A DNA stretch of 64,000 bases, taken from assembly GCA_963924555.1 (NCBI GenBank), contig OZ004586.1:4608501-4672500 (forward strand), given 5' to 3'. Below, piece after piece: positions 1 through 64,000 of this stretch (position 1 is the stretch's first letter; each line of letters starts with the position of its first letter). The notes under the pieces are model-generated. The model saw nothing but the letters and a program-made list of their open reading frames with translations, did no database searches and was not told the DNA's origin. Source of the stretch: Crambe crambe. Its lineage: Eukaryota > Porifera > Demospongiae > Poecilosclerida > Crambeidae. The translations under genes were made by a program, and so were the position numbers.

Positions 1-87
1 AGACCAGCAGTATTAAACGACCACTACCCTGGATTTGTAAGCTCCATTGGCCACTCTTCTTGGTCAGGGGAGGGATGGGAGATACAT

Positions 88-88
<1 letters not shown>

Positions 89-118
<30 letters not shown>
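89..118. repeat. (CA)n microsatellite
   Basis: An uninterrupted CA dinucleotide run of about 15 units. No gene is associated with it. Confidence 0.95.
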
Positions 119-121
<3 letters not shown>

Positions 122-1473
122 CATCAACATTCTCATCAGAAGTTGACCATGATTTTCAGGTTGGAGGGATCCCAAAGGTCACACCAGACATCGACCTGAA
201 GAACTCAGAATGCGAGAGGTCCAGTCATTATATGGCAGCCCACAGAAGGTAAGCCATAACTATTCGCAACCTCGTTTTCACCCACAGCAGGTTTGTGGAT
301 AATATTCTACAGAGATGGTATAGCCTTGACCACTCTCTGGATAACTCCACACCTCAACCAATAGGTCTAAACTGCTTGCCTACGGTAGACCTCGCAACTC
401 TTCTCGATTTCAAAGGAGACTTCCTCTCGTCATTCATGTGAGTCTTATTGTGATTCTCGAGGAGGAGACCTCCTCTTGTCTGTACCCTTATCGCGCATAC
501 GCGGAGGATGGATATGCGCGCGCGTGTATGTATGACCTGAGGTCGAGGGTGGGGCTGGTCTCGTGATAACTAGGGGGCGTATCCCAAGTCCGTGACTGCA
601 GCCGTCTTTAACTGAAGGTGAGCAAATAATCTAGCTGTTATTATACACATTTCGGTGCAATATTGAGAGAATGAAATCAGACAATAATAACTAGCTAGAT
701 CTGCCAAAATATTAATGGCCAAAGCTACAGTCTGCCAGCACATAATATGCATTACAGAGCTTGGTTTCTGTGTTTGTCTATCTTTGTCTATTCAGGAGGT
801 GGGGTGATAACTTATGGACTTTTGCCTGCTTTCACGTATTTATGATTACTTTGAGAGAATGAGCTGAATGAATCAGGCGATGGGGGGCAGTATCTTTATT
901 TTATTATGTATGTCAAATATTGATGCCCAAAAAATTTCTAGTAAGACAGTCCATAGGTGTAAGAATATGGTAGCAGGATTATCATTGACATAAGCATGTG
1001 CATCACATCACAAGCCACTTTTCTCTAATCATTATCCTTTATTCGTTGTGTAATGAGGGTTACAGCACTTGGTTCGTGTATCTATCTGTCTGACTGTATC
1101 TTTATCTAGTGCTAGTAGGAGCAAAAGCAGAGTCTACATTTAGGGCTTACATAAAGGCATAAAGGCTAAACACAATCTACTAGCTATTGGAAAATACAAA
1201 GCATTGTGGGGCGAACTACACATTCAGTTAGCTGATGATGTCATCGTATTGCAAAGGACGAAACCAGAAGAACGTACATATGATATATATATAATTATAT
1301 ATATTAGTGCCCTCTCATTCGACTCCCTAATGTGGAGCTCGCTTTGCTCACCCCAATTATCTATCAAGCATCTTTATTGGGGGTATGTGGTTATGTAGGT
1401 GCAGTGAAAAATTAATATTGCAATGCAGCATGCCACGTCAAATATTTTCCACCAGACTATTACAGTGTAGTTG
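119..1473. other. Intergenic, no supported gene
   Basis: No convincing exon was seen. Around 1310-1345 lies GACTCCCTAATG followed by a GAGCTCGCTTTGCTCACC motif. It recurs at 31206-31240 and resembles the reverse complement of the GGCGAGCGAGCGAAGCC motif at 1474, so it may be the edge of a dispersed repeat. Confidence 0.5.
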
Positions 1474-2045
1474 GCGAGCGAGCGAAGCCCCACACTAATT
1501 GGTCAAAATGGAAAATTGCGATATTTATATGTTACACGTACGTCACTCAAAATGCGCATGCGCATGAAATAGCTACTAAGCAACGTCATAATAAGCAATC
1601 ATTTTCGTTAAGCTTGAAGTTGAAACACTATTGTAGCGAGTATTATAGAACCCAGAGAACCAGAAAACAAGTGAAAGAGGGCCCCAGAACACCCTCTAGA
1701 AACTGACCAGCAAAGAAGAGCGAGACCTCATGAAAGAAATGAAAGAGACAGAGCTAGAAGGAGAACAGAGTCAAAGGAACAGAGAAAAACAAGACTAGCA
1801 AAGAAATGCGACAGATAGAGCCAGGAGGAGGGAATGTACAGAGTCAGCAGAAGATAATGCTGCAAGAGCAGAGCAAATGCACCATACTCATCTCTGTGCT
1901 TCTCCATCACAAAGTTGTACATTCCTAGAATTATGACATCATGTTAGGAGCAGATGTAATGAGAGCCAGAAGGAGAGCAGAGTCAGCAGAACACAGAGCT
2001 GCCAGATTAGAGCATATGAGGGCTCATTATTTGAGAGACTAGCTA
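1474..2045 (+). mobile_element. Decayed Helitron/PIF1-helicase-like element, 5' part
   Basis: The stretch opens with GGCGAGCGAGCGAAGCC and then shows broken reading frames rich in Arg, Glu, Ala and Gln. The clearest piece, from about 1958, reads MRARRRAESAEHRAARLEHM before a stop at about 2042. Repeated blocks of the form R-AES-EQR-ARLE-MR are typical of the N-terminal part of Helitron-associated PIF1-type proteins in invertebrates. No Rep or helicase motif is visible here, so only a remnant of the front end is present. A shorter related copy lies at 10726-10965. Assignment to Helitrons is inference; another large element with the same low-complexity N-terminus is possible. Confidence 0.4.
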
Positions 2046-2375
2046 CGGAGTCTGAACAGGAGTGGTAGCCTGGGTTCAGAGAAGACACTCTAATGCTAAC
2101 TGGGAATGCACCAAGTCAGTTAACAGCCTGAATAGCTAGATATCGAAAGTCACTGTTGGGGCTATATAATCATAAGTGAGGGAGGAGCACATTGAAATGA
2201 CCACTGGCTGCTTGCTCGCCCAACTAATGCTATACGAGCATCTCTAGTTAGGTAGAACCTATTTATAGCACCATGCAGAAACAAGCCACCCATGTTAATT
2301 AATTGTAGTTTTGCAACTCAGATAACCTAAAAATGGGTTTGTTTTACACATTTGTCTTTACAGTGTGCAGCCTTT

Positions 2376-2924
2376 CATATCTTCATTATACTACCCCCTA
2401 TAAGCTTGATTTATGTCTCAAAAGAGAGCTCTCTTAGAGAGCTTTCCAATGGTATACTTAGCTACAACTTTACACCCCCCAAATATGGAAGACCTGACAT
2501 GATCTCAGTATTTTTTTAAATTTTTTTAAATTACCACATACTTAGGAGGCCTTTGATACTCCTATCATAGCTTCTTTGGGCCTAGCTGCTTTGAATGAAC
2601 TAAGGGATTTCAAGGGGGGTATGGTTCCAAACATATGAAGGGAGTTGTAAAAAAATGACACCTTTTCACATTTTCCTTCTTTTTTTTTTGAAACCATACC
2701 CCCCCTTGAAATCCCTTAGTTCAGCTAGGCCCATAGAAGCTATGATAGGAGTATCAAAGGCTTCCTAAGTATGTGGTAATTTTAAAAAATACTGAGGTCA
2801 TGTCAGGTCTTCCATATTGGGGGGGTGTAAAGTTGTAGCTAAGTACACCATTGGAAAGCTCTCAAAGAGAGCTCTCTTTTGAGACATAAATCAAGCTAAT
2901 AGGGGGTAGTATTATGAAGATATG
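2376..2924. repeat. Large imperfect palindrome (foldback/MITE-like)
   Basis: The left arm (about 2376-2631) is the imperfect reverse complement of the right arm (about 2688-2924), with a spacer of about 55 bp. The outer ends read CATATCTTCATTATACTACC and its inverse; the inner ends contain GGGGGGTATGGTT and its inverse. Arms of about 240 bp that can pair over nearly their whole length suggest a foldback transposable element or a recent inverted duplication. No coding potential is seen in it. Confidence 0.8.
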
Positions 2925-3039
2925 GACGTTTTAAAATTTTTATTTTTTATGGGATAATCCTCCCTTGTAGCAGCTAGGAAAAATTATATATGAGTCACTT
3001 GGTCTTGTAGATTGATAATGGCTGACTTTTGTAGTTCAT

Positions 3040-4345
3040 TGAGTATTGATATTTGTGCCTCTTAAGTCACACAGTAATAGGAAAAATGTTATTGGGTGAG
3101 CCCACATACTGATCATGATCCTTTTGTTGAGAGGTTGTCTTCTTTTGGAGATCATTTTGTATGGAAAGTCCTATATTGAGAGGTTTGTCCTCCTCAGTAT
3201 CATTTATTAGTTCATTATGCAAATTAGAATTATGTTAATATTAATAAGTTATTTATTTTGTGGTTAGATAACAAGATGCTGGATTGATGTCCTTCTGTTT
3301 CATTGTTAATTCTAGATGATCAAAGGCTCAGTCAAAATTAACAAAGAGGTAAGCTACAAGGTATTTTTCTCAGCCACCTAGAGCTACAGCTCTATGCGTG
3401 GTAATTTCTCCATTTTTAGGAGACATGGATACAATGTAGAAGCAACTATGCATGGGTATAACATCTCACGGCTTACAATTTCCCCTTTGCCACAGGCAAT
3501 TGGTTCCTCCCCTTTTTGACATAGGTACGTATAGTATATTAGTGTAAGTTCAGCATGGCACCTCCTTCCCCTCCAGTCCCCATGTACCCTTCATGGTCAT
3601 GGACTCCTCATAATAATTTTGGGCATGAGTTTCTAATCCAAGAGATCAGGATGGTAGACTTCTTTATAATTGGGCAAGAAAAACTAGCCCTACACTCAGT
3701 GATGATGACCTTTCACCCTATGTCCGTCCCAACATTGTAGTTTATTTCTATGATGACCTTGGTAAACTTGGCATGTGTGCTCACCCGCATTTCCCATGCT
3801 ATGTCTGTACTGAATTTTGGATAGCTGGAAATCATGATGGACACTCGTACTAAAGCCACAATGTGCATGTAATGGCCATCTAGTATGAAAGCTAGGTTGT
3901 CAACTATGTCACAAATCTGTATTCCTGAGAAAAGATTTATATGGACCTAAAGCAGAGGAAAAGGTATTTCTGACTCTCTCCAAGTGCATTTTCTATCATG
4001 TAATGAATTGGGGGTTATTTTAGGTGTGGTTTCATTATCTTCTCTTTGAGATCATTTTGTATAACCAGATGTTGATCTGGGCAGTGGTCAGTGTCTGTTG
4101 TCCTCTCCTTGGAGGTTGTAAATGTTCTAGTTCCATGGCAGGGGCATGGTATTAATCCATGGTACAGAGGTCATCATTTTGGACGATCCACTTGTAGAGG
4201 TTTACTGTAAATGGTTGTGGGAGGGGCTAAGGGTTGTAGTAAATGTGAATGTATTATCCAACCTATTGTCCATAAGCTTAACATTACAAAAATTCACAGT
4301 AAGCATAGAAGGGATTTATAATTTTAACTTACTCACAGCTGTTCA
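3040..4345. repeat. Segmental duplication, copy 1
   Basis: Blocks of this stretch match 5570-7370 in the same order and orientation. Examples are GTGCCTCTTAAGTCACAC (3053 and 5580), ATGCTGGATTGATGTCC (3274 and 5893), the block around TGTAGTTTATTT (3735 and 6825) and GGCATGGTATTA (4143 and 7269). The match ends near 4230, just before the point where the second copy carries its Death-domain exon. Confidence 0.8.
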
Positions 4346-4349
4346 GTAG

Positions 4350-5569
4350 AGAGGATCTACTGTACCAGATGCTGAATTGACTACTTTCTTCATTGTTACT
4401 TCTTTACGAGACCACAGACACCATAATCAGTGCCTCAGTCAACATTGGCACAGAAAGGTATAGTCTACTGCCTAATTGTGTGTAGGTATAAACTCCATGC
4501 ATGCATGTGCAGCTTGATTCGTGTCCATACACATGGAGTAGCATTTCAAGATTTTAGTGGCATTTGGCTCCTCTCCTTTCAGTTGAATAATTACTCTGAG
4601 TGAAATGAAGTTATGATTGAGTCCAATTGTGATTCATCTTGGTCGACCATAATAGATACTCTGCACTGTATCTCAGCTGTACAGTGATCAACATTTATCA
4701 GACTTTACCTACTACCTCATTTACTTAGCAGCTTCTACTGTTTCAAACAATAGCAGCTACAGTTGGATAAATGCTACTCACAGTACTGCTGGTAGTTTTT
4801 TTTAATGATGACCCCTTACCTGAACCATTTGAATCATTCTTTACACATGGATACATGAGTGAGGATTGCACGTAGTACACCCCTGGCTTATAGTATGTGA
4901 GTGTGCTCAGTGGTGGAGTAAAACTTATTTTATGATGTACTGAAAAATTACCAAACTACATGTAATAATGTATGTTTCTGCTCTACAGAACTCTAGAGCT
5001 TTATTCTTCCCATCTCATTACTTTACTATAGTCCTACTAGAACCAAAAATTAAATGCCATCTTCTAATTCACAGCCATTACTAAGAAAACATGGATAGTC
5101 GGTGGGGCTAGCAGGATGCCATTTTCTTTACTGTATGTAGGTTAAAATATAAGCTATCCACACTACGTACCTTTGGTATCTTGTTGCTCTTCTCTGTGCT
5201 TTAATTGGTGCTTCACAGTGCCAGGAAGCAAGAAACTGGATTCTGTCTGAATCTAGTTTGAAACTCCTGCCACTGATTCATGTACATGTGCAGGTGTGAT
5301 GTGATGTTCACATGTAATATTATTTTTTCTACTTAGTATGCAGTTGTCCTTGAAAATACAACAACAACAAACAAATAAACAAACAAACAAAAGCAACATA
5401 AACAGCAACAAATAATAAATGTGTAAAAGCAGCCCATTGTTAGGTAATCTGAGTGGCTCAGATACGTAGGATTAAAAATGGGTCATTTGTTTAACTTTAA
5501 ATACTTCATGCATGGAATGGATGGGTGTGGTGTCACTCACCTAGCAGATTGCACTTGATAATGGTGCAT
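4350..5569. other. Intergenic between duplicated blocks
   Basis: No supported gene. A third partial copy of the duplicated motif (CTCAGTCAACATTGGCACAG) lies near 4432. An A/C-rich simple stretch lies at about 5360-5400. Confidence 0.5.
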
Positions 5570-7370
5570 TGAAAATTTGTGCCTCTTAAGTCACACATAG
5601 GTAATTACCACTCTAATTCCAGCATGCTTTTGGAAATTTCACTCCATAAATTAATTATATGAGACTACATGAGAATTACAACAAATAAATTGCTAGAAAA
5701 GCTCTGCAGGAGCAATAGGAAATATGTTATTGTGTGACCCCACATACTGATCATGATCCTTTTGTAGAGAGGTTGTCTTCTTTTGGAGGTTATTTCAGAG
5801 GCTTCAGAGTATCATTTATTAGTTCATTATGCAAATTAAAATTATGTTAATATTAATAAGTTATTTACTCTATTTTGTGGTTAGATAAGAAGATGCTGGA
5901 TTGATGTCCTCCTGTTTCATTATTAATTCTAGATGATCAATGGCTCAGTCAACATCGGCACAAAGAGGTAGGCTACAAGGTATTTTTCTCAGCCACTTAG
6001 AGCTACAGCTCTATGTGGGGTAATTTTCTCCACTTTTAGGATGCATAGATACAATGTAGAAGCAGCTATGCATGGGTATAACACCTCAAGGCTGTTTGGA
6101 CTTCTTTATAATTGTGGCCAGCTAAGTGACCCCCACACTAGTGATGATGACCTTTCACCCTCATATAAATATGTACTTATATAGCCTCATCCAGGCTCTC
6201 CTTTTTAATTATGATCGTGGAGGGCCAGGTACGCGAAAATATCACAAAACCATAGAAATCTGTGGTGTGGGTGTGTCCAAGGAAAGCATTCCCATCACAT
6301 ACATCACCATGATAAATTGGTACTACGACCACATATGAACACATGGCCGGCCAAGCCTAAGAAAGAAGAGGCGTTGAGCCATCAAGCTGCCACTGAATTC
6401 GAGTGTTACTACGCTTTGCTAGCCTAGCAGCAGATAGTATCGGAGCTGTCTATCGTTAGATAACTTTACTATCAAGTAGTCTAGATTTTAGGCTTAGCTG
6501 GATTATAAATAGATCGGCCTCAGAATTCTTCACAAGTTTTAGTAAGTCCTAGCCATAGCGGCCATAGCGAATTGGTCTTTTTGTTTAGTGAAACAGCAGA
6601 AGTTCTTCTGAACACCTGGTGCCTTTAGGTCGATCCTGTAGTTGCTCCAGTCCGTAGCCCAAATGCGTGGGCATGGTCATAATGCTCTCGTGCACTGCCC
6701 ACGCCCAATTAGACGGTTCTACCCCAGTTCTATCCCCCTGTGACTTCTTCACATTCATAACTAAAAAGAGGGCCTGGGGGGACGAGGCTAGTACTTACAT
6801 ATATAATATGTCAGTCCTAACATTGTAGTTTATTTCCGTGATGACCTTGGATAAACTTGGCATGTGTGCTCGCACCATTCCCTAGTGTACATCTATACTG
6901 AATTTTGGATAGCTGGACAACATGACGGACACTCGTACTGAAGCCACAATGTGCATGCAATGGCCATCTACTATGAAAGCTAGGTTGTCAGTCATGTCAC
7001 ATATTAGTATCCCTCAATAGATTTCCCATTTATATATGGACCTAAAGCCTACACAACTAGAGGTGAAGGCATTTCTGACTCTCTCCATGTGCATTTTCTA
7101 TCATGTAATGAATTGGGGTGTGGTTCTTTTGGGTGTAGTTTCATCATCTTCTCTTTGAGATCATTTTGTATAGCTTGATGTTTATCTGGGCAGTGGTCGG
7201 TGTCTGTTGTCCAGAGTTATGAGGTGTCCTCTCCTTGGAGGTTGTAAATGTTCTAGTTCCATGGCAGGGGCATGGTATTAGTCCATGGTACAGAGGTCAT
7301 CATTTTGGAGGGTTCACTTGTAGAGGTTTACTGTAAATGGTTGTGGGTGGGGCTAAGGGTTGTGATAATG
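5570..7370. repeat. Segmental duplication, copy 2
   Basis: Second copy of the block at 3040-4345, collinear except for a 646 bp insertion at 6162-6807. It continues at its right end into sequence that carries a Death-domain exon at 7399-7686, which copy 1 lacks. Confidence 0.8.
6162..6807. mobile_element. Non-autonomous DNA transposon, about 646 bp, terminal inverted repeats
   Basis: Copy 1 of the surrounding duplication reads straight through (TTTCACCCTATGTC near 3712), while here the same flanks are separated by about 646 bp. The ends are imperfect inverted repeats of about 50-60 bp: the left end begins CATATAAATATGTACTTATA and the right end, reversed, begins CATATTATATATGTAAGTAC. Matching GCCTC, AGGC and CTTTTTA blocks follow on both sides. 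No transposase frame is present. An exact target duplication cannot be fixed from one empty site because the junction is AT-rich. Confidence 0.8.
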
Positions 7371-7398
7371 ACTGTACATGTGATGTCTGTTGCCTCAG

Positions 7399-7686
7399 GT
7401 GATCCTCCTGCCTTGACTTTGGACAATGTGGTGAAAGTTCTTAATGGAGGTAGTGTCAAATGGACACAGAGTTTGTGTGTCTATGGGTTTCGCATACCAA
7501 GGTCTAAGTATTATGAAATTGAGAACAGCTCTCTTACCTCTGAGGAGAAATGGAAGGCATCTATCGACTATATGCTCAGCGTGGACCCCACCCCCTCCTG
7601 GAGGAGGATTATATCAGCAGTGGACTTTTGGGATCAACAGTATTCAGCTGCCTCCAGATTGTACCAGTATGCAGAGCCAGTGATGG
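7399..7686 (+). CDS. Death-domain exon (partial gene)
   Basis: One 288 nt exon, phase 1 at both ends, between acceptor CCTCAG and donor GGTGAGT. It encodes about 96 residues with a Death-fold pattern: LTLDNVVKVLNG at the start, a central IPRSKYYEIE helix, DPTPSWRRIISAVDF and a final RLYQYAEPV helix. The W-x2-L/I-x3-L and YAEP signatures are typical of the large Death-domain family of sponges, which act as homotypic adaptor modules in apoptosis and immune-type signalling. The frame is also open upstream of the acceptor, but that part matches copy 1 DNA, which has no exon, so I take it as intronic. Other exons of the gene were not identified; it may belong with the exons at 14383 and 15428 on the same strand. 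Confidence 0.7.
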
Positions 7687-8779
7687 GTGAGTGATTCTTG
7701 ACAGGATAAGGTTTCCCATGCATCGCACACTTCATGCATGTATGTACTTTTCATTGCAAGAGTGTGCTTATGAGATATCTGTAAGTATCTCTGCACTTGT
7801 GATTCACCTTTTGAGTTTGAGTGTTAGTTCTGTATGATTGTTGGTTGTAGATTTTAATATGATGACCACATACCATTATCATGAACCATTCAGAAGTTTA
7901 CTACATGCTATGAGGTCATAATAAATTATAAATTTCCTAGAGTTGGGCTTAATTGTCATTTCCCTGGCAGAAGTAACAAGTTAGTCTTTAAAAGACTAGA
8001 ATGTCATTCTCGGCAATATACAGTAAATTTTCTTTGTATGATGTGGTTCGGAGATTTATAGGTCATGCAATGGCTGTTGAGAAGTTTTCATGTCCTACAA
8101 TAGCTTCCTTGATGCTTGACACGCTAGCCTTGACTGTTATTCTATTTCTTGACTGGGGTAAAGATTGAAGTCGGTAAAAGGGTCGGCATACTTAAAAATT
8201 TTGTTTTAATTTTTGCAATTGCATATCGATAGCTGGCACAATTTGGCCTGTACTCCATTTTTTTGCTGTTCGTTTATACTATAGCTTCTGGTTTCTTAGA
8301 CAAAAGATCTCCGAGAAGGGATGGCTTACAAGCTAGATTACCGACTAGGCTATGTTCTAGTGGCTTATGTACTTCTTAGTGTCTTCCAGCTTTCACTATC
8401 ATGGTTTAGTACATTTCGACTTGTAATCCTGAAGTTACAAGCGTCTGACAGCCAAGAAATGTCTGGACTTTAATATGAACTCCCATTTTTTCCCCCAAGC
8501 TTTGCACATACATGCATATGCATGTGCATGTGGACAATTAATTAATCGTTGCACACATGCTGATATGTACCACAGTTGTACATACCATGGTTGCCATCAG
8601 CACTGTGTGTTGGCACTCCAGTGCCAGAGACAAAAACTATGAAAACAAAGTGCTTGTTAACAACTTGAGTGTCATTGCCGTTAACTTTGAGGTTATAATG
8701 GTAATGATTACTAATGAGTGAAATGAACCTACACATTAACTGTTAGTTGAAAAAAATACTGCAATGTATTGTGATATGT
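7687..8779. other. Intron or intergenic, no exon seen
   Basis: No supported exon. A block at about 8655-8740 (ACAACTTGAGTGTCATTGCC) has a diverged copy at about 13745-13850. Confidence 0.5.
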
Positions 8780-10330
8780 GGACCCAGATGTGAGTGTAAT
8801 AGTTTTTTGAATGTTTTTTTTTGTTGTTTTGCTTTGTTTGGGGCAACCACATACCAAGCAGGAAAAAAAAAAGATGAAGATAATTGGCGTTTTTGAATAA
8901 GCAACATGCATGCATGTCATGAACATTATTTCTGGTCACACCACAAGGGGCAGAGTTTCAAACTAGAGTAGAGATTTATGAAGTGCCAACTAAAGCTTAG
9001 AGAAGAGCAACAAGGTACCAGAGATAGCATAGTTCATTTATATATTCAAGCATATAAACTCGAAAGCCTACCTTAGCTTTAGTGATTTCCACAGGAATCT
9101 CTTGCTTGATTGTCCATGTATGAAGCTTTCATGGTGGACTAGCTAGCTTTAGTGCTATATTTGAAGCCTTTCTTCTTTGGTCTAAGCTCTAAACAGTTTT
9201 GAAGCATAGCCATAGGTGCTAGGTGGTCTTTCATAGGATTCAAATTGAGCTCCATACCTATGCTACGTAGAGAAAAGAAAATGATGTCCTGCTGGCCTCA
9301 CTGAACTATCTGTGTTTCCTCAGCAATGGCTGAGAACTAGAAGAATAAATAATTTTTGGCTCTAGTGTGACAGTAGTCAGTAATGAGACATTATATGTAT
9401 TATTTAATTATTTTCTTCTTTGTATGTAACAAGTTTTTAACTGTATACCAAGTAGAAAATGATATTGGCCATTTTAGATATAGTGCAAGGGGCGGGGTTT
9501 AGAACTAGAGTAGTCAAAGATGAGCTAGTGTACTAACTAAAGCCTAGGGAGGAGCAACAAGGTACCACTGAAGATAGCATAAATAGTTTAGTTAATTTAT
9601 ATTTGTAAGCGTATAAGCTGGAAAGCCTATTATATACCTTTTTTTTTGTCATTCTCCAATACAACTCCATACATTCAACCTTTCTACTTTAGTCTAAGCT
9701 CCTAAACTCTGCTAACCTAACTGAACTGTCTCTGCACTGCCACAGCATACAATGGCCAAGATGTCATGTATGTATTGGGTAAGGTTTGCCGATAGCACGA
9801 AATTACGATATTATGCATGTGACACCTAATTACATATAGCTAGAAAAAAATGGTGTTCCGTTCTTCTGGTCTCACTATAAACTACCAGTGTTTGCTGAGC
9901 TTTGGCTGAGAGAGAGATGTCATATAATTTTATGACAGTAGTAAGTATGGAGATGGGAAGAATGAAGCTCTAGAGTGCATGTAAGACCGGACACATAATA
10001 TTTACTTTTTCTACTTGGTATGAAACAAGTGGAACCACATACCAATTATAAACATCTGCAAGGGGCGAGGTTTCCAACTAGATTCAGAGCTAGAGAGAAG
10101 CTAGCCCAAAAAGAGGGGTGGGGGAAGTTAAGTTCTAGGCTAGGAAGAGCAATAAGGTACCGAATGTAGCAGCAAGTGTAATATCTTATGCTGGAAAGCC
10201 TAACTTAGTTTTGGTGATCCACACTACTCTCTCTGTTTGATTCTCTGTGCATGAAGCTTTCATGGCTAACTAGGTAGCTTTAGTGCTACGTATATTTGAA
10301 ACTTTTCTAAACTCTGCTGGCCTCATGTGG
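8780..10330. repeat. Three degenerate tandem copies of a roughly 550 bp unit
   Basis: Three successive blocks, at about 8780-9360, 9361-9960 and 9961-10330, share ordered motifs: ACCACATACCA, CAAGGGGC(G/A)G followed by GTTT-AACTAGA, GAGCAAYAAGGTACC, a run ending in GAAAGCCTA, and in copies 1 and 3 CATGAAGCTTTCATGG. They are clearly diverged, so this is an old long-period tandem duplication. No coding frame is conserved between the copies. Confidence 0.65.
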
Positions 10331-10725
10331 ACAACCGATTATAGACATCCGTGATGGCAACAATACTCAGGGAAGAAACGGGCTTTGATTATATTCCAAC
10401 TTTTTTTCCTACTTGGTAGCTATATAATTTCACCAAGCAGAATGAGTTCTGCAACTAGTAAGTGTATAGACCTTTCAAGGAAATAGTAGTGAGGTGCTTT
10501 GTTTCAGATTATATGAATGCCCTTTAAAGAAAAGTTAATATTGGAGGGGCTACTCTCTACGCTTACAATCACCTGATGGGTGGGGCCAGGTCAGAGCATG
10601 AGATAATCATATCACTGGCCAAAGCACGAGGCTAGCATGGTATGAACTCCCTGTGCTCACGGTCAAGAATATGTATCATTTCATAGAATGAAATAAAAAG
10701 TTGTATCTATTATTGGCGAACAAAG
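10331..10725. other. Intergenic
   Basis: No gene seen. The block near 10435-10500 (CCAAGCAGAATGAGTTCTGC) matches about 13970-14040, which links the two regions by duplication. Confidence 0.5.
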
Positions 10726-10965
10726 CGAGCCACTCTCTGGTCATGTCAATATATATCAAAAAATTATCATTGCGCATGTGTTGAACCAATTGCTAAGCGA
10801 CAACAAAGACTCATTTTAATATTGATTAGCAAAAACTAATCTTGTGAATTTGACGATTAGCTACTATAGTATGGAGCCACCAAAGGCTAAAAACAGAAAA
10901 AAGGAGACAGAGAAAGAGATAAGAACTAGGCTGGACGAAAGAAATGCATGTGCCCCTCCCACTGC
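10726..10965 (+). mobile_element. Truncated copy of the 1474-2045 repeat
   Basis: It begins GGCGAACAAAGCGAGCCAC, shares the CTAAGCRAC and AAGACTCATTTT layout with the region after 1474, and carries a short open frame from 10871 (MEPPKAKNRKKETEKEIRTR). This is the same Arg/Lys/Glu-rich style as the copy at 1.5-2.0 kb, but only the first part is present. Confidence 0.4.
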
Positions 10966-12846
10966 ATGTCACACCCAATAATTTACAAAAAAATTGTGTA
11001 AACTGCATGTATGTGCATGAGGACATAACTTCACATTATCAACATTGCTTCGCTCACCCAACAACGCTTTACAAGCGATTCCTAATAATTACTGCTGATG
11101 TACTTCATTTACATTCAGGATTTTGTCTCTAAACTTTATTTGTGATTGGCTTCAGTGAGGACTTAGCATAGGCCATTTACAGAGTCAAAGATCAAATGTC
11201 TTTGGTTTGACATAGTATTAAAACTTATATAGGCCTAATGGTATTGTGTTCCTTCAGAGTTCAGTTTGTACTGATATTTTATCTGGACTTTTTCAATGTC
11301 TATTGCACTCTTATCAAAAGAGTTATAATGTTTTAACAAGCAAATATACAGAGAATATCTTAACTGGAATGAATAAAAGCAATTTATAAATTAAGGTACC
11401 AGTATCTGTTTGCATAGGTGTGTGGGAGGGTTAGGACGACCTCACTAGTTAGTTCATTAGCATGTCCATTATATAAAGGAGAGAAATAAAAAAGAAAAGT
11501 AGTGATGGCTGTGTGTGGTTCAAAAGTTCAGCAATAAGAGAGTGAACTTCAGTCAAGTAACCCCTTACCCATCACCAACTATGAGCTAACTATTCCTACT
11601 TTACTCCCATGAAGAATTAATAACTTAGAGGTCCTGAGATCAGGTCTTTGGTCAGCTTCTTTCTCATCTGAGTAGCAATGCTGCTGCCAGCAGTGACTGT
11701 TGTTGTATTTTTAGACTTTTTCCTATAGTTATATAAAAAATAAAAAGTCAAAAAAAGCTGGTCCCAGTGCAGAGCTAATAAAAATTTGAGTCATTTTCTG
11801 CTCTGCCACTTTTTTTAAAGATAGGGGTTTCAATTCCTATATTTAGAGGCAGGCCAAGATGAGATATAAAGAGTTGGAACAAGAGCTGAATAGATGAGAT
11901 TATGCAAGGATGAAGTCAAATGTGGATACGTCACACCTAGTGACTGCACCCGGATTTGACTTCATCCTTGCATAATTCAATTCTTTTCCAACTCTTTTTT
12001 GACCAGTTAACTAGTTATCCCTACATCACCTTCATTTATTAGAATAAATGTTTTCTTTGCTTGTTATGATTTTGTGATTTCTTTTTGTAGGAAGTAATTA
12101 GCACTATTTTTTTCCTTTTATTATTATAGCTGTTTTTAATATTAATTTTATGGTATGCTGATTAATTTAAACCATTAAGCTCATAGAATGGTAGGGAGAA
12201 GGAGGAATGGTAATTGTAGCTATTCTTGAGCCCTTGTGTTGCAATGCTGGATCACAACCAAGCCTGGTAAGCAATTAAAATCAGCCTGCTTTCGTTTCTA
12301 AATAATGCACAACTCACTGGCAGCTTATGAGCTCAAATACCATTCAAAATTTACACACTGTCCTTACAGCTCTAGATAATACTTATCTTAGAGCTGACTT
12401 TATACTTTTCTATCTATGCTCAAAATGGCTTTTGCTTCGATGAGATCAAGAGTATGAGTCATGGCAACTAATTATTTGTTACACATGTGCACATTTTGTT
12501 TAATTTCTTTGTTGTATAGTCCCTGTACTAAGACAGCGGCTTTTTTCTGAGTGAACTAGTGGCTAAACCGATGCCACACTGCACTGCTCGGGGTAAAATG
12601 CTACATGCACATTCATATAGAACATAGCCGTAATGCACCCCAATTTTCCTCCAGATCGTGCCATTATTATGAAGAATATGATGATTAAGAACATGAAGAA
12701 TAAGAAATCATGAATAAGTGCGCTTTTATTGTTCTTCTGTGTTGAGTCTTTCAGCCTCAATAATTCTCCTGCATGATAAGAATGTGTATGAAATACAGGG
12801 TAAGCAGTATAACTTTCAACTTCATTCCTATGGAGGGTCATAGGTC
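10966..12846. other. Intergenic, no supported gene
   Basis: Apart from the hairpin at 11869-11998 I see no exon, RNA gene or transposon core. Confidence 0.5.
11869..11998. repeat. Inverted repeat, arms about 50 bp
   Basis: AAGAGTTGGAA followed by ATTATGCAAGGATGAAGTCA on the left is mirrored by TGACTTCATCCTTGCATAAT and TTCCAACTCTT on the right, with a loop of about 25 bp. It could be a short foldback element. No target duplication was established. Confidence 0.75.
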
Positions 12847-12883
12847 ATCCCTACATAGAGAGCACTACCACGCTCTCTGATTT
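12847..12883. repeat. Isolated terminal hairpin of the 20 kb repeat family
   Basis: ATCCCTACATAGAGAGC followed by an inverted GCTCTCTGAT matches the hairpin end of the repeats at 20594, 32086, 38576 and 38824. Only the terminal hairpin is present here. Confidence 0.6.
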
Positions 12884-13099
12884 CAGTAATCTAGTAGTTT
12901 GAGGAATGCAGTGCATCCTGCACTTCTAAAGGGTCTTTAAAGCACCCCCCAAGATTCATGCAGTTGACATATTGCTCATGCCGCAATAGTGCTATTTATG
13001 TGTAAGGGCTGGTAAAACCATGCAGCTACGCCTTGCTGGTTCCCGCATGTTACTGACCTATGTTGTTGTCGGTCTTTAGTTGGATATATGGCCCTGGTC

Positions 13100-14200
13100 G
13101 ATGGTTAACTGAAAGTAAGCACTGCCATCTCTATGAAACAGTACAATAGCTAACTATTGTTGCATACTGTATGATCTATCTGTTGACAAACTAATTGATT
13201 ATAATTTCTGTTAATTAGGCATGATTTAGTCACTTTATGTTTATGTATTCCCCTCCACCACCTCCCCATAGAATTTATGATGGATTTTATAATACTATTC
13301 ACCAAATCCTTCTACTTGACTAGATGTAAAAATGATGCTTCAGCCACATGACCATTCTCAGAGCCTGGCATGGGATATAATTATAGAATGAATAATATAG
13401 TTTGTGATGTGATGGTACACTCCTTCTCAGCATTTTTTCCAGGCAGCTGGCCATATATGGCCAACCACTTTGTGGTTTGGTTGGCCACTTGGCAAAGTTA
13501 GGTGGCCATAAAGCAAACCTGATCAAATACTTTGGAAAATGGTTGGATATTGCACGGAAAAAGGACAAGGGCCAGCAGATATATTTAACTCTGCTTTATA
13601 AGATGAGTTTCATGATATTCCATACATATATCATGTTACAAGATTGTATATCAAATATGATGACATACTATTTAACGTTTGTAAAACATTGCATGCTATT
13701 TAAGCATGTCTTCCCAACTATAAGTTTCCCCTCACTATTGTGTTTAACAACTTGAGGTGTCATTGCCCTAATGCTGTTAATGAGATTTTAATCGATGATA
13801 ATATTGTAAAAATTACAATTAGGTGAGTGAAATGAACCCACACACTAATCATGGACCTGTATGAGGGTATGCAATTCAAAATATGCTCACATATCAAAAG
13901 TCACTGTTTTATTTTTAGTTGTAGTTTTTGTTGTTGTTGTTGTTGTTGTTTAGTATATACTTTTTTCTCACTAAGCAGACTCAGTTCTCCAACTGGTAAG
14001 TGTATAAACCTTTTGAGGAAACAGTAGCGAGGTGTTTTAACTGAAGTAAGTACAACCATCTCTATGAAACAGTGCAAGACTCCAAATAACGAATTATAGC
14101 TGCATACGTACTGTATGATCTGTCCACTACTAGGAAGAAATCCTTTGACTTGATTAGACATAGAGAATAAAGCAATTCTTCAGCTGCATGATCATTCTCA
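13100..14200. repeat. Pair of diverged duplicate blocks
   Basis: 13100-13345 and 14030-14235 share ATCTCTATGAAACAGT, ACTGTATGATCT, a CTTGA-TAGA block, TTCAGC-RCATGA-CATTCTCA and AGAGCCT in the same order. They are separated by unrelated sequence with a (GTT)n run near 13928. This is an old tandem duplication just upstream of the Death-domain exon at 14383. Confidence 0.55.
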
Positions 14201-14382
14201 GTGAAACACTCAGAGCCTATAAAATGCTTCATTCACCAATAATACAGATAGTGTAGTGTTAGTACATGATTGCACACTGTTTATATATAGTGATGTGGTC
14301 ATTACTCAATTTTGATTATTCCTCTAGCATAGCCAGTCACGTCTTCTTATGTAATTGATGACCACACCCCCTTCCATTGTAG

Positions 14383-14622
14383 ATCCCACACTCACTCCAG
14401 AGAATGTCAGGATTGTGTTGGAGCAAGTGGATGGTATTATTAGTGTCTATATCTATTTACGTGTACCGGGTAACAAGAGAGGTGATATCATGACTGCTTC
14501 TGACTATTTTGTCTCCTGCGGTTTGCACCCAACATGGATGAGACTAGCTGGTGTCCTCTACTTGCGTGAGGAGGAAAGAGCTTTGACAGTTGTTAGGAGA
14601 TTCCTGCACACACCATCTCCAG
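14383..14622 (+). CDS. Death-domain exon (partial gene)
   Basis: A 240 nt exon, phase 1 at both ends, between acceptor CATTGTAG and donor GGTAAGA. It encodes about 80 residues beginning DPTLTPENVRIVLEQVDG and ending in a VVRRFLHTPSPG helix, with LHPTWMRLAGVLYL in the position of the PSWRRL motif of related exons. By comparison with 7399-7686 and 15428-15658 it is a Death-fold module in the same strand and phase. Acidic and aromatic core positions differ, so it is a diverged family member. Neighbouring exons of the mature gene are not visible nearby, so this is either one exon of a long-intron gene or a relic. Confidence 0.6.
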
Positions 14623-14635
14623 GTAAGATATGAAG

Positions 14636-15427
14636 AATGTTCTACCATTGCACACACTAAGTGATTCAGTCACATTTATGTATGTATGTATGTATGTACT
14701 ATAACAGTGTTGTTAATGTACTATCATGGGATACTTACTACATTACTTGTATGTGTAACTATGTGGAGTGAGTTAATTGGAAGAATTCCTATACAAAGCT
14801 GCTGTCCACAGATTGGATAGCTCATAGCTTGATGTTGGGATTCTTGCATTCAATCGATCCACATCTGAATGAGTAATCCTTAACTCCACCCTTAAATTAA
14901 TGAACTGTAACTAGCTATGAGCTTTGAATCATGAAGACAGTCACATATTGGTATTCGTATTTGTATTATGCACATGTCTCAACTGAATTTATGATGTTAA
15001 TTAGTACAGAATCATGCATAGGTCAGATCAAGTGTCTATATCCATGATTTCCTCTGATACTAGAAGATGTAAATAATGTTGTCATACCATGTTGACTGTG
15101 TCATTTGATTTGATAATAACTAATTAGGAAATGGAAGAGGTTAAAAAGATGTACTCCAATTTAAAGTTTTATGATTTGTGACCACTGACTGACACTATTA
15201 GTCACACCCAACCTTATTTTAAAAACAATCATGTAGTGGTGTGCTTTAGAAGAAAAAGCAACCCTATACAAAGTGGCTAGTCCACAATGTGTCATACATG
15301 TATTTAGAATTCCACTGTTAGTACTTTCTCAAAATAGCACCACCTAGTACTGAATACTTAGTAGTGGGAAATGAGCATACAAAAGATAGTATGTGTGTAT
15401 TTGACTATCCTTTTTCTCTTCCTGCAG
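14636..15427. other. Presumed intron between Death-domain exons
   Basis: No exon-like frame. A short (ATGT)n run lies near 14680. Confidence 0.4.
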
Positions 15428-15658
15428 ACCCAAGTCTCACTGTGGAAAATATGTGTGAGGTCCTCAAGGGAGTGGATCTGTGTGTTTGCCATTGGCAATT
15501 TGAGATTCCAAACATATTTGGGTTTGAGAGTAATACAGCTATGTGTAAGGAGTATTTGGATGCCCACCCTGCCCCCTCATGGGCACACATTGCTGAGGGT
15601 CTCTTTCAATCAAAGAAACATGATGTGCTCAAACAACTAGAGCGACAGCACCCAATAG
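15428..15658 (+). CDS. Death-domain exon (partial gene)
   Basis: A 231 nt exon, phase 1 at both ends, with a strong pyrimidine-rich acceptor (TTTTTCTCTTCCTGCAG) and donor GGTATGTG. It encodes about 77 residues beginning DPSLTVENMCEVLKGVDL, with APSWAHIAEGLFQ matching the PSWRRI helix of the family and an LKQLERQHPIG terminal helix. The last part was copied to 16566-16679, where it is broken. With the exons at 7399 and 14383 it forms a plus-strand series of interchangeable, symmetric-phase Death modules. Confidence 0.65.
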
Positions 15659-15799
15659 GTATGTGAGTATTAGGTTCTGATTAATGACTACTCCCAAACA
15701 TGTTTGGTGGTTAATAAGTGTGTATGTGTGTATGTATTATAGTGGGTGTATGTGCTTATGGTTAGTTAGTACAACAATTACTACAGAACATTCAACTAA

Positions 15800-16330
15800 G
15801 TTATAGATTTCGTACCCTTATATGTGTGGAAGTAAAATTTGTGCTGGAACATGTAGACAATCCAATCCACTATGGTATTCGAGAGTTCAGTAGCGCTCTC
15901 TATGTAGGAATTCCCCCCCCCCCTACCAATAGCGGATTCAAAACCACATACATGTCTTAGGAAGTGTTTATATTCACTATGCTGCTTCCACCATTATGCT
16001 TCTAGCTTCTCACTCTACTTGGTACATGACATACTTCAAATTCTGTTCTCTTCTTCCTATCATCATATCATTTAACTCTCACATTGCTCAAAGCACCACT
16101 GACAATTTTCATATCAAACTACTCTTTGGCCTTTTGTAATAGACCTCCCACCTTTGTTCTTCAAGAACATGTGAGGTACAGACCTTCTACACTACTATGG
16201 ATGCCATTTATTGTGGACATGCCATTCGTATGCCACCTATGCCACTATAGTGACTATATCTTGGATTGTTAACTTACTTTATGTCCCAGATGTAGCTAAA
16301 TTAATAAACGTTCGAGTGTGTCATGAATAT
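15800..16330. repeat. Duplicated block, copy 1 (partner 17795-18270)
   Basis: TGTGCTGGAACATGTAGA, GAGAGTTCAGTAG, CTCTCTATGTA, CACTCTACTTGGTACATGA, TTTTCATATCAAACTA and GATGCC occur in the same order in both blocks. The similarity continues in pieces beyond them (ATACTGATGGTTCAGAA at 16340 and 18685). No coding frame is preserved. Confidence 0.65.
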
Positions 16331-16565
16331 TAAGATGTATACTGATGGTTCAGAATAAACTCTGTGTGGATGAAAAAAATAATTCCAGTATTTTGGAAAA
16401 CATCTGGATCCTTTGCCATTTCACTAAACAGCTGGCTGTCATGGCTATCACATTTCTTCAAGAGTATACCAAACCAATTATTGTACAGACAATCAAAAAC
16501 TTTTAAGCTCCTTCTCTTCCTTGTCAGTGCCATGGCAACCTATCTGACTGAAATAGAGTTTTTCT

Positions 16566-16679
16566 AAGGAGTATTTGGATGCCCACCCTGCCCCCTCATG
16601 GGCACACATTGCAGAGGGTCTCTTTCGATCAGGGGAGCATGATGTGCTAAAACAACTAGAGTGACAGCACCCAATAGGT
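16566..16679 (+). pseudogene. Broken copy of the 15428 Death-domain exon
   Basis: This stretch repeats the second half of the exon at 15545-15658, including AGTATTTGGATGCCCACCC and the downstream splice donor region. In the copied frame the codon before the last helix residues is TGA, where the parent has CGA, so the frame stops at KQLE. The 5' half of the exon is absent. It is a partial duplicate without function. Confidence 0.8.
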
Positions 16680-17794
16680 ATGTGAGTATTAGGCTCTGAT
16701 TAATGACTACTCCCAAACATATTAAATTTTGGTGGTTAAGGGTTGTCAAGCATAGTAACCACGTGGTCGCAAAAGAGTGTAATTACTAACCATAAATTTC
16801 CAGTGTGATAAATAGAATTTCAATGGGACTATATGAAATACATTGTTTCTCTGGAATGAAGTATAGCACTGGGCCTAAAATTTGCATACAGCTATTATCT
16901 CAAATCTACATTTGGATTTATCAATACCTATTCTAGAAGTTCATTTAGCAAGACATGTAATGTCGCCATAGGAATGAATTGAAAAGTAAGCACAAAAGAA
17001 AATGTAGATTTATAAAGGATAGTAATAAGAAATGGCTGACCAAAAATCAGCCACTGAACTCAAGTATTTGGTGAGAAATAGTTTTTTATACTTTGAGAGT
17101 GATGAAGCTTCATATCTTGGGTAAGAATTGTCCTTTCCCCTTCATTTGGTATGTGTGGTAGTGTTATAGTGTATATCTTAGTTTGGAGCTTGGCTACCTT
17201 AGCAACCATGTGTGGGCGGTATGTCTGACCACCCTTAATAAGTGTGTGTATGTGTGTATGTACGTATTTTTGTGTGTATGTGCTTATGGTTTGTTTAGTG
17301 AGCGAGCGGAGTGAGTGAGCTGACTCTCAGGCTCATTGAAATTGTAATTATGTATCTAAGTCTACACTCCAAATGCCCCAGGCGTAGGTACATTGGCATG
17401 CTATGTATGTGTCCGGAATTAGGTGCCTAATACGCATGCTCCAATTGTAATCAAGTTGTAGATTATTTTCTACAACCTTTTGTTGAGAGCAGCTAAGTAG
17501 ATTTTAGGCACATGGCTTATCTAAGTGCTTGTGGTAAGCATTCACAGCTTTCTATGTATGGAGCTTCCTGGTTGGAACCACCACTCTTGTCTCTGACAGC
17601 AATATCAAGCACTGGAGCCTATCAGCTACTTTAATTTCTCACTTGCTCACTGTCAAATGCTACACATTGCTATAGTAGAGGCTCTTAGTGTTTTGTTACA
17701 TATAAACTCAACAACAAAATCTCCTGAAGAGTTGAAGCACTAAAGAATGCTTGCTCGCTCACATCATACAGACCATTGATTTTAATTGAGGCAG
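16680..17794. other. Intergenic
   Basis: No supported gene. A GAGCGAGCGGAGTGAGTGAG motif near 17301 resembles the dispersed GGCGAGC-AAGCGAGCC motif seen at 1474 and 10726. Confidence 0.5.
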
Positions 17795-18270
17795 TCATAG
17801 ATTTAGTACCCTGACATGTGTGGAATTAAAGTTGGAGCTGGAACATGTAGATAAAGTAATACATCTCCAATCCATTATAGTATTAGAGAGTTCAGTAGCA
17901 CTCTCTATGTATGGATCCCCCACTCTAAATGAAGTAGCAAACCACACAGCCAAAATTCACTTACGGAGCGTTTATATTCACTATGCTACTTCCACCATAA
18001 TTATGCTTCACACTCTACTTGGTACATGACGTACTTCAAGAAATTCTGCTCTCTTCTTTCTATCATAACTCTCACACTGCTCAAAGCACTACTAACAATT
18101 TTCATATCAAACTAGACCTCCCGCCTTTATTTTTATGCTACTTGTGAGGTACAGTCTTGCTTCACTACTCATTATGGATGTGAACATGCACACACGTATG
18201 CCACCTCTATGCCACTATAGAAGGAGTGACCATATCTTGCATCGTTAACTTATTTGATGTCCAAGACTGT
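17795..18270. repeat. Duplicated block, copy 2 (partner 15800-16330)
   Basis: Second copy of the block described at 15800-16330, in the same orientation and about 2 kb downstream, with many substitutions and small indels. Confidence 0.65.
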
Positions 18271-18988
18271 GTTTACTTGGGGTGCTGGCTTTTAATACGT
18301 AGATGTGGTGACTAATGCCACATTAACACTGAAATTATTAGCTTATACCTTTCTAATTTCTTATTAATACACACCATAAACGTGATAGCACACCAGACGT
18401 TAATGGACATTCTTCTCTCCTGCAATCCAATGTAGTACATGCCAGAAATTGTGTTGTTGTTTTGTTATTGTTTTATGTTTTGTTTTATTTTCGTTTGTTG
18501 TTGTTGTTTTTTCTCTTCCTGCACTAGTAGGACACTCAAACTTCATTGCATGTCACTTATTGTCAATGAACACCTTTAGCAACAGTGTCGTATGACTGAC
18601 CAAAGTGATGTCACTAGTATGAATTAGTCATTGCAATACTAACGACATTACTATTCTTAACACCTTGTAGCTAATGTATCAATACTGATGGTTCAGAACA
18701 AAGCAAATTGAAAACAAAAACAACAAATGTATATAGCACCATCTCTATGTGCCTCTATGTGGGGATACCCCCTCCCCTCCTCCCCTTGAAAATAATAGCT
18801 GATGTTCCAGTGATTTTGGTTTCTTCCTTTGCCATTTAACTAAATAGCTAGCAGTATGCAAAATTAACTTTTCCTAAAAGAGTTCCATCATCAGTAATCT
18901 CACATGTTCTTGCCCTTCAATGGCTGTTATTATGGCTATCAAGTGTGTGCAAAATCAATTATCGAACTGCCAATAAAAAACTTATTAT

Positions 18989-19360
18989 GCAAATTCTGGT
19001 TTAGCTGTAAGCAAAAGCTGGTAAGGGTTTACTCCAATGGATGCAGAATTTTTATCTCATACTTAACAATGCAGCTTGACTTTGAGTATACTGAGCATGC
19101 CACAATGCTTGCATTTCCCTATAGTGATATTGGTTGATAATAGATGGTGTTGTGGTCATGCTGGTTACTTTACTTTATTTTACTCTGCTAGTTATACAAA
19201 CACTGGTTTAGCTGTAAACAAAAGCTGGTAAGGGTTTACTCCAACGGATCCAGAATCCCTATATATTAGTCTCATACATCTATGTAACAATGCAGCTTCT
19301 TTAATAAACTGAGCATGCCATAATGCTTGCATTTCCGTATTGATAATAGTTGGTGCAGTG
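18989..19360. repeat. Tandem duplication, two copies of about 170 bp
   Basis: 18989-19150 and 19200-19360 share CTGGTTTAGCTGTAA, CAAAAGCTGGTAAGGGTTTA, AACAATGCAGCTT and CTGAGCATGCCA-AATGCTTG. The copies are head to tail and moderately diverged. Confidence 0.75.
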
Positions 19361-19646
19361 TCCATTCCCATTTTCCTACGCTATTGAAGTACCTAGCTAA
19401 GGCTCTTGTATCATAGAAACAAGTAACATTATGCACATGTACATAAAGTAGACTGAGTGTGTCGTCCAATATTTCTGCTCATATCTACTAGGGAAATGCA
19501 AAGCATTATGGGATGAGTGCGCATGGTCAGTTAGCCGATGATATCACCATATTGCAAAGGATGGAACTGGAAGATTATTTGACTCCCTAGTGCAAGCGAA
19601 TTTTATGTATAAGGGAAAAAGCATTTCGTGAAATGAAAAAAAAGAT

Positions 19647-19824
19647 TCACAAATGATGGTTATCTCTCATCTAGGCATGTTTTAAAGGTGTTATCATGTA
19701 ATGAGATGGTGAAGGAGATTTGAATATATCAAATATATATATATATATTAGGATTGAAGAAAAACTGGCAACCCAAGTTTTTCTTCAATCCTCCTTCACC
19801 ATCTCATTACATGATAACACCTTT
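19647..19824. mobile_element. 178 bp hairpin insertion, with visible empty site
   Basis: At 39601-39650 and 40430-40475 the repeat family reads AAATGAAAAAAAGATGTAGG without interruption. Here the same sequence is split by about 178 bp, and GAAAAAAAGAT is present on both sides as a likely target duplication. The insert holds a long stem (AAAGGTGTTATCATGTAATG at 19682 with its inverse ending at 19824) and a second inner stem around 19754-19790. Confidence 0.7.
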
Positions 19825-19835
19825 GAAAAAAAGAT

Positions 19836-20356
19836 GTAGGGATGACCACTGCTCAAAAAAGTAAGGAAACAAGAAGGATGGAAATGGGATCAATCTTTGT
19901 TCTGTATATCCAGCCAACAATCCCTACATATACACACATTACTACACTATAATCTGAAGTTACCTGACGAGTCAAGTTATCGAGTCAAGGTGTTGTGTTG
20001 TTGAGCCATACTTGGAGGTTGAAGATGCTGAAATAGAGTCTACCGTGGTGAATCTAAATCCCCGAATCGATACAGTAGTCTATCATCAGCTAGAGCTAGC
20101 TAGCTAGCTAGCTAGAGACAGCTGAGTAATATTATGATTTCGAATAATTGGATATTCAAATACATGCGCATGCGTATTATAGAAAAGATGGCTTCCTAAT
20201 TGAATTAGTCGAGTGCTGTGCTCCATAGTGTCTCCTTTTTCATCGACTCTTTCGAGGATCAACGAGTAGAAAAGATCGTAGTTGGTAGAATTTGGAGTGG
20301 ATTTGTCCAGAAATCATGGCTGTAGCTTGAGTGGTTCGAGAGATATGGTTGTCTAA

Positions 20357-20388
<32 letters not shown>

Positions 20389-20632
20389 GAGGAGAAGAAG
20401 AATATAGCGATTTACCTGCTTGCCGTATTTCTGAAACGGTAAGCTCCCTGATCCTGAAACTTGGTCTGCACATTGTAGTAGGCTCTAGTAGGCTGGATAA
20501 TCATTCACAGTAGCTTTTGTTAGGTCTAAGTGGGAGAACTAGAATTTCACTTTAGTATTAGTCTATAGGCGGCGCGCGCGGCCGTCCGAGTCATCCCTAC
20601 ATAGAGAGTGCTACCGCACTCTCTGATACCGT
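19836..20632 (+). mobile_element. Non-coding repeat family with terminal hairpin, full copy
   Basis: This unit is found in reverse orientation at 38824-39480 and in part at 31958-32342. It contains ATGTAGGGATGACCACTGC, a TAGC run, GAATACATGCGCATGCG-like sequence, an (AAT)n run at about 20360-20388, a GC-rich GGCGGCGCGCGCGGCCG block, and a terminal hairpin (AGAGAGTGCTACCGCACTCT) after CATCCCTACAT. It has no coding frame. A 3' hairpin with variable short tail is compatible with a Helitron-like non-autonomous element, but this class is only inferred. Confidence 0.65.
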
Positions 20633-20925
20633 ATACAAGTTAAATTTGGTGGTGTATTAAATTTGACGGTTTGGCGGTCTCTCTTGGAACTGCCAATAAT
20701 AATGTCCACCACTATTAATGGGGCTAGGGGCCGGGGGTGGGGCTCAGGAGTTTCTGGTGCGTGCAGTGAACAATGAGCATGCGCACAAGACTACATATAG
20801 CTAGCTCCTGTTTTGCAATCGTGATGGCTCTTTGAAAGTTCTTGAAGAAGGAGGAAAGGGAGAGTTTCTTTAGTTAAAGGAGGTAGATTGTGAAGTGAAG
20901 TGAAGAGGACCAAGCAAACTATGGG

Positions 20926-21385
20926 AAGTACAATTCTTACACTCTAGAACAGAGAGCACAATTCACTGCTGAAAATGGACCTGCAAATGCAGCTGCACGT
21001 TTTTCTCAGCTCTTTGGTTTCAATGTAAGCTATCTACTAATTGCCAATTTTAGCTAAATGAAAAGGCTTCATTTCATAAATGAATTAACTTGTTGAAGGT
21101 TGAGGACTGAATACCTTAGTCAGCATCTCAGAAAAACAAAATTAACCTCAATTGATTTACAAGGGAAAGACAAATAGATGCCACCCACAAATTACTTTTC
21201 CTTCACAGTGGCATACTGATAACCACTGGTGTAATGAAGTCACAATGAAGTGATACATAGAAAAGATCTTGCTTCCCTTTGTAGCTAAAGAAAAGGCCAA
21301 TTTGAAACTTAAAAGCTCACATCCTGCTCTAGTGCTTGATTGTTCCAGAGGTCAGATCATAGAGGAGGTCAAGCAATGCTACTAA
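20926..21385 (+). pseudogene. Dead pogo/jerky-type DDE transposase fragments
   Basis: Two fragments of one transposase type lie in order. Around 20926-21023 the frame reads YTLEQRAQFTAENGPANAAA, the N-terminal helix-turn-helix style found in invertebrate pogo-like transposase relatives. Around 21209-21385 it reads HTDNHWCNEVTMK, a TGA stop at 21251-21253, then YIEKILLPFV and HPALVLDCSRGQ, matching the part of the DDE_1 nuclease core that carries an aspartate. The expected upstream and downstream catalytic blocks are missing. The gene is long dead and in plus orientation. Confidence 0.6.
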
Positions 21386-21619
21386 AACAACATTAACGCC
21401 AGAGGAAGGAGTGTAACTAGATCATTTCATCCTGGCAAGCTTTGCAAAGTTGTCCTAAAATGGCTTTCGAAAGACTGAAATTCTTCCTGCCATTGAAGCC
21501 ATTTGAAAATAGCTACAGCTACCATGTTTAATAATGACTTTAATAATGACTGCTATTTATGATGAAAATTTAATCACACAATAGCTAATTAAATTATACT
21601 TAGAACAAGTGAAAAATTT

Positions 21620-22548
21620 TTAAAACATTGAATAAGGTGCTAATCTAGAAAACAAAAAAATCTTGGTAGCTACACAATAGCCTACTGCATACACACCACA
21701 GTCAGTGCAACCATCCTGCTGTGCACATGTTACAATTTCCACTTTCCTTGAGCCAAGCCATTTTTCATGTAAATTTTTTGTGTCATCCTCAACTGTGGTG
21801 AAAATAGAGTCGTACACCTTCACATTAGATTCTGATCCTGCAACAGTGATCCAATGCTTATGGCTTTTGGAGAAACAATTTATATAAAAATTGACTTCTT
21901 TGAAAGATGAACACTCTTTCAATGGCTTGTGGACAGTAAAAGAGTAGACTGAAGATCACAAATCGAAGGAAACTGCCTTTTAAGTATTTCTTGTGCGAAG
22001 TCAATGTGATGAGCCGAAAGCTGTTCTGATTGCAGAATTGGCTGGTCACTGTCTAATAGCTGAATACCAAAATGAGACTGCCATGCAGTGCTGCTATTAA
22101 GCCTATCATCCACAATGATAATATCAACATCTTCGGTCCTTATTTTCTTCTCTGGTGGTGGCCCGTCTGAGCCACTTCTTGAACAAGCTTGTGTTGCAAG
22201 CAACTTCTTCAACTTCTTCACTAAATCAATATCTCCTCTGAAGATGTACTGGCAAGGTAGTTCTAAACCTTCCTGTGGCAGATCAGCTGAGTAACGCCGA
22301 CTTCCAATAATTCTGCAAGTAGTCTTCTCAAATAAAGTGAGCAGACTGGAATGTGGCCAACTACATTGCCGTCTGACATTACAGCAGCAGCATACTGGTC
22401 CTCCAAGTTTCCTTCTTCTCTTTGGCGGCTGAATAACTCCTCCATGTTTGGATTCCAAATAGCTATGTGGTAGCCTCGAACACAACTGAAACTCCATGGC
22501 TTGCTCCTGGCTTGCTTGGTGCTCGACCGATGGCACATATAGCATCAT
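21620..22548 (-). pseudogene. HIRAN-like plus Ulp1 (C48) peptidase gene, frameshifted
   Basis: The protein is spread over three frames. From about 22500: a HIRAN-like domain (SCVRGYHIAIWNP, GNVVGHIPVCSL), which in other proteins binds DNA ends or nucleic acid; then a frame change near 22345 into RRYSADLPQEGLELPC and an acidic, Lys-rich linker; then a frame change near 21945 into a Ulp1-like cysteine peptidase core. That core shows HWITVAG (His), VYDSIF (Asp) and AQQDGCTDCGVYAVGY (Gln and Cys), all four positions expected for a SUMO-type protease. It ends at 21620. Two single-base shifts make it a probable pseudogene, unless they are assembly errors. HIRAN with C48 peptidase is an unusual pairing and could come from a transposon or a domesticated gene. 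Confidence 0.7.
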
Positions 22549-23113
22549 AGACTATAGAGGTCCAGAATGTACTGGAAATGATTAATTACATCCGCCTTGC
22601 GGTGTTCCCTATATTTATGGTAATACACTCTAGCTACTTACCAGATATTGTATTCTGGGCTGGCTGTTTCCATAAATTAATTAACTGTCTAGTGAATTTC
22701 TACAAGCAAATATGTACCCAAAAATGAATAAAAACAATACCATGCAACACTGCAAACTTTATATGAACTGCTTATATTACAGTATGAGCTGGATTGATTA
22801 AACTTGGTCCAGAAAATTACAACAAAGCAGATATACTATTTGACAAAGAAAGGTGTAGTAGTTAGTAACAATGTAGTAGAAAGTTGATATGTATCTTTTA
22901 AAACAATTTACTAACATGCACTTCAAGTCCTCAACCACATTAACTATGGATGATAGAACTACTTCAGGAGATAAAATTACACAAAGTATTTATATGCAAT
23001 TTTAACTGCTAGAGCATACTTTAACTCGAGTTTTTCTATGACAATAATCCCAAGGTCTTGGCATCTTGTAGTATAGTCTCCCTGGCAGAGTTCAGCCTCT
23101 TCATAGCCACTTA
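22549..23113. other. Intergenic
   Basis: No exon, repeat core or RNA gene recognised between the HIRAN-Ulp1 gene and the LTR element. Confidence 0.5.
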
Positions 23114-23117
23114 CAAG

Positions 23118-23333
23118 TGTAGCAATAGCCAAAGAGTTATCAATCTTAGCAACAACGTGGAATCATATTATGGTAAGGTGATCACAACACAAATCAGAAT
23201 CAGCATGACATAATGACATAATCACTTATGGTAATGTCAAACGACAATAATTATATATAGCAAGAGTGTATTAGCTAATCCTACAAAGAGATAATGAGTG
23301 TATTAATCCTATACACAAATAATCAATCCTATA
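23118..23333 (-). repeat. 3' LTR of the 23-28 kb gypsy element
   Basis: Matches 27548-27753 over its length. Its inner border is preceded on the element strand by a purine-rich stretch (AGAGGGGAG), the expected primer for plus-strand synthesis. Confidence 0.85.
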
Positions 23334-23591
23334 TAACTCCCCTCTATAAAGAATTTGTCCTCAAATTCAATGGTCAATGTACACTCCTAGCTGATCAGGG
23401 CGGGTATGGAGGCGAGTGGGATAATGTCGTGCAGGGGGTGGAGCTGGAGGAGCATGGGGAGGGAATGCCACTGGGGGAGTAGGCGGTTGTCCAGCATTGT
23501 TGCCATCATCATCGTCAACGAGTGGTTCCATGTCCTGGCCAAACAGGTCAGGCCCAGAGTTAACAAGTGTAGCAGGGGGGTATTCTTCAAG

Positions 23592-26558
23592 TCATGTGGC
23601 TGGGTCACAGGGTTTGAGCCAATCAAAGTGGAACACCTGAACTTTTCTCCTCCCAGTCAGCTTCTTCACACGATAGTCAGTCTCTGTCGTCTTTGTAATG
23701 ACCCGGTATGGACCTGACCATGGGTGGTGAAGCTTCTTGGATTTTCCAGGGGGAACCATTGGGGAAAATAGCCAGACTAGGTCACCCACAGCAAATGGTC
23801 TGCCATGCACTTTCTTGTCATAGTGCACCTTCTGGTGGTAGTGAGCTGCACTGAGCTTCTCCCGGACGTTACAATAGGCTTCTTTCAGGGCATGCTTTGT
23901 TGATGAGGCATACTCTGTGACTCGTGCCTGCCCAGCTCCCGTGCCATACACCAGGTCAATGGGCAACCTTGCCTGCCGCCCAAACATCAGAAAGAAAGGG
24001 GTGTACCCTGTGCTAGCATGGATGCTGGTATTGTAGGCCATGCACACCTTTGGCAGCTGGTCCTCCCAGTCGAAAGGATGGTTTTGCGAGGTGGTAGCTA
24101 ACATATTCAGGAGAATTCGGTTGCTGCGTTCCACAAGCCCATCACACTGCGGATGGTAGGGGGATGTCCTGGTTTTCTTGATTCCCAACAGGCTGCATAC
24201 CTCCTGAATCAGCTTTGATTCAAATTGTTTCCCCTGGTCAGAGTGCAGCTGTTCAGGAGGGGAAAAACAGCAAAACTACCTGTTTCTTAGCAACTGTGAT
24301 GGCCTCCTGATTTGGGATAGCATAAGCTTCCAACCACTTGGTGAAATAATCACCAACTACCAAGATGTAAGAGTTGCCAGCAGTACTTTCTGGCAAAGGG
24401 CCCAGGATGTCTACAGCAACAACCTGCATGGGAAATCCAGATGACACAGTCCACAGGGGGGCACGGTTTCGCTGAGGGGGTGATTTGCGGGTTGCACACA
24501 CTGGACAAGTGCGGATCCATTGAGCTACATTCCTGGACAATAAAACCGTTCCCTAACTTTGCCCAATGTCTTGTCCTCCCTAAGTGGCCTTCCAGAGAGC
24601 CTGCATGTAACTCCTGCATGATCTCCTCCCACAGCACACGAGGGACCACAAGCTGTGTCCAGGAAATCTGACCCTTAACATTGTCGTACTTCCGCTTCAG
24701 AAGCCCCTCCTCCACCATCAACCGACCCCAGAGCTGCACCAGACGTCTGACTTCTGGTCCTCCACAAACAATTACATCTGGTTCTAGATGTTGATCTTTC
24801 TCCACTGCCTGCAACACTGCTCTGGTAGTGGGGTCATCTAACTGGAGTTTGTGCAGGTCCTGAGTAGAATGCTCACTTAGTGCCATCACTACTGAATTAT
24901 CTGCAAGTTCTCTGGGTAGCTGGGGCTCTTCCCGTCTGCACTGTGAACATGGACGCTGGAAGAGCGTGTCTGCATTGGTGTGCTTCTTACCAGGGCGATG
25001 TACTATTTGAAAATTGAATTCCTGCAAGCACTCCAACCACCGTGCAAGCTGGCCCTCTGGTTCTTTGAAGTTGGTGAGCTAAGTTAGGGAACCATGATCA
25101 GTACGCAGCAAGAACTCACGACCAACCAAATATGGTTGGAAATGCTGCACAAACATGACCACTGCAAGAAGTTCCCTCCGAGTGACACAGTAACATCTCT
25201 CCGGACGGGACAGTGTGCAGCTATCATAAGCTAGAACATGCTCAGAGCCATCCTCCTGGCGTTGGGAGAGTATAGCTCCAATTCCCATGTCACTGGCATC
25301 AGTATCCAAGATGAATGGTAGTTCATAGTAGTGTTGGGGCTGTCACTAAGCGATGTCGCAACTCCTTAAATGCTGCCTGAGTCTCATCAGTCCATGTAAA
25401 CCGTGCAGTCTTCTCAGTCAGTTGGTACAGGGGCTTGGCAATAGCAGCAAAATTCTTCACAAATCTACGATAGTAGCTGGCCAAACCCAGGAACTGCTGT
25501 ACTTCCTTCTGTGAGGTGGGTGTGGGCCAGGTGGACACCTTTTCTGTCTTTTAGGGGTCAGTTTGAACACCATTTGCGCTAACAATGTGTCCCAAAAAAT
25601 TCACCTTCTGTAAACAGAACTGGGTTTGAGCTTCAGCCCCGCTTCCTTCAGCCGATCAAACACTGCATGCAGATGAGCTAAGTGGACCTGGAAGGTTTTG
25701 CCAGGTATCACAACCATCTCTCAGAGCCTAACTCGATGCTCTTCAGAGGGTTCATCCATGGGCTGCTGTGAGACTGCCGAGATGACGTAACTTTCTGGGA
25801 CACTCTCTAACTCTGCCAGAATGGTATCCTTGGCGACTGCTACTTCCACATCTCTTGGGTTCAGCAGACAGATGGGAATCTGATTACCTTCTGGCTCCAC
25901 AAGAGCTCTAGCGACCATGACCGCGCATCGCTGGGATTGTTTCCCTTGAACCACCCATGGTTTCTGCGCTGCTGCAGCTGGTGTATGCCCTATCACCTCA
26001 ACTTCACTGTGAGGTGGCACTGTCTTGTAAAACCACGTTGAGACTAGAGGTATCGTATGGGGCTTGACCTTGAGCAATGGAAACAGACTGCCCACGGGTT
26101 TGCACATGCAAAATGTCACTAGCACTCCCCATCTCAATTGTGCACCCCTGGCTGCGAAGGAAGTCACGGCCTAGGATCACATCTGCTGTGGGGGTGTCAG
26201 CCACAATCACATTGACCCAAAACTTCTCAGGAGGGAGCTCAAGTTGGATACGTGCACTACCATGCAAGTGTAATGGTGTACCTTGCACCCCAACCAGTTT
26301 CTGCTCAATTTTACTCTGCAGTTGCATTCCCTGCTCCTTAGCATGATCCCACATGCACTTGTTCAAAACAGTGGTGGCAGCCCCAGTATCAACCAGAATG
26401 CTAGCAGACACTCCATTAACCCTGCCCTTCATTGTGCAGTCCTTCCCTGAACACACTGACAAAGTAAGCTCACAGCACAGGAGGCTCCTCGTTTCCCTGC
26501 AATGAATTGGGCATCTTTGGGGATGGGCAGTCCCGAGTGAGATGACCTTCTCCACCAC
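23592..26558 (-). pseudogene. pol: pol of the gypsy element (PR-RT-RH-INT), broken
   Basis: Read on the minus strand: aspartic protease around 26400 (SILVDTGAATTVLN and VILGRDFL); a linker to 25721; then a jump straight to HLHAVFDRLKEAGLKL and the RT thumb/connection at 25538-25323 (FLGLASYYRRFVKNF). The YxDD catalytic block of reverse transcriptase is missing, a deletion of several hundred bp relative to the family. RNase H follows (MDTDASDMGIGAIL, 25309) with an in-frame stop at 25079-25081. The integrase zinc region and core (VVAVDILGPLPES, 24540-24350; LHSDQGKQFESK near 24240) and the C-terminal part (SPYHPQCDGLVERSN) end at 23592. At least three frameshifts are present. It cannot move on its own. 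Confidence 0.9.
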
Positions 26559-27513
26559 AGTTCCAATAATTCCTTGATCCTACCTTCTTTTGACCCCGAC
26601 CACGACTGGGGGCCCGGGAGGTGGGCTGTTGCAACTCTTTGAGTTGAGTCTCCATCTGCTCCATCCTTTCTAAAATCAGTTTCAGGTCACTTGGCCTCTG
26701 CACAATTGTTGCCGCCACAGCTCCTGCATCTTCCTCCACTTCCTCTGAAATCTGAGCAATACCACTTGGCACTGGCTTAGAGTATGACTCCATCTCAAGT
26801 GTCACTCGAACAGCTTCGTCCACTTTAGTGGGCTTTGTCTGCTTCACGGCGAAGGCAACTTGGGGGTTGCTTAGCTGGGTGAGGTACTGGTTGAGAGCAA
26901 GATGTTCCCTCGCCTCCTCTGCCAGGTCAAGGTAGGCCAGTGTTTTCAAGTCTTCCCCAAATTCAACCCACCCTTCCCCTTTTTGCTTCAATTGAGTCTG
27001 CAGCCTTGTTTGGTAAAGGGTTCTCTAAGTCTCAGGCTCAAACCTGCTCTTCAGTGCAGCCTTGGCGCATTCATAGTCTGCTTTCGTAGCCTCGGGAAGG
27101 TGCCTAAACACCGTGCCAGCTCTTCCACTAAGGCGCACTCGAAGCCATTTCAGCTTGTTGGCATCGTCCCAGCCACATACCTCTGCCACACTCTCTGTTG
27201 GGAATAGTCATTCCCAAGTCATCAACACAGAACAATGCTGATAAAATATAACTTTGAACATAATAATCACTTTAATCAACATGCACACATCATACATTCC
27301 ATCCAGTATTTGAATTGTGTCATAGTAGCTATATAGTCAGTCCAAGTGATTTTCTTATTTTGAAAAAGCTGATTCTGACCTACTGCGATTATTCTTCCCA
27401 AACTCCCGCGTCTGTGAGTGAACCCCAACACTCTCAAAATGGTCGATCCACTCGTCCCAACTCTTGTCTCCCGCGAACAGTTCCGGGATCACTGGGGGTC
27501 TAGCCATAGCCAT
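26470..27513 (-). pseudogene. gag: gag of the gypsy element, frameshifted
   Basis: The start is taken at 27513 (MAMARPPVIPELFAGD), just inside the 5' LTR; the region then reads KSWDEWIDHFESVG, typical of gypsy gag. The frame breaks before 27355 and resumes at 26991-26470 with a coiled region, a basic stretch and one CCHC zinc knuckle (CGGEGHLTRDC, first Cys of the pattern just before), which binds genomic RNA. The knuckle is near the border with the protease frame, as expected. Confidence 0.8.
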
Positions 27514-27547
27514 CTTTTTTCGGTCTGTATCCTGCCAACTATGCCAA

Positions 27548-27753
27548 TGTAGCAATGGCCAAAGAGTTATCAATCTTAGCAACAACGTGGAATCATATAT
27601 GGTAAGGTGATCACGACACAAATCAGAATCAGCATGACATAATATGGCATAATCACTTATGGTAATGAATAATTATGTATAGCAAGAGTGTATTAGCTAA
27701 TACTACAAAGAGATAATGAGTGTTAATCCTATACACAAATAATCAATCCTACA
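27548..27753 (-). repeat. 5' LTR of the 23-28 kb gypsy element
   Basis: Matches 23118-23333. The sequence directly inside it (element strand TTGGCATAGTTGGC) would hold the primer-binding site; the tRNA could not be identified by eye. Confidence 0.85.
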
Positions 27754-27757
27754 CAAG

Positions 27758-28838
27758 CTTGTACGGTTAACCACTAAAGTGATCTTTCCTGTTTATCAAT
27801 AGGCACATCACGGATGTCACATGACCGGAAGTGCTTGTTAATATTAATTTAATAGGCATTTCAAGTCCATGTTGGAACCTATATAGTCTATGATGGCATG
27901 CACACATGCATACAGTATAAAAATGCGCGTACGAGTGTGTGATAACGCACGCCGCCGCCAATCTGCCAAAACCTACAAACGCCAAATAAAACTCCCACCA
28001 AAATTAACTCGTATACAGAGGCACCATCCTTTTTAACCCATGGACAGAAGCAATCCTTGTGATGTGGTTTATTTAAACCCATGCTACTGTCTAGTTCAGC
28101 AAGCAATCACAGCAAGTGCAGGTCATAACTCACTGAAATTGCTCCATAATGCCCCAGGCAACTGGCAAGATTGTTTTTACTTTTTATCATAGTGGATGGT
28201 TGGCACTAAGCCTATCTACATGAACTTTGTATCATGCCCAGCCCAAAGATCAAAGAAGCCGCTTATAAAGTTATAGAGTGTGCAATTACCCACCCACGCA
28301 CTGTGCTTTAACTTGCCCACGTGGGCCAGGGGCACAGTGCCATAGTTGGGCGCTGGCATCAAAGAGCAAACTGGCATGCGGGATGCCAGCCAACACTGTA
28401 AGACAGCTTGGAAGTTCTGCCTTTTAATCTCTGAAAAGTTTGTTAGGTTTGAAATGTGGAATGTGGTCAATGGATATCATTGCCATAAATCGGGAATTTT
28501 TCGCTCTTAATAATAATTCACAGTTGGCTCAAAGAACGAAAACTGAACACATGAAATATTTTCTACAACGGATTATTAAAATATTACAACTACAACAGAT
28601 TATTAAAACATTGAAAATATATGGTAGGAATCACATTGCGTAATAGCTAGCTACCTTGCTTGCATTGTAATCATGTCTCTCCTCAAGTATTTGAAGCAGA
28701 AGGATAGGTCTTCCAGATCCCAGGGGATCTTTGTCTGACGCTATTGCTCAAGCGAATTGTGCAGAGTTACACTATGAAAAATAGAGATATCCTAGCCTGA
28801 AACCTGTAGGAAACTTGGTAAAGAAATTCATAGAGCAC
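27758..28838. other. Intergenic
   Basis: No supported gene. Short open frames here have no recognisable domain. Confidence 0.5.
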
Positions 28839-28905
28839 GCAAGGGCACGACATATTTCTGTGTTTCCTATTCAAAATCTCATGAAATATGCTGTGCCCTT
28901 GTGTA
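28839..28905. repeat. Short inverted repeat
   Basis: CAAGGGCACGACATATTTC and GAAATATGCTGTGCCCTTG form a stem with a loop of about 25 bp, at the 3' end of the HIRAN fragment. Confidence 0.7.
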
Positions 28906-29174
28906 TCTTACCAAAAAAAACACTGCGTTTCCTTCAAGTTTCTCTTGGAAATGCAAAGGAAATCTCATAGTGTTAGTTAGTTTGAGATATGCCACATATC
29001 CTACAATCGTACACTTGATTCCTTCACTGCCACTACGAACCTGTCCTTTTCATTTGTTGGCTTCCTCTCACACTCTAGTGTTTCACCTAGATTGGCATCC
29101 CATATGTCACGGTACACATGGTAGCCACGAACACAGTAAGTGATGTAGAACTCTGTGCTAGCACTTGCCACCAT
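28879..29174 (-). pseudogene. HIRAN-like gene fragment
   Basis: Starts at ATG 29174 in a good context (AAAATGG). The N-terminal part reads MVASASTEFYITYCVRGYHV then RDIWDANLGETLECER, closely resembling the HIRAN-like part of the gene at 22.5 kb. Near 29010 the frame must shift by one base to continue into TIVGYVAYLKLTNTMRF, where VGHIP would be expected in the family. A stop follows at 28879-28881. Only one domain of about 95 residues is present. It may be a broken duplicate, or the first exon of a gene with an annotation-relevant sequence error. Confidence 0.6.
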
Positions 29175-30063
29175 TTTCCTCCAGCTGGATTTAGTAGCGA
29201 AATTTTCATTGTTGAAAATAATTCTCCGGTGATTCAAAAAACGAATAATAAACACATTGAAAAGAATATAAATGCAAGGATATTTTATGGTATAAATGTG
29301 CACCATAATCAATGAATAACATTAAAATTCTATATTTCAAACCCAACAAGTTTTTCTGAGAGTAACTAGTAAAAAGGACAGAACATTCTAGCTTGTCTAC
29401 AGTAAGGTGGTGTTTAGCGTCTGCCATCTCTGATCTTCGTATTGGGCAGACACAAAATACTTACATATCCATTGTCCTCAGGAGTATCCAGAATTGAGCC
29501 TTGGCCCTCAAGCTTAAACTGATACATCCCTTGCACTCTGGATAGTAGTTCATCCTAGAGGTTTGTGATAAGAACAAATGAGTTAGACTAACAGCTACTT
29601 TACTTGCTTGCTCACTCGCTGTCAATATGTTGCACATGCCCCAGTAGTCAACTAATTGAGTTACAACATATGAACTTCATATAATACTGTTACATCTTAC
29701 ATGGAGAATTGAAAGAAGAATGATCATGCATGAGCTACTCTCTATATGTTTAGTTTTTATGCTTTAGCCTATATGAAACCTGATTTTTTTTTACGAAGAA
29801 GCCAGATGACATTGAACTCGTCCAGCCATCCACCTCATAACTTAAAGTCATAAAGTTACTGAATGCATGAAATTTCACCTCCTGTCTAAGCAGCAACTTT
29901 ACAGGGATGTTTATTCACTTCGCCCTATTGGCAAATCATAGCAGTAGCATGCAATACGCACTATTGTTTTCTCCTTTTCTTTGTGTAGTTATCATTCCAG
30001 CTAAGAGAATGATAGCTTGCAACTGAGCATTCAAGGAAAAGGGATCTTGTGACGAGTGCTTTG
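29175..30063. other. Intergenic
   Basis: No supported gene or repeat core. The 5' part of the Roc gene may lie here, but no exon could be identified. Confidence 0.4.
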
Positions 30064-30960
30064 TTCATCGGGTTCTCCCAAGTCTGGGAAGTCGTCATTC
30101 AAACACAGAGTCATGGGTCATTTTCAAAACACACAAGCGAGCACAGGTGTGGCCGAGAAGGTAACAAGGGTTGAAGTATCCAGGGCTGATGTGGAACGAA
30201 TTAAAGTCCTCTGAAGATGAAGAAGCCATAGTGGCTAATAAGATATCCATTAATTTTTTCCTACAACCACAACATACAAAGGGCAGACTACAGCGTTTTT
30301 TAAGGAACATGAAGGGAAAATTGCGGATAAGAATGCCACGAAGAAATCACCTCACAAGCTACTATAATGAAACTACTTCTGAATCTGCTGGAGTAAATCT
30401 TTACCAGATCATGATGAAATCTTCTGACAGACCTCTCTCATCCACTCCAACTCCTGTTACTACCACAGCAAGTGTCCACACAATGACTCACATGGAAGCT
30501 ACAACAGTATCTGGACACATGTCAGATGTGGGAGGACAGCCAGAGTTCCAGGAGCTCCTCCCCAACCTGTTATATGGCCCCTCCTTATTTCATCATGTCT
30601 TTAGAGCCGATCGAAGTTTATACGACAAGGTCCATGTGGAGTATCTGCACTCTAATGGAGAATCAATGGTTCCGTATGACACTTCTGTATCCACTAAAGA
30701 TGCTATATTCCAGTTTCTCTCCAGCGTCTCGTCCATTGGGGTGTGCAGAAAATCTCAGGGAGGAAAGCAAGTCTCACCTAAAGTTCTCTTCATTGCTACT
30801 CACATCGACAAGCTTGAGTGAGAAGATAAGATCCTGGAAATCGACCTAGAGCTTAAGCGAATCGTAAAGGAGACGCAGGCTTTCAAGGATAAGATGATAG
30901 AAAGTCCTGCATGTTGCTGTATACATATTCAATTGGCAAGCGAAGCAGTTGGTGAAAATC
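30064..30960 (+). pseudogene. Roc-type GTPase gene, broken
   Basis: A Ras-of-complex style GTP-binding domain lies in three frames. The G1 P-loop (SPKSGKSSF) starts at 30074 but is one base out of frame with FIG just before it. Another frame change occurs between 30170 and 30210, then the main frame gives ELKSSEDEEAIVANKI, the switch/G3 motif DVGGQPEFQELLPNLLYGPS and the G4-like THIDKLE. That frame hits TGA at 30819-30821. The next codons (EDKILEIDLELKRIVKETQA) still look coding, so the stop is an inactivating change. The family acts as a nucleotide switch in large signalling proteins with ZU5 or Death domains. Several lesions indicate a pseudogene. Confidence 0.75.
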
Positions 30961-31957
30961 ATTTGTACTTCAACTTCTTAGACTAAGATATGCTTACCAA
31001 AGCCAAGCACCTACCCCCTCTATAACAAAATGCTGTAGAAAGCAATTAAGCTCTAGCTGTTTGTTGCTATTGGTGCATGTTGTGGGCAGGTTAAATTTGT
31101 GGGGTAAAAGATCAAATGAATGTATGTGCATGTCAAATCTCAATTTACATGAATGGGGGGGAGGGGGGGGCTTCCTTCGCTTACCAATTATATATCTCGA
31201 ATGTCAAATTTGACTCCCTAGTTAGTGGCTCGTTTTGCTCGCCTAATAAATCATGCATTTATACACTTGTAGAATAATTATACATACTGTCAGCGAATTT
31301 CACTTGTAGGCTGTATTTTCACTCACCTTTAGCTTGTGAAAAAAGTTCTGCCTTATAGCTTACTAGTGAAATAACTCGCCATATTCCACTCTTCGTGTAA
31401 TAAGTATTGACATCCATGCATGATTCTTTTTCTATGTCCAATACAATCAATAGTTTATATAGTTGGTAAGACAGATACATCTACGAAATGTCATAATATT
31501 GTTCTTTATAGTTTCTTCAATTTCAACTGTACAAGATATGCCTGATGATAGTGGTAAGTGACCCTAATAGGTTATTATGATTAAAGTGAAACCTCTGAAC
31601 AACAGTACAGCACCAGGACAAGCTTTTTGGCCTTTGTAGAGAGGTTGGCCCTATTTCAGAGGTTTTCTATTCCTGCACTTTTGATCCTTCATGATTCATG
31701 AAGAAATGAATACCAAAGAGTAGAGAGGTTGCCACTTCTTGAAATCCAAGTTAATTTAGACTATGGCATATATGAGGCTCTAAACTAATAAATGACTAGT
31801 AGACCAATACCAGCCTGGGCACCATAGTAATGCTTGTCACTCTTTTTATAGTGTCAAACTCTCTGAAGTTTCATTGGGTTTCTTCGTGGTTTTAAAAGAA
31901 TGAAATTATTTGTATATGAATAAGATTATATTTTGCATTGATTTTTACTATATAGGT
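30961..31957. other. Intergenic or intron; one possible small exon
   Basis: 31512-31553 has a good acceptor (CTTTATAG) and donor (GTGGTAAGT), is phase 1 on both sides and would encode VSSISTVQDMPDDSG. It may be an upstream exon of the ZU5-Death gene. Near 31206-31240 is another copy of the GACTCCCTAG...GCTCGTTTTGCTCGCC motif. Confidence 0.35.
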
Positions 31958-32342
31958 CCTGAAACTTGGTCTGCACATCGTAGTAGGCTGGATAATCATT
32001 CACAGTAGTTTTTGATAGGTCTAAGTGGGGGAACTAGAATTTCACTTTTGTATTAGTCTATAGGCGGCACGCGCGGCATCCCTACATAGAGAGTGCTACC
32101 GCACTCTCTGATAGAGAAGAAGAAGAATCCAGCGATTTACTTGCTTGCCGTATTTCTGAAACAGTAAGCTCCCTGGTCCTGAAACTTGGTCTGCACATTG
32201 TACTAGGCTCTAGTAGGCTGGATAATCATTCACAGTAGCTTTTGTTAGGTCTAAGTGGGGGAACTAGAACTTCACTTTTGTATTAGTCTATAGGCGGCAC
32301 GCACGGCCGTCTGAGTCATCCCTACATAGAGAGTGCTCTGAT
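31958..32342 (+). mobile_element. Two tandem 5'-truncated copies of the hairpin-ended repeat
   Basis: 31958-32112 and 32113-32342 each end in ATCCCTACATAGAGAGTGCT. The first hairpin runs directly into GAGAAGAAGAAT, the sequence that lies just after the (AAT)n run in the full copy at 20 kb. The same junction occurs at 38815-38824 in reverse. Confidence 0.7.
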
Positions 32343-32697
32343 TACTTTAAAGCACAAGAAACCAAACAAGACTGCTGAATATTTGACAGTGCATATTGAA
32401 TCTGCACTATACTACTAATGTACTTCACCAGCCATAGTCAAAGTTCCTCATTAGGACCTTCTATCTGTTGCCTATGATGACCTGGGGTTTCACCGTCACC
32501 ATAATGGCAACAGCTCTCAGGTTCTTACAATAGTTGATTTTGTGGAATACATAATGTACGTATCATTCAGTTTGGCCGCTGTAGAGAGTCTGGCTGTATT
32601 AAGGAGTCCCATTGTTGGGAGGTTTCACTGTACCACATTCAATATTAAAATATGATGATCATCTGTAAGCTTAAGATTGTGCATTACAATTCTACAG

Positions 32698-35600
32698 AAA
32701 TTCTCTGCGAGGATGAGAAATATCCTGGAATTGTAGTCACCAAAGGGCAGCAAGTTGTTGAAAAGATATCTTCTGCAAGAAAAGAAATCAACCATGATGA
32801 CATAGGCATATCAATAGTTATCCCTGAGAACTCAGTCTCACCACATGAGTCAGTGGACTTAGAGATACAGCCTTGTTTGAATGGATCCTTTGAAATCCCT
32901 AAAGAGCTCAAACCAGTTAGCCCAGCCTACCTCATTAAGACGAACAAGGACATAGAATTGAAAAAAGCCCTTTTGGTGAAAATACAGCACTATGCTAATC
33001 TCCAGACAGAAGAAGATTTGGTATTCCTGAGGGCTAATTCTGATCCAGAGTACAGGGGATCCAATCCAGTTTATGTTTTCAGAGAAGTAGAGGGGATTAG
33101 AGGAACATTTAGTGGTCAGGTCGGTGAAATAGAGTTGAGAAGTTTCAGTTTGTTGAGAATATTCCAAAGAAGAAAGATTAAAGGTACTTTCATGCTTATA
33201 ATATAGTGTGCATAATGCATGGAATGATTAAAAATTAATAGGTCAAACTCGATACTCAGCAAGGCTCTACAAGGCAGTGAGTGCAGGAAGTGAAGTCACT
33301 GCTGTGTTCTGCATGTGTCCTGACCATAAATTTTACACGAAGGTAATTAAGTTGTCATATATATCCAGAGAGAGAAGTCTCACTTCATGTATACTCACAA
33401 TTGTTATTGGTTAATTCTATTTTGTAGCATTGTGACAAGCTTATCCCGAAACAATACTCTGGAATGACAGACAAAGATGAAGGCCGCATCGTCTACAAAC
33501 TAGTAACAATCATTTCTGACAGAGTTTCTCTGAAAGCAGTATCATCAAATGTTATGATGGATAAATCTGAAGTAAGACCATCTCTCTATTATTATTCTCA
33601 TATATATCTTGAACTATATTGTCTTTAGATTTGGAAAGAAGAGATTGACTTTCCAGAGGAAAATTGTAGAAGTGCTTCAAGAATGACAGACTATCCACCC
33701 CGGATCACTGTCACTTGCACTAAACCAGGGTCAGAACCTTTGATGCTTCATGTAGAAGGACTTAGAGAAAACTATACCTTTAATATGCTACCAAGTATGT
33801 ATGAATATATGTATGAATATATGTATGTATGTATGTATGTATGAATGTATGTATGTATGTATATATGTATGTATGTAATTACTGTTGTGAGTTGTTAGCA
33901 CCCAGAGCTGTTGAATCTGCCTGGGGTACAGGCAGCCTGGCTTGTAGATCTAGAATAAGAATTCATGTATCTATGTTATAATGTACACTTATGACCTCTC
34001 AGAGAAGCACCACATGCTTTCGAGAGTGAACACTCAACCTCTTCAGGTAACTAAATTACATTGATTCTCCTTATAATGTTAATTAATCATTACCAGTCTG
34101 CCAAAAAGTCATTGGAGAAACAGTTAATAAAAACAAAAAACAGTCCGGTCTTAGTCAGTGTCAGAACTATGATGGAACTCATGAATGAAGTGGAGGCACT
34201 TGTTCAGTAAGTCTGTTACAGGCATATTGATTATCTAATAATTATGACTACAAATTGTAGTGACCGATCTTCCATTGGTTTACTTGTGGACAAAGTAGAG
34301 AAAGTTCAGGAGCTAACTGATTTTATTATCAAATCAACTGAAAGTATGAAGGTATTCACTCATTTATTTTCCCATAATGCTAAGGTATTCATCAATAACT
34401 CTTTCTGTTTGATCAAAGAAAGAAGTTACTGTAATTCCTAAGGTTGTAAGTGCTTCGCAGCAGCTAAAAATTGGAGCAATGGCTAAGCTAAAATACTGCA
34501 CTGGTGAGTGATGCTATTACCAGTATGTATATACATAATTCTTCATGTGATCCTTCAGAGCACTGAATAGTAGGTTCTTAAAATGCTTATGCTGATGGTA
34601 TCTTTGCTTATTCAATGACGGTAGCTACACATATAAAATCTCATTTTTGGTGAGCGAATGCAGCTGCCTTGCAGCTATGCTGACAGCAATATTTTTTCTT
34701 TAACCAATAGCTAAGTTCACCAGCTTTACATCCCTCCCAAAGGATGCAGTGTCAGAGACACCTCCTCCATTGAGGGGTAGAGCTGAGTGGACTCCAGTGG
34801 TCTAACCTGCATTGCAGGTAGAGGTCCACCAATCCCACTTGCACCAGCCTTTCCATGGGGTCACCTATCCCTGCTGGCTACTATATAGGCTGGCCCAGCA
34901 CTGTTTAACTAGCAAAGCTAGCCAGGTGGAGAGCAAACAGCAGCTGGGGGTTTTAGCCCTAGCCCTAGCCCTCTTAGCCTAAGAAGTTGAAGCACAAAAT
35001 TTAATGAATTGATACTTCTTCTCGCTCGCCAATTGAATAGCTATGTTACATGTACATAGCTACCCCTACTTCATCAATACTGCACGCATGTCTGGTGCCC
35101 CTTGATGATAAACTTTATAATGTAAGAAAATACTGGTTTGTGATGGATTGGTGGTTAGTTTGTGTTCGTTAATTAATTAGCTAGTTACTTTTGTGCAATG
35201 TGCTGTGTGTGTTAGACTCATTGACAGTTTGTATGTGTGTAAGTTAAAATTATTATTCTGTAGTGTGGTTTAATTAGTTGTGCATGTCTAAACCTGTTCT
35301 GTATTCTGCTGTCCTGTCATCTGTGTGGTTGTAAGTTGTGTGCGAGATTTTTCCTATTTTACTTGGTTGTGCGTGTTTTTTCTTGTTTTAGTCCTTTTTG
35401 TATAAAGAGGAGCTTAGTTGAACTGGATAGTTAGTTGAGAATTTGTGGAATTTGTGCTCTATAGTCAGTGTCGATATCAATTAAAATTTAATACTTACAA
35501 ACTCCCGCTCCGGGTCCTCTACATTGTTCATATATTATGTAAAATCTCTCTCATGTTATTTTTTAAAATTGTATCACATGTCTGGTTTCCCTCTTGATAT

Positions 35601-37090
35601 TTCTACAGGAGAGGATGACTGGCTGATAGCTATCGATATACTTGTGACTAATGCTGCTGAGCTCATGAATTGTATTGAGCAACTGCTAACAGAATTGGAG
35701 CACCTCACAGAGTGTGGCAATACTTCGAAATGTAAGTGGTAGCTATAATTATAGCCAAGACATCAACCAATTGCATGCAACTTTCAATGGCCAATAACTA
35801 ATTGTTACATGCTTCCTGGCTGGAATAGCCACTTACACTCCAGCAAAATACCTAGAGATCATCTCTAAAGCAGTTTAAAACATGCATGTACACATGCATC
35901 AGGTGCTCATTGAATTATTACTTGGCTTGCAAATTAGCATTATTTTACTACAACTTGTATTTACATAATTCAGCAAGCTAGAAATGTTGATTCAGGCATG
36001 ACTCTGTGTTGATAGGTATATATACACTCCAAAATGCCCCTAGGCTAAGTACACAATTATTGAAAAAAGTTGGAGCCCAAGGGAAGGTTGAAAACAAACA
36101 AATAAAAACAAGCAAGATACTTGCTTGTTTGCTTGCTATTAACAAGGGCCTGACATACATCAGATTCACGTTGGACACTTTACTTGCTTGCACGCAGTTA
36201 TCCAGACACCTTTGTCCAAACTTTTTTCCAGGCAGTGAATTAGTCCGGATAACTGAAATGTATAAGAATTGATATAGTGTTGTGTTTATGCTGTGTTGAA
36301 TAGTCTATTATTGTTCACCAATACAATCAGCTGGGTGTACTTTAATTGTTATGCTATTCCATTGTGCATATTATTTTATAAGCTGAAATTGATTAGCTAC
36401 CACTCTACAGGCAAAATCTCATCATCGGTGACACATCAATCAGCAAAGAAGCCTGGCAGGAAATCAGCTGCAAACTGTCCTGCTTTAGGTGAGTATAATT
36501 GTAGAAATGTGCATGTAACAGTTTTAAGTATGTTCACTGACTGATTACATTTCCCCCAGCTTTTCTCCTTATTAGTATAATTGTACTGAAATTCAAAATG
36601 ATATTGAAGCTTAGCTAGCTATTGATGGTTATAAATTAGTTGTTTGTTTCTACAGGGAAGAAAATATCTGAGCCAAGGATGATGTTACTTAGGTGGACAG
36701 CGAGCTCTGGTCAGAGTCAAGTGCTACGACTTCAGCAGGAAATGTCTCCCAAGTGGAGGGACATAGGACAACTTCTTTGCATCAGTGGGGCACAACTGGA
36801 TGGCTGGGAAGAGATGTACCAGCGTGATCCCATTCGTTGCATTGATAGAGTGGTTCAAACGTGGATGCAACGAAGCTCAGAACAAGTGAGAGAAGTAGCT
36901 GTATTCTTGTATGTAGTTTGTCTGGTATAACTAGCAGCTATACTTTAATTATCATTTATTTTATTCAATGATGCTATCTCTGCAGTACCCAATCAAGTGG
37001 GAAGGTCTTCTCAAGTTATTGGATGATGTCCAACTGAACAGTATTGCAGATCAACTGGAAGAAGCAGCTCTGGTTGGAGCTAATTTATAG
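32698..37090 (+). CDS. ZU5-UPA-like-Death domain protein
   Basis: Twelve exons with consistent phases: 32698-33183, 33242-33342, 33428-33571, 33629-33794, 34003-34046, 34097-34206, 34261-34351, 34419-34503, 35609-35731, 36411-36488, 36656-36885, 36986-37090. They encode about 586 residues to a TAG stop. The first exon opens in phase 1, so a 5' exon is missing. Exon 1 is a ZU5-type beta domain (IGISIVIPENSVSPHESVDL). Exons 2-4 (VTAVFCMCPDHKFY, PPRITVTCTKPGSEPLMLHV) sit where UPA sits in UNC5, PIDD and ankyrins; UPA identity is inferred. Exons 5-9 are helical and polar. Exons 11-12 form the Death domain (SPKWRDIGQLLCISGAQLDG, WEGLLKLLDDVQL). The expected role is a cytoplasmic adaptor in death or immune-type signalling. 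A solo LTR and repeats sit in the intron after exon 8. Confidence 0.85.
33796..33878. repeat. (ATGT)n microsatellite in an intron
   Basis: An imperfect ATGT/ATGA/ATAT tetranucleotide run beginning at the donor of exon 4 of the ZU5-Death gene. Confidence 0.95.
35139..35523 (+). mobile_element. Solo LTR related to the Gmr1-like element
   Basis: The 385 bp segment starts TGTGATGG and ends CTCTACA. It matches, in reverse orientation, the 385 bp LTR at 46193-46577, strongly over the first half (ACTCATTGACAGTTTGTATG, TTAGTTGTGCATGTCTAAAC) and weakly over the second. No internal region is attached. Flanking 5-mers are TGGTT and TTGTT, a possible target duplication with one mismatch. It lies within the intron of the ZU5-Death gene, in the sense direction. 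Confidence 0.8.
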
Positions 37091-37499
37091 CAGCTGTGTA
37101 CTGATAGCAGAAGCATTCACTCTTTACCATACATATAAAATTGACAAGTTTTATATTAATGCAGTGATTTTTAGCTAAAATTTTAATGGATTTTGTGGCT
37201 TTTAAAAAATTTATACACAAACAAGAAGTTCACATTGCTATAGTTAATTTCACTTATCAGTTCAGTTCATGGAATTCAGTTCCATTTGGTGTGGATAATA
37301 AGCATTCCAACTGTGACTTTACTTTATTATTGTAACTCGTACATACACTGCCAAGCAATAGTAGTTTCTTATTTGTCTTACATATCTCATCAACTCTGAA
37401 GTTTGGATTATTTTCATGTAGCTACAACTCTGAAGTTTGAACTGTTGTCTGTCAAATATTTCTTCAGGTACTCCCACTCTAGAGGATACTTCAATCAAA
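37091..37499. other. 3' flank of the ZU5-Death gene
   Basis: AT-rich sequence after the stop codon. No canonical AATAAA was confirmed close to the stop, and no further gene was seen. Confidence 0.4.
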
Positions 37500-37790
37500 G
37501 TGTGGGTGAACTGTTTTAATGCTTGCGAGTGGTGACACATCTGTGTCATCCTACGGTCCTAACATAGCCACACACACATGCACACACTTTGACCTTGACC
37601 TTTGAAAGGGCCAGGGCCACCCCTTGGGGTGGTGCTCCTCTGACAAAGGAACTTGACGACACTTGACACTTTGGATTAGTGGTGACACATCTGTATCTTG
37701 TGATGTCCTATCCTACACATAGCTATGTACACACATATCTTGACCTTGACCCTTAAAGGGCCTGGGCCATGCAACCCTTTGATGCTTTGA
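37500..37790. repeat. Tandem pair of about 130 bp
   Basis: GTGGTGACACATCTGT, a CACACA stretch, TTGACCTTGACC and AAAGGGCC(A/T)GGGCCA occur twice in order, at 37528-37625 and 37680-37775. Confidence 0.65.
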
Positions 37791-38575
37791 ACATTGGAAA
37801 AGACTTTTAAATTAATTATACCCACACAACTACACTAAACCAATTTGTAATCTACATTCAAGAATTAAGAATACAAATTAGTTTAGCTAGTTCCTATCTA
37901 GCTTTCAAATCTTGGTAATGTGAAGCTTGCGAAAATTAACCTTTTAAGCCACATAGCATAGCTAGCTATGCCTCATATTCAAGGGAGATGAAGTTGAATG
38001 ACAACATCTCTACAAAGAACAAAGTGACTGATCCCAAAGTGTCCTTTAGTCAGAGGTTCCACTGCATAATTATGCTATATCAATGTCTGAATTATCACAT
38101 CATCCATTGGTAGTTATAATTCTGTATAAGACTACAGACACAATTCCTTAATTTTGCACAGAAAGGTAAGCTCTTTGCTGTTTAGAGTTAATATTGACAC
38201 AATGATAGGGATATCACTGATCACCAAGGTGAGAGGACTCATGTTCATGTTGCTAAATGTCATGTGTGTAGCTGAATAATATAATTTCCTTACGTATGAA
38301 TGAACACTGATCGTCACAATGGGCTACTTGATACATACGTACCTTGTTTGGTATAGCTAGTAATGCTACTCACGAGTACAACCAGTAGCTACAACTAATA
38401 CTATAATACACTAAAGAAAGTAAAAGTTTGATATAAAAAATCAAGCTCAACTAATCATGACAGATTAATAGTTGTGTAGCGAATGAGCGAGTCCGTTCAG
38501 CAAGTTAACTTTCATTGAACATTAGGGAGACTGGCATATGAGCTTACACTTTTATATGATCTAGTTAAACCACAA
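37791..38575. other. Intergenic
   Basis: No supported gene or repeat core was seen. Confidence 0.4.
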
Positions 38576-38823
38576 GTATCAGAGAGTGCGGTAGCACTCT
38601 CTATGTAGGGATGACTCGGACGGCCGCGCGCGCCGCCTATAGACTAATACAAAAGTGAAATTCCAGTTCCCCCACTTAGACCTAACAAAAGCTACTGTGA
38701 ATGATTATCCAGCCTACTAGAGCCTACTACAATATGCAGACCAAGTTTCAGGACCAGGGAGCTTACCGTTTCAGAAATACGGCAAGCAGGTAAATCGCTA
38801 TATTCTTCTTCTTCTCTATTATT
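38576..38823 (-). mobile_element. Hairpin-ended repeat, 5'-truncated tandem copy
   Basis: Begins (plus strand) with ATCAGAGAGTGCGGTAGCA and the GGCCGCGCGCGCCGCC block and stops at the (TTA)n run, immediately followed by the same hairpin of the next full copy. It is the reverse-strand counterpart of the tandem junction at 32112. Confidence 0.75.
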
Positions 38824-39062
38824 ATCAGAGAGTGTGGTAGCACTCTCTATGTAGGGATGACTCGGACGGCCGCGCGCGCCGCCTATAGACTAATACTAAA
38901 GTGAAATTCTAGTTCTCCCACTTAGACCTAACAAAAGCTACTGTGAATGATTATCCAGCCTACTAGAGCCTACTACAATGTGCAGACCAAGTTTCAGGAC
39001 CAGGGAGCTTACCGTTTCAGAAATACGGCAAGCAGGTAAATCGCTATATTCTTCTTCTTCTC

Positions 39063-39097
<35 letters not shown>

Positions 39098-39480
39098 TTC
39101 TTCTTAGACAACCATATCTCTCGAACCACTCAAGCTACAGCCATGATTTCTGGACAAATCCACTCCAAATTCTACCAACTACGATCTTTTCTACTCGTTG
39201 ATCCTCGAAAGAGTCGATGAAAAAGGAGACACTATGGAGCACAGCACTCGACTAATTCAATTAGGAAGCCATCTTTTCTATAATACGCATGCGCATGTAT
39301 TTGAATATCCAATTATTCGAAATCATAATATTACTCAGCTGTCTCTAGCTAGCTAGCTAGCTCTAGCTGATGATAGACTACTGTATCGATTCGGGGATTT
39401 AGATTCACCACGGTAGACTCTATTTCAGCATCTTCGACCTCCAAGTATGGCTCAACAACACAACACCTTGACTCGATAAA
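38824..39480 (-). mobile_element. Hairpin-ended repeat, full copy
   Basis: Reverse complement of 19980-20632 with few changes, including the (TTA)n run at 39061-39095 and the four TAGC units at about 39345-39362. It ends at CACCTTGACTCGATAA, where the sequence passes into the palindromic block. Confidence 0.8.
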
Positions 39481-40736
39481 TGATTGGGCTGGTATGCTAT
39501 TGGAGAACTTCTTTCATCTGTCCCTGCATACACATAGAAGAATGAACTCTAATCATAGCTAAAACCATAAAAGAGAGGAAAAAAGACCAGGAACAAGTAA
39601 GGGAAAAAGCATTTCGTGAAATGAAAAAAAGATGTAGGGATGACCACTGCTCAAAAAAGTAAGGAAACAAGAAGGATGGAAATGGGATCAATCTTTGTTC
39701 TGTATATCCAGCCAACAATCCCTACATATACGTCAGGTAACTTCAGATTATGGTGTAGTAATGTGTGTATATGTAGGGATTGTTGGCTGGATATACAGAA
39801 CAAAGATTGATCCCATTTCCATCCTTCTTGTTTCCTTACTTTTTTGAGCAGTGGTCATCCCTACATCTTTTTTTCATTTCACGAAATGCTTTTTCCCTTA
39901 TTATTATTATTCTTCTTCTTATTATTCTTCTTAGACAACCATATCTCTCGAACCACTCAAGCTACAGCTATGATTTCTGGACAAATCCACTCCAAATTAT
40001 ACGAACTACGATCTTTTCTACTCGTTGATCCTCGAAAGAGTCGATGAAAAAGAAGACACTATGGAGCACAGCACTCGACTAATTCAATTAGGAAGCCATC
40101 TTTTCTATAATACGCATGCGCATGTATTTGAATATCCAATTATTCGAAATCATAATATTACTCAGCTGTCTCTAGCTAGCTAGCTAGCTCTAGCTGATGA
40201 TAGACTACTGTATCGATTCGGGGATTTAGATTCACCACGGTAGACTCTATTTTAGCATCTTCGACCTCCAAGTATGGCTCAACAACACAACACCTTGACT
40301 CGATAAATGATTGGGCTGGTATGCTATTGGAGAACTTCTTTCATCTGTCCTTGCATACACATAGAAGAATGAACTCTAATCATAGCTAAAACCATAAAAG
40401 AGAGGAAAAAAGACCAGGAACAAGTAAGTGAAAAAGCATTTCGTGAAATGAAAAAAAGATGTAGGGATGACCACTGCTCAAAAAAGTAAGGAAACAAGAA
40501 GGATGGAAATGGGATCAATCTTTGTTCTGTATATCCAGCCAACAATCCCTACATATACGTCAGGTAACTTCAGATTATAGTGTAGTAATGTGTGTATATG
40601 TAGGGATTGTTGGCTGGATATACAGAACGAAGATTGATCCCATTTCCATCCTTCTTGTTTCCTTACTTTTTTGAGCAGTGGTCATCCCTACATCTTTTTT
40701 TCATTTCACGAAATGCTTTTTCACTTACTTGTCTAA
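39481..40736. repeat. Two large palindromes separated by another copy of the repeat
   Basis: 39601-39727 and 39768-39899 are inverted copies (GGATGGAAATGGGATCAATC and its inverse) around a 40 bp centre. The same arrangement recurs at 40424-40556 and 40597-40730. Between them (about 39900-40290) lies a further reverse copy of part of the hairpin-ended repeat. The whole 39480-40300 segment is nearly repeated at 40290-40736. Translated frames seen three times here are by-products of the repeat, not genes. Confidence 0.8.
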
Positions 40737-40918
40737 TTATAAAATTATTCATTATGTAACTGTTAAGTCATCACAGTTGTTATAATGATACAATCTGTTA
40801 AAGTTATTGTACAATACATTTTCATGGCTTGATATGGTTACCTGGAACTCAGTAGAGGAGGATAATTATCAATGTCTCTCTCGATACTTCGAAGGAATTT
40901 GACAATGAACCTGATGAT

Positions 40919-42591
40919 CTACGTACTATTCTTTATCTCCAGGAATAACTTCCTAAGTATTCGGTGGAATGCAAACCAAGCAAACATTAAAGTGAGGAAG
41001 AGGATGATAAGTACTGCAGAAAGAGTTACAAGAACTGCTGCTGTGGTTAGCCAGTGTGTTCCAATGTATGAGGCAAGTATATCAGCTGTTAGTGCCACAA
41101 AAAGTAATACAATCAAAAGCATAAAAGCAATATCCAACCTGTTTCGAGAACTTCTCTTGTATGGCCGAAAAATTACAATTACAAGAGCATTTAGTAACAT
41201 AGTGATAGCTAGTGTGGGAATGATAAAAGAAAAAGGTGTGAGTTTAACTGTTATCAGAAACGTAAGAGGAGGTAAAATGATGAGAAGTACCTCAGGTCAT
41301 AAGGCTCTATCCTTGGAAGGTATCCATGAAGATATGTAATGCATGGTATCTCCATCCCAAGGAGTTGAGACATCTCTGGAAGCAGCGACAAGGGTAGAGG
41401 ACTAGTAAGAGGAAAGGGAGGAATAAAAATATAAAGCCGATCAATAATGCAAACACTGCAAATGGAAGATGATCATGTCCTAAATACTCGATATTGGCAT
41501 CGTAGTAGAGGAATTTCTTCTTGATCTCTGTCCCCATCTCGTCATAGGCTATAGTGAAAGTCAAGAGATCAGATAGTGTCTTAGTGCTGGAAAGCAGGAT
41601 GAAAGTGGCGAATGTTTCGATGAGGGGGGACGTTCGTATGTTCCACTGCCTTTGGTAACATCCAACACGATACTTGAAAAGACTTCCATGCCAATTTGAT
41701 GAAACGATAATTTCTTTCGTACAACGTCAGCAATATGTAAGTGATGAATATTAAAATGAAAGGATACAAGGCTATTATATAAAATGAATGTGGATAACAT
41801 TAAGTTGTGGATGGAGGCAAAAGCTAGGATACACCCCATGAAAGAAATCTAAATTTACCACACCAAATATAGAAAAGATATTAGGAAGGATATTGTGGAC
41901 ACAATAAAAAGCTGAACCACACCAAATATCAATCCAACCATTGAATATTCGTTGCATGCATGGTGATAATAAGCACTGCAATGCAAATATAATCCCGTTG
42001 AGATGACTTGATGCAACACTGATCCTCAGAATCATCACTAAGAAATATATAAAAGACTGTCAATGGTAGCAGAGCCACTGCAAAATACTGGAGTCAGTTT
42101 TGTACCCATAGTCTGTGCATAGTACACAGATGGTGTATCGATAGGAGTATGCTGCAAGTCCATATTGAGGTTTACATCGCCCACAGAAACATCCTTCACG
42201 ATGTGTATCGACATATGAAGTTGATGGGTTGCATGCATCTTTATTAAGTAATGTTCCATTCGATATGAAGTATCTCTCAATACGATAGAGTTTCTAGTGT
42301 AAAAACATGTTTGAATGCAACTTCCAACGACGGTTTCATTAGTGTCCTGGTCCCAATAGATGCAATAGCAGGCATGGATTTCAAGATAATTTTGGGTTTC
42401 ATTACACTTCACAACTCCAGATTTGTAGACACCACAGGGATATTCACCAGTAGCATCAGGGAGATTGATTGTGACCAAATTTTACGATTTACTTCTGAAC
42501 CCTCATTTTCACTAGAAGCATTCACAAGAACTAACTGCAAGTTATCAAGCAAAGTAAGTAGTTCATGAAAAGACATGCCATCATACTGCAC
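40919..42591 (-). pseudogene. Multi-pass membrane protein gene, frameshifted
   Basis: On the minus strand, successive frames give parts of one large membrane protein. First comes an extracellular Cys-rich part (HACYCIYWDQDTNETVVGS near 42380), then ISVASSHLNGIIFALQC (42020), a membrane helix LYPFILIFITYILLTLY (41770), a segment ETFATFILLSSTKTLSDLL (about 41610-41570), then GFIFLFLPFLLLVLYPC (41430), and two more helices (IAFMLLIVLLFVALTADI and LSAVLIILFLTLMFAW) before a TAG at 40919. This layout matches a large uncharacterised sponge family of multi-membrane proteins. Frames change at least near 42478, 41770, 41600 and 41250 with no splice sites to explain it, so I call it a pseudogene. Confidence 0.65.
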
Positions 42592-42750
42592 TCATGTTAA
42601 AACTATAGAATACCTGGAAGTAAAAATCCTGGACTTTTATTAGGATTTTACCTGTTAGCTATAGCTAGTAGTAGTAGTTGCTTTAGATTCAATACCAATC
42701 ACATGAAGTAAGCAGCAATCTACGGATGGTATGACTATGCCGTACCACCT

Positions 42751-42758
<8 letters not shown>

Positions 42759-42803
<45 letters not shown>

Positions 42804-42826
42804 CGTGTGTGTGTGTGTGTGTGTGT
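42759..42826. repeat. (TG)n microsatellite
   Basis: GT dinucleotide run of about 34 units with two GC interruptions. Apparent His/Thr-rich frames across it are artefacts. Confidence 0.95.
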
Positions 42827-42926
42827 TGAGGGGGTTGTTTAAACAGAAACAAAAAATGAAAATAAAAATATAACTTTGGAAATGATCTTGTCCACTGCGC
42901 TGCTGATTGGGACCAAGTTACAGCCA

Positions 42927-43468
42927 TATTTATATAGTAAAGCCTAATACTCCCATTGATCCGAGTTAGTCAGCATTTGATACCGGTCATCAGGGGAGAA
43001 CCCAATCCGATCAACACTAAGCCATGGGTTTCGGTCCCATTAATCTCCCGACCCATTGGCTAGCTCCTGGAAAGGGAGGGACCACTCCCACTAATGGAGT
43101 CCGGTAACATCAAAGATTAGAGAGCCTAAGAAGCTGTTTCCTATCACATGGCAATTCACACTACCTCACGTGACCCATAACCTAGTCATGATCATTTCTG
43201 GTTTGCAAGCTGCCACACTGGTTGATTTTAGATAGTCAGACTTGACCTACTTATATTGTATCTACCAAAATATGTAAGTTTAGCTAACAAATACTCATAT
43301 TATACAGTGTAATCTTAAGCTAGGTACCTGATGACAGAGGATCTTCATGCACTTTTTTTGACCATGTGCTCAGCTCTAACTCTTAAATTCTTTTTTGGTT
43401 TCATGCATAATTAGTTCGTGGTAAATTGTGTAGTATTTAACTCTTCTTCATTTCTTATTTGCATAATG
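42927..43468. other. Intergenic, including a GC-richer block
   Basis: 42960-43090 is richer in GC than its surroundings (GGGAGAACCCAATCCGATC, CCCGACCCATTGGC) and may be a short repeat. No tRNA or rRNA match was seen. Confidence 0.4.

Positions 43469-43518
<50 letters not shown>
43469..43518. repeat. (TG)n microsatellite
   Basis: GT dinucleotide run of about 25 units. Confidence 0.95.
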
Positions 43519-43520
<2 letters not shown>

Positions 43521-43813
43521 CTAGAATCCTATTAAATTTTACACCATACATTAATAAGGCTTGTGAAACCACGATACAATTATTGTTATTATGGGACATG
43601 AATTTCCTGAGGTAATACAAATAACACCCACTACTATAATGTCATCCAATGATGAGACACATTTTATGCAAATGGATTCCCATAGAAAAATCATGATGGT
43701 TTACATCACAAATGTTCCTCTGGTATCAAGATGGATTAATTTTAATGAACACTAAACAAGATAAAACAGTTAGGGAAGCAGCTATTGAAAAACATCTGGT
43801 CCAGTCATATTAT

Positions 43814-44954
43814 TCAAATAGAGGTGGAGTTTGCCCAAACTATCTTCCCTTGTTGCTTGGTGAGGTCCCATGTCACATAGGTGCCTGATTTGAAATGCCT
43901 CGTCACTTCATTGCCACTCTTTGTTGCTGGAGCGAGAGGGTCACCCAGAGGCTTGCTGAACTGCTCATCCCAACCATTACACCCAAGAATAGCTCCTTTC
44001 TCTACAGCCAGCAGGAACATGGCAAGCTCATCCTCACTGCATGAGGACTTGGTACTGGTGCAGTCTCCATCAATGAGATCCCCTGTCTGAACATAGCTAT
44101 ATGGATACATACTGAGAGATGTCTGGACATCTTTGGCAAAACTAAGCGGTGATTTAATGTCACCTAGTTTCATTCTTGTCATCTTTGTTGTATTAAAGAA
44201 TACGACTGCAGTTGGACCAAACATTTTATGAAGTGCTTCAAGGACTTGTGGTTTGCCTTTGTTGTACTCCTGTGCTGTCTCATTGGAGATTATCCCACAA
44301 GAAATGTTCCACGTGTTCTTTCCAGTGCCCCACTCACACAATTGCCAGAAAGATCCTGTTTCATTCCACATGGCCAAGATATCATGCTTGTCATCAAACA
44401 ACCCATCGACGTAGCCAGTATTGATCAGGTCCTGGACAAATCCTGTCCACAAATCTCGTCCAACCTGCTGGCTGAAATCAAAGACATTGATATCAGGCAT
44501 GCCATTATCATTCTTAAAGGCAATCAGTTTTCCATCGACAACCACTACATCAGCATTGGCCTTTAAAAATTTCCCATGTAACTCTAGGAAAGGGAAGTCG
44601 TACAGAGTGTTGAGGTAGAACACAGCTGAGAGTTTGGGGTTGGCTGACTTGGCTTGCTTGATGGTGTTCATCTGGTAATTCTCTGCTCCACAAGATGGCT
44701 GACAGGGCACGGGAGGGTTTTTGGTGAGATTACTGTAACACTCATACCAGCATGGCCCTTCCCACTTCTCAATCACAATGACGCATCTTTGCCAACATTT
44801 GGATGTTATCCTCTGACCTCTGCTTGCAGTTGACTCCTCCAAAGTAGCCAACTGGTATAGTGTCAAGTGAAGTGTCTGGAGGTGTGATGGCAGCAGATCC
44901 TCCTAACATGACAGAGATGATACACACAATCACTACTTCAATGGAGATCTTCAT
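43814..44954 (-). CDS. Secreted glycoside-hydrolase-like protein, one frameshift
   Basis: The start at 44954 gives MKISIEVVIVCIISVMLGGS, a clear signal peptide, then TIPVGYFGGVNCKQR. Near 44780 the frame shifts by one base and continues as CVIVIEKWEGPCWYECYSNL to a stop at 43814, about 380 residues in all. The body has alternating strand and helix blocks (NPKLSAVFYLNTLYDFP, ADVVVVDGKLIAF, GYVDGLFDDKHDIL, GPTAVVFFNTT) suggesting a TIM-barrel fold like secreted putative glycoside hydrolases. Acidic residues at the strand ends (VDGLFDDK, QTGDLIDGD) could be catalytic. Six or more Cys fit an extracellular protein. It is a single exon. Substrate unknown. The single lesion could be an assembly error or a recent inactivation. 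Confidence 0.55.
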
Positions 44955-46192
44955 GCTGTATAGAGTGGATGGTAACTTGGTTGTGTAAATTTCAGTACAA
45001 CTGTAGCTATCATGTGATTGTTCATACAATGAATGATTATTGTTAATGAGCTGTATTTTCTGAGATCAGAATGTATCAGTATATCAAGTTATCAGTACAT
45101 GTAGACTGTTTGCTGAACAACTGAACAAAATCAGGTGAACTATGTCTAATACACCACATAGCTAGTTATGTGTTCCTTCTGGCTTTGAAAGGAAAAACTA
45201 TGACTGTGGAATTGGTCTGAACTATCTTTTGGTTTTTTTCATGCTATTATTTTGTATCAATGATGCCTGTGGATATAATCAAATAAGTGGGACACAGTTC
45301 ATCCAGAAAGGCATGATTAGGAAAAATGGGTGTGGCCTTTCAGTGAAATCACAGAATTGTTCAGTGCAGAAACAGCTTCTGCCTTCTGAAGCTACTAAAT
45401 TAGTCTATATATAATAGAGTGACTATTCCTTCATGACCGCTATTGCGCCATACAGATTTTTTTCCCACATAAATAGATAGCTATAGGCCAATGGGAAGGT
45501 CATCATAGCTATTATTCTGGACACATAATTTTCTTATAACCAATAACATATAGGAGATTTGACTTCAGCTATGGAACTTGGAAGCCAAGGAGCCGATCAC
45601 CAACAATAGTATAATTATAGAGATCTAAGATTCGTCACTTAGTAGCTAATAAAATTAATAACCTCAGGACCTTTTCTTTATTTGTGTAGTGTTGTTTTTG
45701 TTGTTGTTTTTTTGGATGGATTCACCCTCATTTAGAGATACAGCCTGTATAAACTAAATACCCAGTTGCCCTTCAGGAATTGATATGTAATTACATGGCA
45801 AAAAATTAAATTTAAATACATCATTGTTAAGTTTTTCACAGCAACCTGACTTTGATTAGTATCATTACTATATATAGTTTATGAGCAGCTGGAAGAGTCC
45901 AGTTATAACAAGTTTGTCTTTATAAAGACTTGATGCCTCGGCATGTAGTAGATTTGGTTATTGTTTTGATTTCTTTTGTGCTGTGTCTACCTATATAATT
46001 ATACTGAAGACTGAAGATCTTATTTTTTTTGCATGTCATTATTCTATAATTATCACATCAAAAACTAGTGGCTGCTATAGCTTGTTTGCTTAGCTTTGTT
46101 GGCTCTATCTGCTTTCCTCAGGACTTTTAACCTACTTGTGACTTTGTAGCTTCTGTAGCTACTTGATTATTATTAAAGGCTTTCTTGTACTC
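44955..46192. other. Intergenic
   Basis: No supported exon. 45679-45712 is a GTTGTTTTT-rich simple stretch. Confidence 0.5.
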
Positions 46193-46577
46193 TGTAGTAG
46201 ACCGAGTATGCTACCAACTAGAGATCTAGACTACCCTGAATCAGTTAGTAACTATTTTAATCAAATCTAACAAAACTCAACTCTAAGACACTCTGAAAAC
46301 TCAACAAAAACTCTGACAAACAAACTCTGGCAACTCCCAAAAAAAACTCTAGAACTGTATCTGTTACCTACTTTTATACAAAACTCAACTAACATGAAAA
46401 AACACGCATTGATACAGAAAAACAGGAAAATTCTCGCACACAAATTACAACCACACAGATGACAGGACAGCAGAATACAGAACAGGTTTAGACATGCACA
46501 ACTAATTAAACCACACTACAGACTAATAATTTTAACTCCCACTTACACACATACAAACTGTCAATGAGTCCATCACA
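46193..46577 (-). repeat. 3' LTR of the Gmr1-like element
   Basis: 385 bp, TG at 46577 and CA at 46193 on the element strand. It is preceded on the element strand by the polypurine tract AAAGGGGGGAGGAG (46578-46591). The same-length solo LTR at 35139-35523 confirms the borders. Confidence 0.85.
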
Positions 46578-46591
46578 CTCCTCCCCCCTTT
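46578..46591 (-). promoter_or_regulatory. Polypurine tract
   Basis: AAAGGGGGGAGGAG on the minus strand, directly abutting the TG of the LTR. It is the primer for plus-strand DNA synthesis and lies 15 bases past the RNase H stop codon. Confidence 0.85.
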
Positions 46592-46606
46592 AGACAATAA
46601 ACTTGT

Positions 46607-47968
46607 TTATTGCATACGGGATAGCGAATCAGCATTGGCATTTTTCTTGCCAGATCTGTGTACCACTGTGAAATCAAAGGGTTGGAGTGCAATGCTCCAT
46701 CGAGCCAAACGATTGTTCGAAGTCTTTAGTCTGTCCATCCAGACCAATGCATGGTGGTCAGTTTCAATGGTAAACTGTTTTCCCAATAAATACACTTGGA
46801 AAGCTTGTACGGCTAGCTTGATTGCTAAGCACTCTTTCTCGATGGTAGAGTAACGCCTTTCCCGAGGTAGAAGTTTCCTGCTCCAATAGGCAACTGGGTG
46901 CTCTTCTCCATTCTCGGTTTTCTGACTCAATACTGCCCCGATCCCAAGATCAGACGCATCTGTCTGTAGCACAAAGGGTGCGTTGAAGTCTGGACTTCTC
47001 AGGATAGGAGATGAAGAAAGGAGCTTCTTTAGCTCTTTGAATGCTGTGTCGCATTCTGGAGTCCAGGAAATTTTGCTTGGCTGAGATTTCTTGGTCAGAT
47101 CAGTGAGGGGTGCTGCTATCACTGAATAGTCATGAATGAAACGCCGATAGTAACCCGCCATTCCCAGGAATGTTCGGAGGTCTTTCTTCATTTGAGGGAC
47201 TTTGAAAGATTCAATAGCTGCTGTCTTTGACTCAATTGGTTTTACGAATCCACTTCCAACAATATGTCCAAGATACGTACAATGTGAAGCACCAAATGTA
47301 CACTTCGTCGCTTTGGCAGTGAGCCCAGCTTCTTTGAGCTTGTCCAATACGGTCTTGAGATGGGTGAGGTGTTCTTCCAAAGTTTCACTGAATATAATCA
47401 GATCGTCAATGTAGACTCCTGCAAACTCCAGTCCATGTAGCACTTGATCCATTAACCTTTGAAAGGTCGCTGGAGCTCCCTTCAATCCAAATGGCATCAC
47501 GTTGTACTGAAAGAGCCCAAAAGGAGTCACAAAAGCAGTTTTCGGCTTGTCCTCCACAGCCACAGGCACCTGCCAATATCCTCTAGTCAGGTCCATGGTA
47601 GAGATAAACTGGGATCTTCCTATTCGATCGATTATATCCTCAACTCTGGGCATTGGATATGCATCAAATTCAGATATCTGGTTAAGTAGTCTGTAATCCA
47701 CACAGAGTCTCAAAGATCCATCTGACTTCTTCACGATTACAAGTGGAAAACTCCATTCACTTCGAGAGGGTTCTATGATGCCATCCTTCAACATCTCGTC
47801 TAGTTCAGTTTTCACGGTTTCGCGATAAGCATGTGGGAGACGATATGGTGGGAGTTTGATTGGAACTGCATCTTTTGTTCGGATATGATGTTCTGCAAGG
47901 TGTGTACATCCAGGTTTAACCTGAAATACTCTCGAGTACTCTCCTAGCAGCTTCTGTATCTGCTCCAC
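46607..47968 (-). CDS. pol: Reverse transcriptase and RNase H of the Gmr1-like element
   Basis: 453 residues from the first Met, but the frame is open back to the TGA at 48107-48109, so the true N-terminal part is longer. RT motifs in order: LRLCVDYRLLN, MPFGLKGAPATFQRL, VYIDDLIIFS (catalytic YxDD) and TYLGHIV. RNase H follows (LQTDASDLGIGAVLSQ, EKECLAI, ETDHHALVW) and ends NADSLSRMQ at the stop. No integrase follows. The frame has no lesion inside, so the enzyme domain itself looks intact. Synthesis would need read-through of TGA, or the stop is an inactivating mutation. Confidence 0.9.
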   Translation of the reverse strand: MEQIQKLLGEYSRVFQVKPGCTHLAEHHIRTKDAVPIKLPPYRLPHAYRETVKTELDEMLKDGIIEPSRSEWSFPLVIVKKSDGSLRLCVDYRLLNQISEFDAYPMPRVEDIIDRIGRSQFISTMDLTRGYWQVPVAVEDKPKTAFVTPFGLFQYNVMPFGLKGAPATFQRLMDQVLHGLEFAGVYIDDLIIFSETLEEHLTHLKTVLDKLKEAGLTAKATKCTFGASHCTYLGHIVGSGFVKPIESKTAAIESFKVPQMKKDLRTFLGMAGYYRRFIHDYSVIAAPLTDLTKKSQPSKISWTPECDTAFKELKKLLSSSPILRSPDFNAPFVLQTDASDLGIGAVLSQKTENGEEHPVAYWSRKLLPRERRYSTIEKECLAIKLAVQAFQVYLLGKQFTIETDHHALVWMDRLKTSNNRLARWSIALQPFDFTVVHRSGKKNANADSLSRMQ

Positions 47969-48106
47969 TTGTTCGTCAGTTAACTTCTCCCCCAGTTTGA
48001 CATTGCCAACCCCAACTGGATTGATCTCCTCCCAAGTAGGTATATCCTCATGATCCTCTGATAGCTCTTCAGAGTAACAAGCTGTAGCAATTGGAACATG
48101 CCATTT

Positions 48107-49588
48107 TCATAACATGTTAACATGATAAACCTTGAATTTCTTTCTTCTGTCATGAAGCTTGACCATGTAGTCAACTTTCCCCATCTTCTTGATTATCTCG
48201 TAGCGACCTTGCCATTGGGCCAGCAACTTATTGCTTGAAGTCGGTAGTAGAATTAGAACCTGGTCACCTGGATCAAATGTCCGGTCCCTGGAATTTCGAT
48301 CATACCATTGCTTCTGCACACGTTGGGATGAAGTGAGCTTCTCCTTCACGATCTCTGTCATTTTCTCCATCTTCTCCCGTATTGCAAGTACATGAGATAC
48401 CACACTCTCATCTCTCTTCTTATCCGCTACCCATGATTCTCGGAGAATGTCTAGTGGTCCTCGGACTGTCCGGCCATATAGGAGTTCGAAAGGTGAGAAA
48501 CCAGTTGAAGATTGAGGGACTTCCCTGTATGCGAAAAGTAAATAAGGAATAAGTTTATCCCAATCTTTACCCTCTTTCACTGCTGCTTTCCGGAGCATTC
48601 CTTTGAGAGTTTGGTTAAAGCGCTCCACTAATCCGTCCGTCTGCGGATGATAGGGGGTGGTCCGGATGGGGTGGATATGCAGTAGGTGGTAGATTTCTGT
48701 CAAGAGTTGCGAGGTGAAGTTTGTCCCCTGATCCGTCAGTATCTCCTCCGGGATTCCAACCCTGGCAAATAGCTTTACCAATTCCTCGGCCACATGACTA
48801 GCATCAATGCTTTTCAAAGGAATGGCCTCAGGGTACCGTGTGGCATAGTCACATAGCACTAAAACGTACCTGTTTCCAGATCGACTTCTTGGTAACGGAC
48901 CAACAATGTCCATTGCAATCCGACTAAACGGTTCATCGATGATAGGTAGAGGGACTAGCGGTGCCTTCGGTGGTCGGCGATGAGATGTCTTCTGGCAAGC
49001 TCCACAGGATCGACAATATTCTGCTACATCTCGGTAGAGGGTGGGCCAGTAGAAACGTTGAAGGATCCGTCTGGTGGTTTTCTCCTTTCCCAGGTGTCCT
49101 GAAAGGGGAATGCTGTGAGCAAGATTAAGTATAGTTTTCCTACACTGTGTTGGAACCACCAGTTGATCCACTGCCATACATTCTTTGTCTCGGCCTGCTG
49201 GAATCCACCGACGATAGAGTAGTCCGTCTCTCTCAAAAAATCCTACTCCAGATCCACATGGTTGGTTCTTGGCCGCCTCTCTCACTGTATCTAGAGAGGT
49301 ATCAGATTCTTGTAAAATTTTCATCTCACCAGTAGCTATATCCATAGCATGGGGTATCAATTCTTCCTCCAGTTGCTCTGCTTCAGGCTCCTGACCAGGT
49401 TCCCCGTGCTTGCGTCTGTCATGTCTCTTCTTGCTCCGAGTTTGGTACACCTTCTCTCGACTGGTTCCAAAGAGCTCGTCATCCAAGTTTTGAAATGGCT
49501 CCTCTTCTGCATCGCAGGCAGCTCCCAAACTGGTTAGCTCGGCTCCAGAGAGTTCATTCTTCTGTTGTAAGTCCAGCTCTTGCTCCAT
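48107..49588 (-). CDS. int: Integrase of the Gmr1-like element
   Basis: 493 residues from the first Met; the same frame is open back to the TAG at 49637. After an acidic N-terminal extension come the zinc-binding HHCC (LAHSIPLSGHLGKEKT and YCRSCGACQKTS), then the catalytic core with IAMDIVGPLP (Asp), EILTDQGTNFTS (Asp) and GLVERFNQTLKGM (Glu), and a C-terminal GPY/F-type region (LAQWQGRYEIIKKMGKVDY). It ends at TGA 48107-48109, after which the same frame runs on as a linker into reverse transcriptase. Integrase upstream of reverse transcriptase is the reverse of normal gypsy order. The catalytic residues are all present. Confidence 0.9.
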   Translation of the reverse strand: MEQELDLQQKNELSGAELTSLGAACDAEEEPFQNLDDELFGTSREKVYQTRSKKRHDRRKHGEPGQEPEAEQLEEELIPHAMDIATGEMKILQESDTSLDTVREAAKNQPCGSGVGFFERDGLLYRRWIPAGRDKECMAVDQLVVPTQCRKTILNLAHSIPLSGHLGKEKTTRRILQRFYWPTLYRDVAEYCRSCGACQKTSHRRPPKAPLVPLPIIDEPFSRIAMDIVGPLPRSRSGNRYVLVLCDYATRYPEAIPLKSIDASHVAEELVKLFARVGIPEEILTDQGTNFTSQLLTEIYHLLHIHPIRTTPYHPQTDGLVERFNQTLKGMLRKAAVKEGKDWDKLIPYLLFAYREVPQSSTGFSPFELLYGRTVRGPLDILRESWVADKKRDESVVSHVLAIREKMEKMTEIVKEKLTSSQRVQKQWYDRNSRDRTFDPGDQVLILLPTSSNKLLAQWQGRYEIIKKMGKVDYMVKLHDRRKKFKVYHVNML

Positions 49589-49636
49589 CTGCTTCTTTGC
49601 CTGTGAACGGGTAGTGGTAGCAAGGACATTGGATGG

Positions 49637-50924
49637 CTATAGATTAAGACCCAGTAGTTCTCCCAGCTCTGGTACATCTGTCCCCAGCAAGACATCCATT
49701 GGTAGAGAACCAGCTACAGCTGCTTTGATCCCAATGGTCTGGTCATCCACAGTGACTTCAACCTGTGCTAAAGGATAAAGGACAGTATCACCATGAGCAC
49801 ATCGTATAGCAACGGCTTCCCCCTCCAAAATTTTCTCTTCTGGTACTAGGTCCTTTCGAACCATGGATCTGCCACAGCCAGTATCCAGTAGGATGTTGTC
49901 AGCCTGCTTCCCTTCAACAGATCCAGCTTTCTCCAGAGAAGTCTGCAAGATCTTTCTCCGATTGAGCGGATCATGACAAAACAGAGCATTCTTCGGGCAG
50001 TTGGATGAATAATGGCCCTTTTGATGACAATTGTAACACTCGATATCCTTCAGATCTCGTTTCGGCTTCAGGGATTTCTCAGCATCTTCTCTCTCTTTCT
50101 TTACCTCTGGCTTTCCATTCGGCATCTGTCGACAGTCTCGTGCAATGTGTCCCAGTTTCTTGCATTTATTACATCGAATAGATTGTCTGTCTCCTTGCGG
50201 CTTCTTGTCACTTTCCCGGCCTCTCTCCTTCTTAAGTTCTTCTCTTGCAGTCATGAAATCATCTGCTAGTTTACATGCTTCATCACTTGTCTTTGGTTTC
50301 CGCTCTTTCACGAACACTCGGGTGTCTTCAGCGAAGGTATTCAAAAGTTGCTCCAGAATGATCTGATCCTTGATCTTCTCTACGGTCTCATACGTCTTCA
50401 GCCACTTTGTTACCAGATCTTCCATTCTCACTTGTAGCTCCTTGTACATCTCCTTTGGCTTCAGTGTCGCAGCTCGAAATCTTCGACGATAACTATCATC
50501 TGTTACGTATGTCGTAACGTTTCAATATTGCAGCTTTGACTCTCTTGTAGTCACCAGCATCAGCTACAGCTAGAGCAGCATATGCTCACTGAGCTTTTCC
50601 AACCAACTGTGGGGCGAGTTTGAAGGCCCAGCGTACTTCAGGCACTTCGTAGGCCCTCATTAACCTCTCGAAGGTCGTAAGGTACGCCTCGATATCGTCG
50701 TCTTCTGTCAATTTCGTAAGTTTGACGTCCTTTTCCCGCTCAGCTCTTGTCATTGCGGCTTCTCTTTGTCTCTGCACTCAAGAAGACCTCGAAGTAGCTC
50801 CATTTGTATTCGAGTCTCTTCTTCCCGCTTAGTCGCTTCTTCGTCACGTCTTCGACGTTCTTCACGGATCTCCTCCTCACGTTTAGCCGTCTCTTCCTCA
50901 CGTCGTCGGCGTTCTTCGCGAATC
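49637..50924 (-). pseudogene. gag-pro: gag and protease of the Gmr1-like element, damaged
   Basis: From 50449 to 49637 one open frame holds the C-terminal part of gag with two CCHC knuckles (CNKCKKLGHIARDC and CYNCHQKGHYSSNC) and an aspartic protease (DNILLDTGCGRSMV, MDVLLGTDVPEL), ending in TAG. Upstream the gag is broken: a one-base insertion near 50507, a TGA at 50586-50588 after GKAQ, and another frame change near 50770. The most N-terminal part is an Arg/Glu coiled-coil (REERRRREEETAKREEE) which is split at 50924 by an 8 bp target duplication and the 6970 bp transposon; it continues at 57903-58012. Confidence 0.85.
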
Positions 50925-51018
50925 GGGTCTGACTAAAACACGGACCGGACCGGACCACCGGACCACGATAAACTTTTGCGCACGAAGTCAAAAATGCGCA
51001 TGCGCGCTTGATTGCAAA
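50925..51018 (+). repeat. Left terminal inverted repeat of the 6970 bp element
   Basis: Identical to the reverse complement of 57801-57894. CGGACCGGACCGGACCACCG is a probable transposase-binding repeat. Confidence 0.9.
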
Positions 51019-51486
51019 TAAAGCATGTATATATACTGTATGCAGTAGCTATATGGTTTGCTCAGATCGTAGACTTCTACTTATTTTTGATTGCGGAAGA
51101 ATGCAATAAGATAGTGTCTACTGTGTGTCAACTTTTTTTTTATACAAGCTCCTAGCTACTTGGATGTTCTGAAGTTGAATCTTGGATTAAAGTAATTGAT
51201 AAGATAGGTAACTTAAAACTAATAATTATAGGTGGATATACGGTCTTCATCATAAAAAAGTTTCCGTTGCGTTGCCGTACAACGGCCGTAGAACGCTCAA
51301 CCGTTGTAAAAAAAACCGTGTGCCAACGCTTTATAAACGCAAGCAGGCGTTTTAGCGCTTTTGCGTTGAACGGCCCAATTAAACGTGCATAGTTGAATTC
51401 GAAATTACTAAACGTTTTTACGGTATGAAAGCACGCAGCAGTTCCAGCAAAAAACGTTCACAGATATCGACAGCTACAACGGTGAG

Positions 51487-53634
51487 ATGACCTGCAGGCA
51501 GTCTCTGAGGAAGGCCTTGAGCTCTACCTCTATGGAAGCAAAAAGTAAGATTTGGAACCTTGAGGTTTATAAGATACGTAGCAACTTTATTAGCAGCTAC
51601 GTATGTCTAGCTAGCTACGTAGCTAGCTAACTCGTAGCTAACTAGCTCGTACGTTCGTGGCTAGCAAACCTAGTACTACGTAGCACCTTGGTGATTGTGA
51701 AGCTACACTTAAGCACCGTATATTATGCAAGTAGCATGAAGTATTGCTTCTTAATTATGTAGTGTCATACTGTTTGATATTTTGGCCTGGAGAGGACTCG
51801 GTGTCCGTGATGCCAAAATCGTTTGTTTTCGATGGAGAAACTCCAGGAGATGAGTGCAGGGTGAAGATGGGTCGTAGTTGCTACAAGGGCAAGATTTTGG
51901 CAATTGGTACGTATGTTGAAACCAACAGATACACTATCAACATCCTTTTGAATACGTATTAACAAGTCACTGCTACGTATTTTACACCTACGTACGTACG
52001 TACGTATGTATGTACATAGGAGAGAAGTCAAAGATGAAAGAAAAGGAGGATGACTTCATCAATGGAGATTTTGATGAAGAGTTTGAAAGAATGACCTGGC
52101 AGGATGATGTTGATGTTGATAGACCAAAGAGCATTGGTAAGTAGTAAATGGAAGAGAGGATCATGTGAATTTATAATAATGAGTGAGCTATAAATTTTTC
52201 CCCCAAGAACCCCAACCAGCAAAGAAAGCAAGGAAGGAGAAAGCGGAGGACAAAGGAAAAGGCAAAGCACGGAAGAAGAAAGAAGAGGACAAAGGAAAAC
52301 AAGCAAGGAAAGAGAATAAAAGAAAAACCGAAGTGGAGTCAACAAAGTACAAAATTGAAAAAAAGAAAGGTTAGATAAGTATGTACGTACGATAATCATA
52401 CACAAGTGGATTTCTAAGGCTGGATATACACACTTTGCTTGCTTGCCTAATTATCTTCCCACGGAATTTTATTTCATGTCGGTGATTTTAAAAAAAATTT
52501 CTTCCAGGTGAAATTATTTCTGTTTCAAACCATGGAGTTATCCTGCCTACTACCAGCTCAGACTCTGTTTCAACCACCATCAGTTCTTCTATTTCAAATA
52601 CTGCAATGACTACCACCAACTCTCAGCCCACTAGCTATGCTTCCGTTAGTTCTGACTCAACCATCACCAGCTCTATTTCAAGTACTGCCACAATTACCAC
52701 AAACTCTGCCTCAGAGTCCATCGGTTCTCATTCCATCATTACACCACACTCTGTGTCACCTGTTACCATCATAAGCAGTGAAAACAGCGAGGAGGAAGAT
52801 GACGAAGGAAGTGATGATGATGACAATAAAATCAGTATTTCAGAATCAGGTGAATATAGCATACGTATACGTACATACTATACACACAGCAAATGCTTAA
52901 GCAGCATCTAATATGTACGTACGTATGTGCATATTTGTATTATAGATATTCAGATGTCACTGATGGATCTTGAGGTCAGGATGAAAAGGGTTGAGGATAT
53001 TCAGCAACAGATTCTACAGCAGCTAACCTATCACCACTATCCATTCCGATCTCCACTTCCTTCTAGTGGTTTACCTTTCCCTAATACCACTCCTTACCCT
53101 CCTTATCCTACGTTTGCACCTATCCCTGATTTCCAGTCTTCCTCTTTCCTCTCACCATCTAATATCCCTAATATCCTAAAGTCACCTCCTAAATCTCAGC
53201 CACCAGCTCCATCCACACCTAATCGACGGTATGCATCAAGTAATTTTGTCTCCCCACTACCCCTATCCAAGCTTCCTCCCACTGCAAAAGCACTTCCCTC
53301 TTCTGCCATCAAGAATGACAAATTCGTAACTGTGGAAAAAGTTACAGAAAAATATCCTAAGTTGAAGGAAGAGTGCAAGGCAGGGACTTTGGCCTGCAAA
53401 ATAGCTAAGGAAGCCTTATTTGGACCTGAAGTGATGAAGCAATGCACACCTATAGGAAACCGAGAACTGCCTGGCCTTCCTATGAAAGAGCTGCAACAAT
53501 TGAAGAAAACCATGTTTTCACGATTTCCACAATACTGGAATAATCCAGTTGAATTTGAACCAGTGTGGAAAAAATGCTTAGAATCAGTCCAACAGGGTTG
53601 CAAGAGGCTGCGTTTGGGGAAGGACAAAGACTGA
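51487..53634 (+). CDS. BEN-domain protein, six exons
   Basis: Exons 51487-51544, 51763-51906, 52020-52136, 52208-52369, 52508-52849, 52946-53634; all junctions are GT-AG and phase 1. They encode 503 residues without a stop. In-frame ATGs at 51487 and 51532 are both possible starts. Exon 2 begins SYCLIFWPGEDSVSVMP, an N-terminal module seen in front of other BEN proteins. Exon 4 is very basic (Lys/Arg with Glu), a likely nuclear signal; exon 5 is Ser/Thr-rich with an acidic tail; exon 6 starts with a short coiled coil, a Pro-rich stretch, then the BEN domain (PLYTVEK-like start, CKAGTLACKIAKEALFGPEV, LPMKELQQLKKTMFSRFPQY). BEN domains bind DNA or chromatin. It sits inside a transposon, 79 bp from a convergent transposase. 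Confidence 0.8.
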
Positions 53635-53713
53635 CTAGTACGTACATTTATCATTGTGACTCTCATATTACATATAATATTCATTGATTAAAAAGTAGCT
53701 ACGTAATGTGAGT

Positions 53714-54840
53714 TCAATATCCCGTGGCCTCCCCATTCAGTTCAATCACACGAGGTAAAACTTTTTTTAAATGACGAATGTAGCGTGTGCACTTGGCAAC
53801 ATCCACTGTTTCCCAAAATTTTAAAATCCCGTCGACTAACTCCTGCTTTACACGAGGCTTGATTTCACGCCTTAAAAACTCTTTGAGCTCATGCCAGAGA
53901 TTTTCTATTGGATTGCAATCTGGACTCTCAGCCGGTGTTCTCCACCAATTGATTCCCATTTCCTCAAAATAGGCCATAGCGTACTTAGAAGTGTGCTTAG
54001 GATCATTGTCCTGCATGAACCTACAAAATCCATCAGGGAAGACATCCTGAATGAAAGGGATGAGAGTTCTGTCCAGAATTTGGACAAAGAGTTCCTTCTT
54101 CATGATCCCATCAAAAATACATATACCTGTCCTTCCTTTTAAGCTGATGCCTGCCCAAACATGTACCTTAACGGGATGTTTTGCCCTGTAGTGAAAATCA
54201 GGAATATTATTATAGCTACACACAGATAATGAGAGTCCAAATCTAAATAAATAATTTGTTTTGACCTTGAGCAACTGCAGTCACACGTACATATGTACCT
54301 TGGCTTACTCTTTGGTCGTTCACCGATCTTTCTGCAGCAAAATCTTCTGTGAGATTCTAACTGGACAGTGGACTCATCAGACCAGATAACATCTTGAAAT
54401 CCAGTTTTAGCTTCCTCTACATACATCCTTGCCCAACCCAGTCTCTTTTGCTTATTCTCCTCTCTTATCAATTGACAATAAGCACTTCCACGGAATGTCC
54501 AGCCAAGAGCAGTTCTACACCGGAGAATAGTGCAAAGGGATAACTCATACCCTTTACTGTTCAATAAAGCATGGAGCTGGTGAGCAGTTGTCTCATCATC
54601 AGCTCTCATCTGTTCTTCTACAATCTTTTTAATCTCTTCTGTTATTTTTGTTGGTCTTCCACTTCCAGGGCGCCTGGCAATTGTTCTTGTTTCCCTATAC
54701 TTCTTCAAGAATTTTGCTATGCCACTCCTGCTACACTTCATGCCTTCTTCTTCTTCCAAGATTTTAGCAATGGTAGGAGGTTTGTGACCTTCCTGCGTCA
54801 AATAGAGGATCCTCATCTTTTTATAGTGGGAATACACCAT
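53714..54840 (-). CDS. Tc1-like DD34E transposase with one intron
   Basis: Exon 1 is 54299-54840 and exon 2 53714-54185, with a 113 bp GT-AG intron. The joined frame gives 337 residues, the usual Tc1 length, with no stop. The start at 54840 gives MVYSHYKKMRILYLTQEGHK; the track upstream lacks the fold. Two helix-turn-helix parts bracket the GRPR-like hook (RRPGSGRPTKIT). Catalytic residues: DVIWSDESTV (Asp), FMQDNDPKHTS (Asp) and NPIENLWHELK (Glu), with 34 residues between the last two. Enzymes of this family cut and paste at TA. No private inverted repeats are seen right around the gene, so it probably serves the larger 51254-55377 element. An intron is unusual for a Tc1 transposase. Confidence 0.9.
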
Positions 54841-55454
54841 CTTCTCAAGTACACGTATATGGCGCGCGCCAATAATTATTATTAATAATAATATTATTAA
54901 TAAAGCTTGCCACACCCCTCTAGCTCATAATACACTCGTGCATGCTAGTGGTGGTACAATTTCTTCTGCCTTCATCGTGTCTGTAAAGTTTCATCATACT
55001 GCAAATCTGAAAATAGAACATCATCATAAACATGGGTGGTGTTATAGCTACGTACCATAGCTAGCTGTAAGTGTGCGTGAAGCGCTAGCTAGCTCTAGTA
55101 CCAACATAAGCTAGTCAGCCGCTACGTATATATAGTTCTCTAGGCTGGCTCGCGAGACTAGCTAGTCTTTAAGCTTTAGCTACGTAGCCATAGGGTTACG
55201 TTTTGTAACAACGTTTTTTCACCTACGTATACGTACCGTTTCTTCGTGAACGTTCAGGCGTGCAACGCTTGATGTTAAACGGTGTAGAAAATTAAACGCA
55301 CGGGGGACTGTGTGAAAACGGCAACGGTCAAGGCGTGCAACGCCAGTTCTACGTAGACGGAACGGAAACTTTTTTTTGCGGCCTACCGTAGCACAGTACA
55401 AGAAATTTATCATACCAATATTTTTGGGGTGTCATTGGACTCTCGATTTTGAGA

Positions 55455-56645
55455 GGGTGTATACAATCGGTGGACTGGACTACTGGACTGGACTACTGGA
55501 CTGCCCTTTCACCTGGCACATGCGAAATTATAGAAGTGTAGCTGCGTTTGTTTACCACTAGAAGTGCATATCATCCTGTCAGACACCCAGATACAGGTGG
55601 TGACACTGGTGTATGGTAGCTTTGAACCTGTATGTACTTCCTAGGATAGTTTTGTACGGGGAGGGAGGGAAGTGGAATGGAGTGGAGGGTAGAGTTTGCG
55701 GCAAACATGCATACCTTCATCTTGTAGCTATAGATTGTATGGCCTTACCATTTTTGTGCAAGACAACAAGTATCATTCAGAGGTATGCAGGATGATATGC
55801 ACTTCTAGTGGTAAACAAATATAGTGTAACTACCAGTAATTACTGCAATTACTAATATTACATCTTCCCTCATTAGTTCACATGCCAAATTGCAGTAGTT
55901 TATAATTGCACTCCTACATCTGAGCATGTGCAGACTAAATGACACTTGTTATCTTGCGCAAAAAATGGTATAAGGCCATACAATCTATAGCTACTAGATG
56001 AAGGTATGTTTACCGCTTGTAAAAGCTATTCATATTAGTCTGCACATGCTCAGATGTAGGAGTGCAATTATAAACTATGCATGCAAACTGATGAGGGAAG
56101 ATGTAATAATATAATTGCAGTATATCATCCTGCATACGTACCTCTGAATGATACTTGTTGTCTTGCACAAAAAATGCATAAGGCCATACAATGAAGGTAT
56201 GTTTGCTGCTTGTGAAAGCTATTCAAATTTAGTCAAATTTTACCCTCCCTTTCATTCCGCTTCCCTCCCTCCCCATACAAAACTATCACTAGGAAGTACA
56301 TACAGGTTCAAAGCTACCATACACCAGTGACACCACCTGTATCTGGGTGTCTGACTGGACCACTGGACTGGAGGGAGGGAAGTGGAATGGAGGGGAGGGT
56401 AAAAATTTCCAACTAGTAGCAAATTTATTTATTTATGCTAGTTCTCATAAGCAGCAAACATACCTTCAGATTGTATGGCCTTACCATTTTTGTGCAAGAC
56501 AACAAGTGTCATTCAGAGGTATGCAGGATGATATGTACTTCTAGTGGTAGATAAATTACTAGTGTGCACAGCTACACTTCTATAATTTCACATGTGCTGG
56601 GTGAAAGGGCAGTCCAGTAGTCCAGTCCACCGATTGTATACACCC
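55455..56645. mobile_element. 1191 bp foldback element, 9 bp TSD
   Basis: Starts GGGTGTATACAATCGGTGGA and ends with its inverse. ATTTTGAGA lies directly outside both ends (55446-55454 and 56646-56654). Inside, 55578-55800 is the inverse of about 56140-56352, and part of it recurs again in direct orientation at 56460-56553. There is no transposase. The termini share with the outer 6970 bp element a GGGT start and tandem TGGAC(T/C) units (GGACTGGACTACTGGACTGG here), so the two may use the same enzyme. A 9 bp duplication would also fit a Mutator-type element. Confidence 0.85.
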
Positions 56646-56999
56646 ATTTTGAGAAGTAGCTATGAGATCAGATAATGATTCATTATTGGGTGACAACATG
56701 AAATGCTTACAAAATGTGCAGTAAGTCAAGTAGCTATATAGCTACTCTGTCTATACCACTAGAGGATAATATTTATGTCCACACAGCAAATATTAAATAT
56801 ATCATGACTAAACATCCTAGCTCAAAATGGAGATTGTTCTGATAAAGTGAGTTAAGCTAGCTGGTTGTATGTGTGGAGATCAGTACAGTGTGTTGCCATT
56901 AGCCAGTATAGCTATAGCTATAGCTATTATGGAACTATACTATTATTTCAAACATGGCCATGATTATGGAGTATTTTTGTGCTTAGTAAGTGTTACTAA

Positions 57000-57155
57000 T
57001 AGTACAGTTGATTTAGTAAAACTTGCAACAGAGTTTTGGACTTTTGTAGCCAGTGGTTAACCAAACTCTGGCTACATCAATGAAATATGGTAACCTGTGA
57101 TAACATTGTAGTAGAAAATTTGTTGCAAGTCTTATTAAATCAACTGTACAAGCTC
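57000..57155. repeat. Inverted repeat with about 36 bp arms
   Basis: AGTACAGTTGATTTAGTAAA followed by ACTTGCAACA is mirrored by TGTTGCAAGTC and TTATTAAATCAACTGTACAA. It is probably a short foldback element inside the 6970 bp transposon. Confidence 0.7.
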
Positions 57156-57500
57156 TAGCTATAATTATGCATATTACTGTTATGATAATAGTATGCACGC
57201 TACCAGGCTCTAAACTGGCCATTCACCTTCTCTCAGGTGGGTTGATTTAATAACCATATACTCAGATAACTATTGTTATGGTCTCATTAATTTATCTCAT
57301 ACAGAATGATATTCATTTGAAAAGGAAACAGATACAATTAGAAATTGCAAGATTTTGATTTAATAATAATATTAACTAGTTCAGCAAGTGTGTGACTGTA
57401 GCTAGCTACGTAGGCTAAGTGTTACAGAAGCAACTTTATTAGTGGTCCATGGTCTGTGATTTTGTCAGCCCCACCTGGCCTGTGGCAATTCCAATTCTAT

Positions 57501-57780
57501 TCAAGTTTGAATAAGCCGCAGGAGCACAAACAGGTAGGAGTGAAATAAAAATGAGAAAACTGCCCCCGTCAGGTGGGTGTGGTGGAAAACAGTGCAATGA
57601 TAGGTGCAAGGTCCAGGAAGGGTCTTTTCGATATCTTCCTTGGTCATCTCTTGTCCTTGGATGTGTTCATTCACATAGGGTAGTAGACTCGCATAGGCTG
57701 CATGGGATGCTGCCAAAACACAGGTCTGGTCATTTCTTTGAATAGTGACTGTATTGCCTTGGTACCTCTTTGGCCAAAGT
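57501..57780 (-). CDS. Unrecognised frame near the right TIR
   Basis: The minus frame is open from about 57780 to 57501 and reads RNDQTCVLAASHAAYASLLP then NEHIQGQEMTKEDIEKTLPG and a hydrophobic tail. No family recognised. It may be the last exon or a remnant of a gene of the 6970 bp element, lying 20-300 bp inside its right TIR. The start was not defined. Confidence 0.25.
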
Positions 57781-57800
57781 CCAGGGCTGTGTCCCAGATC

Positions 57801-57894
57801 TTTGCAATCAAGCGCGCATGCGCATTTTTGACTTCGTGCGCAAAAGTTTATCGTGGTCCGGTGGTCCGGTCCGGTCCGTGTTTTAGTCAGACCC
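57801..57894 (-). repeat. Right terminal inverted repeat of the 6970 bp element
   Basis: Exact reverse complement of 50925-51018. Confidence 0.9.
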
Positions 57895-57902
57895 CGCGAA
57901 TC

Positions 57903-58012
57903 TCCTCCTCGCGTTTAGCCGTCTCTTCCTCACGTCGTCGGCGTTCTTCGCGAATCTCCTCCTCGCGTTTAGCATTTTCCTCTTCTCTGAGCCTGCGTTG
58001 TTCAGCTAGCTA
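57903..58012 (-). pseudogene. gag: gag N-terminal coiled-coil, displaced part
   Basis: Continuation of the gag frame that is cut at 50924. It reads LAEQRRLREEENAKREEEIR and then the same REERRRREEETAKREEE unit as on the other side. It proves that the 6970 bp element inserted into this gag. The sequence ends at the left terminus of the next transposon; the expected 5' gag and LTR are not found beyond that transposon's far end. Confidence 0.85.
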
Positions 58013-58171
58013 TGGTGGCTTTTTAGGGCCACTTCCTTCAATTCCAGTTCCACTCTACTGCCACTCTACTTCCACTCTGTCATAGCAATTTCCACTCTAC
58101 TTCCACTCTGTCATGCCGATTTACACTCTACTTCCACTCCAATTCCACTCTATTTCCACTCTGCTTCCACT
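58013..58171 (+). repeat. Left TIR of the 5327 bp transposon
   Basis: Identical to the reverse complement of 63181-63339, with repeated TTCCACTCTACTTCCACTCT units. Confidence 0.9.
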
Positions 58172-58427
58172 CTATTGTGCATGCGCAAAAACTCGTACAC
58201 GTGGACATTTCTTGATGGCTGAAGTCTTGATGGCTGAAGAGAGAGGGACCAAAACTACTTCTAAACGAGAAGAAGGTTGGTTAATATGTAGTCCTCTTCT
58301 TTCTTTTTTACTGCTAGCTCTATTTTAGCCTTAGCTAATTATATGCGGATTGCAAGGCAGAAAAAGAAACTACCCAACTGCAGCAATGAACCTGACCCAT
58401 TACAGGGACAAATGCTTGTAAGTTAAA

Positions 58428-61371
58428 ATGGAGCTGCTTAAGCCAAATAGCTACCCATCTATGCAGATCAGTATTGGAAGGATGGAGTATGATTTTGAGA
58501 AGATGAGAGGTATTATGGATAGATCATTTGCATCCATCAAAATTGCCTTCCACAAAGATAGCGCTTCTTTGGACGTGCTCAACAAGTGCTGTGAAACTGT
58601 TTGGGGCAGTAAAAAAAGGAACTATGAGTATTTTTTAGCCGATGGATCTGGCATAGAAATTGATTCCTGCTCATTTGACCTCAATTTGCCAGATGGTTCT
58701 AAGGAAACCTTGCCTTGGACTTTGAGTAACTACCTCAGAGTTTCAAATGTGAAATATCCCTCTCGTGTACGTTTGTATTGTGTGAGGAAGCTTCGTACTG
58801 GTATGTCAGCTTTAAACAAGTAATACATTTTAGCTATATATTTATAATAATAAACAGGGAAAGGATCAGATCAAAAAAAAATCATCGAAAAAAAAAGTTG
58901 CTGATGCAGGTAATATTAAATACATACAATGAGTCATGGCTGATAATTATAATCACAATAGTACAAAGAAAGAGGTCGGCTGAAGAAGTAAATGAACCAG
59001 GTTGGAATATAGCTAGCAACTATTATTGACATAGTTTTAGTAGTGTACATAAATAGCACAAAAAAGATGTTCTACGAACTCTCAACAGACCCCACCTGGT
59101 TATTTTGAAGTAACTTTTGTGACCAAAAAGAAGAGTCTGTATCGTGATGTCTATGTATTTTCATGTGGAATGACACAACAAACTGTTTTGTCCAATCATT
59201 ATGATGATGACATTGAAAGGATGATGGAGGTTCGTGATTATATTGAGGAGTCACCTGATGATCTGCATCTCTTTGAAGATAATCCTCTGGAAAGTGACTC
59301 TTTCTTGTATGAAATAGACACTGGTGAAAGTAAGTGGCCTCATGATCATTCCCATCCAGCTGTATTATGTAAACTCCTGTATACAGAAGTATTTTCATTC
59401 ATTGATGATATGGATTCTAACAGTGGTGAAGTGAAATATGTTACTCCTAATGCAGGTAACTAAGTATACCATTTCTGTGATAAAGTGCATGATAGAATAA
59501 TTATTCCTACTAGAATCAGAATTTGATGTATGGAGTGGATGCTATGCTATATCCAGAGTAGCACTCCTGGCCTGCATTGCTTTGAATGGCTATCACGGGA
59601 TAGCTACCTATGGTTGGCAATGCAATAGTTCACCATTATCGAATGTTACACCCCTTCAGTACTGTTCTGCTGCTGGTACATATACGTGCACTGTGTCATG
59701 TGCAGAATTCATAACTGCTCGTCAATTTATAGTTGAAGGTAATGGGCCTAGAGCAAGCTTGATAGTATAATGCAATTCTTACACTGTACTATTGTTTTCA
59801 CAGGTGCAGAACATAAATTTACAGCAAAGCTTAATGAAGGTGAACATATCCTGTTACCTGTATTGTAGCATTCTATTCCCTATAGAAACATTATAATAAA
59901 TTGCAATGCCACACCCTCTTTCCCTTCCTGTTTCTGTGATTCCAAGCTGCGAGCAAACGACTAACAAATGAACTAACAAAAACAACTTCAAGCCTTTTCC
60001 CCCCTAATAATCATGCTTTCTCTATAGAGATGTTATAGTGTACCACTTCCTCCAACTACCCAGACCAGTAGTTATCACTACACAGTATTGAACTCTTTTT
60101 GAAGTCTTAACTGCCAAACCACAGTTATAATTAGTTATTACAACATTGCTGGTAATGGGGAAAATTATGTGCCTGTCACAATTATTATTATCATCATTGA
60201 CAACAGACTGTACAACCCGAAATGAGCCAGATGGCGTGCAATCTGAAGTGGAGGTCATAGGAGATGATATATTGACAAAGTCTGCATCTGCCACCAAAGA
60301 TAGCAAGTATGTGGCAGCAGAGGATTTTGCTCACATTATTGAGTCTTGTAAGAGTGAGTTATAGTATTCTTTTATGGCAATATTAATAACCCATTTATAA
60401 ACAGATCCAATGGGTATAAAGTTAATAGAATTGGTAGGAGGAGGAGCATTTGGGCAGGTATATAAGGCAGTTTGGAGGGGAAGTGTTGTTGCTGCTAAGG
60501 TTCTTCATGGAAACATGAAAGTTATTGAGAATGAATTGAATGTGTACAGGTAAATCTCATGTTTTCCACAAAATGAATGAATCCTAATGAATGTGTAACT
60601 ATAATAATGAATGATTTATAGAACATAACACCATCCAAATGTATTGACATTTATGGGGATGGTTGAAGAGCCAGGAAAAGTCATACTGATTACAAACTTT
60701 ATAGCAGGACTGAATTTATTTGACTTAATGCATTCAGATAAGAAGGTGAACAAAATTTTCAGCTAGCTAGCTATAGCTAGCACTTATGGTAATCACACTG
60801 ACAATTATTTTTGTTTCAGATTGTACTTGACTTCAAAGAAAAGATATTTATCGTTCAGCAAATTGCCCAAGCTTTGGTATTTATGCACACATATGATCCA
60901 CCTATTGTTCATCTCGACCTCAAGCCGGAGAATATACTTGTAGGCTGCTAGATTATTTTACATACTCACCATCATTATAATTAACAGGTTGAATTAGTTA
61001 CATATCGTGTATCTGTTGCTGATTTTGGACTAAGCAAAATCATTCCCACACTAGGAGCTGGCCGTACCACAATGCAGGCTGGAACACCTGCATTTCAGCC
61101 TCCAGAGCAGTTGAGAGGAGAACTCTGTGGTGTCGGAAGCGATGTATATGCTTTGGGATGCATAATTACAGAAGTATTCGGAGAGAAGTAAATTTGGAAT
61201 GGTTTAGCACCACATACGATCATTTTGAAAGTTGCAGGGGGCTCGTATCCTGACATATCTCATCTTTCTCCTGGAGTGAAGGAAATAGTGCAGATATGCT
61301 TTGTTCCAGTAGAGCAAAGGGCATCTGCTGCAGATGTGTTGGGTGCAATCTGCAATAGCCTTCTAGATTAA
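58428..61371 (+). pseudogene. Kinase with Ig-like and novel N-terminal domain, stops in frame
   Basis: Exons: 58428-58800, 58858-58909, 58962-59000, 59089-59455, 59514-59738, 59804-59839, 60207-60353, 60405-60549, 60622-60745, 60820-60939, 60988-61371; about 670 codons. Exon 1 encodes an unassigned domain (YEYFLADGSGIEIDSCSFDL, LPWTLSNYLRVSNVKYPSRV). Exon 5 is Ig-like (YGWQCNSS, YCSAAGTYTCTVSC). Exons 8-11 are a protein kinase nearest the TKL/RIPK style: GGGAFGQVYKAVW, VAAKVL (Lys), VHLDLKPEN (His-Leu-Asp where HRD is usual), VADFGLSK and GTPAFQPPEQL. Lesions: TAA at 60626-60628 where THHPNVL needs a Leu, TAA at 61189-61191 before IWNGLAPH, an extra A in the A-run of exon 2, and a phase clash at exon 4. 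Start 58428 has a good context (AAAATGG). Confidence 0.75.
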
Positions 61372-61486
61372 CTATTATTCATTTCATACCAGTGGTTCAT
61401 CATACTAGCTAGCTATAGCTATTGAATTGATCTCAGATTCATTGTTCATTCTTATCTCAGATTCATACATGTTTGTTATTTATGGT

Positions 61487-63147
61487 TCATTGTACCATGG
61501 AATTAATGTTATTCAGCAAATCAAAATACAATTCTAATGCTTCTGTTGGAGTTTCCGGCAGATGAAGGTCTTCTTCTTCCATAATAATGTGTGCCAAATT
61601 AGTAAATTCTCTACTAGTAGGTGGTAGCTTTTCACAGGCATATTGCCAACACAACTGTAAGTCACCATCAGTACATTCACAAGAATGGTCTTCATGACCT
61701 ATTATACATAAAAATATTTAGTGAATTACATTATCATTGTGTTAGCTAACCTCTAATTTCAGGCAGATAAAAAAGCTCATCTGGGATTCCATCAACACAA
61801 GTACTGGTGTTATGCCTAATTCGGTGCATGTTCCAAGCAGTCACCATTTTGTCCAGATCAGCCTGGATTAGATTGGTGAAGGCAAATTTCAGGCAATCCC
61901 TACATGAAGTTGATGCATCATAGTCACTTCATGTTTTAGCAAAATATCCTTACCTCTGGGTGGAGTCTGAATCATCATAGTAACCTTCATCTCGAAGCAT
62001 CTACAATATTCTTACTATTGTCATTTATAACAGTACTTTATTACTAAGTTTCACCTTAAAGAAGCGAATCCAGAATCCAGTACACCACTGATAAAGATGC
62101 CCCCACCAACGTTCAATTCTCTGATAAGAAATGCGATTAGCTAGTTAGTCTAAACTTCTCTGATAATTCTCACTTGATTACTGACTGATCTCCCATAGCG
62201 AAATGAATTTCGAGCGAAGTCATCACTACACTGATGCCTCAAGAAAGGTTGCATAAATGCAATTTTTGCATTTTCTGTGCCCCTGTCTGCACGAACAACT
62301 TTAGGACAACCTATTTGCATGTGATTAATTATTGATTATAAACTATAGATATTGAGTAGCTAAGAGTATTCTTACCATACTTCTTGACAGCATCCAGATA
62401 GAAGCCAGCAATGACTTTTGAATCTTTGTTTGTAGGGCATACTTCCAACCATAAAATTTTGCGGGAATATCTATTATGAAACACAAAATTAATGTACATA
62501 CATGCATCCATGTAATTAATTACCCATCAATTCCTCCATGAATAGCAAAGTCAAAAGGTAGCAACTTGTCATTGCCATCTATGTGCCAGCAATAGTTAGG
62601 GCCCTATCAACACCATAATAATATTATTATCAAGCTGTACACTAAGTTAGGGGTTATCCACCTTGGATGAGTAAACTCTCCTTTTTAATCTATTTTTCTT
62701 TCTAGAATTTACACCTTCGGGATCAATATAAGAAAGCATTATTCGAACTTCTTCTCTACAAGAGGAGTTGATATTGAACCAATAGAGCTTAGTTATTGCA
62801 GAGTTAACCTTGATATACTCAGTTTGTATCTCTGCTGTAGTCGAAAGTGCATGGCACGATATCCTAATGATGAGCCAGACTGGGAGAGTTCAAACTACAG
62901 AAATAGCTAAATAGGTGACTGTCCAGCTAGCTAAAACTTTGATATAATGTACCTGTACGTTTTGAAAGGCCCTTGCAATATCTGTTTGTACACCTCTCCT
63001 TCTGAGACCCATTATATGCAAAGTACGTTTTAAAGTTCTCAGTGATACAATGATCCCATGAAGACTAGCCAGAAAGCATAATATCAGGTTATAAGAGTAC
63101 CCTGCTTCAAAATACAGCCTAACTAAACTTCTTGCATCATCATCCAT
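61487..63147 (-). CDS. Integrase-core (IS3-like eukaryotic) transposase, ten exons
   Basis: Exons, 5' to 3': 62953-63147, 62809-62894, 62662-62755, 62524-62603, 62376-62470, 62174-62310, 62055-62120, 61954-62000, 61751-61899, 61487-61698. All joins are GT-AG and in phase; 386 residues, no stop. The N-terminal part is a helix-turn-helix (YSYNLILCFLASLHGIIVSL, RTLKRTLHIMGLRRRGVQ). The core has NYCWHIDGNDKL (Asp), ILWLEVCPTNKDSKVI, VVRADRGTEN (Asp) and SNQRIERWWGHL (Glu), a DDE triad with 39 residues between the second Asp and Glu. This fits the animal integrase-core family that resembles bacterial IS3 transposases. It lies 34 bp from the right TIR and is most likely the enzyme that moves the 5327 bp element. 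Confidence 0.85.
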
Positions 63148-63180
63148 TCTTCAACTCTTAAATTAGCTAATCAGGAACAA

Positions 63181-63339
63181 AGTGGAAGCAGAGTGGAAAT
63201 AGAGTGGAATTGGAGTGGAAGTAGAGTGTAAATCGGCATGACAGAGTGGAAGTAGAGTGGAAATTGCTATGACAGAGTGGAAGTAGAGTGGCAGTAGAGT
63301 GGAACTGGAATTGAAGGAAGTGGCCCTAAAAAGCCACCA
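63181..63339 (-). repeat. Right TIR of the 5327 bp transposon
   Basis: Exact reverse complement of 58013-58171. Its inner edge is 34 bp upstream of the transposase start codon, so it probably carries the transposase promoter. Confidence 0.9.
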
Positions 63340-63341
63340 TA

Positions 63342-63733
63342 TATATGTTGTGTGTGCATATCATATACATAAAAATGGATCCATAGAGTGTTTGAAGTAT
63401 TCAAGCAATAGAAATGGTTTGAACTGATGCACATGAAATAATATGGAAAATTAATTACGCGATGACGTCACACCGGAAGTTGAATGAGCGATTCCGGAAG
63501 TGTCACTATCTTTAAAAGGTAGGGAATTAAGTTACCATTGTGTTTGTACTGCCTACATAATTCCTCAGTAAAATATTATGCCTTGAAGTACATAGTGTAG
63601 CTACAATAAGGACTATCATTTTCAAGAAAGAAGCTTGGTCATTTCACACTCTATTGCATGTAGAAGTTCACAATTGCAGCATGTAGCTAGCATGCTCTAT
63701 TCAACAAATGGCCCACCCTCCAATATAGCTAAC
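63342..63733. other. Flank of the transposon
   Basis: No gag or LTR sequence of the Gmr1-like element was seen here, although the other flank of the 5327 bp element is gag. No gene was recognised. Confidence 0.5.
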
Positions 63734-63964
63734 TTATGAAACAACATCAAAATCAGTGTACAGAAGGCTATTATTGTCATTGTCTTGCTCTGAGTCACAA
63801 AAAACATGGCTTAGAATTTCATTGACTTCATCGTCACCTTCAATGTCTTCTTCGTCACTTGTTTCAACCATTTCCTTTTTGTAGTCATTCATTTCTTCCA
63901 GTTCATATGATGAAGATCTTCGTCTTTCTGTTCCTGGTGATATGTGATATGTGTTGGTACTCAT
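63734..63964 (-). CDS. Small acidic protein or gene fragment
   Basis: A 76-codon minus frame from ATG 63964 in a good context (GGCCATGAG) to a stop at 63734. It is rich in Glu, Asp and Ser (EMVETSDEEDIEGDDEVNEI) with Arg/Ser near the start. No domain recognised. It could be a short complete protein, the N-terminal exon read into an intron, or chance. The window ends 36 bp upstream. Confidence 0.35.
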   Translation of the reverse strand: MSTNTYHISPGTERRRSSSYELEEMNDYKKEMVETSDEEDIEGDDEVNEILSHVFCDSEQDNDNNSLLYTDFDVVS

Positions 63965-64000
63965 GGCCCAAAGGCTCGCCTCCTCTCATCATTCAACTCT

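Follow-up and report, generated by a model that had tools for sequence, protein, structure and literature searches.

The sponge Crambe crambe carries a cut-and-paste transposon in which a protein kinase gene and the transposase gene lie tail to tail between the same inverted repeats, and we think that the kinase probably serves the element's own transposition. The window is a 64,000-nt stretch of the genome (OZ004586.1, 4,608,501-4,672,500), and coordinates below are positions in it unless a contig is given. The element spans 58011-63341 (Table 1), and appears to match the superfamily IS3EU by its termini, the length of its target duplications and the type of its transposase. The kinase is on the plus strand and the transposase on the minus strand, with 115 bp between their stop codons in the window copy, and no third gene is seen in the element.

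Table 1. Features of the window element, the empty site and the diverged elements with the same gene pair (TSD, target duplication)
Feature	Position	Strand	TSD	Remarks
Left terminal inverted repeat	58011-58176	+		166 nt, 99%; 159-bp core 100% identical; terminus TATGGTGGC, from copy alignment
Kinase exon 1, N-terminal domain	58428-58800	+		Fold not predicted (model pLDDT 33.9, unusable); matches confined to S1 copies, related elements and fragments
Kinase exon 2, optional, A-rich	58858-58909	+		Length differs among copies in alignment
Kinase exons 3-5	58962-59000, 59057-59329, 59387-59455	+		AG/GT in 6/6 copies
Kinase exon 6	59514-59738	+		Candidate Ig-like by eye (residue pattern); without Pfam match
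Kinase exons 7-8	59804-59839, 60207-60353	+		Gene model across copies
Kinase exons 9-12, kinase domain	60405-60549, 60622-60745, 60820-60939, 60988-61371	+		Two premature stops, window copy
DDE transposase, 386 aa	61487-63147	-		rva_4 3.2e-43; D134, D192, E232
Transposase exons 1-5 of ten	63147-62953, 62894-62809, 62755-62662, 62603-62524, 62470-62376	-
Transposase exons 6-10 of ten	62310-62174, 62120-62055, 62000-61954, 61899-61751, 61698-61487	-
Right terminal inverted repeat	63176-63341	-		166 nt, 99%; 159-bp core 100% identical; terminus GCCACCATA, from copy alignment
Paralogous empty site of C3 copy	57502-57894	-		Single CTTTGG; 379/413 aligned columns identical across junction
S2 element	C5:8966005-8969383		CAGTTA	Inverted repeats, kinase + transposase
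S2 element	C11:5243566-5246638		ATTAAT	Inverted repeats, kinase + transposase
S5 element	C3:3007902-3011566		GGATCC	Inverted repeats, kinase + transposase; terminus TACGGTGGC
S3 element	C5:8978032-8980817		none	Inverted repeats, kinase + transposase

The sequence-only reading had identical 159-bp inverted repeats enclosing both genes, and this holds: both arms match one query at 100% in the genome search, and both genes map inside the element. Searching the genome with the repeat and listing the content of each copy gives a family, S1, of 5 two-ended copies and 1 truncated copy at separate sites, with 0.19-0.87% divergence, and the kinase is present in all six. Their termini are TATGG..CCATA, with CCGTA at the end of one copy. 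Perfect 6-bp target duplications (GTGTAG, CTAGAT, CTGTTG and CTTTGG) flank 4 of the 5 two-ended copies, the window copy being the one without (GCTAGC left, TATATG right). That absence would speak for a chance event that left one repeat copy on either side of a transposase and a kinase of the host, but the four two-ended copies elsewhere, each with its duplication, and the truncated sixth refute this reading and leave its probability practically nil. The copy on C3 is inserted in a repeat, of which an uninterrupted copy in the window provides a paralogous empty site. Segmental duplication of the S1 copies is ruled out by comparing their 1-kb flanks (659 bp for the window's right flank): the C12a and C15 left flanks have a common repeat that ends 12-45 bp before the element, while their right flanks have just a 43-bp match at 81%, and the target repeat makes the C3 flanks match the window left flank in inverted orientation. 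Recent mobility of S1 is shown by its copies, and that the kinase moves together with the element, as had been proposed, is well supported. Full-length S1 copies lacking the kinase, and this kinase at a fixed host locus, were looked for in the Crambe crambe genome and neither was found.

The transposase is an integrase-type DDE enzyme (Pfam rva_4, PF24764). As first read, it has ten exons, is open in the window copy, and starts close to one repeat, 34 bp separating its ATG from the right 159-bp arm; its splice sites in this copy are AG/GT. It is open in 4 of the 6 S1 copies. Across the S1 copies its changes amount to 10 nonsynonymous, 2 stop and 8 synonymous, a nonsynonymous-plus-stop to synonymous rate ratio of 0.40. 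Pack-type elements are non-autonomous gene-capture elements without a transposase of their own, and that identity is ruled out here by the open transposases.

The kinase gene (58428-61371) has 12 candidate exons. The length of exon 2 is a multiple of three in C12a only, and the reading frame stays intact when this exon is omitted. In the model without it, the window kinase has premature stops at codons 438 and 585 that are absent from the other five copies, so of the full multi-exon kinase first described, the exons and a clear kinase domain stand and the intactness of the window copy does not. The kinase is open in 2 of the 6 copies, with private lesions in the other 4, and C15 is the sole copy in which kinase and transposase are both open. 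The C15 copy has a Pfam match to Pkinase (2.6e-39), and the catalytic Lys, HxD and DFG of the protein kinase domain are present; the G-loop, the VAAK Lys, HLDLKPEN, DFG and PPE are all found. The best PDB chain for the domain is CTR1 (1.6e-35), with TNNI3K and RAF the other best solved relatives, and by this best-hit similarity we would call the kinase TKL-like. An Ig-like domain had also been claimed in exon 6. Its residue pattern is by eye of Ig type, but the exon has no Pfam match at E <= 1 and its single-sequence structure model is a low-confidence mixture of helix and strand (mean pLDDT 66.7), and the domain is unconfirmed.

The kinase shows constraint on its protein sequence. Among S1 copies its nonsynonymous-plus-stop to synonymous rate ratio is 0.28, variants common to at least 2 copies comprise 1 nonsynonymous and 5 synonymous changes, and between S1 and S2 the kinase C-lobe has dN of 0.39-0.40 against a saturated dS of 2.2-2.7 (NG86 dS is undefined for 3 of the 5 S3 pairs). 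The convergent orientation, found in S1, S2, S3 and S5, and the short distance between the stops in the window would also suit a nucleic-acid device, with overlapping convergent transcripts controlling the transposase and a secondary part left to kinase activity; such a device would not need this coding constraint, and we regard it as very improbable.

Three diverged families, S2, S3 and S5, have inverted repeats of their own, carry sequence of both genes in the tail-to-tail arrangement of S1, and have kinase C-lobes 42-61% identical. The S5 termini begin TACGG. Target duplications of 6 bp flank 2 of 2 S2 elements and 1 of 1 in S5, compared with 4 of 5 two-ended copies in S1 and 0 of 1 in both S3 and S4. 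The recurrence of the gene pair in these distant relatives within the genome makes the kinase look like a functional component of the element rather than an accidental passenger. No complete kinase gene is seen in S2, S3 or S5: the S2 copy at C5 has residues 14-75 joined to 500 onwards, the two remaining S2 copies start at residue 426, S3 is limited to the C-lobe and a portion of exon 6, S5 has no match to kinase exon 1, and a second S5 copy (C3:728856-730724) is without a match to the C-lobe and most of the middle. Partial or missing kinases in these copies indicate that an element can do without the kinase in cis. Three rva_4 relatives of Crambe crambe whose genes are intronless have no match to this kinase in 6.5-9.5 kb, which shows that a kinase is dispensable for movement in the superfamily. 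The one firm split in the transposase tree, with support of 100, separates the kinase-bearing lineages from these three, and is suggestive only, the tree being a crude one from tiled tblastn pieces with noise that does not demonstrate agreement between kinase and transposase trees.

DNA transposons are well known to capture genes, and a host kinase picked up once and hitchhiking since, functionless for the element, would account for the broken kinase in 4 of the 6 S1 copies and for derivatives such as those in S2, S3 and S5 that lack kinase parts. We consider this passive capture unlikely given that the same orientation persists across the four families down to about 42% C-lobe identity, that the catalytic motifs are retained, that dN is well below dS between families, and that amino-acid changes per site are rarer than silent ones among copies.

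Another possibility is that the kinase is retained for the sponge, for example in immune or stress signalling, as with the Starship-type cargo of fungi, and the nearness of the domain in sequence to the signalling kinases CTR1, TNNI3K, RAF and TAK1 is in keeping with it. Set against this, the private lesions in 4 of the 6 copies imply no host constraint on those insertions, and a genome search finds no host gene with the element kinase's N-terminal region, its matches being S1 copies, related elements and fragments. We hold host benefit to be quite improbable. Seeding of host kinase families by the element, as had been suggested, is not supported: 15 Crambe crambe host kinases, 23-32% identical to the element kinase over the C-lobe, are split from the element kinases in the tree (UFBoot 100), and the search for paralogues of the N-terminal region stayed within the elements and fragments.

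We favour an effect on the element's own cycle over host benefit, which is also the possible role, protecting or regulating the element, raised when the sequence was first read. Intact copies would supply the kinase in trans, and it might phosphorylate the transposase, or else a factor of host chromatin, repair or silencing, so that transposition becomes likelier or better timed. Direct action on transposase activity or timing is the better, still doubtful, of the two versions, while one in which the kinase counters host silencing or repair seems rather unlikely. A eukaryotic cut-and-paste transposon that keeps a kinase as second gene would offer a well-defined setting in which to ask whether DNA transposition or host silencing is controlled by phosphorylation. 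The element is also a warning that kinase genes listed for sponges may in some cases belong to transposons.

Beyond this genome, 62 stretches of viral contigs fit a pattern and none is a relative. Four loci on other genome contigs match the transposase; all of them lie in MAGs of sponge symbionts and are probably of sponge origin. L056, the one taken to Pfam, is rva_4, and there is no significant kinase match at any of the four (best E 0.22). L056, on an Iophon symbiont MAG contig, resembles the Crambe crambe element in setting a PF24764 transposase beside a second signalling-type enzyme gene, but its transposase is intronless or intron-poor and its neighbour is HECT-type and not a kinase. The L026 family of Crambe crambe is possibly similar, an rva_4 integrase with a HECT-type neighbour; no TAYGG-type inverted repeat pair was found for L056 or L026. 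Relative to the TKL-group kinases that its domain resembles, the element kinase differs in its N-terminal region, found only with these elements and fragments.

IS3EU elements, as PMC10045372 outlines them, have TA..TA termini, usually 6-bp target duplications and an integrase-like DDE transposase, and the Crambe crambe lineage is like them in all three, with termini of the form TAYGG..CCRTA. It differs from that outline in its intron-rich transposase and its kinase gene, the word kinase being absent from the paper's main text. Our literature search on alpha-kinase, transposase and DNA transposon returned PMC12730594 alone, and other IS3EU papers could mention a kinase. In the fungal TET+ IS3EU elements of that account, there is an alpha-kinase gene, with a TET/JBP gene between it and the transposase. 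The sponge element has no alpha-kinase match in its second gene by Pfam, and none of 7 alpha-kinase matches in the genome lies near S1 copies or near the transposase matches listed, which rules out such a partner near the copies. The two systems agree in TAYGG..CCRTA termini, 6-bp duplications, and a transposase and kinase in opposite orientations, and differ in that the sponge kinase is TKL-like with an ordinary protein-kinase fold and no third gene is seen. As the fungal alpha-kinase is unrelated to the sponge kinase, the pairing may have arisen twice, which suggests two unrelated kinases recruited to one role in one superfamily. It is possible, a little short of an even chance, that IS3EU-like elements took up signalling enzymes as a standard second gene several times over and independently of one another (alpha-kinase in fungi; in sponges a TKL-like kinase and a HECT ligase), because their mechanism of transposition inherently calls for the transposase or a host factor to be controlled post-translationally; the element kinase would then be a dedicated transposition kinase.

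The element in the window is bounded by terminal inverted repeats (TIRs) whose 159-bp cores are identical, as the sequence-only reading had it, and both genes lie between them, tail to tail, with 115 bp from stop to stop. The ten-exon integrase-type transposase is intact as that reading claimed: its frame is open, Pfam recognises in it the integrase core domain rva_4 (3.2e-43), and its DDE positions are D134, D192, and E232. The kinase domain, queried with the C15 copy, matches Pkinase at 2.6e-39 (C numbers denote contigs of this genome and the copies on them). The kinase gene, which had been called full, is full in structure and not in function, since it has two premature stops seen in no other copy of this family, S1, and its proposed Ig-like domain stays unconfirmed.

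Features of the element, its copies and its relatives
Feature	Location	Strand	Remark
Left TIR	window 58011-58176		166 nt, 99% to right TIR
Right TIR	window 63176-63341		166 nt, 99% to left TIR
Kinase gene	window 58428-61371	plus	inside TIRs
Transposase gene	window 63147-61487	minus	ten exons; inside TIRs
S1, two-ended	C9		window copy
S1, two-ended	C12:2896470-2901811
S1, two-ended	C12:6552622-6557949
S1, two-ended	C15:4694513-4699836
S1, two-ended	C3:7554696-7561266
S1, truncated	C17:5313388-5317861
S2	C5:8966005-8969383		own TIRs and TSDs
S2	C11:5243566-5246638		own TIRs and TSDs
S2, third copy	C12		one end found
S5	C3:3007902-3011566		22/24 terminal bases match; TSD GGATCC
S3	C5:8978032-8980817		TIRs match; no TSD
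Intronless rva_4 family	C9:1573000-1579500		L026
Intronless rva_4 family	C9:1579501-1582500		L028
Kinase fragment	C3:2828582-2829522
Kinase fragment	C3:847653-848222
Kinase fragment, third	C3:1707119-1708364
Decayed kinase relic	C6:2383562-2387598

That the kinase travels as cargo, proposed from the window alone, is well supported by a TIR search of the genome (143 Mb, 119 contigs; all counts from searching it are lower bounds), which finds at least 5 two-ended S1 copies and one truncated, 0.19-0.87% apart, with the kinase inside all six. Of the five two-ended copies, four lie between perfect 6-bp target site duplications (TSDs; CTGTTG, CTAGAT, GTGTAG, CTTTGG), and the target repeat of the C3 copy exists uninterrupted at window 57502-57894 with one CTTTGG only. 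The window copy has perfect termini and no TSD, with GCTAGC on the left (58005-58010) versus TATATG on the right (63342-63347); recombination between copies or later change of a flank could explain this. There is also a 186-bp derivative consisting only of TIRs at C1:4616625-4616810, with TSD CTTAAT.

Judged with the optional A-rich exon 2 omitted, the kinase is open in the C15 and C3 copies, and is damaged by two stops in C9, a stop in C12a and a frameshift in C12b (the two C12 copies), and a frameshift plus a stop in C17. Four copies (C9, C12a, C12b, and C15) have an open transposase; in C3 a 1,226-bp insert breaks it, and in C17 the gene is truncated. Such a distribution fits a young transposon family in which inserted copies degenerate, rather than a set of host-kept genes. 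The insert in the C3 copy (L012), which lies in transposase exon 2, has inverted ends AGTGATACCGG..CCGGTATCACT and is probably another DNA transposon. Kinase exon 2 contains two A-runs (window 58872-58887) that vary in length among most copies, possibly by slippage or assembly noise, and is in phase in one copy only.

With insertions and deletions excluded, kinase variants among S1 copies are nonsynonymous in 12 cases, synonymous in 15, and stops in 3 (ratio 0.28); of those common to at least two copies, 1 is nonsynonymous and 5 are synonymous. The corresponding counts for the transposase are 10 nonsynonymous, 8 synonymous, and 2 stops (ratio 0.40). By these ratios and counts, small as the numbers are, the two genes appear to be constrained to a similar degree in the moving lineage. 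Between S1 and S2, a diverged family, the kinase C-lobe has dN 0.39-0.40 and a saturated dS of 2.2-2.7.

Kinase matches in the genome number 161, and 18 stretches were fetched as presumed host genes. Fifteen of these share 23-32% identity with S1 and are separated in the tree from every one of the six element rows with UFBoot 100; the other three (L049, L050, L051) are placed among the element kinases, where low support in places (22, 55) makes the branching order of the families tentative. The N-terminal 387 residues match 48 places in the genome, and each of these is an S1 copy, a related element, or a fragment; neither TIR nor transposase was found within the stretches fetched for the three C3 fragments and the C6 relic.

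The kinase search also recovered the further kinase-bearing families S2, S3, and S5, in each of which the kinase and transposase sequences are convergent. A complete kinase gene was seen in none of these relatives: S2 has residues 14-75 fused to 500 onwards at C5 and starts at residue 426 at C11 and C12, S3 shows part of exon 6 plus the C-lobe, and S5 is seen from exon 6 onwards. C-lobe identity to S1 is 61% for S2 (C12 copy), 56% for S3, and 42% for S5. The kinase is an old partner of these elements. At C5:8976200-8980817 (L029, L020), S3 and a further related element, S4, with different TIRs, lie nearly end to end; pieces of the kinase and transposase of another element are found upstream, and an S2 copy is about 7 kb away. 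S2 TIR pieces at C7:17300, C7:57256, and C7:97208 are spaced by 39,956 and 39,952 bases, which suggests a 40-kb tandem unit.

A second gene of another kind accompanies an intronless rva_4 family of the same genome (five copies, 97-99%, repeated over about 8.5 kb, right end not reached). It stands head to head with the transposase and is HECT-like by eye, though the ORF tested gave no Pfam hit; the left part of this family consists of short repeats in a long array. The outside relatives of the transposase all came from sponge-symbiont MAGs. In one, an Iophon symbiont contig (L056, QPIL01000069.1, 3337-8231), an rva_4 gene faces one whose HECT match scores 28.5 bits (cut-off 23.9); this stretch, and likewise L054, L055, and L057, is probably sponge DNA in a bacterial MAG.

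The eukaryotic superfamily IS3EU, as characterised in PMC10045372 and PMC12730594, agrees with our element in termini, TSD length, and transposase type. According to PMC12730594, an alpha-kinase gene is present in all TET+ fungal IS3EU families, in the orientation opposite to that of the transposase. The sponge kinase is not the same gene, because Pfam gives it an ordinary protein-kinase fold, whereas the fungal one is an alpha-kinase. We infer that the kinase serves the element, and we read IS3EU-like elements as holding a slot for a signalling enzyme that is filled differently by lineage.
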